Origin: Cedecea neteri
Lineage (GTDB): Bacteria > Pseudomonadota > Gammaproteobacteria > Enterobacterales > Enterobacteriaceae
Assembly: GCF_000758325.1 (NCBI RefSeq)
Contig: NZ_CP009459.1
Location: 2,108,001-2,172,000, forward strand
DNA: 64,000 nucleotides
Direction of reading: 5' to 3'
The translations under genes were made by a program, and so were the position numbers. Below the pieces are notes generated by a model. It saw only the letters and a list, made by a program, of their open reading frames with translations, had not been told where the DNA came from and did not search any database. Shown one piece after another: positions 1-64,000 of this stretch. The stretch's first letter is position 1. Every line of letters begins with the position of its first letter.

Positions 1-890
1 CCGCTGCACTCCAGCGCCTGATAGGCACGCACGGCGATTTTACGGATTTTGTCGTTAACGTCGGCGTCGAGCGCCGCCGGGACAACGACCTGTGCCGCTT
101 GCTCATCAATGTACTTGGTGTCGTAAGAATAGAACTCGCTGTTCACCACGATCTCGCCGCAGGTGCTGGCCTGCGGGTAATCATTCCCCAGCACGGCGCA
201 CTCAATTTCACGGCCTTTAATGCCGGTTTCAACCACCACTTTATGGTCAAACTCAAAGGCTAACGCCACCGCCGCGTGGTACTGCTCTTCGGTGCTGGCT
301 TTGCTGACGCCGACAGAGGAACCCTGGTTGGCTGGCTTCACAAACAGCGGCAGACCCAGCTGTTTTTCGATCTCGGCGAAGCTGATTTTGGCGCGGTTAG
401 CGCGGGTCAGCGTGATGAAAGGGGCAACGTTCAGGCCCGCATCGCGCAGCAGGCGTTTGGCGACGTCTTTGTCCATGCTGACCGCTGAGCCCAGCACGCC
501 GGAGCCGACAAACGGCAGATTGGCGACGCGGAGCATGCCCTGCAGGGAACCGTCCTCGCCCAGCGTGCCGTGCACAATCGGGAAAATCACGTCGATTTGG
601 GAAAGCTGCTCTGCGGTGCTGGTTTCAATCAGCTGGTGTTCGGTCTGGCCGGGGACCAGCGCCACGTTTTTCTCTGATCGGTTCAGGGCGATAAGCGCCG
701 GATTATTGGCGTTCAGCAGGTAGCTGGACGCATCGTTGATATGCCACTGGCCCTGTTTATCAATCCCCAGCAGCACAACATCAAACTTCGACTTATCAAT
801 GGCGTCGACGATATTTTTTGCCGACTGCAGCGACACCTCGTGTTCTGCCGATTTTCCACCAAACACGATACCAACCCGCAGTTTTGCCAT
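1..890 (-). CDS. ddlA: D-alanine--D-alanine ligase A, 3' part outside window
   Basis: ATP-dependent ligation of two D-alanines in the cytoplasm, for peptidoglycan precursors. About 296 N-terminal residues are present of roughly 364 usual; the C-terminal part lies beyond base 1. The N-terminus [20 protein letters not shown] has the Ddl family signature with its catalytic Glu (AEHEVS). Further on, [14 protein letters not shown] and [15 protein letters not shown] fit the ATP-grasp fold. The ATG is at 888-890. Position next to the iraP-phoA block matches ddlA rather than ddlB, which lies in the cell-division cluster. Truncation is an effect of the window edge only. Confidence 0.95.
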
Positions 891-1122
891 GCCTTTAATC
901 CACCCATAAACTTTACGAAAGGGGACAACATAGCACGCTCATTCCGGGGATTCATGTGGTTCCTGCATCAACCTGTCCACTCGGGCAGGATATGTGCTTT
1001 AGTAAGCAATCATGTCTGGATCGTAATGACAGCGGTGGGGCGCTGACGGCGATATTCATTAGTGTGATAAGCTTTCCAGAAATCGTTCTGTTCTGGTTGC
1101 ATCCCCTTTGAAAAAGCGCGCT

Positions 1123-2340
1123 ATGGAGTCCTGGAAGGTCAATCTCATTTCGGTCTGGTTCGGCTGTTTTTTTACCGGCCTTGCGATCAGCCAAATTTTG
1201 CCTTTTCTTCCGCTCTACGTTGAGCAGCTTGGCGTCACATCCCATGAAGCCCTTTCCCTTTGGTCCGGCCTGACGTTCAGCGTCACGTTTTTGGTTTCGG
1301 CCATCGTTTCGCCGATGTGGGGCAGCCTGGCCGATCGCAAAGGGCGCAAGCTGATGCTGCTTCGCGCCTCGTTTGGTATGGCGGTGGCGATTCTTCTCCA
1401 GGCCTTTGCGACCAACGTCTGGCAGCTGTTCCTGCTGCGCGCGGTGATGGGGTTAACGTCGGGTTATATTCCTAATGCGATGGCGCTGATTGCCTCTCAG
1501 GTGCCACGCGAGCGCAGCGGCTGGGCTATCAGTACGCTCTCAACCGGGCAAATCAGCGGCGTGATCGTGGGTCCGCTGCTCGGCGGTTTTATGGCGGATC
1601 ATCTTGGGCTAAGGCCGGTTTTCTTTGCCACTGCCGGGCTGCTGATGGTCAGTTTCCTGGTGACGCTGCTGCTGATTAAAGAGGGCGCTCGCCCGAAAAT
1701 CAGTAAAGATGAGCGCCTGACCGGGAAAGAGGTGTTTGCCACGTTGCCCTATCCGTGGCTGATCCTCAGTCTGTTTATCACCACGCTGGTGATCCAGCTC
1801 TGTAACGGCTCGATTGGCCCGATTCTGGCGCTGTTTATCAAACAGCTGGCCCCGGACAGCAACAATATTGCGTTTATGAGCGGATTTATTGCCGCCTTGC
1901 CGGGCATATCCGCGCTCTTTGCCGCGCCTAAGTTGGGCAAACTGGGGGATCGGATTGGCACTGAACGTATTTTGATGGCGACGCTGTGCTGCGCCGTGGT
2001 GTTATTCCTGGCCATGTCCTTCGTCACTTCGCCGGTGCAGCTGGGTATCTTGCGCTTTTTGCTGGGCTTTGCTGACGGGGCAATGTTACCGGCGGTGCAA
2101 ACGCTGTTACTCAAATACTGCAGCGACCAGGTCACCGGGCGTATCTTCGGTTATAACCAGTCGTTTATGTATTTGGGGAATGTCGCCGGGCCTTTAATGG
2201 GGGCCGGGGTTTCCGCAATGGCCGGTTTTCGTTACGTTTTTGCGGCAACCGCCGTGGTTGTGTTGCTCAATGTCTGGCAGTTGGCGGTGGCTTTTAAGCG
2301 CAAAAATGCCCGTCAGGCGCTGGCTGACAAAAGCGCTTAG
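1123..2340 (+). CDS. MdtG-like major facilitator multidrug exporter
   Basis: Probable 12-helix inner-membrane drug:proton antiporter of the DHA1 MFS group, 405 residues from this ATG. It closely resembles MdtG (YceE, about 408 aa) along its whole length: [12 protein letters not shown] near the start, the loop 2-3 motif [26 protein letters not shown], then [16 protein letters not shown] and [20 protein letters not shown] in the second half. mdtG itself sits elsewhere in E. coli, so this is either a paralogue or a relocated copy. A TTG 15 bases upstream could also start translation; neither has a strong ribosome site. It is divergent from ddlA. Substrate is unknown. Confidence 0.85.
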
Positions 2341-2434
2341 CCGCCAGTCAGTTTCTCTGCGTGGGATATTATTGAGCGAAATATGAAGATTGATTTCGAC
2401 TTATTATTCATTTAGTCCGCCGCTGTAGATTTAG

Positions 2435-2461
2435 AGAATAATATTCCATTATTCTTTTTTT
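2435..2461 (+). terminator. Rho-independent terminator after the MdtG-like gene
   Basis: An AT-rich 8-bp stem (AGAATAAT / ATTATTCT) with a five-base loop runs into seven T residues. It sits about 95 bases after the MFS stop codon and before iraP. The rest of 2341-2614 is AT-rich and presumably holds the iraP promoter, but I could not single one out. Confidence 0.6.
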
Positions 2462-2614
2462 GTGGTGCAAAAGATTCGTTGTCGGGATTATTATCAGAGA
2501 GAATCATTTTAATATTGCCGCTATTTGCTGTGACGCACATATTTAACCTGGGATATTGCTCTCAGGTGGATCTGAGTGTTAACGTCATGCCTTAACCCCG
2601 CAGGGACTGAGAAA

Positions 2615-2875
2615 ATGAAAAATCTTATTGCTGAGTTATTGGTTAAGCTCGCCGAAAAGGAAGAAGAATCGAAAGAGCTGGTTGCTCAGGTTGAAGCACT
2701 GGAAATAGTGGTAACAGCCTTATTGAGACGCCTTGAACAGGGAGAGCGTTCGGCACTGGTTGCCAGCATTGAAGGGGCGTTAGATGATGCTTCCCCAAAG
2801 ACGGCAGTGCCGGTCCAGGATACCGAATTACTCCGACAATATTTAAAAAAGCTCCTTATCCATCCCCGTAGTTGA
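2615..2875 (+). CDS. iraP: Anti-adaptor IraP (RssB inhibitor)
   Basis: Small cytoplasmic protein of 86 residues, the same size as E. coli IraP. IraP binds the adaptor RssB and so protects the stress sigma factor RpoS from ClpXP, notably during phosphate starvation. The start [19 protein letters not shown] and the end [13 protein letters not shown] match the family, and the N-terminal half is a probable coiled coil. The ATG at 2615 is preferred over an upstream in-frame TTG because it gives the family N-terminus. Its place directly before phoA is conserved and fits its role in phosphate stress. Confidence 0.93.
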
Positions 2876-2886
2876 ATCAAATTTCA

Positions 2887-2920
2887 CTGTCATATTAGTG
2901 TCATAAGTCATTTTTATACT
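2887..2920 (+). promoter_or_regulatory. Pho box and -10 element of phoA
   Basis: Two 7-bp direct repeats, CTGTCAT (2887-2893) and GTGTCAT (2898-2904), are separated by four bases, as in the PhoB consensus. A TATACT -10 element (2915-2920) follows 10 bases later, the usual spacing where PhoB replaces the -35 region. No good -35 is present, as expected for a PhoB-activated promoter. Confidence 0.85.
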
Positions 2921-2968
2921 CGCTCTGTTTTTATTTATATTCAGTAGTTACTACATGGAGAAAATAAA

Positions 2969-4387
2969 GTGAAACAGAGCGTAATTATCGCCAGCCTGCT
3001 GCCTTTGCTGCTTGTCAGCGCCCCATCAAAATCACAAGAAACATCCTCTTCCCCTCTGGAAAGTCGCGCCGCTCAGGGAGATTTAACTCAGCCGGGTGGT
3101 GCTCGCCGTATTACAGGCGATCAAACTGAAGCGATCCGGGCCTCGCTCAACAATAAAACAGTGAAGAACATTATTCTGCTGATTGGCGACGGAATGGGCG
3201 ATTCGGAAATTACCGCCGCCAGAAACTATGCCGAAGGGGCTGGTGGTTTCTTTAAAGGGATTGATGCCTTACCGCTGACCGGGCAATACACCCATTATTC
3301 TTTAGACAAGAAAACGAAAAAGCCGGATTACGTCACCGACTCGGCGGCTTCCGCCACGGCGTGGAGTACCGGCGTGAAAACCTATAACGGCGCGCTGGGC
3401 GTGGACGTCGAGGGGAAAGATCACGTGACCATCCTCGAACTGGCGAAGGCGGCCGGTAAGGCGACGGGCAACGTTTCCACGGCAGAAATTCAGGATGCCA
3501 CGCCAGCGGCGCTGGTTTCCCACGTGACGGGGCGTAAATGCTATGGCCCAAACGCGACCAGCGAAAAATGTGCCACTAACGCGCTGGAAAACGGGGGCAA
3601 AGGCTCTATTACCGAGCAACTGCTGAATACCCGCGCCGACGTGACGCTTGGCGGCGGGGCAAAAACCTTTAGCGAAACGGCGAAGGCCGGTGAGTGGAAC
3701 GGGAAAACCCTGCGCGAGCAGGCCGATGCTCGTGGCTATCAGTGGGTGGATAACGCCGCTGGCCTTGCGGCGGTGACTGAAGCTAACCAGCAGAAGCCGC
3801 TGATCGGTATGTTCGCCGACGGCAATATGCCGGTGCGTTGGGAAGGCCCGAAGGCCACTTACCACGGGAATATAGATCAGCCTGCCGTGACCTGTACGGC
3901 AAATCCGAAGCGCGACAGCAGCGTACCAACCCTGGCGCAGATGACCGAAAAAGCTATCGACCTGCTGAAAGGCAACGAGAAAGGCTTCTTCCTGCAGGTT
4001 GAGGGTGCGTCTATTGATAAACAAGATCATGCCGCTAACCCTTGTGGACAGATCGGCGAGACGGTCGATCTCGATGAAGCCGTGCAAAAAGCGCTGGAGT
4101 TTGCCCGTAAAGACGGCAATACCCTGGTTATCGTCACCGCCGATCACGCCCATTCCAGCCAGATTGTGGCGCCGGACACCAAAGCTCCTGGCCTGACTCA
4201 GGCGCTGAACACCAAAGACGGCGCGGTGATGGTCATCAGCTACGGTAATTCCGAGGGAGAATCTCAGGAGCACACCGGCACCCAGCTGCGCGTGGCAGCC
4301 TATGGCCCACATGCCGCCAATGTGGTGGGACTGACCGATCAGACCGACCTGTTCTACACCATGAAATCGGCGATGGCGCTGGAGTAA
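2969..4387 (+). CDS. phoA: Periplasmic alkaline phosphatase
   Basis: Zn2+/Mg2+ phosphomonoesterase that releases phosphate from organic esters in the periplasm; a dimer in E. coli. 472 residues, GTG start as in E. coli, after a GGAG at suitable distance. A Sec signal peptide covers about residues 1-22. Active-site elements seen: Asp74 in [11 protein letters not shown], nucleophile Ser125 in [14 protein letters not shown] (Ser102 of the mature E. coli enzyme), [26 protein letters not shown] with metal ligands, TADHAHSSQ, and the late His in EHTGTQL. Two Cys pairs suit the periplasmic disulfides. A Pho box lies upstream and psiF downstream. Confidence 0.98.
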
Positions 4388-4411
4388 AGGCGTGTTTGCG
4401 TAACAGGTAAG

Positions 4412-4444
4412 AAAAAAATGCGGCGGAAACGTCGCATTTTTTTT
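4412..4444 (+). terminator. Hairpin with T-run between phoA and psiF
   Basis: A run of A, then ATGCGGCG, a GAAA tetraloop and CGTCGCAT followed by eight T. This is a strong rho-independent terminator, nearly symmetric in both directions. It stands between two genes usually co-transcribed, so psiF is probably either attenuated or has its own promoter. Confidence 0.75.
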
Positions 4445-4489
4445 GCCTTAGGCCAGACTTTAAACGTCACAATAAAAAAGGAATAAGGT

Positions 4490-4801
4490 ATGAAATTTTC
4501 ATTATTAGCGGTGTTACTGGTAGGGCTGGTTGGGTCAGCAACGGCGGCAGATAAAACGATGACGCCTCAGCAGCAGCGTATGACAACCTGTAATCAGCAG
4601 GCGGCTTCGCAATCTCTGAAAGGGGATCAGCGTAAGAGCTACATGAGCAGCTGTCTCAAAGGGGAAGCGCCTGCCGCAGCGGGGAAAACCCTGACGCCTC
4701 AGCAGCAAAAAATGAAGGACTGTAATGCGGACGCGGCGAAGCAATCGCTGAAGGGCGACGCCAGAAAAACCTTTATGAGTAATTGCCTGAAGAAAAAGTA
4801 A
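4490..4801 (+). CDS. psiF: Phosphate-starvation-inducible protein PsiF
   Basis: Small exported protein, 103 residues. A signal peptide covers about residues 1-19 (MKFSLLAVLLVGLVGSATA). The rest is two tandem PsiF repeats of about 35 residues, beginning TMTPQQQRMTTCN and TLTPQQQKMKDCN, each with two cysteines spaced alike and ending in SSCLKG / SNCLKKK. The molecular function is unknown. Its place after phoA is conserved and it belongs to the Pho regulon in E. coli. An AAGGAATAAGGT ribosome site precedes the ATG. Confidence 0.92.
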   Translation: MKFSLLAVLLVGLVGSATAADKTMTPQQQRMTTCNQQAASQSLKGDQRKSYMSSCLKGEAPAAAGKTLTPQQQKMKDCNADAAKQSLKGDARKTFMSNCLKKK

Positions 4802-4814
4802 GTTGTTTTGAATG

Positions 4815-4921
4815 ACCCTCACCCCGGCCCTCTCCCTGAGAGGGAGAGGGAGAGGGGGAACAGAAGATTTATGCTCGCTCTAATTCCCTCTCCCCCTCGG
4901 GGAGAGGGTTAGGGTGAGGGG
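4815..4921. repeat. REP-like palindrome pair (psiF-proC)
   Basis: Two inverted GC-rich elements: a left one opening CCCTCACCCCGGCCCTCTCCC with its own stem, and a right one ending GGGAGAGGGTTAGGGTGAGGG, about 40 bases apart. The same motif recurs at six further loci in this window. It lies between the convergent psiF and proC ends and may act as a bidirectional transcription barrier. In E. coli dgcC occupies this gap. Confidence 0.85.
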
Positions 4922-4932
4922 CTCTGTCAACA

Positions 4933-5742
4933 TCAGGACTTCCCGAGCAGCTCCGACTTCGCCATACACTTCACCATCGCTTCCATCACGGCGGCGCGGA
5001 AACCTTTCTCTTCCAGCACTTTGACCGCTTCAATGGTGGTGCCGCCAGGGGAGCAGACCATGTCTTTCAGCTCGCCCGGGTGGGTGCCGGTTTCCAGCAC
5101 CATCTTCGCCGAGCCCATCACCGCCTGAGCGGCAAACTGGTAGGCCTGTTTGCGCGGCATACCGCCCAGCACGGCGGCATCGGCCATAGCTTCGATAAAC
5201 ATAAAGACGTATGCCGGGGCAGAGCCGCTGACGCCCACGACCGGGTGGATCATTGCTTCGCTGACCACTTCGGCCTGGCCAAAGCTGCGGAAAATGCTCA
5301 CCGCATCGGCAATGTCTTCCGGCGTGACCAGGGCGTTTGGCGTGACTGACGTCATGCCCGCGTTCACCAGCGCAGGGGTATTCGGCATCGCACGGATAAT
5401 TTTCCGGTCATGGCCCAGCACTTTGGCCAGGGTTTCCAGAGTGATGCCCGCGGCAATGGAGATAATCACGGTGTCTTTATTCAGATCGGAGTTAACTTCG
5501 CTCAGCACCTTAAGCATGATGTTTGGCTTCACGGCGCCAAAGACGATGTCGGCTATCTGCGCGACTTCCTGCGCGCTCTGCGCCGGGTTAATGCCGTATT
5601 CTTCGCACAGGGCCTGAACTTTGTCCGGCGACGGGGTGTAGATCCAGATATTGCCGGCAGGCACAAGGCCGCTGGAAATCAGGCCGCCGAGGATGGCTTT
5701 GCCCATGTTACCGCAGCCAATAAACCCTATTTTCTTGTCCAT
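4933..5742 (-). CDS. proC: Pyrroline-5-carboxylate reductase
   Basis: Last step of proline synthesis: NAD(P)H-dependent reduction of 1-pyrroline-5-carboxylate to proline, in the cytoplasm. 269 residues, the E. coli length. The Rossmann motif FIGCGNMGKAILGGL is at the N-terminus, IIRAMPNTPALVNAGMT in the middle, and the C-terminal P5CR signature (LKDMVCSPGGTTIEA) is intact. Read alone, convergent with psiF across the REP pair. Confidence 0.97.
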   Translation of the reverse strand: MDKKIGFIGCGNMGKAILGGLISSGLVPAGNIWIYTPSPDKVQALCEEYGINPAQSAQEVAQIADIVFGAVKPNIMLKVLSEVNSDLNKDTVIISIAAGITLETLAKVLGHDRKIIRAMPNTPALVNAGMTSVTPNALVTPEDIADAVSIFRSFGQAEVVSEAMIHPVVGVSGSAPAYVFMFIEAMADAAVLGGMPRKQAYQFAAQAVMGSAKMVLETGTHPGELKDMVCSPGGTTIEAVKVLEEKGFRAAVMEAMVKCMAKSELLGKS

Positions 5743-5921
5743 AGCATGACTCCATGGTGATGTGTTTTGTTATTTGATGGTCATAGCTTAACGCGCTTTT
5801 TATCGCTTAGGCTATGTTTGCACTCAATGGCGAGCGGGCCGGGGTGGAAACAGATAAATTTTGTCATTCGGCAAAAGCACGGCAAAATCGCCCCCATTCC
5901 CACCGAAAGTCAGGAGCCATA

Positions 5922-6383
5922 ATGCAAATTTGGGTGGATGCCGATGCGTGTCCAAAAGTCATCAAAGAGGTGCTGTTTCGCGCGGCAGATCGCGCTCAGG
6001 TCATGGTCACGCTGGTGGCCAATCAGGGGATGAAAACGCCGCCGTCGCGGTTTATTCGCAGCCTTCAGGTTGCCTCTGGATTTGACGTGGCGGATAACGA
6101 AATTGTGCGTCGCTGCGAGAAAGACGACCTGGTGATCACCGCTGATATTCCGCTGGCGGCGGACGTACTGGAGAAAGGGGCGGTGGCGCTGAATCCCCGC
6201 GGCGAGCTTTATACCCCTGCAACCATTCGTGAACGCCTGACGATGCGTGACTTTATGGATACCCTTCGCGCCAGCGGCGTACAAACCGGCGGGCCGGACA
6301 GCCTGAGCCAGCGCGACCGCCAGCAGTTTGCCAATGAGCTGGAAAAGTGGCTGCTGAAGGTCGCGCGGGCGCAAAAGTCTTAG
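5922..6383 (+). CDS. yaiI: UPF0178 family protein YaiI
   Basis: Cytoplasmic protein of 153 residues, orthologue of YaiI (about 152 aa). The conserved opening [18 protein letters not shown] carries the family's acidic residues, and the fold is PIN-like by family assignment. Conserved blocks [12 protein letters not shown] and [12 protein letters not shown] are seen. The biochemical function is not established. The ATG at 5922 follows a CAGGAG ribosome site; a longer upstream reading lacks family similarity. Its last four bases overlap the end of the convergent DUF2076 gene. Confidence 0.9.
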
Positions 6384-7141
6384 ATAAAGCTGTCGTCGTC
6401 GTCGCCGTAATCGTCGCCGCCAAAATCATCGTTACCGTAATCGGTATTGTCCTGCGACTGCCAGCCGCCCTGGTTCAGGAACTGACGGTCGTCGACCTGG
6501 CTGTAGTCATTGACCGAGTCGAATGAGCTGTTGTCGAAGGTCGGCGCTGGTTCATTGATAATATTAACGATCTCTTCCGGCTGGCTGCGGTGGAACATAC
6601 TGGTTAGCATTTCTGCCACCACGACGCCACCGGCTACGCCCGCTGCGGTTTGCAGCGCGCCAGATAAGAACCCGCCTCCGGCACGCGGAACGCTGGCAGG
6701 GGCAGCCTGCTGCTGCTGTGCACCATACCCGCCAGGGGCGTTGTATCCACCTTGTTGAGGTGCGCCGTAGCCTGGTGCAGAAGAGGTACCATAGTTCTGG
6801 CTACCCGGAATCGGATCGGAGCCACGAGCCGTATTATTACTGTTGCTGCTGCCGCCACCGAATAATCCGGCAAGGAAACCGCCGCTGCTTTGCTGCTGGC
6901 GAGATTTCTGCTCCAGCTCGCTCACCTGCGCTTCCAGGGCCTGAATTTTGCCATTCAGTTGCTTCATGGCCGCTTCCTGAATAAGGATCGTCTGCGTCAT
7001 GTAGTAGGCGGCACCCGGCTGCTGGCTGAGGTGTTGCGCAATCCGCTGTTCGGCGGCCGCATCGCGGGTGGCACTTTGGCTTTCGGCCTGTTTCAGACGG
7101 TCAAAAAGCCCGTCAATAAGACGTTGCTCTTCAGCTTGCAT
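6380..7141 (-). CDS. DUF2076 domain-containing protein
   Basis: Unknown function, 253 residues. Layout: a charged helical N-terminus opening [20 protein letters not shown], a coiled coil at about 60-85 ([17 protein letters not shown]), a Gly/Ser/Asn/Gln-rich low-complexity part at about 88-150, a short hydrophobic Gly/Ala segment at about 157-180 ([16 protein letters not shown]), and a very acidic tail ending GDDDDSFI. This matches DUF2076 proteins of Enterobacterales. There is no clear signal peptide. The hydrophobic segment could be membrane-associated, which is inference. The gene is absent from this place in E. coli K-12. It converges on yaiI with a four-base overlap. Confidence 0.8.
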
Positions 7142-7379
7142 GGTTCATACCTCTGTCATGATGAAATCTTAAAACGAGTCTGGATCACATTCAGCGTCGG
7201 TGAAACGCCTTAATCGTAAAGCTAACCATAAATGTGTTACCGAATCTCAGATTAAGGGTTGTCATTGGCCTGGCGTTTAAAGTATTGTGGCGCAGTTAGC
7301 AGGTGGTGGATTTAGTTTACACTTGTTACGTATCAGTTAATGCCGTTATAGCTGGGTTTTAAGCGATAAATTTCATTTT

Positions 7380-7397
7380 TGTAACCATAGGTTTACA
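7380..7397 (+). promoter_or_regulatory. TyrR box upstream of aroL
   Basis: TGTAAC-N6-TTTACA matches the TyrR consensus TGTAAA-N6-TTTACA with one mismatch. It lies 95 bases before the aroL ATG. A second TTTACA half-site with a poor partner occurs near 7315. Repression by TyrR with tyrosine is known for E. coli aroL. Confidence 0.75.
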
Positions 7398-7405
7398 CTT
7401 GTCGC

Positions 7406-7423
7406 GTACTAGTTTAGTGGTAT
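7406..7423 (+). promoter_or_regulatory. TrpR operator upstream of aroL
   Basis: GTACTAGTTTAGTGGTAT matches the trp operator core (GTACTAGTT plus an imperfect right half) just after the TyrR box. E. coli aroL has the same TyrR/TrpR arrangement, so control by both repressors is probably conserved. Confidence 0.7.
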
Positions 7424-7491
7424 TATCGCATTCTGTTTTCCTGCTTTTACCCCTTGTGGCCTCAGGCCCGCATTTCCGAGGATTATCTTTG

Positions 7492-8016
7492 ATGACTCAA
7501 CCCCTATTCTTAGTCGGCGCTCGCGGCTGTGGTAAGACGACCGTCGGTCAGGCATTGGCGAGAACGCTGGGTTACGCCTTTGTCGATACCGATAGTTTTC
7601 TGCTGAACCACACCGGCAAGAGCGTGGCGGAGATTGTGGCCGAAGAGGGCTGGGAAGGGTTTCGTGCTCGTGAATCCGATGCGCTGCAGCGCGTGACGGC
7701 TCCGGCGACCGTGGTGGCGACCGGTGGCGGCATGGTGCTGGCAGAGGGCAACCGGCAGTTTATGCAGGAAAACGGCATCCCCGTTTGGTTACATGCCCCG
7801 GCGCAGGTGCTGGCTTCACGCCTGACCGCTTCCCCGGAAGAAGGGCAGCGCCCAACGCTGACCGGGAAAGGCGTGACCGATGAAATCGTTGACGTGCTCG
7901 CCGCTCGTGAAGGGCTTTACCGGCAGGTTGCCCGCCACATTGTGGACGCCACCCGCACGCCGGATGCGGTAGTGGAAGCCATCCTTAGCGCATTACAAAT
8001 GGCCCGCGCCAGTTAG
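7492..8016 (+). CDS. aroL: Shikimate kinase II
   Basis: Phosphorylates shikimate with ATP in the cytoplasm, in the pathway to chorismate. 174 residues, equal to E. coli AroL. P-loop [14 protein letters not shown] at about residues 9-22, shikimate-binding [18 protein letters not shown] and [12 protein letters not shown], and the lid region RPTLTGKGV. The ATG at 7492 fits the family start; the frame is open further upstream without similarity. TyrR and TrpR sites lie upstream, so aromatic amino acids probably repress it. Confidence 0.96.
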
Positions 8017-8347
8017 CCTATACTTAACGCTCATCCATAAGAAATTGAGGACGAGCGATGGCCACTCAACTGCCTTCCTTCTGGTTCCTGACCGGCATTT
8101 TCAGGCGTACGCTGCGCGTGAGACTTCCTTCATAAGAGAAACTTTTATCTCATTCATTTAGCTAAAATATATTCCATTAGAGATGTTGCTCAGTAGTTGA
8201 TGTTTCGTTAAGGATTTCGATGTCGCTCTGGTTGTATGCTGCGGATTGTGGCGATCAGAAAACGATCGACCCCGGCGGAGTTATTTCATAGCGGACGTGG
8301 AGCAGTGCAGCGAAGAGGGCGGTAACTGAGTAATAGCGGAGCGAAGC
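8017..8347 (+). other. aroL-aroM gap without yaiA; two mini-ORFs
   Basis: In E. coli this position holds yaiA (63 aa). No YaiA-like frame is found here. Two very short frames have good ribosome sites. One at 8058-8135 has 25 codons, follows TTGAGGA, and its peptide opens MATQLPSFWFLTGIF. The other at 8220-8291 has 23 codons, follows TAAGGA, and opens MSLWLYAADCGD. Both carry aromatic residues near the N-terminus. They could be leader peptides, small proteins, debris of a lost gene, or chance. The stretch 8130-8220 is AT-rich and may hold a promoter for aroM. Confidence 0.35.
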
Positions 8348-9025
8348 ATGAAACCAACTGTAGCCATTCTCACCGTCGGCAAAGTGTCAGTCAGTGAGGT
8401 TTTACCTTTTTTAACTGAACATATCTCTGAACAACAAATCTCCCAGGTCAGCCTGTTGGGCAATCTCTCCTCCGAGGAAGTTCGTCTTCAGTTTTCCCCA
8501 TCCCCAGGCGAAGACACGTTGCTCACGCTGCTGGCGGATAACACCATTACTTCAGTTGGCCGCAACAAAATCTCGATAGCGATGCAGGGGATCATCGAAC
8601 AGCTGGATAATCAGGGCTACGAAGTTATCCTGCTGATGAGCACGATGCCGCTGACGGGGTTAAGCGCCCGCAATGCCATCCTGCTGGAGCCTGAGCGCAT
8701 CATTCCTCCGCTGGTGGCGTCGATTGTGGATGGTCATCAGGTGGGGATCATTCTGCCGGTGGCCGAAATGATTAAGTTCCAGGAACTGAAGTGGCACAAG
8801 CTGACCCATCCGCCGCGTTACGCGCTCGCGAATCCGATACATGGCAGTGAAAACGAGCTATTGGAGGCGGGAAAAAAACTGATGGCGGAAGGGGCGGACG
8901 TTCTGGTCCTCGACTGCCTCGGCTACCATCAAAAACACCGGGATTTACTGCAAAAGCAGCTGGATGTGCCGGTGCTGTTATCCAACGTACTGGTGGCCAG
9001 ATTAGCTGCAGAATTGCTTATCTGA
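8348..9025 (+). CDS. aroM: AroM family protein
   Basis: Orthologue of AroM, 225 residues, the same length as in E. coli. Biochemical function is unknown; in E. coli it is co-transcribed with aroL under TyrR. The family fold resembles Asp/Glu/hydantoin racemases, and [18 protein letters not shown] holds a conserved Cys. Conserved blocks include [30 protein letters not shown] and the C-terminal [21 protein letters not shown]. Here yaiA does not separate it from aroL, and a 331-base gap lies between. A GGAGCGAAGC ribosome site precedes the ATG. Confidence 0.9.
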
Positions 9026-9047
9026 ACGGAATTAACAATTTGCGTGA

Positions 9048-9401
<354 letters not shown>

Positions 9402-9410
9402 CTGAGTTTC

Positions 9411-9442
9411 AGGCCCCTCGTTTCACCGCGAGGGGCTTTTTT
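9411..9442 (+). terminator. Rho-independent terminator after ppnP
   Basis: GCCCCTCG, a seven-base loop and CGAGGGGC, followed by six T. Ten bases after the ppnP stop, and before the convergent rdgC end. Confidence 0.85.
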
Positions 9443-9460
9443 ATGCGTCAGTCGCAGCGA

Positions 9461-10372
9461 TTAACGCTGCGCTTCCCCACCCAGGGCTTCCACCAGATTG
9501 GTAATCAGCGCCGACAGCTCGCCGGTCATCAGAATAAAATCGGCGTCGAAACGTCCGCCAAAATCTTCCCGGTCGATATCGTCGTTCTGTTCGCGCAGGA
9601 TATCGGCAAATTTCAGGCGCTTGACCGAGCCGTCGTCCGCCAGCACGAACTGAATACGCTCCTGCCAGTCCAGCGCCAGCTTGGTGACCACTTTGCCGGT
9701 TTCAATGTGCGCGGCGATTTCATCGCATACCAGCTCTTGCTGCTTGCAGCGGATCACGCCGCCGCCTTCAAGGATCGCCTTGAGTTCTGCTTCGTCCATC
9801 AACGCAAAACCTGCCGGAACATCCCCTGAACGCACCCACTCGGTCAGCGTCAGTTCGATAGGGTTTTCCAGCGCCAGCGGTACCACCGGCAGAGAACCCA
9901 GGCTTTTACGCAGCAGGGCCAGCGTATCTTCCGCTTTTTTGGCGCTGGCGCAGTCAACCATGATCAGGCCGTTGACGGTGTCTATCCACATCATTGTCTG
10001 GCTAAAACGGCTGAAAGCGCGCGGCAGCAGGGAGTGCAGTACTTCGTCTTTCAGGGAATCTTTTTCGGTCTTTTTCAGCTTGCGGGCCTGTTCCGCTTCC
10101 AGCTTATTGATTTTGGCTTCAAGAGCCTGTTTGATGACCGGAGCGGGCAGAATTTTTTCTTCTTTACGGGCGCAAATCACAATCTGGCCGTTGGCAACAT
10201 GGGTTAATGCATCGCTGTGCGAGCCCATCGGCGACACCCAGCCGGTTTTGGCCATGTCCTGGCTGCCGCAAGGGGTGAAGGTGAAGGCGGCTAACTGTTT
10301 TTCCATTGCATCCGCCGTCAGCGTGATGTCACGGCTTAAACGGTAAACCATTAAATTTTTAAACCACAGCAT
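9461..10372 (-). CDS. rdgC: Recombination-associated protein RdgC
   Basis: Nucleoid-associated protein that forms a ring-shaped dimer on double-stranded DNA and restrains RecA filament formation. 303 residues, equal to E. coli. Recognised from [30 protein letters not shown]-type residues near 65 (here [14 protein letters not shown]), the basic lysine-rich stretch around 90-105 and [16 protein letters not shown] near the end. Divergent from mak with a 125-base gap, as in E. coli. Confidence 0.96.
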
Positions 10373-10497
10373 GATTCTGTCCCAGGTTGTCAGTTAAACG
10401 CAGCGGGCATGATAACGAATTGACGGCCTCGTTTCATTGTCTTTGCTTGGCCTGCATTTTAGGTAGTTGATAATTATCACCAAATGAGGAAGTTCTT

Positions 10498-11409
10498 GTG
10501 CGCATAGGTATCGATCTCGGTGGGACTAAAACAGAAGTGATCGCGCTGGCAGACGACGGGAAACAGCTTTACCGCCACCGTTTGCCCACGCCAAAAAACG
10601 ACTACCAGGCCACCATCAAAAACATTGTTGAGCTGGTAAGGCTGGCGGAAGAAGCCACGGGCGAGACCGGTACGGTAGGGCTTGGGATCCCAGGCTCGAT
10701 CTCCCCTTATACCCGGGTGGTGAAAAATGCGAACTCAATCTGGCTGAACGGGCAGCCGTTTGACAAAGATCTTAGCGTGGCGCTCAAGCGCGAGGTCAGG
10801 CTGGCGAATGATGCTAACTGCCTGGCGGTGTCGGAAGCTATCGACGGCGCTGCCGCAGGGGCACCGATCGTCTTCGCGGTGATCATCGGCACCGGCTGCG
10901 GCGCGGGCGTGGCGATCAATGGCCGGAGCCTGATCGGCGGTAACGGCACCGCAGGCGAGTGGGGGCATAACCCGCTGCCGTGGATGGATGAAGACGAACT
11001 GCGTTTCCGGGAAGAAGTGCCGTGCTACTGCGGCAAGCAGGGCTGTATTGAGACCTTTATTTCCGGCACCGGTTTTGGCACGGACTACCAGCGCCTGAGC
11101 GGAAAAACGCTGAAAGGGCATGAGATTATCAGCCTGGCAGAGCAGCAGGATCCGCTGGCAGAGCTGGCTATCAGCCGCTATGAGACGCGTCTGGCGAAGT
11201 CGCTGGCGCATATCGTCAACATTCTGGATCCGGATGTGATCGTGCTGGGCGGTGGGATGAGCAACGTGGAGCGTTTATACCGGACGGTGCCGCAGCTGAT
11301 TAAGCCGTGGGTGTTTGGCGGCGAGTGTGAAACGCCCGTTCGCAAAGCGGTACACGGGGATTCCAGCGGCGTTCGCGGTGCGGCGTGGCTGTGGCCGATA
11401 GAGAAGTAA
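10498..11409 (+). CDS. mak: Fructokinase (manno(fructo)kinase, ROK family)
   Basis: ATP-dependent cytoplasmic kinase of fructose and, more weakly, mannose. 303 residues with a GTG start, as is usual for this gene. ROK features: ATP-binding [15 protein letters not shown] at the N-terminus, [13 protein letters not shown] with the catalytic Asp, GTGCGAGV, and [10 protein letters not shown] followed by the zinc-binding cluster [30 protein letters not shown] marks the C-terminal lobe. In E. coli araJ follows; here REP palindromes lie between mak and sbcC. Confidence 0.95.
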
Positions 11410-11413
11410 ATCA

Positions 11414-11573
11414 CCCCTCACCCCGACCCTCTCCCCATGGGGGAGAGGGAGAAAACAACAGGTCAGAACGGCAGGCAATCTATTCCCTCTCCCCAAAGGG
11501 GCGAGGGCGAAACAGGTGACGGAGAGCACTGTCTATCCCCTCTCCCTTTTAGGGAGAGGGTTAGGGTGAGGGT
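11414..11573. repeat. REP-like cluster, three palindromes (mak-sbcC)
   Basis: Three stem elements of the CCCTCTCCC / GGGAGAGGG type: the first opens CCCCTCACCCCGACCCTCTC, the last ends TTTTAGGGAGAGGGTTAGGG. They lie between the convergent mak and sbcC ends, where araJ is found in E. coli. Confidence 0.85.
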
Positions 11574-11637
11574 AAAAAACCAGAAGCGGATCTGTGGCTT
11601 AAGCCAGCACCGGACATAAAGCGAGCCGGGACAAAAA

Positions 11638-14600
11638 TCACTCCACCGCGAAAACCTTATCCAGCCGGCTGACACCTAACCCGTTAATCTTCTTCACCTT
11701 AATCTGCACCGGGATCCGCTCCTTCATCGCTTCAACGTGACTGATCACGCCGATGGTTTTACCGCTGGCGTTCAGCGTATCCAGCGCGTCGAGTGCGGTA
11801 TCCAGCGTCTGCGCGTCCAGGGTGCCAAAACCTTCATCCAGGAACAGGGAATCAATCCGGGTTTTATGGCTGACCAGGTCGGATAACGCCAGTGCCAGTG
11901 CCAGGCTCACCAGGAAGCTTTCGCCGCCGGAAAGCGTGCGGGTGTCACGTACCGCATCGGCCTGCCAGGTATCGACAACCTGTAATTCAAGTGCTTCGCT
12001 GTCTTTACGTTGCAGCAGGTAGCGCCCGTGCAGGCGATTGAGCTGATTGTTTGCCAGCCAGACGAGGTTATCCAGCGTCAGACCTTGCGCAAATTTGCGG
12101 AATTTATCCCCTTCTTTGGAGCCGATAAGCGCGTTGAGGTAGCCCCAGTCTTCCACCTGCGCTTCACAGGCTTTTATCTCCAGCATTAGCGTCTGCTGGC
12201 GAACCCGGTTTTCCTGGTCGTGCCGCAGCTGCTGGGTAATTTGACCCTGTTGTGAAGCATTCTCACGCAGCTGGAGGGCAAGCGCTGAGATCTGTGCGTC
12301 CAGTGCACCAGGGGCTGTTTCTTCATGCAGATTTTCTGGCCGTGCCGATAAGTGTTGTGTCAGCGCACTTTCAGCCTGTTCCAGCAGAGTGACCTGCTGC
12401 TGATGCTGCCGCTCCAGAAGCTGTTTACGCTGTTCCAGCTCAAGACGCTCGGTCTCTTCCAGCAGGGCGCTGCGGAAATCGTCCTCATCGCTAAACTGGC
12501 TGGCCGAAAGCGCATGACTGAACTGCGTCTGCGCCGCCGTACTTTCTTCTTCGCTTTGCTTCAGCTGCTGTTGCAGTGACTGGCGCTGCCCTTCAAGCAG
12601 GTTGCAATCGTTATGCAGCGCCTGCCAGTTTTGCAGCGCAGCCTGGTGCTCGTGTTCATCCAGCGGCAGTGGGCTGGAGCCATCGTCCACAAGGGTTGAG
12701 AGCAACATGTCGAGAGCGGAGAGCTGCTGGCGAAGCTGCGGCAGTTTGTCCTGCTGCTGCTGCCATTGCTGAGACTCCTTGTGGCGAGTCTCAAGCCAGG
12801 TTTGCTCTTCGCCCGGCTCCGGACGTTGGAGACCGACTTGTTCCAGCCCCGCCTGTAGCGAAGCGCGCTGCGCCAAAAAGTCCGCATTCAGCTTTTCATG
12901 TTGCTGACTGTCGCGCTGATATTGTGCCTCCAACGCTTGCCGCTCGCCGAGCTGGCGCAGTTGTTGCTCGCGCTGTTCCTGCTCGTCAAGCCAGGCGCTG
13001 AGATCGTCCTGAGGCGTTAGCGCGATAGCGAGTTCCGCGCACTGTTGCTGCCAGCGGGCCGAGAGCGACTTTTCTTCTGCCTCAATGGTGCTGCCGGCCT
13101 GGGCCAGTTTTTCGCGCTGCTGGCGCTGGGTATCAAGCTGACCTTTAAGGGCAAAGCCAAGCTCTGCAAGTTTAGCCACTTCTTGCTTAAGGGCGGCCAG
13201 GCGTTGTTGGTTCTCCCCAGGCTCGAGAGCTTTATACGCCTCTACAGCCGGGTGTTGGGTTGAGCCGCAAAGCGGACACGGCGAATCAGGCTGCAGGCGA
13301 GCGCGCTCGGCCTCAAGGCTTTGGATGCGTTTTTCCTGCTCAACGACTTTTTCCAGATCCGCTTCGTGCTGGCGTTTGTCTTTGTACTGCTGGCGCTTTT
13401 GCCCCAGCTCAACCTCACGCTCGGCAATCTGTTTCTCCAGCTCGATAAGCTCGCGCTGTTGCTCGGTTTTGCGTTTCTCCAGCGTGGCAAACTGCGGCTG
13501 CAGAGTAGCCAACAGCTGGCGAGCAGGCCGGGTTGCCAGCATTCGCTGTAAATGAGTGCTCACTTCATCAGGAGAAAGGCCAAGCTTTGGCTCCGGCAGC
13601 GCCTGTAGCTTTAGCCGACTGGCCTCGAGGGCCTGCTTTAGTTCAGTCAGCTGTTTTTCGTCGCGCTGCTGCTGCATGAATGCCATGCGCCAGCCCGTCA
13701 GTTCGGCAGACCAAAGTCGATAGCGGTCATTCGCCGCGAGCCAGTCTTCCACCTGCTGAGCTTCACTCTTCAGCCGCTGAGCCTGCTCGGCGGCCAGCAT
13801 TCGGGTTTTCTGCCGGCGGACGGAAAGCTGCTGTAAGCGGGTAATCACTTTCTCCGCCGCCTCGCTGTTTTGCTTCAGCGACTGCTGTTTTTCCTGCAGC
13901 CGCTGCCAGTGAGGGCGAAGTTTTTCGGCGGGTAGGGCTCGGGTGAGTTTCGCCAGCATGGGCTCTGCGTCTTTGAGCGCCTGACTGGCACCCTCGAGCG
14001 CCTGTTGCTTTTGGGCTTTGTCGGCGGAAAGCCGGGTTTGCTGGGCCAGCCATTGCTGGTGTAGCTGCTGCTGTTGGTGCTCTGCGGACAGCTTTTTCTC
14101 TTCCAGAGTAAGCGCCTGCAAACTCTCGGCAAGCTGCTGTTGCTGCTCTGCGGTTAATAGCGCGACGCCGGAGGCCTGAGCCAGCAGGTTTTCAAGGCGG
14201 CTTTTGATTTGCTTATGATTTTCAAACACCGCGGCGGAAACGGTGCCGTAAATTTCCGTGCCGGTCAGCTCTTCAAGCAGCGAGGCGCGGTCGTTGGCAT
14301 CGGCGTTTAAAAAGGCGGCGAACTGCCCCTGGGAGAGCATCATCGAGCGGGTGAAGCGGTCGTAGTCCAGCCCGGTGAGCGAGGCGATAATCTCCAGCTT
14401 GTCTTTGATTTTATCAGCGAGAATTTTGCCATCGTCGATTTGAGCCAGCTCCACGCGAGGTGCCTGAAGATTGCCGTTGGCCGCGTTGCGGGCGCGGTTC
14501 TGGCTCCAGAACGCGCGGTAACCCGTGCCTTTTACCTCAAACTCGACTTCAGCCAGGCATTCCGCCGTGTCACGGGTCATCAGGTCATTTTGCGACTGCG

Positions 14601-14793
14601 ACACGGTGTTGAGGCGCGGTGTCTTGTGGTACAGCGCCAGGCAAATAGCATCCAGCAGGGTGGTTTTGCCCGCGCCCGTGGGGCCGGTGATGGCAAACAG
14701 TCCGTTACTGGCGAAAGGCTCCTGGGTGAAATCAATTTTCCACTCGCCTTTCAGGGAGTTGATGTTTTTTAACCGCAGGCTGAGGATCTTCAT
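11638..14793 (-). CDS. sbcC: Exonuclease SbcCD, subunit SbcC
   Basis: SMC-like ATPase that, with SbcD, cuts DNA hairpins and resects blocked ends (bacterial Rad50). 1051 residues against about 1048 in E. coli. Walker [17 protein letters not shown] is at about residues 35-50. Two long coiled-coil arms, very rich in Gln, Glu and Lys, flank the zinc hook CPLCGS near residue 515. The C-terminal lobe has the signature [19 protein letters not shown], Walker [13 protein letters not shown] and the D-loop. The start codon overlaps the sbcD stop by four bases, so the two are translationally coupled. Confidence 0.97.
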
Positions 14794-16007
14794 GCCTGTT
14801 CCTCCTGCTGGTGCAAATCTGAAAGGGTTTGGGCAAACAGCGTTCTTAGCCTGGCGGCGCGTTCCTCGCTGGTTTCTTCCTGGCTTAGCCGCCGCTCAAA
14901 GACCTCTTCAACGCTTAACTCGCTCAGCGTTTCTTTATGCTGGCTGGCAATCACCCGTTCGCGCTGTTCCCGGCTGCGGCGCAGCAGAACGACTTCGACC
15001 GGCAAATCGTCGGTGAGCGCCTGCACCTGGCGCTGCATGTCGTGCAGATATTCGTCGGTGGCGATCTCAATATCCAGCCAAACTTTGGGTTCAGTCGGCG
15101 CATTTCGCCACTGCTCAAGCTGCTGTTCGATTTCACGCAGAGACCCTTTCACTATGGCCAGCGGCTGGCTGATGGGGACTTCCAGAGGCTCGACGCTGGC
15201 CAGCGCCCCGTCGTTGAATGTCACCAGAAAAACGGTTTTCGCTTTGCCGGTTTCGTCGAAGCTCAGCGGAATCGGTGAGCCGCTGTAGCGAATATGTTCC
15301 GTGCCGCCAATTTTTTGCGCGCGATGAATGTGCCCAAGCGCAATGTAGTCGGCGGGCGGGAAGTGCTGCGCCGGGAAGGCATCCAGCGTGCCAATATAGA
15401 TATCGCGCACCGCATCGGATTTCGTCACGCCCACAGTGGTCAGGTGCCCGGTGGCGATAATCGGCAGCGGCCTGTCGTCTCTAAGGGCAGCGGCGGCATC
15501 AAAGCATTGCTGATAATGTTCGCTGATGGCCTCCATTAAAGAGCGCTGTTTTTCATGACCGGACAGCCCGGCCTGGCTGCTTTGAATATCGCGAGGACGC
15601 AGGAAAGGTATCGGGCAGAGAATCGCCCCCGGCGTGCCGTCTTTTTGATTGAGCAGCAGCGCCTGCTCGTCTTTGTTATGGCGGGCGCTGGCAATCACTC
15701 GGGTATTCAGGCAGGCCAGCAGCTCACGGGATTCATTCAGGGTGGCTACGGAATCGTGATTCCCCGCCAGCACCACGAGCTGGCAGCCGGTGCGCTGCAG
15801 CTGCACGACAAAACGGTTATACATTTCACGGGCGTAGCTCGGCGGCGAGCCGGTATCAAAGATATCTCCCGCCACGAGGATCGCATCCACCTGATGTTCG
15901 ACCGCGGCGTTTAACAACCAGTCGAGAAAGGCCTGATGTTCAGAAGCCCGGCTTTTGGTATAGAAGTTTTGGCCGAGGTGCCAGTCTGATGTGTGGAGAA
16001 TGCGCAT
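14790..16007 (-). CDS. sbcD: Exonuclease SbcCD, nuclease subunit SbcD
   Basis: Mn2+-dependent metallophosphoesterase nuclease, the Mre11 counterpart. 405 residues from the ATG chosen here, which gives the family N-terminus [16 protein letters not shown]; a reading four codons longer is possible. Phosphoesterase motifs in order: [48 protein letters not shown] and [10 protein letters not shown]. First gene of the sbcDC operon and divergent from phoB. Confidence 0.97.
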
Positions 16008-16129
16008 AACCTGTCCCATGGCAAAGAGGCGAATTACCGATTATAAGCTATTGAGCTGGCAGCGTAACCGTCAGTAAAAATCCGTGGCTGTCATAATTCA
16101 AAAAGGTGAAATATCTGGCCGTCATCTTT

Positions 16130-16158
16130 TTCATAAATCTGTCATAAATCTGACGCAT
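16130..16158 (+). promoter_or_regulatory. Pho box upstream of phoB
   Basis: Direct repeats of the PhoB type: TTCATAAATCTGTCATAAA followed by ATCTGACGCAT, each seven-base core (cTGTCAT, CTGACGC) separated by four A/T-rich bases. It lies about 50 bases before the phoB ATG and is nearly the same as the E. coli autoregulatory site. Confidence 0.8.
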
Positions 16159-16206
16159 ACTGGCGCACAATTAATAAGAGATGGTCTCTTTTCAACAGGG
16201 TAAATC

Positions 16207-16896
16207 ATGGCGAGACGCATTTTAGTCGTAGAAGATGAAGCTCCGATTCGTGAAATGGTGAGCTTTGTGCTCGAGCAAAATGGCTTCCAGTCGGTAGAGG
16301 CGGAAGATTATGACAGCGCGGTTAACCTGCTGATTGAACCTTTCCCCGACCTGATCCTGCTGGACTGGATGCTGCCAGGCGGTTCCGGGATCCAGTTTAT
16401 CAAGCACCTGAAGCGTGAAGCGCTGACCCGGGAAATTCCGGTGATGATGCTGACCGCGCGTGGCGAAGAAGAAGATCGCGTGCGTGGCCTTGAAGTCGGT
16501 GCCGATGATTACATCACTAAGCCATTCTCTCCTAAAGAGCTGGTGGCGCGTATTAAAGCCGTGATGCGTCGTATTTCCCCGATGGCGGTGGAAGAGGTGA
16601 TTGAGATGCAGGGGCTGAGCCTTGACCCGTCCTCACACCGCGTGATGACCGGCGAAGATCCGCTCGACATGGGGCCAACTGAATTTAAGCTGTTACACTT
16701 CTTTATGACCCACCCGGAGCGCGTTTACAGCCGTGAACAGCTGCTTAATAACGTGTGGGGAACTAACGTTTACGTTGAAGACCGTACCGTAGACGTGCAT
16801 ATTCGTCGCCTGCGTAAAGCGTTGGAAACAAGTGGTCATGACAAAATGGTGCAAACAGTTCGCGGCACGGGTTATCGTTTTTCAACCCGTTTTTAA
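16207..16896 (+). CDS. phoB: Phosphate regulon response regulator PhoB
   Basis: DNA-binding response regulator, 229 residues, OmpR/PhoB class. The receiver domain (about 1-120) has acidic residues Glu9-Asp10, phosphoacceptor Asp53 in [21 protein letters not shown], and Lys in [17 protein letters not shown]. The winged-helix domain (about 130-229) ends [15 protein letters not shown]. When phosphorylated by PhoR it activates phoA and other Pho genes. Its own Pho box lies upstream; phoR follows after 22 bases. Confidence 0.98.
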
Positions 16897-16918
16897 TATG
16901 CTGACAGGAGCGTGACGC

Positions 16919-18226
16919 GTGCTGGAACGGCTGTCATGGAAAAGGCTGGTACTGGAGCTGGTGCTCTGTTGTATGCCAGCGGCAATTCTCGGATTGATTT
17001 TTGGCCACCTGCCGTGGTTTTTACTGGCGGCGGTGACCGCCCTGCTAAGCTGGCATTTCTGGAATTTACTTCGTCTTTCCTGGTGGCTGTGGGTTGACCG
17101 CAGCATGACCCCGCCGCCCGGGCGGGGAAGCTGGGAACCTCTGCTGTACGGGCTGCACCAGATGCAGTTACGTAATAAAAAGCGCCGCAAAGAGTTAGGC
17201 AACCTGATCAAACGCTTCCGAAGCGGAGCTGAATCTCTACCCGATGCGGTGGTGTTGACCACCGAAGAAGGCACCATTTTTTGGTGTAACGGCCTGGCAC
17301 AGCAGCTGCTTGGCCTGCGCTGGCCGGACGATAACGGCCAAAATATCCTCAACTTGCTGCGTTACCCCGAATTTTCGCAATACGTGGCGAAGCAGCAGTT
17401 TGGTCGCCCGCTGACGCTGGTGCTAAACAATGGCCGTCATCTTGAGTTCCGCGTGATGCCCTACGCCGACGGGCAGTGGCTGATGGTGGCGCGAGACGTC
17501 ACGCAGATGCATCAGCTTGAAGGTGCTCGCCGTAACTTCTTTGCCAACGTTAGCCATGAGCTGCGCACGCCGCTGACCGTGTTACAGGGTTATCTGGAGA
17601 TGATGCAGGATCAGGCTCTGGAAGGGCCGCTGCGGGACAAAGCGCTGCATACCATGCGCGAGCAAACCTCTCGCATGGAAGGGCTGGTGAGGCAATTGTT
17701 AACGCTGTCGCGCATTGAAGCTGCGCCCACGCTGTCGATGAATGAAAAAATCGACGTGCCGCTGATGCTGCGCGTGGTTGAGCGGGAGGCGCAGACGTTG
17801 AGCCAGCAGAAGCAAACGCTCACTTTTAACGTTGAGCCAGGGCTGCAGGTTTACGGCAACGAAGAACAGCTGCGCAGCGCGATCTCAAACCTGGTATATA
17901 ACGCGGTGAATCACACGCCAGCCGGGACGCACATCACCGTCACCTGGCACAGACTGCCTCACGGCGTAGCGTTCAGCGTGAAGGATACCGGGCCGGGGAT
18001 CTCCGCCGAGCACATTCCGCGCCTGACGGAGCGTTTCTACCGCGTAGACAAAGCGCGATCCCGGCAGACAGGGGGCAGCGGCCTTGGGCTGGCTATCGTG
18101 AAGCACGCCCTTAGCCATCATGATGCACGGCTGGATATCGAAAGCGTACCGGGGCAGGGATCGACGTTTTCGTTCATTCTGCCCGAGCGCTTAATTGCCC
18201 CTGAGTCAGCGGTGGCGGCACATTAA
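16919..18226 (+). CDS. phoR: Phosphate regulon sensor histidine kinase PhoR
   Basis: Inner-membrane sensor kinase, 435 residues with a GTG start. Two N-terminal helices at about residues 10-60, a positively charged linker ([13 protein letters not shown]), a PAS domain (about 95-200), then the H box [18 protein letters not shown] with the phosphorylated His. N box [11 protein letters not shown], and G boxes DTGPGIS and [14 protein letters not shown] follow. It has no periplasmic domain; in E. coli it reads phosphate status through PstSCAB and PhoU. Operon with phoB. Confidence 0.97.
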
Positions 18227-18256
18227 TTCACCGCAACCGTCAAGTTCGCTTTCCAC

Positions 18257-18279
18257 AGGCCAGTTTTCTGGCCTTTTTG
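18257..18279 (+). terminator. Rho-independent terminator after phoR
   Basis: AGGCCAG, a TTTT loop and CTGGCCT followed by five T, about 30 bases after the phoR stop. Confidence 0.85.
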
Positions 18280-18651
18280 TTTGTATTTTCACCACTCGTT
18301 AAGTGATGAATATCGAATTGATGCTTTTTTGTCCGAATGATAAGCCATAACAAAAGCGTATAATCAACTTTATTCACTGCTTATGCGTATTTTTAAAGGA
18401 TATATTTCTGGTTTCCCGATCCCTTCTTGTCTTCAAACGCTATAAGCGTTTTAATTGCCCCCCTGTTATTACCAGACCGACTGAAATTGCGTGGTAATTC
18501 GACTAACTATTCTTCGCCACCGATCCGGAGAAGCATATTCCGCTGTCGTTACCGGTAATAACCGCGTTTTTACCGAACGTTATTTGGACTGAACGTCGGT
18601 TTAAAAATTTGAGCATTTTCAACACCACACATCCACAGGCTGCTTTATTTT
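18280..18651 (+). promoter_or_regulatory. brnQ upstream region and long leader
   Basis: A perfect TATAAT (18359-18364) is the best -10 candidate, but without a recognisable -35. It would give a leader of about 280 bases. The leader holds a 20-codon frame at 18383-18445 (opening MRIFKGYISGF) whose stop lies inside a 7-bp hairpin, AAACGCT/AGCGTTT (18435-18451), followed by TTAATT. A larger stem at 18572-18600 (ACCGAACGTT / AACGTCGGT) lies nearer brnQ. Attenuation is possible but not shown. Confidence 0.4.
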
Positions 18652-19971
18652 ATGACCTATCATTTGAAATCTCGTGACATCATCGCGCTGGGCTTTATGA
18701 CCTTTGCGCTGTTTGTGGGCGCGGGCAACATTATTTTCCCTCCTATGGTTGGCTTACAGGCTGGCGAGCACGTCTGGACGGCGGCGCTTGGCTTCCTGGT
18801 GACGGCGGTAGGTTTACCCGTTCTGACTATCGTGGCGATTGCCCGCGTGGGCGGTGGTATTGATAGCCTCAGCTCGCCGATTGGCCGCCGCGCCGGTATT
18901 TTGCTGGCGACGGTCTGCTACCTGGCTGTAGGGCCGCTGTTTGCCACGCCGCGTACCACCACCGTTTCCTTTGAAGTGGGGATTGCCCCGCTGACCGGCA
19001 TGGGTGATATGCCGCTGTTTATCTACAGCGTGGTCTACTTCGCGCTGGTGATCGGGATTTCTCTTTATCCTGGTAAGCTGCTGGATACCGTGGGCCACGT
19101 GCTGGCACCGGTGAAAATCATCGCGCTGCTTATTCTGGCGGCCGGGGCGGTGTTGTGGCCAGCCGGTGGCTTGAGCACGGCGACTGAAGCCTACCAGAAC
19201 GCGGCGTTTTCTAACGGCTTCGTGAACGGCTACCTGACGATGGACACGCTGGCGTCGCTGGTGTTCGGGATTGTTATTGTGAATGCCGCGCGCTCTCGCG
19301 GTGTAACCGAATCTCGCCTGCTGACCCGCTACACGATTTGGGCTGGTCTGATTGCCGGTATCGGCCTGACGGTTATCTACCTGGCACTGTTCCACCTCGG
19401 TTCCGACAGCGCGAACCTGGTCGATCAGAAAGCCAACGGCGCGGCTATTCTGCACGCCTATGTGGCACATACCTTTGGCGGGGCCGGTAGCTTCTTCCTC
19501 GCGGCGCTGATTTTCCTGGCTTGCCTGGTTACAGCCGTTGGCCTGACCTGCGCCTGTGCGGAGTTCTTTAGCCAGTATCTGCCGCTCTCTTACCGCTCGC
19601 TGGTATTTATCCTCGGTCTGTTCTCGATGGTGGTGTCCAACCTGGGCCTGAGCCACCTGATTCAGATTTCGATCCCGGTGCTGACGGCAATTTATCCACC
19701 TTGTATCGCGCTGGTGGTGCTGAGCTTTACTCGTCCGTGGTGGAACAACTCCACCCGCGTTATCGCCCCGGCGATGCTGATAAGCCTGCTGTTTGGTATC
19801 ATTGACGGCATTAAGGCATCGGCCATCAGCGACATGCTGCCTGGCTGGGCGGCGAAACTGCCGCTGGCGGATCAGGGACTTGCGTGGTTGCTGCCGACCG
19901 TTGCGATGGTGGTGATCACCGCCATCTGGGACAAAGCAGCAGGGCGCCAGGTCACCTCCGCCGCCCACTAA
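18652..19971 (+). CDS. brnQ: Branched-chain amino acid:cation symporter BrnQ
   Basis: Inner-membrane importer of leucine, isoleucine and valine (LIVCS family), 439 residues, same length as E. coli, about 12 helices. Family blocks: [20 protein letters not shown] at the start, [36 protein letters not shown], and [16 protein letters not shown]. No clear Shine-Dalgarno is seen just before the ATG (context TTTATTTT), which is unusual among its neighbours. proY follows after a terminator. Confidence 0.97.
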
Positions 19972-19988
19972 GTTTTTGATTGCTAAGC

Positions 19989-20020
19989 AACCACGGAGTC
20001 GTCCTCCGTGGTTTTTTTAT
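19989..20020 (+). terminator. Rho-independent terminator between brnQ and proY
   Basis: ACCACGGAG, loop TCGTC, CTCCGTGGT and seven T. proY starts 24 bases later, so proY depends on read-through or a promoter inside brnQ. Confidence 0.85.
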
Positions 20021-20043
20021 TGTAAAGCGTGGTACTTGGATTC

Positions 20044-21414
20044 ATGGAAAACACCAACAAGCTCAAGCGCGGTTTGAGCACCCGGCACATTCGATTTATG
20101 GCGCTGGGGTCGGCGATTGGCACAGGGTTATTTTACGGTTCGGCGGACGCCATCAAAATGGCGGGGCCGAGCGTTTTGCTGGCGTATATCATCGGCGGCG
20201 TCGCGGCCTATATCATCATGCGCGCTCTGGGCGAAATGTCGGTGCACAACCCCGCTGCCAGCTCGTTTTCCCGCTATGCTCAGGACAACCTTGGGCCGTT
20301 GGCGGGCTACATTACCGGCTGGACCTACTGCTTTGAGATTTTGATTGTTGCTATCGCCGACGTGACCGCGTTTGGGATCTATATGGGCATTTGGTTCCCG
20401 GCGGTCCCGCACTGGGTCTGGGTGCTTAGCGTGGTGCTGATTATCAGCGCTATCAACCTGATGAGTGTGAAGGTGTTCGGCGAGCTGGAGTTCTGGTTCT
20501 CGTTCTTCAAGGTTGCCACCATCATCATCATGATTATTGCCGGGATCGGCATTATCGTGTGGGGGATTGGCAACGGCGGCCAGGCAACCGGCATCCATAA
20601 CCTGTGGAGCAACGGCGGCTTCTTCAGTAACGGCTGGCTGGGGATGATCATGTCCCTGCAGATGGTGATGTTTGCTTACGGCGGGATTGAGATTATCGGC
20701 ATCACCGCAGGTGAAGCGAAAGATCCGCAAAAATCCATTCCACGCGCCATCAACTCCGTGCCGCTGCGTATTCTGGTGTTCTACGTGGGGACGCTGTTCG
20801 TCATCATGTCCATTTATCCGTGGAACCAGGTGGGCACTGAAGGCAGCCCGTTTGTGATGACCTTCCAGCATATGGGCATCACTGCCGCGGCCGGTATTCT
20901 GAACTTTGTGGTTATCACGGCTTCGCTCTCGGCGATTAACAGCGATGTGTTTGGCGTGGGCCGAATGCTGCACGGCATGGCCGAGCAGGGGAGCGCGCCT
21001 AAATTCTTCGCTAAAACCTCCCGCAACGGTATTCCGTGGGTCACTGTTGTAGTGATGGCCTGTGCGTTGCTGCTGGCGGTGTACCTGAACTACATCATGC
21101 CGGAGAACGTCTTCCTGGTGATTGCGTCGCTGGCAACCTTCGCTACCGTTTGGGTGTGGATTATGATCCTGCTGTCGCAGATTGCCTTCCGCCGCCGCCT
21201 GTCGCCGGAAGAGGCGAAAGCGCTGAAGTTCCCGATCCCCGGCGGCGTGGCGACGACCGTGGTGGGTCTGGTGTTCCTGGTGTTTATCATTGGGTTAATT
21301 GGCTACCATCCGGAAACCCGTATTTCGCTGTACGTGGGCTGCGGCTGGATTGTGCTGCTGCTTATTGGCTGGGTTGTTAAGCGCCGGGCGAACGCGCAGT
21401 CATTGCCAGTTTAG
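20044..21414 (+). CDS. proY: Proline-specific permease ProY (APC family)
   Basis: Inner-membrane amino acid permease, 456 residues, 12 helices. Called proline-specific in Salmonella, where it is cryptic; the physiological substrate is less certain. The N-terminus [20 protein letters not shown] and the APC signature [20 protein letters not shown] are intact, as are [19 protein letters not shown] and [21 protein letters not shown] at 20044 is chosen for the family start; a GTG five codons upstream is less likely. Confidence 0.93.
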
Positions 21415-21446
21415 TGGCTGATTCGGTTCGAGCGTCGCTTCTGGTT

Positions 21447-21560
21447 TACCCTCACCCTAACCCTCTCCCTGCAAAGGAGAGGGGATAAGAGGGTTAAATA
21501 AAGTTCTCCTCATTCGGTTTTCCCCCTCGCCCCTCAGGGGAGAGGGCCGGGGTGAGGGGA
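21447..21560. repeat. REP-like palindrome pair (proY-malZ)
   Basis: Left element TACCCTCACCCTAACCCTCT with an imperfect stem, and right element ending GGGGAGAGGGCCGGGGTGAG, about 40 bases apart. Here the repeat lies between two genes read in the same direction. Confidence 0.85.
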
Positions 21561-21676
21561 ATAATTTCTCCCATCTCCACCCCTTCTGTCCTCCCCCAAA
21601 TTAACCCGGAATGATGAGTGATAAAGCCTTATGCTGTGGCAAGGTGGCGTCATTTTTAAGCGATGGGAAAGTTACT

Positions 21677-23494
21677 ATGTTGAATGCCTGGCACCTGCCG
21701 GTGGCGCCGTTTATCCAGAAGCGGGAACGAAGCCTTGTCATCACCCTGTGGCTGGCGGGGGAAGACCTGCCGGAGAAAGTGATTCTGCGCGGCGAGAAAG
21801 ATAACGAAGAGATCTCTCTGGCTATGACGCGCCAGAAACAGGCTCCCCTTGAGGGGGTTGTCGCTTGGAAAGTTACCCTTGATACCGCCGAAGGGCAGCC
21901 GCGCCGTCGCTACAGCTTTAAGCTGCTCTGGCAGAACAGGCAGCGCTGGTACACACCTCAGGGCTTCCAGAAAACACCTCCGGCCCGGCTGGAACAGTTC
22001 GCCTTCGATACGCCGGATGACGGCCCGGACTGGGTGCAGGATCAGGTGTTCTATCAGATCTTCCCGGATCGTTTTGCTCGCGGTGCTAATCGCCAGCCGG
22101 AGCAGGATAACGTTTATTTTCATCACGCTGCCGGGAGGGATATCGTCCGCCGGGAATGGGATGAGCCTTTAACCGGGGAAGCCGGAGGATCGACCTTTTA
22201 CGGGGGCGATCTGGACGGTATCAGCGAAAAGCTGCCGTACCTGAAAAAGCTCGGCGTGACGGCACTTTATCTGAACCCTATTTTTACCGCGCCCAGCGTG
22301 CATAAGTACGACACTCAGGATTACCGGCAGGTGGACGAGCAGTTTGGCGGTAACGCCGCTTTCCTGCGGCTGAGAGAAAATACGCGGCGGCAGGGTATGA
22401 AGCTGATGCTGGACGGCGTTTTTAACCACAGCGGAGATACGCACGGCTGGTTTGACAGGCATCAGCACGCTGAGAACGGCGCCTGCCATAACCCGCAGTC
22501 ACCGTGGCGCGACTGGTACAGTTTTTCTGACGAAGGGATGGCACTGGACTGGCTGGGCTATTCCAGCCTGCCTAAGCTGGACTACCGTTCGGCCACGCTG
22601 GTGGATGAAATTTACCGGGGAGAGCAAAGCATTGTGCGTCATTGGTTGAAGGAGCCCTGGGGCATTGACGGCTGGCGGCTGGACGTGGTGCATATGCTGG
22701 GTGAAGGCGGCGGGGCGAAAAATAACCTGCTGCACGTTAGCGGCATTACCCGGGCGGCAAAAGAAACCAAACGGGATGCTTACGTTCTCGGCGAGCACTT
22801 TGGCGATGCCCGGCAGTGGCTGCAGGCCGATGCCGAAGATGCCGCCATGAACTATCGCGGTTTTACTTTCCCGCTGTGGGGATTTTTGGCGAACACTGAT
22901 ATCTCTTACGAGCCGCAGGATATCGACGCCCAAACCTGTATGGCATGGATGGAAGAGTATCGCTCAGCGCTTTCCCACCAGCAGCAGCTGCGTATGTTTA
23001 ACCAGCTCGACAGCCACGATACCGCCCGCTTTAAATCGATTCTTGGGAAGGATGTTGCCCGCCTGCCGCTGGCCGTCATCTGGCTGTATGCCTGGCCCGG
23101 CGTGCCCTGTATTTACTACGGTGATGAGGTGGGGCTGGACGGCAACAACGATCCTTTCTGCCGCAAGCCTTTCCCGTGGCAGACGCAGGATCAGGATGCA
23201 GATCTGCTGGCGCTTTATCAGCGGCTTGGCAAGCTGCGCAAACAGAGCCGGGCGCTGCGTCACGGCGGCTGCCGGGTCATCTACGCTGAGCAGGACGTCG
23301 TAGTGTTCGTGCGGGCTTATCAAAACGAACGTGTTCTGGTGGCAATCAACCGTGGCAATGCAGCTCAGGTCACGCTCCCGTGGGATGCCCTGCTGAGCGG
23401 CAGAGCCTGGACGCAGATGGAAGGCGAGGCGGCGCTCATTAACCGCGAGCTGAGCTTGCCTGCCGTCAGCGCAGCGGTCTGGCGCAGTCTTTAG
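21677..23494 (+). CDS. malZ: Maltodextrin glucosidase
   Basis: Cytoplasmic GH13 enzyme that removes glucose from the reducing end of maltodextrins. 605 residues, same as E. coli. An N-terminal beta domain (about 1-115) precedes the (beta/alpha)8 barrel: [38 protein letters not shown], nucleophile Asp in [10 protein letters not shown], acid/base Glu in VLGEHFGDA, and [10 protein letters not shown]. The ATG at 21677 follows GGGAAAG and gives the family N-terminus [12 protein letters not shown], so a longer upstream reading is rejected. Convergent with the LysR gene. Confidence 0.96.
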
Positions 23495-23518
23495 GTCGTC
23501 TACCCGGCGGGGAGAGGT

Positions 23519-24436
23519 TTAGCTCTCCGTCGGGGGCTGATACAGGGCGTTGACCAAATCCCCTTCAATGATCTTTTCTCGCCACCAGCGTGCGGCCAGG
23601 CCTTCGCCCCGGTTATGCCAGCCGATGTAGGTCACATCCGTCTGACGGAACGACACAACCGGTTTTTCAATCAATTTGCCGCTGTTCAGCAGTGGCTGGG
23701 CAATGTGGCGGGGTAAAAATCCACAGGCCAGGCCTGATACCAGAATCGCGACCTTGCTCGGGAAGTCGTACACCACCACGCGCTCTTGCTCTTCAATGTA
23801 ATTGGTGTTGATTGGCTGGCAGTAACGCGCCGTATCGCCAATGATGGCCGCACGATGGCGGCAAACTTCGTCGCTGGAAAGCACATGTTCCGCTTTTGCC
23901 AGCGTGTGTTTGGGGGAGACGACAAACACGTTGTCCAGCGTGCCCAGCATCTTGTAGGAGTACTCGGATGACGTCGGCGGCTCGTTAATGGCACCGAGAA
24001 TAATGTTCGCGCCGTTGTGGGTCAGCTCTTCCCAGGCACCTGCCAGCGTATGGTGGGTAAAATTAAGCGTGGTCTGTTGGTCGAGGGCGTAGAACTCGTC
24101 CATCAACGGCAGCAGAAGGTGGAAGGGAAATGAACCGTCCAGCGCAATGGTAAGCGTTTTTTCCCAGCCGGAGGTTGAGCGCAAAGCCTGGCTTTCCAGA
24201 TCCTTCGCAGCGCTGAGCACCATTCGCCCTTTTTCCAGCACAATCCTGCCGGTGTCGGTAAATTTAGCCCGATGGCCCGAGCGATCCAGCAGTTTAATAT
24301 TCAGATCGTTTTCCAGCTTTTGCACCATATAACTCAGCGCGGCTGGCGTTTTAAACAGCGATTCAGCGGCGGCGGCAAAACTGCCGTGCTTGTCTAAGGC
24401 ATCAAGAATAAGCAGCACATCTAAATTTACGCGCAT
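23519..24436 (-). CDS. LysR-type transcriptional regulator
   Basis: 305 residues: N-terminal winged helix (about 1-60; NLDVLLILDALDKHGSFAAA) and a C-terminal effector-binding fold (about 90-295). It resembles the YhaJ/AllS-type subgroup, but the effector is unknown. It is divergent from a cysteine hydrolase across 163 bases and so probably controls the hydrolase-ABM-amidohydrolase genes and itself, as is common for LysR pairs. I did not find a convincing T-N11-A operator by eye. The block is absent between malZ and acpH in E. coli K-12. Confidence 0.88.
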   Translation of the reverse strand: MRVNLDVLLILDALDKHGSFAAAAESLFKTPAALSYMVQKLENDLNIKLLDRSGHRAKFTDTGRIVLEKGRMVLSAAKDLESQALRSTSGWEKTLTIALDGSFPFHLLLPLMDEFYALDQQTTLNFTHHTLAGAWEELTHNGANIILGAINEPPTSSEYSYKMLGTLDNVFVVSPKHTLAKAEHVLSSDEVCRHRAAIIGDTARYCQPINTNYIEEQERVVVYDFPSKVAILVSGLACGFLPRHIAQPLLNSGKLIEKPVVSFRQTDVTYIGWHNRGEGLAARWWREKIIEGDLVNALYQPPTES

Positions 24437-24599
24437 AGTGATAATCCGTTCGGGCTTTGTCCTTGCAAAAGTCTATCACCAAAAAATTAAATAAGACGTT
24501 AGAAAATTCCGGCTATCAACCCTGCGGCAGTATGCAGAAAATAAAGGCGTCATCCAGAGATGGATGCCTTAATAACTCATTGATAGCTGAGGGAATAAA

Positions 24600-25241
24600 A
24601 TGTCTATTCGTGAACTGATTGACCCAACTAACTCCGCCCTTATTTTCATCGATCACCAGCCGCAAATGGCTTTCGGCGTGGCGAATATTGACCGCCAGAC
24701 CCTGAAAAATAACACGGTGGCGCTGGCAAAGGCGGGCAAAATATTTAAGGTTCCGACGATTTATACCTCCGTCGAAACCAAAAGCTTCAGCGGCTATATC
24801 TGGCCTGAATTATTAGCCGTTCATCCTGAAATTAAGCCCATTGAGCGTACTTCCATGAACTCCTGGGAGGATAAAGCCTTTGTTGAGGCGGTGAAGGCGA
24901 CGGGTCGTAAAAAACTGATTATTTCAGCGCTGTGGACCGAAGTGTGCCTGACCTTCCCGGCGCTGATGGCGCTGGAAGAAGGCTTTGAAGTGTATGTGGT
25001 GACCGACACTTCTGGCGGGACTTCTGTGGATGCCCACGAGCGCGCGATTGACCGGATGGTGCAGGCTGGCGCCGTGCCGGTGACCTGGCAGCAGGTTCTG
25101 CTGGAGTACCAGCGCGACTGGTCACGCAAAGAAACTTACGACGCGGTGATGAACCTGGTTCGTGACCACAGCGGGGCTTACGGCATGGGCGTCGACTACG
25201 CTTATACGATGGTTCACGGCGCGCCGGAACGTAAAGCCTGA
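24600..25241 (+). CDS. Isochorismatase-family cysteine hydrolase (YcaC-like)
   Basis: 213 residues of the cysteine hydrolase fold, most like YcaC. The catalytic Asp18 is in ALIFIDHQPQ and the nucleophile Cys116 in LIISALWTEVCLTFPAL. The third position, usually Lys, reads Arg83 (PIERTSMNSWED), as also seems the case in YcaC. VVTDTSGG and an ERAIDRMVQAGA segment follow. Related enzymes hydrolyse amides, but the substrate here is not predictable. First gene of a probable three-gene operon; the ATG follows TGAGGGAATAAA. Confidence 0.85.
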   Translation: MSIRELIDPTNSALIFIDHQPQMAFGVANIDRQTLKNNTVALAKAGKIFKVPTIYTSVETKSFSGYIWPELLAVHPEIKPIERTSMNSWEDKAFVEAVKATGRKKLIISALWTEVCLTFPALMALEEGFEVYVVTDTSGGTSVDAHERAIDRMVQAGAVPVTWQQVLLEYQRDWSRKETYDAVMNLVRDHSGAYGMGVDYAYTMVHGAPERKA

Positions 25242-25307
25242 TGGATCACACTCGGGGCGGGTTCGCCGCTCCGTTTTTCCTCCCCATTCTGACTCAGGAA
25301 TTGCGGC

Positions 25308-25853
25308 ATGGCCGACAACAATACCGTTACGCTGGTGATCACCCACGCAATCCGGCCAGGCGAGGCTGCTCGCTACGAGCAATGGCTGGAAAAGATCATG
25401 CCGACCGCCGCTCATTTCCCCGGTCATCTTGGGGTGCATGTGATTCGCCCCACGGCCGGGAACGACACCTATAACGTGGTGATTCGCTTCGACACGCTTG
25501 AACATCTCAATGCCTGGACTGACTCCCCTGAGCGCCATCGCCTTGTGGAAGAGATCAAATCCTCCCTTGCCGACGATGACAAAGTACAGGTGCACACCGA
25601 AACGGCTTTCTGGTTTACCCCGGAAAGCGCGACGGTGAAACGCCCGCCGCAGTGGAAGCAGTTCCTGATTACGCTGCTGGTTATCTTCCCCAGCACCAAC
25701 CTTGTGCCGTGGGTGACGGGGATGTTATTCCCCGGCTTACGCGGCACGCTTCCCGGGCACTTGCTTAACGATGCCTGTGTGGTGGCGCTGGTGGTCTGGC
25801 TCTGGATGCCGATGGTGACGAAGTTGTTTGCTGGTTGGCTTAAAAAAGCATGA
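25308..25853 (+). CDS. ABM-domain protein with C-terminal membrane helices
   Basis: 181 residues. An antibiotic biosynthesis monooxygenase-like ferredoxin-fold domain spans about 5-105 (VTLVITHAIRPGEAARYEQW, FPGHLGVHVIRP, YNVVIRFDTLEHLNAW). Two hydrophobic segments follow at about 122-145 and 152-175, so the domain is probably tethered to the inner membrane. The ABM fold covers heme-degrading and cofactor-free oxygenases as well as binding proteins, so no reaction is claimed. It starts 66 bases after the hydrolase; AGGA lies eight bases before the ATG. The stop lies 20 bases before the amidohydrolase ATG. Confidence 0.82.
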   Translation: MADNNTVTLVITHAIRPGEAARYEQWLEKIMPTAAHFPGHLGVHVIRPTAGNDTYNVVIRFDTLEHLNAWTDSPERHRLVEEIKSSLADDDKVQVHTETAFWFTPESATVKRPPQWKQFLITLLVIFPSTNLVPWVTGMLFPGLRGTLPGHLLNDACVVALVVWLWMPMVTKLFAGWLKKA

Positions 25854-25873
25854 TTTCTCAGGAGTCCCTGATT

Positions 25874-27742
25874 ATGTCTCAACACGCCTCACTGATTTTG
25901 ACTCATGGCCAGTTTCACACGCTGGATAAAGAAAATCCGCTGGTCGAAGCGGTAGCGATTAAAGACGGTAAAATTCTGGCGGCGGGCAGCACCGCCTATG
26001 TGATGAGCTTTGCCGGAGAAGGTACTCAGGTCGTCGATTTGAAAGGCCACACGGTTATCCCGGGCCTGAACGACTCCCACCTGCACCTGATTCGCGGTGG
26101 ACTGAACTACAACCTTGAGCTGCGCTGGGAAGGCGTGCCTTCGCTGGCCGATGCCCTACGTATGCTAAAAGAACAGGCGCTGCGTACGCCGTCACCGCAG
26201 TGGGTCCGCGTGGTGGGGGGCTGGACAGAGTTCCAGTTTGCCGAACGCCGTATGCCCACCATCGAAGAGTTAAACGAAGCTGCGCCCGATACGCCGGTAT
26301 TCGTTCTGCATCTGTATGACAGAGCCTTGCTCAACCGGGCCGCGTTGAAAGCGGTGGGTTACACCAAAGAGACGCCGAATCCGCCGGGCGGTGAGATTGT
26401 CCGTGACGGCAACGGAAATCCGACCGGAATGCTGGTGGCGAAACCTAACGCGATGATCCTTTATTCCACGCTGGCAAAAGGGCCGAAACTGCCGCTGGAG
26501 ATGCAGGTGAACTCAACGAGGCAGTTTATGCGCGAGCTGAATCGCCTGGGCGTGACCAGCGCGATCGATGCGGGCGGTGGTTTCCAGAACTACCCTGAGG
26601 ATTACCAGGTTATCGACGAGCTGCACAGCAAAAAACAGATGACGGTGCGGATTGCCTATAACCTGTTTACCCAGCGCCCTCAGCATGAGCTGGAAGATTT
26701 TGAAAAATGGACCGACATGCTGACGCCGGGGCAGGGTACCGATTTCTACCGCGCCAACGGGGCCGGCGAAATGCTGGTGTTCTCGGCGGCTGACTTTGAA
26801 GACTTCCTGCAGCCACGCCCGGATTTGCCGGACGGTATGGAGCAGGAGCTGGAGCGAGTGGTGCGCCATCTGGTTGAACACCGCTGGCCGTTCCGGCTGC
26901 ATGCCACCTACAACGAGTCCATCAGCCGTATGCTGGACGTGTTCGAAAAGGTGAACCGCGATATTCCGTTCAACGGCCTGCACTGGCTGTTTGACCACGC
27001 GGAGACGATTACCGAGCGCAACATCGACCGCGTTAAGGCGCTGGGCGGTGGGATTGCGGTTCAGCACCGTATGGCTTTCCAGGGGGAATACTATGCGGAG
27101 CGCTACGGGATTGAGGCGGTGAAACAAACGCCGCCGGTGGCGAAAATGCTCGCGGCGGGCGTACCCGTGGGGTTGGGCACAGACGCCACGCGAGTGGCCA
27201 GCTACAACCCCTGGACGGCGCTTTACTGGCTGGTGTCCGGGCGCACGGTGGGCGGGATGCAGATGTACGACGAGAATAACCGCATGTCCCGCGATGTCGC
27301 CCTTGAGCTATGGACCGCGGGCAGCGCCTGGTTCTCTAACGAGCAGGGTAAGAAAGGGCGGATTCAGGCGGGGCAACTGGCTGACCTGGTTGTGCTGTCT
27401 CAGGACTACTTCAGCGTGCCGGAAGAGGCTATCAAGGGTATTGAATCGGTGATGACCGTGGTGGATGGAAAAGTGGTTTACGCGACCGGCGACTTTACGC
27501 CTTTGGCTCCGCCAGCCATTCCTGTTCTGCCAGACTGGTCGCCAGTGGTGACCGTGCCGGGGCATTACCGTTCCGCCCCGCCTGCGGCAGCAAAAGTAGG
27601 GATGATGGCAACGGTTCATCAGTGCTGTGGCAGCTGCAACGTCCACGGGCATCAGCATGATGTGGCGCGTAATTCCTCGATTCCTGTCGGCGATGAGACG
27701 GCGTTCTGGGGCGTGATGGGCTGTTCCTGTTTTGCTTTCTGA
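25874..27742 (+). CDS. YtcJ-like metal-dependent amidohydrolase
   Basis: 622 residues, amidohydrolase_3 family (YtcJ/NfdA-like). N-terminal beta sandwich, then the metal motif HxH at His69/His71 (VIPGLNDSHLHLIRGG), further ligand candidates in FRLHATYN and WLFDHAETIT, and the late Asp in GLGTDATRVASYNP; the domain ends ADLVVLSQDYFSVP. Cytoplasmic, with no signal peptide. Unusually, the last 46 residues hold a Cys/His-rich tail (positions 582-595 and 617-619). ATG at 25874 is chosen for its CAGGAG site rather than the ATG overlapping the upstream stop. Substrate unknown; probably the same pathway as the two genes before it. Confidence 0.87.
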   Translation: MSQHASLILTHGQFHTLDKENPLVEAVAIKDGKILAAGSTAYVMSFAGEGTQVVDLKGHTVIPGLNDSHLHLIRGGLNYNLELRWEGVPSLADALRMLKEQALRTPSPQWVRVVGGWTEFQFAERRMPTIEELNEAAPDTPVFVLHLYDRALLNRAALKAVGYTKETPNPPGGEIVRDGNGNPTGMLVAKPNAMILYSTLAKGPKLPLEMQVNSTRQFMRELNRLGVTSAIDAGGGFQNYPEDYQVIDELHSKKQMTVRIAYNLFTQRPQHELEDFEKWTDMLTPGQGTDFYRANGAGEMLVFSAADFEDFLQPRPDLPDGMEQELERVVRHLVEHRWPFRLHATYNESISRMLDVFEKVNRDIPFNGLHWLFDHAETITERNIDRVKALGGGIAVQHRMAFQGEYYAERYGIEAVKQTPPVAKMLAAGVPVGLGTDATRVASYNPWTALYWLVSGRTVGGMQMYDENNRMSRDVALELWTAGSAWFSNEQGKKGRIQAGQLADLVVLSQDYFSVPEEAIKGIESVMTVVDGKVVYATGDFTPLAPPAIPVLPDWSPVVTVPGHYRSAPPAAAKVGMMATVHQCCGSCNVHGHQHDVARNSSIPVGDETAFWGVMGCSCFAF

Positions 27743-27749
27743 CAAAAAA

Positions 27750-27777
27750 TAAAAAAGGCCGCAATCGCGGCCTTTTC
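27750..27777. terminator. Bidirectional terminator
   Basis: A-rich run, GGCCGC, AATC loop, GCGGCC, then TTTTCTTC. It lies between the amidohydrolase stop and the convergent peroxiredoxin end and can serve both. Confidence 0.85.
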
Positions 27778-27795
27778 TTCGAACTTGCTTAGCGA

Positions 27796-28398
27796 TTACA
27801 GCTTAGCAACGTTCTCGCTCAGGTACTTAGCAACGCCGTCCGGAGACGCGTTCATGCCTTCTTTCCCTTTTTCCCACTGAGCCGGGCACACTTCGCCGTG
27901 CTCTTCGTGGAACTGCAGCGCGTCAACCATACGCAGCATTTCGTCGATGTTACGACCCAGTGGCAGATCGTTAACCACCTGGTGGCGAACGATACCGGCT
28001 TTGTCGATCAGGAAGGAGCCGCGCAGTGCAACGCCCGCTTCCGGGTGTTCGATGCCATAGGCTTGCTGGATTTCACGTTTGATATCAGCAACCATCGCGT
28101 ATTTCACTTCGCCGATGCCGCCTTTATCAACCGGGGTTTTACGCCATGCGTTGTGTACGAACTCGGAGTCAAAAGATACACCAACGACTTCTACGCCACG
28201 TTTCTGGAATTCTTCGTAACGCTTGTCGAACGCGATCAGTTCAGACGGGCAAACGAAGGTGAAGTCCATCGGCCAGAAGAACACAACGGTGGCTTTACCG
28301 TTGGTGTGTTTTTTGAAGTTGAAGTTTTCAACAATTTCGCCATTGCCCAGAACGGCAGCAGCGGTAAAGTCAGGGGCTGGACGAGTAACCAGGACCAT
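27796..28398 (-). CDS. 2-Cys peroxiredoxin (AhpC/TSA family)
   Basis: Thioredoxin-linked peroxidase for hydrogen peroxide and organic peroxides, cytoplasmic, 200 residues. Peroxidatic Cys50 is in PMDFTFVCPSELIAF; the resolving Cys is in HGEVCPAQW near the C-terminus; these are its only cysteines. It resembles the eukaryotic-type Prx1 group rather than AhpC of the ahpCF pair. The start MVLVTRPAPDFTA with ACAGGAGTACAT before it is preferred to a longer reading. A tsaA-like gene beside acpH is known in Salmonella and other enterics and is lacking in E. coli K-12. Confidence 0.92.
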   Translation of the reverse strand: MVLVTRPAPDFTAAAVLGNGEIVENFNFKKHTNGKATVVFFWPMDFTFVCPSELIAFDKRYEEFQKRGVEVVGVSFDSEFVHNAWRKTPVDKGGIGEVKYAMVADIKREIQQAYGIEHPEAGVALRGSFLIDKAGIVRHQVVNDLPLGRNIDEMLRMVDALQFHEEHGEVCPAQWEKGKEGMNASPDGVAKYLSENVAKL

Positions 28399-28598
28399 AT
28401 GTACTCCTGTTAATTTTGTTAAAGTGAATGTTAACGCAACGGGGGGAGTATAGGGGCTCCATTCCATGTAGCTCAATGGCATCTTGCCAATCAATCAGAT
28501 AGGTTTTGGCTATCAAAAAGACGCATATGTTGATGCCGGTAACCAAGATAGCCCTTTTTCCGAAAAGGGCAAGTTGTTCTAACGTGAACCGGGAACGA

Positions 28599-29180
28599 TC
28601 ACAAACTTTTTTGTTCCGCCATCGCCATCATGCGCGGGTAGAACTGCCAGAACAATGCCTCCAGTTGGTCATAATGGGCGTCGAGATCGTGCCAGGAATC
28701 TCGCAGGGCATCGAGTTTTGGTCTACGGCTTGCCATCCCATTGAGAACGTTAGCAATAAAGTCCATATCCTGATAACGCTCCAGCCAGCGTTCGCGCCAC
28801 AAATAGTTATTAAGATTAATGAAACGCGGCGGCGTGTCGTCAAGCTTGGGCACAATCTGCCCGCGAGCATAGGCGACAAAATCCTCGAGCCCGATATCCG
28901 GGCAGACTTTATGCCAGTGGCGTGACAGGAAGTGGTCCCACATAATATCCAGAGAAATCGGCGACACTCGCCGCGTCTTTGGGCTGAACCAGCCGCGGGC
29001 GAGAGCCACTTCCGGCAGTCCGTCCGTGAGGGCATCGACTCTGCGGTGCATATAAATGCCGGCCACGACCTCGGGCGAAAAGCTGTCGTCCGGGCTGCCG
29101 CGCACGAAATCCGCCAGCAAATTTCCCAGCAGTGAACTTTGGGCCAGATGTGCCAGATGCAGGTGGGCGAGAAAATTCAT
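28599..29180 (-). CDS. acpH: Acyl carrier protein phosphodiesterase
   Basis: Removes 4'-phosphopantetheine from holo-ACP to give apo-ACP; cytoplasmic, 193 residues, same as E. coli. The N-terminus [20 protein letters not shown] and [13 protein letters not shown] carry the conserved His and Asp residues of this HD-like family; [14 protein letters not shown] follows. Divergent from queA with a 114-base gap. A possible 8-bp hairpin (GCCCTTTT / AAAAGGGC, 28550-28569) lies downstream. Confidence 0.95.
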
Positions 29181-29294
29181 CGAATAGTTATTCCATTTAT
29201 GGCGTTAAAACGGCCTGAGCAGGGTAAACGTGTTGCAGGGAAAGCCCCCTGCCACTAGACTAAGCCGCCTGTTTTTAAGTCTGAGTGCTATACC

Positions 29295-30365
29295 ATGCGC
29301 GTTGCTGATTTTTCCTTTGAACTGCCTGAATCCCTGATTGCTCATTATCCGCAAGCCGAGCGCAGCAGCTGCCGCTTGCTGTCACTTGACGGGCCGACGG
29401 GCGCATTGGCGCATGGCACTTTCACCGATTTGCTCGACAAGCTCAACCCCGGCGACCTGCTGGTGTTCAATAACACCCGCGTTATCCCGGCTCGCCTGTT
29501 TGGCCGGAAAGCCAGCGGCGGGAAAATTGAAGTGCTGGTCGAGCGAATGCTGGATGATAAACGCATTCTGGCACACATTCGCGCCTCTAAAGCGCCAAAA
29601 CCCGGTGCTGAATTGCTGCTGGGCGATGATGAAAGCGTACACGCCACCATGGTTGCGCGCCATGATGCCCTGTTTGAAGTCGAGTTTAACGACGAACGCG
29701 CCGTACTTGATATTCTGAATAACATCGGCCATATGCCGCTGCCACCGTACATCGACCGCCCGGATGAAGAAGCCGATCGCGAGCTTTATCAAACGGTTTA
29801 TAGCCAGAAGCCGGGGGCGGTTGCTGCGCCGACAGCAGGCTTGCACTTTGACGAGCCGTTGCTGGAAAAGCTGCGCAATAAAGGTGTCGATATGGCGTTC
29901 GTCACGCTGCACGTCGGGGCGGGGACGTTCCAGCCGGTGCGCGTGGACAGCATCGAAGACCACATCATGCACTCTGAATATGCCGAAGTGCCTCAGGATG
30001 TTGTGGACGCAGTGCTGGCCTGTAAAGCGCGCGGCAATCGCGTTATTGCGGTCGGAACCACGTCGGTACGCTCCCTGGAAAGTGCCGCTCAGGCTGCGAA
30101 AAATGACCTGATCGAGCCGTTCTTCGGCGATACCCAAATCTTTATCTACCCGGGCTATCAGTACAAAGTGATCGACGCGCTGGTGACGAATTTCCACCTG
30201 CCGGAGTCTACGCTGATTATGCTGGTCTCCGCGTTTGCCGGTTATAAAAATACGATGCACGCTTACCACGAAGCGGTGAAGGCGGAATATCGCTTCTTTA
30301 GCTACGGTGATGCGATGTTCATTACCTGTAATCCGCAGGCGATAAACGAGCGCCCGGGGGCGTGA
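29295..30365 (+). CDS. queA: tRNA preQ1(34) S-adenosylmethionine ribosyltransferase-isomerase
   Basis: Transfers the ribosyl part of SAM to preQ1 at wobble position 34 of tRNA, giving epoxyqueuosine. 356 residues, identical length to E. coli. Family blocks: [68 protein letters not shown] and [18 protein letters not shown]. First gene of the queA-tgt-yajC-secD-secF cluster. In contrast with E. coli a REP pair separates it from tgt. Confidence 0.98.
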
Positions 30366-30367
30366 TT

Positions 30368-30502
30368 GCCCCTCACCCTAACCCTCTCCCCATGGGGGAG
30401 AGGGGATAATAAGGGATGTATGCTCTCTCCCCGGTGAGAGTATTGGATAACAGAGAAAGAATTCCCCCTCTCCCTTCCAGGGAGAGGGCCGGGGTGAGGG
30501 TA
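30368..30502. repeat. REP-like palindrome pair (queA-tgt)
   Basis: Left element CCCCTCACCCTAACCCTCTC with CATGGGGGAGAGG, right element CCCCTCTCCCTTCCAGGGAG ending GGCCGGGGTGAGGG. It begins two to three bases after the queA stop and sits inside what is an operon in E. coli. Confidence 0.85.
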
Positions 30503-30553
30503 ACCCACCTCAAAGCATTCCGTCTCGGGCACCTGCCCGCGACGTTTATTTAA

Positions 30554-31714
<1,161 letters not shown>

Positions 31715-31735
31715 TTTAATAATGAGGGAATTTTA

Positions 31736-32068
31736 ATGAGCTTTTTCATTTCTGATGCTGTCGCTTCTGCGGGTGCTGCTCCAGGACAGAGTCAATGGAC
31801 TTTGATTCCAATGTTGGTGGTCTTCGGCCTGATTTTCTATTTTATGATCCTGCGTCCGCAGCAAAAGCGTACCAAAGAGCATAAAAAACTGATGGACTCC
31901 ATCTCCAAGGGTGATGAAGTGCTGACCAACGGTGGCCTGGTTGGCCGCGTAACCAAAGTAGCTGAAACTGGCTACATTGCTATCGCGCTGAACGATACCA
32001 CCGAAGTGGTTATCAAACGTGATTTCGTAGCTGCCGTTCTGCCGAAAGGCACCATGAAGGCGCTGTAA
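31736..32068 (+). CDS. yajC: Sec translocon accessory subunit YajC
   Basis: Single-span inner-membrane protein of 110 residues, part of the SecDF-YajC accessory complex of the Sec translocase. The membrane helix is at about residues 20-42 (LIPMLVVFGLIFYFMILRPQ), followed by a cytoplasmic part with LMDSISKGDEVLTNGGLVGRV. A GAGGGAATTTT site precedes the ATG. Confidence 0.97.
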   Translation: MSFFISDAVASAGAAPGQSQWTLIPMLVVFGLIFYFMILRPQQKRTKEHKKLMDSISKGDEVLTNGGLVGRVTKVAETGYIAIALNDTTEVVIKRDFVAAVLPKGTMKAL

Positions 32069-32095
32069 TTTTCGTTTTCCCTAAGGGAACTACAC

Positions 32096-33943
32096 GTGTT
32101 AAACCGTTATCCTTTGTGGAAGTACATCATGCTGATCGCTGTGCTGGCGATCGGCCTGCTGTATGCGCTTCCCAACCTGTATGGTGAGGATCCGGCAGTT
32201 CAGTTAACTGGCGTGCGCGGTGCCGCCGCCAGTGAACAAACGCTGATCCAGGTCGAAAACACCTTAAAACAAGAAAATATCACCGCTAAGTCTGTGGCGC
32301 TGGAAGAGGGCGCTATTCTCGCTCGCTTCGACTCTACCGATACACAGCTCCGTGCGCGTGAAGCGCTGATGAGCGTGATGGGTGACAACTATGTTGTGGC
32401 GCTTAACCTTGCTCCTGCTACCCCTCGCTGGATGTCGACTATCGGTGCGAACCCGATGAAGCTCGGCCTTGACCTGCGCGGCGGCGTCCACTTCCTGATG
32501 GAAGTCGATATGGACACAGCGCTGGGCAAACTCCAGGAACAAAATATCGATGGCCTGCGCAGCGACCTGCGCGACAAGGGCATTGCTTATACCAACGTGC
32601 GTAAAGCCGACAATTACGGCGTAGACATCGTCTTCCGTGATTCAAGCGCGCGCGATTCTGCAAGAGATTACCTCTCCTCCCGCCATCGCGATCTGGTGTT
32701 CTCCAACCAGGGTAGCAATACGCTGCGTGCGGTGATGAGCGATGCTCGCCTGAGCGAAGCGCGTGAGTACGCGGTACAGCAGAACATCAACATCCTGCGT
32801 AACCGTGTGAACCAGCTTGGCGTCGCCGAACCGCTGGTGCAGCGCCAGGGTGCTGACCGCATCGTGGTTGAGCTGCCGGGTATTCAGGACACCGCACGTG
32901 CGAAAGAAATCCTGGGCGCAACCGCTACGCTGGAATTCCGCCTGGTGAATACCAACGTGGATGCCTCTGCGGCAGCGTCTGGCCGCGTGCCGGGTGACTC
33001 CGAAGTGAAGCAGACTCGCGAAGGCCAGCCGGTTGTGCTGTACAAGCGCGTGATTCTGACCGGGGACCATATCACTGACTCCACGTCCAGCATGGATGAA
33101 TACAATCAGCCTCAGGTAAATATCTCCCTGGACAGCGCTGGCGGTAACATCATGTCTAACTTCACCAAAGACAACATCGGCAAGCCGATGGCAACGCTCT
33201 TTGTGGAGTACAAGGACAGCGGTAAGAAAGACGCGAATGGCCGTTCCGTCCTGATGAAAGAAGAAGAAGTTATCAACGTGGCGAACATTCAGTCTCGCCT
33301 GGGTAACAGCTTCCGTATCACCGGGATTAGCAATCCGAATGAAGCTCGCCAGCTCTCTCTGCTGCTGCGTGCGGGTGCGCTGATTGCGCCGATTCAGATT
33401 GTTGAAGAACGTACCATCGGTCCAACCCTGGGTCTGGAAAACATCAAGCAGGGCCTGGAAGCGTGTCTGGCAGGTCTGGTGGTCTCCATCATCTTTATGG
33501 TCTTCTTCTATAGGAAGTTTGGCCTGATTGCGACCTCTGCGCTGCTGGCTAACCTGGTGCTGATTGTGGGGATCATGTCCCTGCTGCCGGGGGCGACGCT
33601 GACCATGCCGGGTATTGCGGGTGTCGTCTTAACCCTTGCGGTAGCGGTGGACGCCAACGTACTGATTAACGAACGTATCAAAGAAGAACTGCGAAACGGG
33701 CGTTCGGTACAGCAGGCGATTGATGAAGGCTACAAAGGCGCGTTCAGCTCCATTTTCGATGCCAACATCACCACGCTTATCAAAGTTATCATCCTGTATG
33801 CCGTGGGCACCGGGGCGATCAAAGGGTTTGCTATTACCACCGGTATTGGCGTTGCGACCTCGATGTTTACCGCAATCGTCGGCACCCGTGCCATCGTGAA
33901 CCTGTTGTACGGCGGCAAACGCATCAACAAGCTGTCTATCTAA
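32096..33943 (+). CDS. secD: Protein translocase subunit SecD
   Basis: Proton-driven pulling subunit of the Sec export machinery, inner membrane, 615 residues, GTG start. One helix at about 7-27, a large periplasmic part (P1 domain, about 30-440, including [15 protein letters not shown]), then five helices from about 450 with the RND signature [21 protein letters not shown] that holds the conserved Asp for proton movement. Spaced 27 bases from yajC and 10 from secF. Confidence 0.98.
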
Positions 33944-33953
33944 GGAGTGCGTT

Positions 33954-34925
33954 GTGGCACAGGAATATACTGTTGAACAATTGAACCACGGCCGTAAAGT
34001 CTATGACTTTATGCGCTGGGACAACTGGGCCTTCGGCATCTCCGGCATCCTGCTGATCCTTTCCGTCGCGATTATCGGCGTGAAAGGCTTCAACTGGGGC
34101 CTGGACTTTACCGGCGGTACGGTTATCGAAATCGGACTGGAAAAACCAGCCGAGCTGGACACCATGCGCGCCGCGCTGCAGAAGGCGGGCTTTGAAGAGC
34201 CGCTGGTGCAGAACTTCGGCAGCAGCCGTGACATCATGGTTCGTATGCCGCCTGCTAAAGGCGAAACCGGCGGCCAGGTGCTCGGCAGCAAGGTTGTGAG
34301 CGTGATTAACGAAGCGACCAGCCAGAATGCGGCAGTGAAGCGTATTGAGTTTGTCGGCCCAAGCGTGGGGGCGGATCTGGCTCAAAACGGTGCGATGGCG
34401 CTGCTCGTCGCGCTGCTGTCGATTCTGGTGTACGTTGGGTTCCGCTTCGAGTGGCGTCTGGCTGCCGGTGTGGTTATCAAGCTGGCGCACGACGTGGTGA
34501 TTACCATGGGCGTGCTGTCGCTGTTCCACATTGAGATTGACCTGACCATCGTCGCGTCGCTGATGTCGGTTATCGGCTACTCGCTGAACGACAGCATCGT
34601 GGTTTCGGACCGTATTCGTGAAAACTTCCGCAAGATCCGCCGCGGGACGCCTTACGAGATCTTTAACGTCTCCCTGACCCAGACGCTGCAAAGGACCTTG
34701 ATCACTTCCGGTACCACCTTAGTGGTTATCCTGATGCTGTATCTGTTCGGTGGGGCGCTGCTGAAAGGCTTCTCCCTGACGATGCTTATCGGTGTCACCA
34801 TCGGTACCGTGTCTTCTATCTACGTTGCCTCTGCGCTGGCGTTGAAACTGGGCATGAAGCGCGAGCACATGCTGCAGCAAAAGGTAGAGAAAGAAGGGGC
34901 GGATCAGCCGTCCATTCTGCCGTAA
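33954..34925 (+). CDS. secF: Protein translocase subunit SecF
   Basis: Partner of SecD, 323 residues, GTG start after TAAGGAGTGC. Six helices with a periplasmic part between the first two ([19 protein letters not shown]). [19 protein letters not shown] is the SecF family motif. Last gene of the cluster, followed by a strong terminator. Confidence 0.98.
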
Positions 34926-34942
34926 TAGCGTTAAGCGTCTGA

Positions 34943-34976
34943 TAAAACCGCAGCCTTCGAGCTGCGGTTTTTTTTC
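34943..34976 (+). terminator. Rho-independent terminator after secF
   Basis: AAAACCGCAGC, loop CTTCGA, GCTGCGGTTTT with four further T. It ends the queA-secF cluster. Confidence 0.88.
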
Positions 34977-35057
34977 GTCCGGTGTTTTTCTCCTGACAGT
35001 ATGGTGTCAGGAGGGGGCCAGTAGACTCGTGGTTACTGACAACACAGGAGAAAAACA

Positions 35058-35423
35058 ATGAGCACACTCATCAACTGGTTTGAGATCCCCGTTACCGATA
35101 TGGCGCGAGCGGTTGCTTTTTACCAACGCGTACTGAACGCTGAATTTCGTCGCGAAACGATAGCCGGCGTGGAGAATGCTGTATTTTCGTATGACCAACC
35201 TGCCACCGGCGGCTCTTTAGTGAAGGGAGAGCGGTTTGTGCCTTCTGAGACAGGCGCGGTGATTTATCTTTATACGCCCGATATCGTTAAAGCATTACAG
35301 CAGGTAGAAGTGGCGGGTGGCCGTCTGGACTTTGGTCCGCAGGTGTTGCCCTATGATATCGGCACGATTGCGTTAATGATCGACAGCGAAGGCAACCGCG
35401 TTGGGTTGCATCAGCCGGTTTAA
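35058..35423 (+). CDS. VOC (glyoxalase-fold) family protein
   Basis: 121 residues, one vicinal oxygen chelate domain: NWFEIPVTDMARAVAFYQRV at the start, GAVIYLYTPDIVKALQQVE in the middle, and DSEGNRVGLHQP with the usual late Glu at the end. It resembles small VOC proteins of unknown substrate. A strong ACAGGAGAAAAAC ribosome site precedes the ATG. The next gene, a WYL regulator, starts about 60 bases later, so the two may be co-expressed. Together they occupy the place of yajD in E. coli. Confidence 0.85.
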   Translation: MSTLINWFEIPVTDMARAVAFYQRVLNAEFRRETIAGVENAVFSYDQPATGGSLVKGERFVPSETGAVIYLYTPDIVKALQQVEVAGGRLDFGPQVLPYDIGTIALMIDSEGNRVGLHQPV

Positions 35424-35483
35424 GCCTCAATACTGACGCTAAAGCCTGCCGCTCGGGCAGGCCTTATTTTTCCCGGAATGCCC

Positions 35484-36185
35484 ATGAGCCGAAGAGCCGA
35501 TCGATTATTTCAGATAGTGCAAATCCTGCGCGGCAGGCGTCTGACGACGGCTGCACAGCTTGCCGAACGGCTGGAAGTCTCGGAGCGAACTATCTACCGT
35601 GACATTCAGGATCTCTCCCTCTCCGGCGTGCCGATAGAAGGGGAGGCGGGCTGCGGCTATCGCCTGCTGGCCGGGTACGATCTTCCTCCGCTGATGCTGA
35701 CGACCGGAGAGGTGGAGGCGGTGATTGCGGCGCTAAGAATGGTGCAAACCTGGAGCGGGGAATCGTTGGCGAAATCTGCTGAGTCCGTGCACGAAAAGCT
35801 CCTCGCAGTGCTGACGCCAGAAAAGCGCCGGGTTGCCGAACGCAGCCGTATTATCTCGCCAAATTTTAACAAGTTTCCGCAGGTGAAAGCCTGGTTCGAT
35901 CTGTTTCATTCCGCCATCGACAAATGTCAGGTTGTTCATCTGCTGTATGAGGATGAAAAAGGGGAATTGACGGAGCGGGATATTCACCCTCTTGGATTGT
36001 CATTTTGGGGTGAGGTCTGGCTGCTGGTGGCCTGGTGCGAGGCTCGGAATGACTATCGTAGCTTCAGGCTGGATCGCTGCCGGGATATTCATTTAACCGG
36101 GCGTGTGTTTCAGGAACGCCACGATCGTTCTCTGCAGGCTTTTATTGCCCTTCAGAAGGCGAAAGGCTACCTGCCTGAGAAATAA
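35484..36185 (+). CDS. WYL-domain transcriptional regulator (YafY-like)
   Basis: 233 residues from this ATG. A DeoR-type HTH lies at about 1-55 (RADRLFQIVQILRGRRLT, LEVSERTIYRDIQDLS), followed by a WYL domain at about 130-215 (VVHLLYEDEKGELTERDIHP, SFWGEVWLLVAWCEARNDYR with Trp and Arg residues typical of ligand contact). Overall this is a YafY-family regulator. A second ATG two codons upstream (35478) is possible. The likely target is the VOC gene before it or itself; this is inferred from position only. Confidence 0.87.
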   Translation: MSRRADRLFQIVQILRGRRLTTAAQLAERLEVSERTIYRDIQDLSLSGVPIEGEAGCGYRLLAGYDLPPLMLTTGEVEAVIAALRMVQTWSGESLAKSAESVHEKLLAVLTPEKRRVAERSRIISPNFNKFPQVKAWFDLFHSAIDKCQVVHLLYEDEKGELTERDIHPLGLSFWGEVWLLVAWCEARNDYRSFRLDRCRDIHLTGRVFQERHDRSLQAFIALQKAKGYLPEK

Positions 36186-36213
36186 AAAAACCGGCCAGAG
36201 GGCCGGTTTTTTT
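36183..36213. terminator. Bidirectional terminator between WYL gene and tsx
   Basis: AAAAAAACCGGCC, AGAG loop, GGCCGGTTTTTTT. It serves the WYL gene and the convergent tsx. Confidence 0.9.
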
Positions 36214-36227
36214 ACAGGTGGTGGCGA

Positions 36228-37082
36228 TTAGAAGTTGTAACCAACAACCACATAGTAGCCGAAGCCAGTAGACTTCACGCGCTCGTTCATGAAGAACGGC
36301 TGATCGCCATCTTTCCACTGGCCGCCGTTATGGAAGTAACGAGCCACGAAGGAATAGTGCAGGTGATCGTAGTTCAGGGACAGGATGTGGCTGGACGCAA
36401 CTGAGTTATTGGTACGGTACTGCTCGTTGCCCAGGTCAGAGTCCCAGTCTACGTTAGTGAAACCGATATAGCTCAGTTTACCGCCCCACAGGGAGGTGAT
36501 CGGCACGAAGTATTTCACCTTGAAGCGGTAGCCATCCCACTCGTTTTCGTTAGAGGCACCGTAGTTCTGCCACTGATACTTGGCATACACGTTCATCGAC
36601 AGGCTCATCGGCAGGCCAGTGTCGATATCGGTACCCAGACCCATGTACCAGGTGCTCTGGCGATTAGCCTGGTTACGACCCATGTCGTAAATGTAGTTGT
36701 TCGCGAAGTACCACTCTTTGAACGGGCCAAAGCTCAGGTCGGTCCCGGTCAGCTTATCGATGGAGAAGCGAGGTTCGATTTCCATAAACAGTGGGGAACC
36801 GTGGTTCCAGATCCCTTTCGCCTGGGTGTTGCCGCCAAAGAAGACTGGCGCATCCACGTAGCCGTAGAAATCGAACCAGTCTTTTTTGGCAAACGCTTCA
36901 TATTCCAGGTAGGTATCGTTGCGCAGCTGCGGCCCGAAACGGGTGTGGTAGCTGCCGACAACGTTAACGCTCTGGTGCCACCAGTCGGAGAGGTATTCGC
37001 TGTTTTTTGCTTCATCTGCGCTGGCAGAGAAAGAGCTGGAAAGCGCCAGAACGGTGCCGGCTGCCAGAATAATTTTTTTCAT
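36228..37082 (-). CDS. tsx: Nucleoside-specific outer-membrane channel Tsx
   Basis: Outer-membrane beta barrel for nucleoside and deoxynucleoside uptake, and a receptor for phage T6 and colicin K in E. coli. 284 residues from this ATG against 294. Signal peptide of about 22 residues ([20 protein letters not shown]). Conserved [35 protein letters not shown] and the C-terminal aromatic ending VVGYNF. Loop regions around 210-215 and 260-270 are shorter than in E. coli, as is usual for phage-exposed loops. A GTG four codons upstream is an alternative start. Confidence 0.96.
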
Positions 37083-37205
37083 ATTTTTAGCCACTGTTTA
37101 CGTAATTTTGGTGCGATGCGGATGTGAGATGTCATCCCTGGCCGCCGGTCTCAGGGGAAGGACCTTTGCAGCGCGACTATTATAGAAATCCCTGCTCACA
37201 AAAAT

Positions 37206-37220
37206 ATGTTCTATTTCACA
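37206..37220 (-). promoter_or_regulatory. Possible CRP half-conserved site upstream of tsx
   Basis: On the minus strand it reads TGTGAAATAGAACAT: a good TGTGA half and a weak second half, about 125 bases before the tsx ATG. E. coli tsx is controlled by cAMP-CRP with CytR. Confidence 0.4.
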
Positions 37221-37331
37221 TTCTTCTCATATGCGTAATCGATTGCGTTCACGTTTGCGCACATTAAAAACGGCGTGATTGTACCTGCTTCGTCAAATTA
37301 CGCAAACGTATGCCAGGTTGTTACATATAAG

Positions 37332-37347
37332 TGTGATTTAGATCACT
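37332..37347 (-). promoter_or_regulatory. CRP site upstream of tsx
   Basis: TGTGA-N6-TCACT, a near-perfect CRP palindrome, 250 bases upstream of tsx. A palindromic GCGTAATCGATTGCG at about 37230-37245 lies between the two CRP sites, where a CytR-like repressor would fit, but it is not a firm match. I see no gene in 37083-37488. Confidence 0.6.
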
Positions 37348-37488
37348 CAAAAGGCGAGGTCACAATAGAGGGGTTGCTTCACATATTGTGCGGGGCGTGT
37401 GAAAGAGTGTGACAGGTTCTCTTGTCGGGTACGGTCTCCGAATCACCTTTTCCTTTCAAATCTCCCGGATTAAAGCGGAGTTATTACA

Positions 37489-37630
37489 ACCCTCACCCCG
37501 GCCCTCTCCCAGAGGGAGAGGGGGAAAACTGACGATGATTTATTCTCTCCCCCAGAGAGGTAGGGAGAAAACCAGCGGTGGGGGATTTTTATTCCCTCTC
37601 CCTTTTAGGGAGAGGGCCAGGGTGAGGGTA
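37489..37630. repeat. REP-like cluster, three stems (tsx-yajI)
   Basis: A left element ACCCTCACCCCGGCCCTCTC, a middle degenerate stem around 37541-37570 and a right element CCCTCTCCCTTTTAGGGAGA ending CCAGGGTGAGGG. It lies between the tsx control region and the yajI 3' end. Confidence 0.85.
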
Positions 37631-37678
37631 AGAAGCGAAGCTGCGGTTGAAATCAGCCCGAGGCAAGGGAGTGACAAG

Positions 37679-38239
37679 TTATTGCGCGGGCGCTGGCTGG
37701 GCGGTAGAGACTGGCTGGATATCATGAACGCGCACAAACCCTAATTGATCGGGCGTGATGCCGGGCAGGCGAAGCGGAATCGACACGTCGCTTGGGGCGA
37801 GAATGCTGGCCGGAGCGTCTATGGACTGAGTTTGCACGTTAACTTCCTGGAAGTTGTCCGTGGTGCCCTGGATCTGCCCCCACTCGACTTTGCCGCTGAA
37901 AGCCGGCAGCGGATCGTTGGATTCTCCCTGAATCAGCAGCGTGGCGCGGGTGCCATTGGCTTCAGCTGCAACGTTGGTCAGCGACATTTTCAGGTTACCA
38001 ATCTGGCTGTTAAGACGTGCCGCTGTGTTTGAGCCCGGCAGCAGATAAACACCGCTGGTCGACTTCGCATTCAGGGCATTCTGCTGGGTCAGTTTCACCG
38101 TTTGCTGGCTTAGTTTGGTCATTTCCTGATTTAACGAACCAATTTGACTGCGCATCTGACGCACTTCAGTTTGCTGGGCACAAGCGGTCAGGCTCATCAG
38201 GCTTGAAACCAGGATAATTCTTAAGTAAGTCTTTGTCAT
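37679..38239 (-). CDS. yajI: DUF3251 lipoprotein YajI
   Basis: Probable lipoprotein, 186 residues. Signal peptide with lipobox LTAC (MTKTYLRIILVSSLMSLTAC), so Cys20 should be lipidated. A short coiled coil follows at about 28-55 (QMRSQIGSLNQEMTKLSQQ), then a beta-rich domain. Function is unknown. ATG at 38239 follows AAGGAAAAACTAACC, and a longer upstream reading would destroy the signal peptide. Divergent from nrdR, as in E. coli. Confidence 0.85.
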   Translation of the reverse strand: MTKTYLRIILVSSLMSLTACAQQTEVRQMRSQIGSLNQEMTKLSQQTVKLTQQNALNAKSTSGVYLLPGSNTAARLNSQIGNLKMSLTNVAAEANGTRATLLIQGESNDPLPAFSGKVEWGQIQGTTDNFQEVNVQTQSIDAPASILAPSDVSIPLRLPGITPDQLGFVRVHDIQPVSTAQPAPAQ

Positions 38240-38308
38240 GGTTAGTTTTTCCTTGTTAAGGTTCGCTGATTTAAGCGTAGTTCTTCGCGCTTGAAAAGTC
38301 ATATTTGA

Positions 38309-38842
<534 letters not shown>

Positions 38843-38847
38843 TGCCG

Positions 38848-39966
38848 ATGTCCCTTGATGAACAGTTTATGGCTCGAGCGCTTGAGCTGGCTAAGCGCGG
38901 GCGTTTTACCACCGCACCGAACCCGAATGTCGGCTGCGTGATAGTCAAAGACGGCAAGATTGTGGGGGAAGGGTTTCACTTTCGCGCCGGGGAACCTCAT
39001 GCAGAAGTGCACGCTTTACGCATGGCAGGCGAACAGGCCCGGGGCGCCACGGCTTACGTCACGCTCGAGCCCTGCAGCCACCATGGCCGCACGCCACCGT
39101 GTTGTGATGCTTTGATTGCTGCGGGTGTGTCTCGCGTGGTGGCCGCCATGCAGGACCCTAATCCGCAGGTTGCCGGTCGGGGCCTCTACCGTTTGCAGCA
39201 GGCGGGCATTGAAGTCAGCCACGGCCTGATGATGAACGAAGCCGAAGCGCTGAACCGCGGGTTCCTCAAGCGTATGCGCACCGGATTCCCGTATATTCAG
39301 CTTAAGTTAGGTGCCTCGCTGGACGGCCGTACCGCGATGGCGAGCGGGGAGAGTAAATGGATTACCTCTCCCCAGGCGCGTCGCGATGTGCAGCGCCAGC
39401 GCGCGCGAAGTGCCGCGATTCTTTCCAGCGACGCGACCGTATTGGCAGATAACCCGTCATTAACGGTTCGCTGGGATGAACTGGATAGCGTCAGCCAGGC
39501 TATTTATGCCGAACAGGATTTGCGTCAGCCGATTCGTATTGTGCTGGATCGCCAAAACCGGGTAACGCCGCAGCACCAAATTATTGCCAATCCGGGGCAA
39601 ACCTGGCTCGCCCGCAGCCAGGCGGATGAACAACCCTGGCCGGAGGACGTCGAGCAACTGCTGGTGCCTGAACATAATGGCCACCTTGATTTGGTCGTGT
39701 TAATGATGCAGCTTGGCAAACGCCAGGTGAATTCTGTCTGGGTTGAGGCAGGGGCAACGCTTGCCGGGGCGCTGTTACAGGCAGGGCTGGTGGACGAGCT
39801 GATTGTCTATGTCGCACCAAAATTATTAGGCAATGATGCCCGCGGTTTGTGCGAGCTTCCTGGCCTTGAAAAACTTGCTGATGCGCCGGAGTTCAGCTTT
39901 AGCGAAGTCCGCCAGGTTGGCCCCGATTTGTGCCTGCATTTGACGCCCATTTACGGACGCCAGTAA
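38848..39966 (+). CDS. ribD: Riboflavin biosynthesis deaminase/reductase RibD
   Basis: Bifunctional cytoplasmic enzyme: deaminates diaminohydroxyphosphoribosylaminopyrimidine, then reduces the ribosyl group with NADPH. 372 residues from this ATG. The deaminase domain (about 1-145) has zinc ligands in HAEVHAL and EPCSHHGRTPPCCDAL. The reductase domain (about 148-365) has LKLGASLDGRTAMASGESKW and VWVEAGATLAGALLQAG. ATG at 38848 sits nine bases after AGGA; the ATG at 38842, overlapping the nrdR stop, is too close to that site. Confidence 0.96.
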   Translation: MSLDEQFMARALELAKRGRFTTAPNPNVGCVIVKDGKIVGEGFHFRAGEPHAEVHALRMAGEQARGATAYVTLEPCSHHGRTPPCCDALIAAGVSRVVAAMQDPNPQVAGRGLYRLQQAGIEVSHGLMMNEAEALNRGFLKRMRTGFPYIQLKLGASLDGRTAMASGESKWITSPQARRDVQRQRARSAAILSSDATVLADNPSLTVRWDELDSVSQAIYAEQDLRQPIRIVLDRQNRVTPQHQIIANPGQTWLARSQADEQPWPEDVEQLLVPEHNGHLDLVVLMMQLGKRQVNSVWVEAGATLAGALLQAGLVDELIVYVAPKLLGNDARGLCELPGLEKLADAPEFSFSEVRQVGPDLCLHLTPIYGRQ

Positions 39967-40042
39967 AACGTAAGCAGTCACGAAAAGATTATGATAAAAT
40001 CCGCCCCCCTGCGGGGCTAAACAGAACCCGTAAAGGAAGATT

Positions 40043-40513
40043 ATGAACATTATTGAAGCTGCTGTTGCTACTCCTGACGCTCGCGTCGCCATCACCATCG
40101 CGCGTTTTAACAACTTCATCAATGACAGCCTGCTGGAAGGTGCTATCGACGCCCTGAAACGCATTGGTCAGGTGAAAGACAAAAACATCACCGTAGTTTG
40201 GGTGCCAGGCGCTTACGAGCTGCCGCTGGCCGCTGATGCACTGGCAAAAACCGGTAAATACGATGCTGTTATCGCGCTGGGTACCGTGATTCGCGGAGGC
40301 ACTGCACACTTCGAATACGTTGCCGGCGGTGCCAGCAACGGTCTGTTAAGCGTAGGCCAGGACAGCGGTATTCCCGTTGCCTTCGGCGTGCTGACCACTG
40401 AAAGCATTGAACAAGCCATCGAACGTGCTGGCACCAAAGCCGGTAACAAAGGTGCAGAAGCTGCACTGACCGCGCTTGAAATGATTAATGTATTGAAAGC
40501 CATCAAGGCCTGA
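40043..40513 (+). CDS. ribH: 6,7-dimethyl-8-ribityllumazine synthase
   Basis: Penultimate step of riboflavin synthesis; forms a 60-subunit shell in related bacteria. 156 residues, same as E. coli RibE/RibH. Substrate-binding [31 protein letters not shown] and [19 protein letters not shown] with the catalytic His. AAAGGAAGATT precedes the ATG; nusB follows after 19 bases. Confidence 0.98.
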
Positions 40514-40532
40514 TTTTTGTAAGGGGAAATCC

Positions 40533-40952
40533 GTGAAACCTGCTGCTCGTCGCCGCGCCCGTGAGTGTGCCGTCCAGGCGCTCTACTCCTGGCAGTTGTC
40601 TAAAAACGACATCGCTGATGTTGAATACCAGTTCCTGGCGGAACAGGACGTCAAAGACGTTGACGTTGTCTACTTCCGCGAGCTGCTGAGCGGCGTGGCT
40701 ACCAACAGCGCGTATCTGGATGGGCTGATGAAGCCTTACCTGTCCCGTCTGCTTGAAGAGCTGGGTCAGGTGGAAAAAGCGGTACTGCGCATTGCGCTGT
40801 TTGAACTGTCCAAACGTGATGATGTGCCGTACAAAGTGGCCATCAACGAAGCGATTGAGCTGGCGAAAACCTTCGGTGCCGAAGACAGCCATAAGTTCGT
40901 CAACGGCGTTCTCGACAAAGCCGCTCCCGCTATTCGTCCCCACAAGAAGTAA
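40533..40952 (+). CDS. nusB: Transcription antitermination factor NusB
   Basis: RNA-binding helical protein that, with S10 (NusE), forms the rRNA antitermination complex. 139 residues, same as E. coli. The basic N-terminus [20 protein letters not shown] and the C-terminal [26 protein letters not shown] match the family. GTAAGGGGAAATCC precedes the GTG/ATG start region at 40533. Confidence 0.97.
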
Positions 40953-40958
40953 TCTCCT

Positions 40959-40986
40959 GGCCGGGTTTTCCCGGCCTTCTTTTTTC
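40959..40986 (+). terminator. Terminator between nusB and thiL
   Basis: GGCCGGG, TTT loop, CCCGGCC, then TTCTTTTTT. thiL starts 30 bases later, so thiL expression may rest on partial read-through. Confidence 0.75.
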
Positions 40987-41015
40987 CTGCAACTGACATT
41001 CCTGAGGTATCACGC

Positions 41016-41987
41016 ATGGCATGCGGTGAGTTTTCCCTGATTGCCCGTTACTTCGATCGCGTTACAAGTTCTCGTCGTGATGTGGAAGCCGGTATTGGCG
41101 ACGACTGTGCGTTGCTGTCGGTACCCGAAAAACAACTGCTGGCGATCAGCACCGATACGCTGGTGAGCGGTAATCACTTCCTGCCGGATATCGATCCGCG
41201 GGATTTGGGCTATAAGGCGCTGGCGGTGAATTTAAGCGATCTGGCCGCAATGGGCGCAGATCCCGCCTGGCTGACGCTGGCGATCACGCTCCCGGAAGTG
41301 GATGAAGCGTGGCTGGAGGCATTCAGCGACAGCCTGTTCGAACAGCTGGATTATTACGATATGCAGCTGATTGGCGGCGACACAACCCGCGGTCCGCTTT
41401 CCCTGACGTTGGGCATTCACGGTATGATCCCTGCCGGACGAGCGCTCAAGCGTAGCGGTGCAAAAGCCGGGGACTGGATCTATGTCACCGGCACGCCGGG
41501 CGACAGCGCGGCTGGCCTTGCTATCCTGCAGGAACGTCTGCAGGTTGCGAATGCACAGCATGCGGATTACCTGCTCAAGCGACATTTACGCCCAACGCCG
41601 CGTGTTTTACACGGCCAGGCGCTGCGCGATCTGGCCAACAGCGCCATCGATCTTTCTGACGGACTGATTTCCGATCTCGGTCATATCCTGAAGGCCAGCG
41701 ACTGCGGGGCACGTATCGATCTCGATTTGCTGCCGTATTCCGAAGCATTGCGCGAGCATGTTGAACCAGAGCAGGCGCTGAAATGGGCGATGTCCGGGGG
41801 CGAAGACTATGAGCTGTGCTTCACCGTGCCGGAGCTAAACCGTGGCGCACTGGACGTGGCTATCGGCAATCTGGGCGTGCCTTATACCTGTATCGGGCAG
41901 ATTGTTTCTGCGTCGGAAGGGTTACAGTTTACCCGCGAAGGGAAGCCGGTGACGCTGGAGATGAAGGGTTACGACCACTTTTCGTAG
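41016..41987 (+). CDS. thiL: Thiamine-monophosphate kinase
   Basis: ATP-dependent phosphorylation of thiamine phosphate to thiamine diphosphate, cytoplasmic. 323 residues (325 in E. coli). AIR-synthase-like fold: [64 protein letters not shown], and [15 protein letters not shown]. In E. coli pgpA follows with overlap; here the stop is followed within about a dozen bases by a tandem repeat array. Confidence 0.97.
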
Positions 41988-41999
41988 TGGCTGGTCATG

Positions 42000-42582
42000 A
42001 CCCTCACCCCAACCCTCTCCCTAAAAGGGAGAGGGGGTTAAAACAATAAAGTCTCCTCTCGGTCTTCAAGTTAAGGGGACTTAAGGCGACAACGATTTTC
42101 CCCCTCACCCTAAAAGGGAGAGGGGGCTAAAACAATAAAGTCTCCTCTCGGTCTTCAAGTTAAGGGGACTTAAGGCGACAACGATTTTCCCCCTCACCCT
42201 AAAAGGGAGAGGGGGTTAAAACAATAAAGTCTCCTCTCGGTCTTCAAGTTAAGGGGACTTAAGGCGACAACGATTTTCCCCCTCACCCTAAAAGGGAGAG
42301 GGGGCTAAAACAATAAAGTCTCCTCTCGGTCTTCAAGTTAAGGGGACTTAAGGCGACAACGATTTTCCCCCTCTCCCTAAAAGGGAGAGGGAGCTAAAAC
42401 AATAAAGTTTCCGCTCGGTCTTCAAGATAAGAGGACTTAAAGGCGACAACGATTTTCCCCCTCTCCCTAAAAGGGAGAGGGGGCTAAAACAATAAAGTTT
42501 CCGCTCGGTCTTCAAGATAAGAGGACTTAAAGGCGACAACGATTTTCCCCCTCTCCCTTTGGGAGAGGGCCGGGGTGAGGGC
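42000..42582. repeat. Tandem array of 89-90 bp REP-containing units
   Basis: Six direct copies of an 89-90 bp unit: a REP-like head (CCCTCACCCTAAAAGGGAGA) plus a spacer of about 55 bases containing AACAATAAAGT and GGTCTTCAAG. Unit junctions (GATTTTC) fall at 42094, 42183, 42272, 42361, 42451 and 42541, closed by a last inverted head to 42582. Copies 1-4 are 89 bp and nearly identical, alternating GGTTA/GGCTA; copies 5-6 are 90 bp with shared changes (TTTCCGCTCGG, AAGATAAGAGG). The pattern indicates recent expansion, partly as dimers. It fills the thiL-yajO gap where pgpA lies in E. coli. No coding capacity is credible. Confidence 0.92.
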
Positions 42583-42584
42583 GA

Positions 42585-43559
42585 TTATTTATACCCTGCC
42601 ACCGGATGCCGCTGATACGGGGTTTCCAGCTCGGCAATTTCTTCCTGCTTCAACGTTAAATCTACGGCACCCAGTAAATCATCCAGCTGTTCCTGCCTTG
42701 AAGGGCCAATAACAGGCGCGGCAATACCCGGTTTGCTGAGCAGCCAGGCCAGCGCTACCTGCGCGCGTGAAACGCCCTTATCCGCTGCGATATTTGCCAG
42801 CCGCTCGGCGATAAGCGCGTCGTTTTCGTTATTGGTCTGGTACAGCGATTTTCCCACTTCATCCGAGACGGATCTGGCTGTGGTATCTCCCCATGGCCGA
42901 GTCAGCTTGCCGCGCGCGAGAGGGCTCCACGGGATCACCGCAATATTTTCTTTGTAGCACAGCGGGAGCATCTCCAGCTCTTCTTCGCGATAAATCAGGT
43001 TGTAATGATCCTGCATGGTGACAAACCGCGCCCAGCCTGCCTGAGACTGCAAGGCGAGGGCCTGAGCAAACTGATCGCTGCGCATTGAAGAGGCGCCGAT
43101 ATAACGTGCTTTCCCGGCCTTAACCACGTCGTTAAGTGCCTCTAGCGTCTCTTCAATGGGCGTGTTGTAGTCCCAGCGGTGGATTTGCAGTAAATCAACG
43201 TAGTCGGTACCGAGCCGTTTCAGGCTGTCATCAATTGAACGCAGGATCTGTGGGCGGGAGAGGCCCTGAGGTAAATCGCCAACTTTGTTGTAAACCTTAG
43301 TGGCAACCACAACGTCCTGGCGGCGAGCAAAGTCGCTCAGCGCACGACCTAAGATCTCTTCGCTGCTGCCGTCGGAGTAGTTATTTGAGGTGTCGAAGAA
43401 ATTGATGCCGTTTTCCAGCGCATGGCGAATTATCTCCCGGCTGCTCTCTTCGGGAAGCGTCCAGGCATGGCTGCCGCGGTCCGGTTCGCCAAAGGTCATG
43501 CAGCCGAGGCAAAGGCGGGAGACGTTAAGGTCGGTGGTACCTAAAGGATTGTATTGCAC
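42585..43559 (-). CDS. yajO: Aldo-keto reductase YajO
   Basis: NADPH-dependent aldo-keto reductase, 324 residues, same as E. coli YajO, which has been linked to xylulose 5-phosphate to 1-deoxyxylulose conversion and thiamine supply. TIM-barrel family blocks: CLGCMTFGEPDRGSHAWTLP, INFFDTSNNYSDGSSEEI with catalytic Asp and Tyr, VVVATKVYNKV with Lys, LLQIHRWDYNTPIEETL with His, and VIPWSPLARGKLTRPWG. The stop lies two bases after the repeat array. Next to dxs as in E. coli. Confidence 0.95.
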   Translation of the reverse strand: MQYNPLGTTDLNVSRLCLGCMTFGEPDRGSHAWTLPEESSREIIRHALENGINFFDTSNNYSDGSSEEILGRALSDFARRQDVVVATKVYNKVGDLPQGLSRPQILRSIDDSLKRLGTDYVDLLQIHRWDYNTPIEETLEALNDVVKAGKARYIGASSMRSDQFAQALALQSQAGWARFVTMQDHYNLIYREEELEMLPLCYKENIAVIPWSPLARGKLTRPWGDTTARSVSDEVGKSLYQTNNENDALIAERLANIAADKGVSRAQVALAWLLSKPGIAAPVIGPSRQEQLDDLLGAVDLTLKQEEIAELETPYQRHPVAGYK

Positions 43560-43610
43560 GATATCGCTCCTGCTATGTAGGAATATCTATTAAGCATAGC
43601 AGGCCGTACA

Positions 43611-43737
43611 CGTCATCCTTCAAACCACAGCGGTGTTGGCGGCGCTCTCATACCCGAATCACTTACCTAAGTAAGCTCATCGGGATATGTTCACTTGCCG
43701 TCGTGCTGTGGGTTGAATTATTTAGTGTACGGATGAA
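43611..43737. repeat. ERIC element (about 127 bp)
   Basis: Central palindrome CTTACCTAAGTAAG flanked by TACCCGAATCA and TGAGCTTA-type arms (here GCTCATCGGGATATGTTCAC), with outer inverted arms CATCCTTCAAACCACAGC and GCTGTGGGTTGAATTATTTA. These match the enterobacterial ERIC/IRU consensus. It ends just before the dxs stop and fills the yajO-dxs gap. Confidence 0.85.
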
Positions 43738-43738
43738 G

Positions 43739-45601
43739 TTAACTTAGCCAGCTCCGGATCTTAGCTTCGATCCCGGCGGCGTCGAGGCCAATCGCCGCGC
43801 GCGCTTCTTCCTGAGTGCCCTGAGGAATGAAGAAATCAGGCAGGCCGAGGTTAAGCACCGGAACCGGTTTACGGTGTGCCATCAGCACTTCGTTTACGCC
43901 GCTCCCGGCCCCGCCCATAATGGCGTTCTCTTCAATCGTTACCAGAGAGTCGTAGCTGGCAGCAAGTTCGAGAATCAAGGCTTCATCCAGGGGCTTAACA
44001 AAACGCATATCGACCAGCGTGGCGTTCAGCGCTTCGGCTGCCGCGGCGGCTTCCGGCAGCAAAGTGCCGAAGTTGAGCAGCGCAATTTTTTCGCCTTCGC
44101 GTTTCACAACGCCTTTACCTATCGGCAGCTCCGCGAGCGGTTCCAGCTCTGCGCCGGTTCCGGTCCCGCGCGGGTAACGCACGGCACTTGGGCCTGCACT
44201 GTAGTGGTAACCCGTATGCAGCATCTGGCGGCATTCGTTTTCGTCGCTCGGGGTCATGATAACCATGTCCGGGATGCAGCGCAGGAAGGAGATATCAAAA
44301 GCACCCTGGTGCGTCTGGCCGTCAGCGCCGACAATACCGGCGCGGTCGATGGCGAACATCACCGGCAGCTTCTGAATCGCTACGTCGTGAATCACCTGGT
44401 CGTAAGCGCGCTGCAGGAAGGTGGAGTAGATCGCAACCACTGGCTTATAGCCGCCAATCGCCAGGCCCGCAGCGAAGGTCACCGCGTGCTGCTCGGCAAT
44501 CGCGACATCAAAGTACTGGTCAGGATACTGACGCGAGAACTCCACCATGCCAGAGCCTTCGCGCATGGCGGGAGTAATAGCCATCAGCTTGTCATCGTGG
44601 GCTGCGGTTTCGCACAGCCAGTTGCCGAAAATCTTCGAGTAACTCGGCAGGCCACCGGTGCTTTTCGGCAGCGTTCCGCTCTGGGGATCGAACTTCGGTA
44701 CAGCGTGGAAGCTGATCGGATCTTTTTCCGCTGGCGCGTAGCCACGCCCTTTTTTAGTCATGATATGCAGGAACTGCGGGCCTTTCAGGCTGCGCATATT
44801 CTTCAGCGTATTGACCAGACCAATCACGTCGTGGCCATCAATTGGCCCGATGTAGTTAAAGCCGAGTTCTTCAAACAGCGTGCCCGGCACTACCATGCCT
44901 TTGATGTGTTCTTCGGTGCGCTTCAGCAGCTCTTTAATCGGCGGTACGCCTGAGAAGACTTTCTTGCCGCCCTCACGTAACGTCGAATAAAGCTTGCCGG
45001 AAAGCAGCTGCGCCAGATGGTTGTTCAGCGCGCCGACGTTCTCGGAAATCGACATTTCATTGTCGTTAAGCACGACCAGCATGTCCGGGCGAATATCGCC
45101 GGCGTGGTTCATCGCTTCGAAGGCCATCCCGGCGGTAATTGCGCCATCGCCAATTACGCAGACGGTTTTGCGGTCTTTTCCTTCCTTTTCAGCGGCGACG
45201 GCGATCCCGATACCTGCGCTAATGGACGTGGAAGAGTGGCCCACGCTCAGCACGTCGTACTCGCTTTCCGCGCGCCATGGGAACGGATGCAGGCCGCCTT
45301 TCTGGCGAATAGTGCCGATTTTATCGCGGCGGCCGGTCAGAATTTTGTGCGGATAGGCCTGGTGGCCGACGTCCCAGATGAGTTGATCAAACGGCGTGTT
45401 ATAGACGTAGTGCAGCGCCACGGTCAGTTCGACCGTGCCGAGGCCGGAGGCAAAGTGCCCGCTGGAGCGGCTTACGCTGTCGAGCAGATAACGGCGCAGC
45501 TCATCGCAAAGCTTAGGCAAGCTCTCTTTAGGCAGCACTCGCAGATCCGGGCTGGCATCCACCAGAGCGAGGGTCGGGTATTTGGCGATATCAAAACTCA
45601 T
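43739..45601 (-). CDS. dxs: 1-deoxy-D-xylulose-5-phosphate synthase
   Basis: First step of the MEP isoprenoid pathway, also feeding thiamine and pyridoxal: condenses pyruvate and glyceraldehyde 3-phosphate, thiamine diphosphate-dependent. 620 residues, same as E. coli. ThDP motif [22 protein letters not shown] near residue 150, [14 protein letters not shown], and transketolase-like [16 protein letters not shown] with the catalytic Glu near 370. Follows ispA after 29 bases in the xseB-ispA-dxs operon. Confidence 0.98.
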
Positions 45602-45630
45602 CAGAAATCTAAACTCATCGTTGTTATACG

Positions 45631-46530
45631 TTATTTATCACGGTGGATAATGTAGTTGGCTAACGCTTCCAGTGCCGCCGTGTCCAGCGACAGCCTGGCA
45701 AGTTCGGCCAGAGCCTGCAGTGCTTCCTGATAGAGATCCTGCGCTTTTGCCTGCGCCTGTTCAAGCCCCAGCAGCGCCGGATAGGTACTTTTGCCCAACT
45801 GCTGGTCGGCACCCTGGCGTTTGCCTATCGTGGCGGTATCGCCGACAACGTCCAGAATGTCATCCTGAACCTGGAAAGCGAGGCCGATGCTTGCGGCATA
45901 GCGGTCAAGAATCGGCAGGGCTTTACGGCCTGCTTCACCAGCACTCAGCGCGCCCAAACGAACAGCGGCGCGAATCAATGCCCCGGTTTTATGGCGGTGA
46001 ATGCGCTCCAGGGAAGCCAGGTCAACTTGCTTGCCTTCGGCTTCTAAATCCAGCGCCTGGCCGCCACACATGCCCGCAACGCCGCTCGCGGTGGCGAGTT
46101 CCGAAACCATCGCCAGGCGATCGCTAATGTCAACGCCGGGCATTGGCGCATCACTCAGTATAGAAAACGCCAGCGTTTGCAGGGCATCTCCGGCCAGAAT
46201 GGCATTCTCTTCGCCAAATTTAATGTGGCAGGTCGGCTGTCCGCGACGTAAATCGTCGTTGTCCATGGCCGGTAAATCATCGTGAATCAGGGAATAGGCG
46301 TGAATGCATTCCACTGCCGCAGCAGGAGCGTCGAGCGCTTCGTCGGCGACGCCAAACATTTCTCCGGTGGCGTACACCAGGAACGGACGCAGGCGTTTAC
46401 CGCCCAATAGTGCGCCATAGTGCATCGCTTCAACCAGTGGACTGTTCTGAAACGGCAGCGGTGCCAGGAAGCGTGTAATAGCGTCGTTAACCCGTACAAC
46501 GTGGGCCTGAAGCTGTTGATTAAAATCCAT
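45631..46530 (-). CDS. ispA: Farnesyl diphosphate synthase
   Basis: Condenses isopentenyl diphosphate with dimethylallyl and geranyl diphosphates to give C15, cytoplasmic. 299 residues, same as E. coli. First aspartate motif [19 protein letters not shown], second motif [15 protein letters not shown]. Starts one base after the xseB stop, so the two are coupled. Confidence 0.97.
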
Positions 46531-46531
46531 A

Positions 46532-46774
46532 TTACTCGGCGCCCGGGGTAAAGGGAGTCAGAGGGGCGTCTTCGCTGTCGCTCAGTAAGATCTGTACGCG
46601 CTGCTCTGCCTGCTGGAGTTTCACTTGCCCCTGGCGAGCCAGCTGCACGCCGCGCTCAAATTCGTTTAACGCCTCTTCAAGGGCGAGGTCGCCGCTTTCC
46701 AGACGAGTAACTATTTGCTCCAGTTCGACCAGTGCGGTTTCGAAGCTGGCCGTAGATTCGGTTTTTTTCGGCAT
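46532..46774 (-). CDS. xseB: Exodeoxyribonuclease VII small subunit
   Basis: 80-residue helical subunit that joins XseA to degrade single-stranded DNA from either end. Same length as E. coli. Conserved [20 protein letters not shown] and [19 protein letters not shown]. First gene of the operon with ispA and dxs, divergent from thiI. Confidence 0.96.
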
Positions 46775-46995
46775 GGTGAATGTCTGACTCTGTTTTAATT
46801 CGACGCCGACATGGTAGCGGAGTCAATGTGATTATCAAGCTAGCTCGTACAAGTCGGTTAAGGTGCGCAGTCTTTGTGGGATGGTGATATACTTGCGCGC
46901 CTCGGATGCAGGTGGCATGACGCCGCTGCAAGTACTTCTTTCTATGCCCGTGTGCTGCGCAGCCAGCCCGGCTGACTAAACGAACCCTTACCGCC

Positions 46996-48444
46996 ATGAA
47001 GTTTATCATTAAATTGTTCCCGGAAATCACCATCAAGAGCCAATCTGTGCGCATACGCTTTATTAAGATGCTCACCGGGAATATTCGTAACGTTTTAAAA
47101 CACTACGATGAGAGCCTGGCGGTTGTTCGCCACTGGGACAATATTGAAGTTCGCGCCAAAGATGAAAACCAGCGTATTGCCATTCGTGAAGCGCTGACCC
47201 GCATTCCGGGTATCCACCACATTCTTGAAGTTGAAGATGTGCCGTACACCGACATGCACAACATTTTTGAGCAAGCGCTGGAGCTGTACCGCGACAAACT
47301 GGAAGGTAAGAGCTTCTGCGTGCGCGTAAAACGCCGTGGCAAACACGAATTCAGCTCCATTGAAGTTGAGCGCTACGTTGGCGGCGGCCTGAATCAGCAC
47401 ATCGAATCTGCGCGCGTTAAGCTCAACGATCCGGACGTGACGGTTAACCTTGAGATCGAAAACGATCGTCTGCTGCTGGTTAAAGGTCGTTATGAAGGCA
47501 TCGGCGGTTTCCCTATCGGGACTCAGGAAGACGTGCTGTCGCTGATATCCGGTGGTTTCGACTCCGGCGTTTCGAGCTACATGCTGATGCGCCGCGGCTG
47601 CCGCGTGCATTATTGCTTCTTTAACCTGGGCGGTGCTGCCCATGAGATCGGCGTTAAGCAGGTGGCTCATTACCTGTGGAACCGCTTCGGCAGTTCCCAC
47701 CGTGTGCGCTTTGTCGCCATTAACTTTGAGCCAGTGGTAGGCGAGATCCTGGAGAAAGTCGAAGACGGGCAGATGGGCGTGGTGCTGAAACGTATGTTTG
47801 TGCGTGCCGCCTCTCAGGTTGCCGAGCGCTATGGCGTTCAGGCGCTGGTGACCGGTGAAGCGTTAGGCCAGGTGTCCAGCCAGACGCTGACCAACCTGCG
47901 CCTGATCGACAACGTTTCTGATACGCTGATTCTGCGTCCGCTGATCTCCCACGACAAAGAACACATCATCGATCTGGCCCGTGAAATCGGTACCGCTGAT
48001 TTTGCTCGCACTATGCCTGAGTATTGCGGCGTGATCTCGAAAAGCCCGACCGTGAAAGCGGTGAAGGCGAAGATTGAGGAAGAAGAGCAGAAGTTTGACT
48101 TCTCGATTCTGGATCGCGTGGTTGCCGAGGCGACCAATATCGATATCCGCGATATTGCGACCCAGACGAAGCAGGAAGTCGAGGAGGTCGAAACGGTTAA
48201 TGCGTTTGGTGCCAACGAGGTATTGCTGGACATTCGCTCCAACGACGAAGTCGATGAGAAACCTTTTGCGCTGGAAGGCGTTGAGGTTGTGGCGCTGCCG
48301 TTCTACAAGCTGAGCACTAAGTTCGGCGATCTCGACCAGAGCAAAACTTACCTGCTGTGGTGCGAGCGTGGCGTGATGAGCCGCCTGCAGGCGCTGTATC
48401 TGAGCGAGCAGGGCTTTAAGAATATTAAGGTTTACCGCCCGTAA
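46996..48444 (+). CDS. thiI: tRNA 4-thiouridylation / thiazole sulfurtransferase ThiI
   Basis: Carries sulfur from IscS to uridine 8 of tRNA and, in enterics, to ThiS for thiazole synthesis. 482 residues, same as E. coli. N-terminal ferredoxin-like and THUMP domains (about 1-165), PP-loop [19 protein letters not shown] near 182, and a C-terminal rhodanese domain with the catalytic Cys in [17 protein letters not shown]. This rhodanese extension is the form linked to thiamine synthesis. Confidence 0.98.
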
Positions 48445-48451
48445 AGGACTG

Positions 48452-48613
48452 ACCCTTACCCCGGCCCTCTCCCTAAAAGGGAGAGGGAGAATTCAGGGGA
48501 AGTGCTCTATCCCTTTTAGAAAGAGAGTTCTGATTAGCTCGATTTCTCGAAAGAAGAGGGAGTGCACAGTCCTGGTTCCCTCGCCCCTTTGGGGAGAGGG
48601 TTAGGGTGAGGGG
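48452..48613. repeat. REP-like cluster (thiI-yajL)
   Basis: Left element ACCCTTACCCCGGCCCTCTC with AAAAGGGAGAGGG, a degenerate middle stem around 48505-48530, and right element CCCTCGCCCCTTTGGGGAGA ending GGTTAGGGTGAGGGG. It lies between the convergent thiI and yajL ends. Confidence 0.85.
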
Positions 48614-48616
48614 CTC

Positions 48617-49213
48617 TTACTGGTAATCCCTGAAGCTATAAATCCCTGCCGCCAGCACCAGCTGCTGCGACACTTCATGAGCTTTTTCGCGGCTCACCAA
48701 CAAATCGATAATCTTCAGTGCAAAATCAATCGCGGTTCCTGGCCCCTGGCTGGTGAGCAGGTTGACTCGTGGATCCCAGACGACGCGTTTATCCTGCCAT
48801 TGCCCTTCGGGAATGGTGTCCTTCAGGCCAGGGAAACCGGTCATGTTACCTATCGGGAACAGCTCATGCGGGACCAGAACCGTGCCCGCCGCCGCGCAAA
48901 TGGCAGCAACGATTCTGCCCGACAGATGAAACTGACGCACGGTCTCGACCAACAGCGGGCTGTCGCGGAAGCATTCGGCACCTTTCAGGCCACCAGGGAG
49001 CACTACGATGTCAAAATCGCCGTCGGCCACTTCAACCAGTGGTGCATCCGCCAGTAATTTCACGCCACGTGAGCAAACAATTTTCAGGTCGCCGTCGGGG
49101 GCAACGCTTGCCGTCGTCACCTTGATCCCGGCGCGAACCAGCAGATCGATAGTGGTAACCGCTTCGGTCTCTTCAGTGCCAGGTGCCAGGCAGACCAGCG
49201 CTTGTGCGCTCAT
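48617..49213 (-). CDS. yajL: DJ-1/PfpI family chaperone YajL
   Basis: DJ-1 superfamily protein; in E. coli reported as a covalent chaperone and protein deglycase, roles still debated. 198 residues against 196. DJ-1 elements: [20 protein letters not shown] with the acidic partner residue, [15 protein letters not shown], and the reactive Cys in [21 protein letters not shown] at 49213 gives the family start [12 protein letters not shown]. Its first 41 bases overlap the end of panE, as in related enterics. Confidence 0.95.
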
Positions 49214-50090
49214 ATTTATTCTCCTTACGTTTAACCTGCTCATAGAGCCGGGCATTCACCGGCACAGGGACGCCGTGAGCTCTCGCTCTGCGCAGCAGGT
49301 AGCCGGTGATATAGTCAATTTCCGTGTGGCGCTCCAGGCGGATGTCCTGCAGCATCGATGAGGTATTTTCAGCCGTGCTTTCAATCACCTGCCCGACATA
49401 ATCCAGCAAACTTTCGGGTGAGGTATGATGGCCCTCGCGCGTCATCACCTGGGCCACTTCCTCACAAATGCTGGCCACCTCATCGGGATGATGCTTCAGC
49501 TCGCCGTTCGTGCAGTTATACAGCGCGGTCAGCGGGTTTATCACGCAGTTTACCGCAAGCTTGTTCCAGCTCGCCGGCTGGATATTGTTGTGCCAGGCCA
49601 CATCGGGCAGCGCGGCATGGAGTATATCGGCAAGGTAGCTGAAGTCGCTGGCTTTTGCGTTCCCCGGGCCAACGTGAGTGATGCCGGAAGCGACGTGCAC
49701 AATCACGTTTCCGTCTCTTTTGGCCGCCTGAGTAGTTAACCCGAGTAACAAAGGTTGGGGCAGGCCACTTAGCTCATCCAGCGTGCCCATCCCGTTATGC
49801 AGCAGCAATATCGGGCAGCCCGAAGGAAGTTGGGCCGCCAAAGTGCGCACGGCATCGGAAACCTGCCACGCTTTGAGCGTTACTAACAGCAGGTCGCTGG
49901 TGGCGAGAAATTCGGGATCGTTAGCCGTGAAGGACTCGTTAAAGACGCTGCCATCGGTGTTATCGAGCAGATTGACGTGGCAATACGGCTGCGGCACACG
50001 CAGCCAGCCCTGAAGCTCATGCCCTTGCTTGTGAAGTGCGGTCAACCAGAGCTGACCCAGCGCACCGCAACCCAGCACGGTGATTTTCAT
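49173..50090 (-). CDS. panE: 2-dehydropantoate 2-reductase
   Basis: NADPH-dependent reduction of ketopantoate to pantoate, for coenzyme A. 305 residues (303 in E. coli). Rossmann motif [20 protein letters not shown], catalytic Lys in [21 protein letters not shown], and substrate-binding Asn/Glu residues later ([16 protein letters not shown]). It overlaps yajL, so the two are probably one transcript. Divergent from yajQ. Confidence 0.96.
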
Positions 50091-50230
50091 TATTGCCTCC
50101 CCATTCGCACACTACGCGAATGCTAAACTTACTTTCTATTATAGCGTTATCGGCTTCCCGGCTCTTTAACAGGTTGTTTTGCGCAGCCCAGCGGGTATTA
50201 TGCAACGCAAACCAGAGAGGGAGAAAACAC

Positions 50231-50722
50231 ATGCCATCTTTTGATATCGTTTCTGAAATCGACCTGCAGGAAGTAAACAACGCGGTAGAGAACGCCGAGC
50301 GCGAGCTGGCGACCCGTTTTGACTTCCGCAACGTGCCGGCAAGCTTTGAGCTGAATGAAAAAAATCAGACCATCAAAGTTGCCAGCGAATCTGACTTCCA
50401 GGTAAACCAGCTGCTGGATATCCTGCGCGCCAAGCTGCTTAAGCGCGGCATCGAAGGCAGCTCTATTGATGTGCCTGAAGAGTTTGTTCACAGCGGCAAA
50501 ACCTGGAGCGTGGAAGCTAAGCTGAAACAGGGTATTGAAGCAAGCGTTGCTAAGAAAATCATTAAGCTGATTAAAGACAGCAAGCTGAAGGTTCAGACCC
50601 AGATTCAGGGTGAAGAGATCCGCGTGACGGGTAAAGCTCGCGATGATTTACAGGCCGTAATGGCGCTGATTCGTGGCGGCAATCTGGGGCAGCCGTTCCA
50701 GTTTAAGAACTTCCGCGACTGA
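50231..50722 (+). CDS. yajQ: YajQ family nucleotide-binding protein
   Basis: 163 residues, same as E. coli YajQ. Two ferredoxin-like domains: [20 protein letters not shown] and [20 protein letters not shown] first, [19 protein letters not shown] later. Binds RNA or nucleotides, and a homologue in Xanthomonas senses cyclic di-GMP. A strong GAGAGGGAGAAAACAC site sits before ATG 50231; a longer upstream reading has no similarity. Confidence 0.95.
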
Positions 50723-50726
50723 TCTA

Positions 50727-50790
50727 TTCCCTCTCCTTAAAAAGAGAGGGGATGCTGCTTAATCCCTCACCGCATCAGGTGAGGGATGTT
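50727..50790. terminator. REP-like stem plus convergent terminator (yajQ-yajR)
   Basis: A CCCTCTCCTTAAAAAGAGAG stem related to the REP-like family is followed by ATCCCTCAC, eight-base loop, GTGAGGGAT and GTTTTAT. The second stem probably ends both yajQ and, less well, yajR. Confidence 0.65.
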
Positions 50791-52152
50791 TTATCCTTTT
50801 ACCACCTGCTCAATCTCATATCTGTTTGTCAGCTTGCTGTCGATTTTGACATACGCGCTGCGTTCTTCCGGAATGATATTCGCTTCACTCACGCCTGGCT
50901 GAGCCAGTAATCTTTCACGCAAATGCTCGTCGTTCGCGCTGCTTTCCGGCAGCTCAATGCGCAGGCTGCTGACGTAAGGCGGCTCCTGCATTGTCCAACT
51001 GACGAACAGCCAGACCATCGCCAGCACCGCGCCTGCCAGGAAGACAGTTTGCGAATCAAACAGCCCGTTCAGCCAGCCGCCTAGCGATCCGCCGATGGCT
51101 ACGCCGATAAACTGGCTGGTGGAGTAGATGCCCATGGCGGTGCCTTTGTAGCCCGCCGGAGATTCTTTGCTGATAAGTGAAGGCAGAATCGCTTCCATCA
51201 GGTTAAAGGCGAGGAAGAATAGCTGCACGCCAATCACCAGATCCCAGAAGTGTGGGCCCGCGCCCCAAAGCACGATCTCGGCAACCAGAAGTACCGCTAC
51301 GCAGCCCACAAAGACGTGCTTCATGCGGCGTTTAACTTCGGCATAAATAATGAAGGGTACGACCGAAACAAACGAAATCAGCATGGTGCAGAGATAGACT
51401 TTCCAGTGCTGAGCCGCCGGAAAGCCTGCTTGTTCAAGCTGGCCCGGCAGGGCGACAAAGGTGGACATCAGCATGATATGCAGGCACATGATGCCGAAAT
51501 TCAGCTTCAGCAGCTTCGGCTCCATCATCACCTTGCGGAAGCAGCCTTTGACCATTCCCGACTCGCGGTTAAGCACGTGCGTTTTGGTATTCGGGACCAG
51601 CCAAATCGTAATCAAAATGCCGCAGGTGGCTAAGACAGCAATCATCCAGAACAGCGCCTGCAGGCCAAGCGCCTGAGTAATGATCGGGCCGAGCACCATT
51701 GCGATGGCGAACGTTACCCCGAAGCTGACGCCGATAAAGGCCATCGCTTTGGTTCGATTCTGTTCACGGGTTAGATCGGAGAGTAGCGCCATGACAGCGG
51801 CGGCGATTGCGCCGGAGCCCTGCAGCGCACGGCCTAAAATGACGCCCCAAATGGAGTCGCTCAGCGCGGCAATAACGCTGCCGAGCACAAAGATAGCCAA
51901 CCCGCCAACGATAAGCGGCTTGCGGCCAATACGGTCAGAAAGCAGGCCGAAAGGGATCTGGAAGACGGCCTGAGCCAGGCCATATATGCCGATCGCCAGG
52001 CCGATGAGCGCTTCGCTTGCGCCCTGCAGCGCCATACCCCAGGTGGTAAGAACCGGCAATACCATAAACATACCCAGCATGCGCAGGGAAAAGACAGTGC
52101 CTAAACCCCACGTCGCACGCAGCTCGACGGGCGTCATTTTGTAATCGTTCAT
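50791..52152 (-). CDS. yajR: MFS transporter YajR
   Basis: Inner-membrane transporter, 453-454 residues, 12 helices plus a C-terminal cytoplasmic YAM domain with ferredoxin-like fold (about 390-454; YVSSLRIELPESS, SAYVKIDSKLTNRYEIEQV). MFS motif A FGLLSDRIGRKPLIVGG between helices 2 and 3. Substrate unknown. ATG at 52152 after GAGGTGGTA matches the E. coli start MNDYKMTP. Confidence 0.95.
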   Translation of the reverse strand: MNDYKMTPVELRATWGLGTVFSLRMLGMFMVLPVLTTWGMALQGASEALIGLAIGIYGLAQAVFQIPFGLLSDRIGRKPLIVGGLAIFVLGSVIAALSDSIWGVILGRALQGSGAIAAAVMALLSDLTREQNRTKAMAFIGVSFGVTFAIAMVLGPIITQALGLQALFWMIAVLATCGILITIWLVPNTKTHVLNRESGMVKGCFRKVMMEPKLLKLNFGIMCLHIMLMSTFVALPGQLEQAGFPAAQHWKVYLCTMLISFVSVVPFIIYAEVKRRMKHVFVGCVAVLLVAEIVLWGAGPHFWDLVIGVQLFFLAFNLMEAILPSLISKESPAGYKGTAMGIYSTSQFIGVAIGGSLGGWLNGLFDSQTVFLAGAVLAMVWLFVSWTMQEPPYVSSLRIELPESSANDEHLRERLLAQPGVSEANIIPEERSAYVKIDSKLTNRYEIEQVVKG

Positions 52153-52258
52153 TACCACCTCAGATAAAAAGTCGGCCTTAGTGTAGTGCGAGGGCAGGGG
52201 AGGGTAAATCGTTAGTTATTTAGCAGATATTACAGGGCAGGTGCTTTGATGATACTGA

Positions 52259-52288
52259 TAAAAAAGGGCACCGAGGTGCCCTTTTATG
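52259..52288 (-). terminator. Terminator of the cyo operon
   Basis: Read on the minus strand: GGGCACC, TC loop, GGTGCCC, then six T. It lies 12 bases after the cyoE stop. Confidence 0.85.
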
Positions 52289-52299
52289 CTTTTCGCGAC

Positions 52300-53187
52300 T
52301 TACCAGACGTAAGTCAGCAGATTATGTGAGTCTGGCACCATAAAATCGACCGACATCATGACGCTCAGCGAGGTAATGGCCACGATAGAGAAGATGAACA
52401 GCTTGCGCGCCCAGACCTTATCGTCTTCCACTTTATAGCCCCGCAGCGCCATGCCCAGCCACCAGACGCTGACCGCCGCGGCGACGATCAGGTATTTGTA
52501 TCCGGCATAGCCGCCCAGAGAAAGCATCAGCGTCGCCACCGCAAAAGCGATGATGTACAGCGTGATGTGGTTCTTGGCGACGGAAATGCCTTTTACCACT
52601 GGCAGTACCGGAATATTGGCGGCCTGGTAATCTTTAAAGCGGAAGATGGCAATCGCGTACGAGTGCGGCATCTGCCACAGGCTAAAGATAGCCAGCAGGA
52701 TAGCGGCACCGGTGTCGAACTCGTTGGTCACGGCACAGTAGCCGATAACCGGAGGAGCCGCACCGGACAGGCTGCCGATGAGCGTGCCGTAGACCGAGTG
52801 GCGTTTCATGTAGAGGCTATACACCCCGACATACACCACGAAGCCCATCACGGCCAGCCACATCGCCAGCGGATTAGCACCAAACCACAGCAGCATGAAG
52901 CCAGCAATACCCAACACGGTGGCGTACACCAGCGAAATTTTCGGTGAAATCAGGCCTTTAACCAGCACCCGATTTTTTGTTCTCTCCATTTTCTGGTCGA
53001 TGTCGCGGTCGATAAAGTTGTTGTAAACACAACCTGATGCGACCACCAGTGATACGCCAACCAGCGTGTAGAGGAACAGCGGGTAATTAATGCTGCCCTT
53101 CGAGGCCAGTAAAAATCCCCCAATGACAGAAATTAAATTACCGAAAATAATTCCTGGTTTCGTTACTTGCAGGTATTGCTTAATCAT
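52300..53187 (-). CDS. cyoE: Protoheme IX farnesyltransferase (heme O synthase)
   Basis: UbiA-type inner-membrane prenyltransferase that adds farnesyl to protoheme, giving heme O for the bo3 oxidase. 295 residues, seven to nine helices. First Asp motif [18 protein letters not shown] and second conserved loop [28 protein letters not shown] at 53187 gives [17 protein letters not shown]. Last gene of the cyo operon. Farnesyl diphosphate comes from IspA, also in this window. Confidence 0.97.
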
Positions 53188-53198
53188 ACATGCCGCTC

Positions 53199-53527
53199 TT
53201 AGTGAACCATCATGTTCAGGTTGAGGTTCCACATAATCCAGATCGAGCCAATCACCAGAATGGCAATAATCAGCACCGTAAAGGCGAAGGCCACCAGGTT
53301 CCAGCGCTCACTCGACGAGGTGTTCAGATGCAGGAAGCACACGAGGTGCACCAGAATCTGGACGACTGCAGTCACCAGGATCACGGCAAGCATGGTGCCG
53401 TGAGAGGCCGTGCCTTCCATTACAATCCAGAACGGGATAGCCGTCAGGATGATAGACAGGATAAAACCTGTCATGTAGGTCTTCACGCTACCGTGGTGGG
53501 CGCCGCTATGTTCAGTTGAATGACTCA

Positions 53528-53528
<1 letters not shown>
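53199..53528 (-). CDS. cyoD: Cytochrome bo3 ubiquinol oxidase subunit IV
   Basis: Small inner-membrane subunit, 109 residues, three helices (about 18-36, 45-65, 78-100), with [20 protein letters not shown]. It helps assemble the CuB site. Its ATG overlaps the cyoC stop by one base (TAATG). Confidence 0.96.
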
Positions 53529-57099
<3,571 letters not shown>

Positions 57100-57149
57100 T
57101 TAACGACCTCAATTCCAGGGAGCTCTATTGTCGTTTAAAGTGTGCCGGC

Positions 57150-57178
57150 ATTTTACGGGAAGGTTACATTACTGTAAA
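57150..57178 (-). promoter_or_regulatory. sigma-70 promoter of the cyo operon
   Basis: On the minus strand: TTTACA, 17 bases, TAAAAT. Both hexamers are close to consensus with ideal spacing. Transcription would begin about 45 bases before the cyoA ATG. Confidence 0.75.
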
Positions 57179-57713
57179 CATGAATGGCGCAGTGTCAGTA
57201 GGGTGTTACCGGGTTCTGCCTACGATGTCACACAGAATGCAACAAACTGTAAAATCTAGCGTTGGTGCGCGGGCTCCGCAGGTTATAACGAAAACCTATG
57301 TTGGCGGAAATAGTCCGGGGAAATGAGTATAACCAGTCAAATTAAAATACATTTAATTAACAATGCGGCAGCATTTGTCACATGTTTCCAACAAATATTA
57401 ATTTCTCACCGGGCTGAATCGTTAAGGATAATCTTTTAATGCTTATTGAACAAAGTAATTAAAGAAAACTGTATTTAATTACGATAAATAGTCCTCGACG
57501 GTAACACTTAATGGTCTGGGTAATTAATAGACAAAAAAAGTAACTATCCGGTATTAATTACATTTCATCCAGGGGATTAAACGCCGATTGCTTTCGGTTT
57601 TGAGTGTTTTATATACAGTCAGGAGAGTGTCTTTAAGGTGCGTCTGGTCATATTCTATCCGACACCTACAGCGCTAACTTTACTGTGCGAGCGTCTCTGA
57701 CATGTCTCATAAG
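57179..57713 (-). promoter_or_regulatory. AT-rich region upstream of cyo with ArcA-like boxes
   Basis: No gene is seen here. Three sites resemble the ArcA recognition sequence when read on the minus strand: GTTAATTAAATGT (57349-57361), GTAATTAAATACA (57470-57482) and AAATGTAATTAATAC (57551-57565). ArcA represses cyo in E. coli at low oxygen. The distances, 170-390 bases before the promoter, are longer than usual, so their role is uncertain. Confidence 0.45.
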
Positions 57714-57745
57714 CAAAAAAAGCCCCCGATTAATTCGGGGGCTTT
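57714..57745 (-). terminator. Terminator after the DASS transporter
   Basis: On the minus strand: AAAGCCCCCGA, ATTA loop, TCGGGGGCTTTTTTT. It lies about 20 bases after the transporter stop. Confidence 0.9.
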
Positions 57746-57763
57746 CGCATCAAACGTTGTGCA

Positions 57764-59275
57764 TCAGAACATCAGCACCATCCACGGGTAGCTGATAAGC
57801 ATCAGCGAACAGAGGAAAATGGCGCCAAAGATGGTGCCCATGCGCCAGTAATCTTTGGTTGGCAGGTAGCCGCTGCCGTAGTAAATCGGGCTTGGGCCGG
57901 TGCCGTACGGGGTGATGATCCCCATCACGCCGAGCGAGGTCACCATCATCAGGCAGAAGACCGGCATATTAATACCCGGAATGGATGCGGCGATGGTCAG
58001 CGTGGCCGGCAGCAGGGCGGTGGTATGTGCCGTGGTGCTGGCAAACAGATAGTGCAGCAGGTAGAACGCCACCAGCAGCATCACCGCCGACACCTGTGGG
58101 TCGAAACCGTGCAGCAGTGCGGCACCTTCTTTACCCAGCCAGGCAATAAAGCCCACGCGGGCCAGGCCATCGGCCAGCGCCACCAGGGTGGCAAACCAGG
58201 CGAAGGTATTCCAGGCTGGTTTATTGCTGATGATATCGTTCCAGTTCAGAACCCCGGTCCACAGCATCAACACGATAACCAGCAGGGCGGCCATCGCAGG
58301 TTCAATCCACGCAGCGGCAAAAATCCACATCAACAGGGCGCTACACACGAACAGCAGCAGCAGGATTTCGTTGCGCGACAGTTTGCCCAGTTTTTCCAGC
58401 TCTGCGGCAGCCCACTTCGGCACTTCGTCATTCACCTTCACTTCCGGCGGGTAGAACCAGTAAGCCAGCAGCGGCATGGTGAGGATCAGCAGCACGCCCA
58501 GCGGCAGGAAGGCGAGGAACCACATGCCCCAGGAGATCTCAAAGCCGATGATGCTTTTCACCAGCGCCAGCGCCAGCAGGTTCGGTGCCAGTGCGGAGAG
58601 GAACATCGAGCTGGTGATACAGGCGGCGCTGATCGCCACCCACATCAGGTAAGAGCCAATTCTGCGCGAGCTTGGGTCATTCGGCAGAGAGCCATACAGC
58701 GGCGGCAGGTTAGCAATAATCGGGTAAATAGTGCCCCCACTGCGCGCGGTGTTAGACGGCGTGAACGGGGCGAGCAGCAGGTCGGCGAAGGTGATCGCGT
58801 AGCCCAGCGTCAGGCTGCGTCGACCCAGGTACTTCACCAGAATCAGCGCCAGACGGCGGCCAAACTGCGTTTTGTCGTAGCCGGCGGCAAACATAAAGGC
58901 GCCGAAGATCAGCCACACGGTGGAGTTGCTAAAGCCGCTGACCGCCCACTGGAAGGACTGGCTCGCCAGCTTAAATTTAGGATCTGCCAGCTCGGCCGGG
59001 CTAAACAATAGCCACTGGCTGAACAGCGCGATAACCACGATGCCCGTCAACCCGATAACTGCCCCTGGTAAGGGTTCGAAGATCAGCCCGACAATCACGC
59101 CGACGAAGATGGCGAAGAAGTGCCATGCGTAGGGCTCTAATCCGGCCGGAACCGGAAGCAGTAATATAATGATGCTGATAAGGATCGGTAAAAATAGCAA
59201 TATCAAGCGCTTTTTATTCCCCGCATCTGGGGGCGATGCTTTCGTTGTCGCGCTTATTGGTGAGGTGTTAGTCAT
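57764..59275 (-). CDS. DASS-family anion (dicarboxylate) transporter
   Basis: Inner-membrane carrier of the divalent anion:sodium symporter family (CitT/TtdT/YbhI-like), 503 residues, about 11-12 helices. Substrate motifs: FTPSNTARSGGTIYPI with SNT in the first half and FASTTAHTTALLPATL in the second; ITPYGTGPSPIYYGSGYL is also typical. Members carry succinate, fumarate, tartrate or citrate, by symport or antiport. Divergent from a fumarate reductase gene, so a C4-dicarboxylate such as fumarate is the likely cargo. Absent between cyo and ampG in E. coli. Confidence 0.88.
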   Translation of the reverse strand: MTNTSPISATTKASPPDAGNKKRLILLFLPILISIIILLLPVPAGLEPYAWHFFAIFVGVIVGLIFEPLPGAVIGLTGIVVIALFSQWLLFSPAELADPKFKLASQSFQWAVSGFSNSTVWLIFGAFMFAAGYDKTQFGRRLALILVKYLGRRSLTLGYAITFADLLLAPFTPSNTARSGGTIYPIIANLPPLYGSLPNDPSSRRIGSYLMWVAISAACITSSMFLSALAPNLLALALVKSIIGFEISWGMWFLAFLPLGVLLILTMPLLAYWFYPPEVKVNDEVPKWAAAELEKLGKLSRNEILLLLFVCSALLMWIFAAAWIEPAMAALLVIVLMLWTGVLNWNDIISNKPAWNTFAWFATLVALADGLARVGFIAWLGKEGAALLHGFDPQVSAVMLLVAFYLLHYLFASTTAHTTALLPATLTIAASIPGINMPVFCLMMVTSLGVMGIITPYGTGPSPIYYGSGYLPTKDYWRMGTIFGAIFLCSLMLISYPWMVLMF

Positions 59276-59919
59276 AGCCTGTGCCTTAAAGTTATCATGA
59301 TGAATTCGATTAATATTCCCTGTAAAACCTGTTTCCCGACTTTTATTTCCACCTCATCTTTTATAGGCAGAATTTTATACATTCATGATAGTTTTTTTAA
59401 CCGGTGCAAATCTGACCGCTCATCGCACCAGCTCCCTGCCTCCCTTTAACCTCATATTTATTGAGTGATAAGAGATTGTTTCTTGAATCCTTCATCATAC
59501 TGAAATAGTGGGAGATTATCCCTTCTTTTGCGCTCCTGCTGGCCGTGCCAGGTATTTGATTTTGGTTTCTGTATAGCAAAAAGCCAACGATTTTATTTAA
59601 CTAAAAAATTCGTATCATTTATATCCATAGTATTTAAGTGGTTAAAGATCAAATCGTAACCTGATGTAAATATGCCGCGTCGCTGATTGCCATCGGCTAT
59701 TCAGTAGAAGCAAAGTGATATAAAACCTTTTGTTATTTATGGTTATTATTTGTATTTGCTTTTTTTAAGGTGTTGACTAACATTCGAAAAATATATTCCG
59801 CAAAATTGCCGTTTCTGTTCCCAAATTCAAATTACGTTACTCCTGATAATTGTGTTGCCTGCCGGGGCTATTCATTGAGTGCCGGACAATGTCGACCTCA
59901 CCTGCTGGAATGATAAAGA
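59276..59919. promoter_or_regulatory. Divergent intergenic region, transporter / fumarate reductase
   Basis: 644 bases, AT-rich compared with its neighbours, presumably holding both promoters. TGGTT-AAAG-ATCAA at 59639-59652 resembles an FNR site with one perfect half. A TTGACT at about 59773 could be a -35 but has no well-placed -10. A 60-codon frame at 59397-59579 on the minus strand has no recognisable similarity and no good ribosome site. No RNA gene recognised. Confidence 0.4.
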
Positions 59920-62697
59920 ATGAACTCCAAAACTCCGATCCTGAAGCCACTCACCCTGCCCAACGGCGCGGTGCTGAAAAATCGCCTGATCATGGCGCCG
60001 ATGACCACCTGTACCGGTTTTTACGACGGTAGCGTGCCGAGTGATTTGGTTGAATATTATCGCGAACGTGCCGGCACGATCGGCACGGTCATTGTTGAAT
60101 GCTGCTTTATCGATCCTAAAGGTCCCGCTTTCCCTGGCGCACTGGCTATCGACAGTGACAACAAAATCCCAGGACTCGCGCGCATTGCCAGCGCGATTAA
60201 ATCCCGTGGCTCTAAAGCCATTCTGCAGATTTATCACGGCGGCCGGATGGTTGAGCCGGAGCTGATTGGTGGCAAGAAGCCCGTCGCGCCAAGCGCCATT
60301 GCCGCACCGCGTGAAGGGGCCACCACGCCAGAAGCCCTTACCGCCGAAGAAGTGGATGTGATGATCACCAAGTTTGGCGATGCCGTTAACCGTGCCATTA
60401 AAGCCGGGTTTGACGGCGTGGAGATCCACGGCGCAAACACTTACCTGATCCAGCAGTTCTATTCGCCAAACTCTAACCAGCGTGACGATAAGTGGGGTGG
60501 CAGCCGAGACAACCGCGCACGCTTCCCGCTGGAAGTGCTCGAAATCACCCACAAAATGGCCAGCCGCTTCGCCGATGCTTCCTTTATTATCGGCTACCGT
60601 TTCTCGCCGGAAGAGATTGAGGTACCGGGCATTCGCTTTGACGACACCATGTACCTGCTGGAAAAGCTGGCGGAAAGGGGCGTGGATTACCTGCACTTCT
60701 CCGTGGGTTATTTCAAGCGTGCGTCGATCGTTGATACCAAAGATCCGACCATGCTGATCAACAAATATCTGACGATGCGGTCTGAAACGCTGGCGAAAGT
60801 GCCGGTTATCGGGGTCGGGGGCGTCGTTAACCGCAGCGATGCCGAAGAAGCGCTGGGCCTGGGTTACGACCTGATTGCCGTCGGTAAAGCCTGTATTGCT
60901 TACCCGGACTGGGCCGATCGCATTCTAAAAAATGAAACGCTGGATCTGTTCATCGACAGCACCAAGCGCGAAGAGCTGCTGATCCCCGAGCCGCTGTGGC
61001 GCTTCTCGCTGGTCGATGCCATGATCCGCGACACCAGTACGTCTGGCCGCAAATACAAAGCCGGGGTCTTCCAGGAGAAAGTGGAGGCCGAAGCGCTCAA
61101 GCTCAAAATCAGCGTCACGCTCGACACCGACCGTATCACCGACATTACCCTGGTGCAGGACGATTCGGTAGATGTCGACTTCACCCCAAGTTTCGAAATT
61201 TTACGTTCGCGTATGCTGGTGGCCAACAGCCCGTATGTGGATGCGGTGACCGGGGCAACGGCACAAAGTGAGGCCCTGAAGAAAGCAGTCTCCCGCGCGA
61301 TGACCACGTCCAGCAAAGAGCATGTGATTGAAGAAGGCGGTAACCCGGATGCGCCACAAAGCTACGATGTGGCGGTGATCGGCAGCGGGGGCGCAGGACT
61401 GGCGGCGGCTATTCGTGCTTCCGACGCCGGTGCCCGCGTGGTGATCATCGAGAAGATGCCAACCATCGGCGGCAACACCATCAAAGCTTCCGTAGGCATG
61501 AACGCCGCGGAGACTCGCTTCCAGGCGATGAAGGGCATCAAAGACAGCAAAGAGCTGTTTTACGATGAGACGCTGAAAGGCGGTAAATTCAGAAACAATA
61601 CTGAGCTGCTCAAAGAGTTCGTCGAGCGCGCGCCAGGCGCCATTGATTGGCTGGCAAGCCTGGATATCGTCCTGAACGACATCACCATCACCGGCGGGAT
61701 GAGCATTGACCGTACGCACCGCCCGGCAGACCGCTCGGCCGTTGGTGGCTTCCTGATAAGCGGCCTGGTCAACAACGTCAACCAGCGCAGTATCGACGTT
61801 CTGCTGGATACCACCGTGGAGGAGATCCTGCATGAAAATGGTGTGGTAACCGGGGTTAAGGTTGCGAACGAATATAACGAGCACCATATTCTGCTGGCGA
61901 AAAGCGTGGTTGTGGCTACCGGCGGCTTCAGCGCCAACCGTAAAATGGTGGTTCACTACCGCCCTGAGCTGAAAGGTTTTGTGACCACCAACCATAAAGG
62001 CGCAACCGGGAGCGGTATTGCCCTGCTGGAGAAGATCGGCGCCGGTACGGTGGACATGGATCAGATCCAGATCCACCCGACCGTGGAGCAAACCACCTCT
62101 TATCTGATCTCCGAGTCCATTCGCGGCGGCGGGGCTATTCTGGTCAGTCAGGAAGGGCAGCGCTTCTTCAATGAGCTGGAAACCCGTGACAAGGTTTCCG
62201 CAGAGATTATCGCTCTGCCGGAAAAAAGTGCCTGGATCCTGTTTGATGAGCAGGTACGCCAGAACAACAAAGCGGCGGATGAATATATTGCCCGTGGGTT
62301 TGTGATCAGCGCCCCAACGGCGGAAGAGCTGGCGGTGAAGCTGAATATGGATGCGCACGCGCTGCAGCAAACGCTGGATCGTTACAACGGCTTTGTGAAG
62401 CAGAAAAAGGACGAAGACTTTGGGCGTACCACCGGGATGCGTTTCCCGCTGGACACCGGGCCATACTACGCGATCCGCATTGCGCCGGGGGTTCACCACA
62501 CGATGGGCGGTGTCACTATTAACACCAGCGCAGAAGTGGTGACTGAACAGCATCAGGTGATTCAGGGCGTCTGGGCTGCGGGTGAAGTTGTGGGCGGTAT
62601 TCACGGTGCAAACCGCATCGGCGGTAATGCCGTCGCCGATATCATCATCTTTGGTACGCTTGCCGGGCAAAACGCAGCGGCGCACGCGCTGGCTTAA
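59920..62697 (+). CDS. Flavinylated NADH:fumarate reductase, three-domain
   Basis: 925 residues in three parts. Residues 1-about 355 are an OYE-like flavin barrel (LKNRLIMAPMTTC, ILQIYHGGRM, GFDGVEIHGANTYLIQQF, VPVIGVGGVVNRSD). About 370-460 is an FMN_bind domain with the ApbE site DAVTGAT, where Thr447 should carry FMN covalently. About 480-925 is a fumarate-reductase flavoprotein domain (IGSGGAGLAAAIRASDAGA, IHPTVEQTTSYL, RGGGAILVSQEGQRFFNE, HHTMGGVTIN, GGIHGANRIGGNAVAD). The same layout is known for the cytoplasmic NADH:fumarate oxidoreductase of Klebsiella pneumoniae. No signal peptide. A related acceptor (acrylate, urocanate) cannot be excluded. No apbE lies next to it. Confidence 0.88.
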   Translation: MNSKTPILKPLTLPNGAVLKNRLIMAPMTTCTGFYDGSVPSDLVEYYRERAGTIGTVIVECCFIDPKGPAFPGALAIDSDNKIPGLARIASAIKSRGSKAILQIYHGGRMVEPELIGGKKPVAPSAIAAPREGATTPEALTAEEVDVMITKFGDAVNRAIKAGFDGVEIHGANTYLIQQFYSPNSNQRDDKWGGSRDNRARFPLEVLEITHKMASRFADASFIIGYRFSPEEIEVPGIRFDDTMYLLEKLAERGVDYLHFSVGYFKRASIVDTKDPTMLINKYLTMRSETLAKVPVIGVGGVVNRSDAEEALGLGYDLIAVGKACIAYPDWADRILKNETLDLFIDSTKREELLIPEPLWRFSLVDAMIRDTSTSGRKYKAGVFQEKVEAEALKLKISVTLDTDRITDITLVQDDSVDVDFTPSFEILRSRMLVANSPYVDAVTGATAQSEALKKAVSRAMTTSSKEHVIEEGGNPDAPQSYDVAVIGSGGAGLAAAIRASDAGARVVIIEKMPTIGGNTIKASVGMNAAETRFQAMKGIKDSKELFYDETLKGGKFRNNTELLKEFVERAPGAIDWLASLDIVLNDITITGGMSIDRTHRPADRSAVGGFLISGLVNNVNQRSIDVLLDTTVEEILHENGVVTGVKVANEYNEHHILLAKSVVVATGGFSANRKMVVHYRPELKGFVTTNHKGATGSGIALLEKIGAGTVDMDQIQIHPTVEQTTSYLISESIRGGGAILVSQEGQRFFNELETRDKVSAEIIALPEKSAWILFDEQVRQNNKAADEYIARGFVISAPTAEELAVKLNMDAHALQQTLDRYNGFVKQKKDEDFGRTTGMRFPLDTGPYYAIRIAPGVHHTMGGVTINTSAEVVTEQHQVIQGVWAAGEVVGGIHGANRIGGNAVADIIIFGTLAGQNAAAHALA

Positions 62698-62702
62698 GGC
62701 GA

Positions 62703-62769
62703 TAAAAAAGCCGGCAGGGTGACCTTGCCGGCTTTCTCAGACCGGGCGGTAATCTGCCCGGTTTTTATT
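62703..62769. terminator. Two terminator hairpins between fumarate reductase and ampG
   Basis: First: AAAAAAGCCGGCAGG, GTGA loop, CCTTGCCGGCTTTCTC, usable in both directions (62704-62737). Second: ACCGGGC, eight-base loop, GCCCGGTTTTTATT (62742-62768). They separate the convergent genes. Confidence 0.85.
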
Positions 62770-62773
62770 CTTA

Positions 62774-64000
62774 TCAGATAAGCGCCGTTTTGCGCAGGGC
62801 GAGGAAGTCCAGCAGGCCGCCAAACAGAATCCCACCGATGGCGAACAAAGCGCCCCATTCCAGCAGCTGTAAACCAAACGTCCATTCGGTCAGCCCCAGC
62901 GCATTGCTGATAATAACCAGCAGCCACGCCGCCAGCAGCAGGCAGCCAAAGCCGAGAATACGCAGCGCCAGGCGGTAAGCCGGGGCAAATTCGCTACGTG
63001 ACATGAAGGTTTCGTTTTGCTGAGTGAACTCCAGCGTGCGCTTACAGACCAGCAATAGCAGGATCCCCGGTACTGCGGCGACGACAGAGAACAGGTAGAA
63101 CGTTGGCCAGCCGTGGGCTTCCACGAACCAGCCAGCAATCGGGCCGACATACACTCGGCCAACGGCGGAAAGCGCGGAAAGCAGCGCAAACTGGGTGGCT
63201 GAAAATGACTTATTGCACAGCGTCATCAGCAGCGCCACGAAGGCTGCAGTGCCCATGCCGCCGCAGAGGTTCTCGAAGAACACCGCGCTCGCCATGGTAA
63301 TCATGTCTTTATCCGTTACCGACAGCAGCCAGTAACCGGCGTTGGACACGCCCTGCAAAATGCCGAAGATCAGCAAGGCGCGGAACAGCGTTAGCTTTTG
63401 CATCAGCATTCCGCCAAGCAGCGCGCCGAAAATGGTGGCGCACAGCCCCAGCGTTTTATTCACCACGCCGACTTCACCGGCATCAAAGCCAACGCCGCGG
63501 ATCAGGAACGTGGTAGTCAGGCTCATGGCAAAGGCATCGCCCAGCTTATAAAGCACAATTAGCAGCAAAATTAGCCAGGCATTGTTGCGGCCAAAGAAGT
63601 CACGCAGCGGTTCAACGACGGCGCGCTCCAGACTTTTAGGGACGGGGACGGCATCTGTAGGTTCTGGCGCCAAAAGTGTGGCGATAATACAGGGCACAAG
63701 CAGGGCCGCCATCAGCCAGTAGGTGGCCTGCCAGCCTAAATAGCGGTCCGCCAGCCACAGCGCGAGACCGCCGGAAACCAGCATTGCCAGGCGGTAGCCA
63801 AGCACGCTGATGGCGGCGCCGGTCCCGCGTTCCTCGGCAGACAAAACGTCAGTTTTCCAGGCATCAAAGACGATGTCTTGAGAGGCTGAACAGAAGGCGA
63901 TGATCACCGCCAGCGCAGCCATCCAGCGCAGCTGCGAGGAAGGTTCAAGGAACCCCATGGCGGCAATCGCCACCAACAACAGAGTTTGCGTGATTAACAG
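62774..64000 (-). CDS. ampG: Muropeptide permease AmpG, 5' part outside window
   Basis: Inner-membrane MFS permease that brings GlcNAc-anhydro-MurNAc peptides into the cytoplasm for cell-wall recycling, and so provides the signal for AmpR-AmpC induction where present. About 408 C-terminal residues are visible of roughly 490; the start lies beyond base 64000. Family blocks: AFCSASQDIVFDAWKTDVLS, GTGAAISVLGYRLAMLVSGG, YKLGDAFAMSLTTTFL, and FFENLCGGMGTAAFVALLM. In E. coli it directly follows cyoA upstream; here the transporter/fumarate reductase pair comes between. Confidence 0.95.
   Translation of the reverse strand: MLITQTLLLVAIAAMGFLEPSSQLRWMAALAVIIAFCSASQDIVFDAWKTDVLSAEERGTGAAISVLGYRLAMLVSGGLALWLADRYLGWQATYWLMAALLVPCIIATLLAPEPTDAVPVPKSLERAVVEPLRDFFGRNNAWLILLLIVLYKLGDAFAMSLTTTFLIRGVGFDAGEVGVVNKTLGLCATIFGALLGGMLMQKLTLFRALLIFGILQGVSNAGYWLLSVTDKDMITMASAVFFENLCGGMGTAAFVALLMTLCNKSFSATQFALLSALSAVGRVYVGPIAGWFVEAHGWPTFYLFSVVAAVPGILLLLVCKRTLEFTQQNETFMSRSEFAPAYRLALRILGFGCLLLAAWLLVIISNALGLTEWTFGLQLLEWGALFAIGGILFGGLLDFLALRKTALI

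Follow-up and report, generated by a model that had tools for sequence, protein, structure and literature searches.

An array of 89-90 bp tandem repeats between thiL and yajO of Cedecea neteri, probably grown between two inverted TM_ECO palindromes

The DNA considered here is a window of 64,000 nucleotides from the chromosome of Cedecea neteri, a 4.66 Mb single contig (genome G000) whose closest relatives are other Cedecea genomes. Within this window the convergent genes thiL and yajO are separated by six head-to-tail copies of a unit of 89-90 bp (42013-42548), followed by a seventh palindrome that begins at 42549. Tandem Repeats Finder reports the same array at 42013-42558, with a period of 89, 6.1 copies, 97% matches and a score of 976. 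The features of the locus are as follows, the copies as read from the sequence.

41016-41987, forward strand: thiL, thiamine-monophosphate kinase; open reading frame of 323 amino acids with a full-length alignment to thiL of relatives
42001-42035, reverse strand: left boundary, complete TM_ECO motif with the third strand outermost, CCCTCTCCC TTTTA GGGAGAGGG TTG GGGTGAGGG; fits the published consensus (PMC4666352)
42013-42101, forward strand: copy 1, palindrome and spacer, 89 bp
42102-42190, forward strand: copy 2, 89 bp, CCCTCACCC stem variant, GGCTA
42191-42279, forward strand: copy 3, 89 bp, CCCTCACCC stem variant, GGTTA
42280-42368, forward strand: copy 4, 89 bp, identical to copy 2
42369-42458, forward strand: copy 5, 90 bp, second lineage
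42459-42548, forward strand: copy 6, 90 bp, second lineage
42549-42581, forward strand: right boundary, complete TM_ECO motif, CCCTCTCCC TTT GGGAGAGGG CCG GGGTGAGGG; exact pattern match (G000:C1:2150549-2150581)
42585-43559, reverse strand: yajO, convergent to thiL; open reading frame of 324 amino acids, annotated as yajO in E. coli

The copies fall into two groups. Copies 1-4 differ from one another at 0-2 positions and copies 5 and 6 at one, while comparisons across the groups show 6-8 differences. A GGTTA/GGCTA marker reads T, C, T, C over copies 1-4 and C in both copies 5 and 6. A sequence-only reading of this DNA had described six near-identical copies of 89-90 bp with these variants, and their place, number and variants are all borne out. 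A search for the hairpin pattern gave 19 matches in the window, seven of them within the array, and none in 100 shuffles.

The array between thiL and yajO is real, though the assembly that contains it is not a clean one. A terminal redundancy of ~21 kb was left untrimmed and its two copies show many indel differences, so an assembly artefact has to be considered. Such an artefact would hardly produce copies whose variants are distinct and ordered, nor clean ends at two unlike boundary motifs, and on these grounds the array is judged real despite the terminal repeat. Moreover, the indel-rich way in which the two contig ends differ hints at long reads, each able to span 550 bp, and similar arrays occur in a separate assembly, that of the Cedecea genome G002. 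All told, an artefact is highly improbable.

The redundant contig ends deserve a remark of their own. Positions 1-21159 of the contig (G000:C1) and about 4638142-4659311 (L115-L118) are 99.5-99.9% identical, with 67 gap openings and 1 mismatch, and apparently represent a circular overlap that was left untrimmed when the genome was deposited. The redundancy makes pgpC appear twice, with one copy split across two frames. In addition, a 1.56 kb segment (G000:C1:12801-14365; L118:801-2365) is inverted in one end copy relative to the other, is bordered by short inverted repeats, and adjoins an open reading frame for a Gin/Pin-like serine recombinase among phage-tail-like open reading frames. It looks as though a single assembly has captured an invertible tail-fibre module in both its phases.

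What kind of element is being repeated? The sequence-only reading spoke of a REP unit, a label that does not fit. The palindrome, CCCTCTCCC-loop-GGGAGAGGG, is of the TM_ECO (potential intrastrand triplex) type and not a classical enterobacterial REP/PU (GTAG-3) element, which would show a GCCGGATG...-type palindrome with a GTAG end (PU pattern quoted from PMC2884548). The consensus of TM_ECO, the "intrastrand triplex" motif of E. coli, is CCCTCNCCCN3-6GGGNGAGGGN3GGGNGAGGG (Holder 2015, PMC4666352). The right end of the array (42549-42581) matches it exactly and the left end (42001-42035) fits it on the minus strand, an assignment made by sequence that speaks of triplex potential only. The third strands of both end motifs face outwards. 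The inner palindromes consist of the two-strand stem alone, leaving the two end elements as the only full TM_ECO motifs of the array. Across the G000 chromosome there are 191 exact matches to TM_ECO and none to a reversed control pattern, and in the part listed these matches are mostly inverted pairs of the same orientation. The window has two more groups of TM-type palindromes, one a triplet and one a pair with wide spacing, at 11427-11572 and 48465-48612.

The array shares properties with several known systems. Like the TM_ECO or PIT elements of E. coli (PMC4666352), it is intergenic, has the consensus at both ends in an inverted pair, and is associated with instability of its locus. The E. 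coli loci are reported to undergo mainly deletions and mutations, whereas in Cedecea the stretch between the motifs has been amplified, and the inner copies differ in having no third strand. As in BIMEs and tandem REP clusters (PMC3733652, PMC2817692), palindromes and flanking DNA are reiterated in tandem between genes, but the array has no GTAG-3 (GCCGGATG...) PU sequence, its units stand in one direct orientation and are inverted at the end only, and no RAYT was found in the Cedecea genomes. The array also resembles bacterial minisatellites (VNTRs), in which a unit of 10-100 bp is repeated directly, head to tail, internal variants occur and the copy number differs between relatives. What sets it apart from these is the inverted TM motif at either end, its probable seed.

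Another conceivable origin is that successive REP/BIME units were inserted by a transposase through RAYT activity. The TM motifs are indeed dispersed over the chromosome and mostly paired where listed, as REPINs and BIMEs are. That said, a search for the Y1 transposase family of TnpA-REP (RAYT) proteins, PF01797, gave no match in any of the eight Cedecea genomes and a positive result in the E. coli control, so RAYT-driven spread at thiL-yajO was rejected. Also, a locus-specific spacer has been copied along with the unit, and the full motif stands at the outer ends only; this origin is extremely improbable. A spacer that is itself mobile was discarded as well, since it was found at no other site in G000 and in neither plasmid nor phage collections.

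The position of the array invites a second question, that of pgpA. The order in E. coli is thiL, then pgpA with a 23 nt overlap, then yajO in convergent orientation; in C. neteri the last thiL codons retain the stretch that overlaps the pgpA start in pgpA-bearing relatives. The sequence-only reading held that the array stands in place of pgpA. The gene is indeed gone, with no PgpA match anywhere in the 4.66 Mb of G000, but no causal link to the array follows: the sister genomes have no pgpA at this locus either, and most have no such array. The thiL-yajO locus is without pgpA in all eight Cedecea genomes, the seven other gaps having been read directly and the loci of G000, G001, G002 and G004, together with the insert of G006, examined by tblastn also. 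Genome-wide absence is displayed for G000, G001, G003, G005 and G007.

These gaps are diverse, measuring 41 bp in G001, 96 in G003, 127 in G004, 94 in G005 and 158 in G007. G002 has a gap of 541 bp that holds an independent array of its own, ten units of 46-48 bp, and G006 (strain RIT693) has an unrelated 2.8 kb insert. This insert (L045:4970-7803) includes two open reading frames, by appearance a membrane protein and an M20-type amidohydrolase. As the sister loci hold short gaps (41-158 bp), a different array or unrelated DNA, the idea that the array replaced pgpA was rejected, and the similarity of the array's length to that of pgpA is a coincidence. Since all the Cedecea loci are without pgpA and the sister genera Buttiauxella and Dryocola keep it, pgpA was most likely lost first and the array arose later, in one lineage.

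E. coli tolerates the loss of pgpA alone. Both pgpB and pgpC are present in G000 and should take care of the enzyme step. Nor is Cedecea alone in this loss. Enterobacter, Lelliottia and a strain named Citrobacter freundii M-21 are also without pgpA after thiL (L058, L060-L063, L065-L067, L070, L071, L076 and L078 in Enterobacter and Lelliottia; L059 in C. freundii M-21), and in the four genomes of this group that were tested the gene is missing genome-wide. The gap after thiL in these strains holds mostly REP-like palindromes. In a thiL tree, Enterobacter and Lelliottia fall in a group separate from Cedecea, which suggests independent losses of pgpA. Repeated loss across the Enterobacteriaceae is possibly worth surveying.

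The history of the array itself is best approached from G007, where a single copy of the array's spacer sits between two TM motifs spaced by 90-91 bp, giving a single-unit orthologue. With G007 as outgroup, copies 1-4 are derived at alignment columns 42, 60 and 72 (one deletion and two substitutions), and copies 5-6 are derived at 46 and 65. Between copies 1 and 6 there are 5 substitutions and 1 indel, fewer than the 14-16 substitutions that separate them from G007, and the first duplication is therefore probably younger than the split from G007. Gene conversion among the copies could give the array a falsely young look. The two-lineage pattern agrees with the recent, stepwise amplification first proposed from the sequence. 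The accompanying proposal that growth went partly by dimers fares less clearly: it accounts for the alternating T, C, T, C marker but needs an extra change to explain the state of the stem at column 6 (T, A, A, A in copies 1-4), leaving a contribution of dimers possible. Dimer steps are credible in general, given that two unit types alternate clearly in another array of G000, at 207.3 kb.

These observations probably, and with good confidence, reflect the tandem growth, between convergent genes, of a stretch enclosed by two inverted TM_ECO palindromes, by slippage or unequal exchange. The ancestor would have had one TM pair about 90 bp apart, the state still seen in G007. Since the TM stem (CCCTCTCCC-loop-GGGAGAGGG) is palindromic, two inverted elements share one sequence in direct orientation. 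The inverted pair could thus double as direct repeats, between which replication slippage or unequal sister exchange would duplicate one stem and the spacer with no need of a transposase. The third triplex strand is retained at the two outer ends only. An early duplication would then have given the two lineages, copies 1-4 and 5-6, each copied again later; the pattern is plain, and we infer the order from it. Loss of SbcD, part of a nuclease that acts on hairpins, was considered as a cause of such expansions and rejected, SbcD being present in all eight Cedecea genomes.

Both thiL and yajO have the array in their 3' regions, and it could be asked whether it has been selected there, its hairpins shielding the two mRNAs from 3' exonucleases or ending transcription in substitution for the former pgpA sequence. 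The genes are convergent, folding is far above that of shuffles on both strands (z -12.5 and -10.8), no U-tailed intrinsic terminator is predicted in the array, and the yajO stop codon is only 3 bp from the right TM motif. Searches of known RNA families returned weak matches only, far below gathering scores. Transcribed hairpins at both gene 3' ends may influence mRNA ends or decay. Yet the sister genomes manage with one hairpin, a 41 bp gap or, in one case, the 2.8 kb insert, and any 3'-end effect is accordingly taken, provisionally, as a by-product. Arrays of the same build are found at other loci, and Holder et al. (PMC4666352) ascribe no general regulatory role to the TM motif. A selected 3'-end element is unlikely; the array is most likely selectively near-neutral.

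The preferred reading, expansion between inverted palindromes, gains from the finding that the thiL-yajO locus is not special but one of several such arrays in G000. At least five more TM-bounded arrays are present (6.0 x 67, 8.7 x 59, 5 x 53, 4.2 x 49 and 3.8 x 71 bp), a lower bound that comes from chosen TM loci, with widely spaced pairs picked deliberately, and gives no rate. Arrays of this set are located at 207.3, 430.5, 558.3, 868.0 and 1451.0 kb of G000:C1. The 6.0 x 67 bp array consists of alternating dimer units. At the 868 kb locus, where G000 has 8.7 copies, the sister species G004 has a single TM pair, and the locus is ~470 bp shorter in G004, G005 and G007 than in G000. Copy number thus differs between Cedecea species, one genome per species being compared.

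E. coli does not serve as a model for such expansion. Among 60 records spread over 5387, its TM pair between lldD and trmL shows only equal or shorter lengths, which counts against expansion as a general rule and agrees with the deletions that Holder et al. (PMC4666352) describe at E. coli TM loci. Inverted TM_ECO pairs may nonetheless be genome-wide minisatellite seeds in Cedecea, driving fast species- or strain-specific changes of copy number at many intergenic loci by expansion, in contrast to the prevailing loss in E. coli; this wider proposal is a tentative one, and somewhat doubtful. The array between thiL and yajO suggests a simple route by which pairs of inverted palindromes can become tandem arrays without a transposase, and the presence of multiple arrays in one genome may provide typing loci, or natural tests of palindrome-caused replication slippage.
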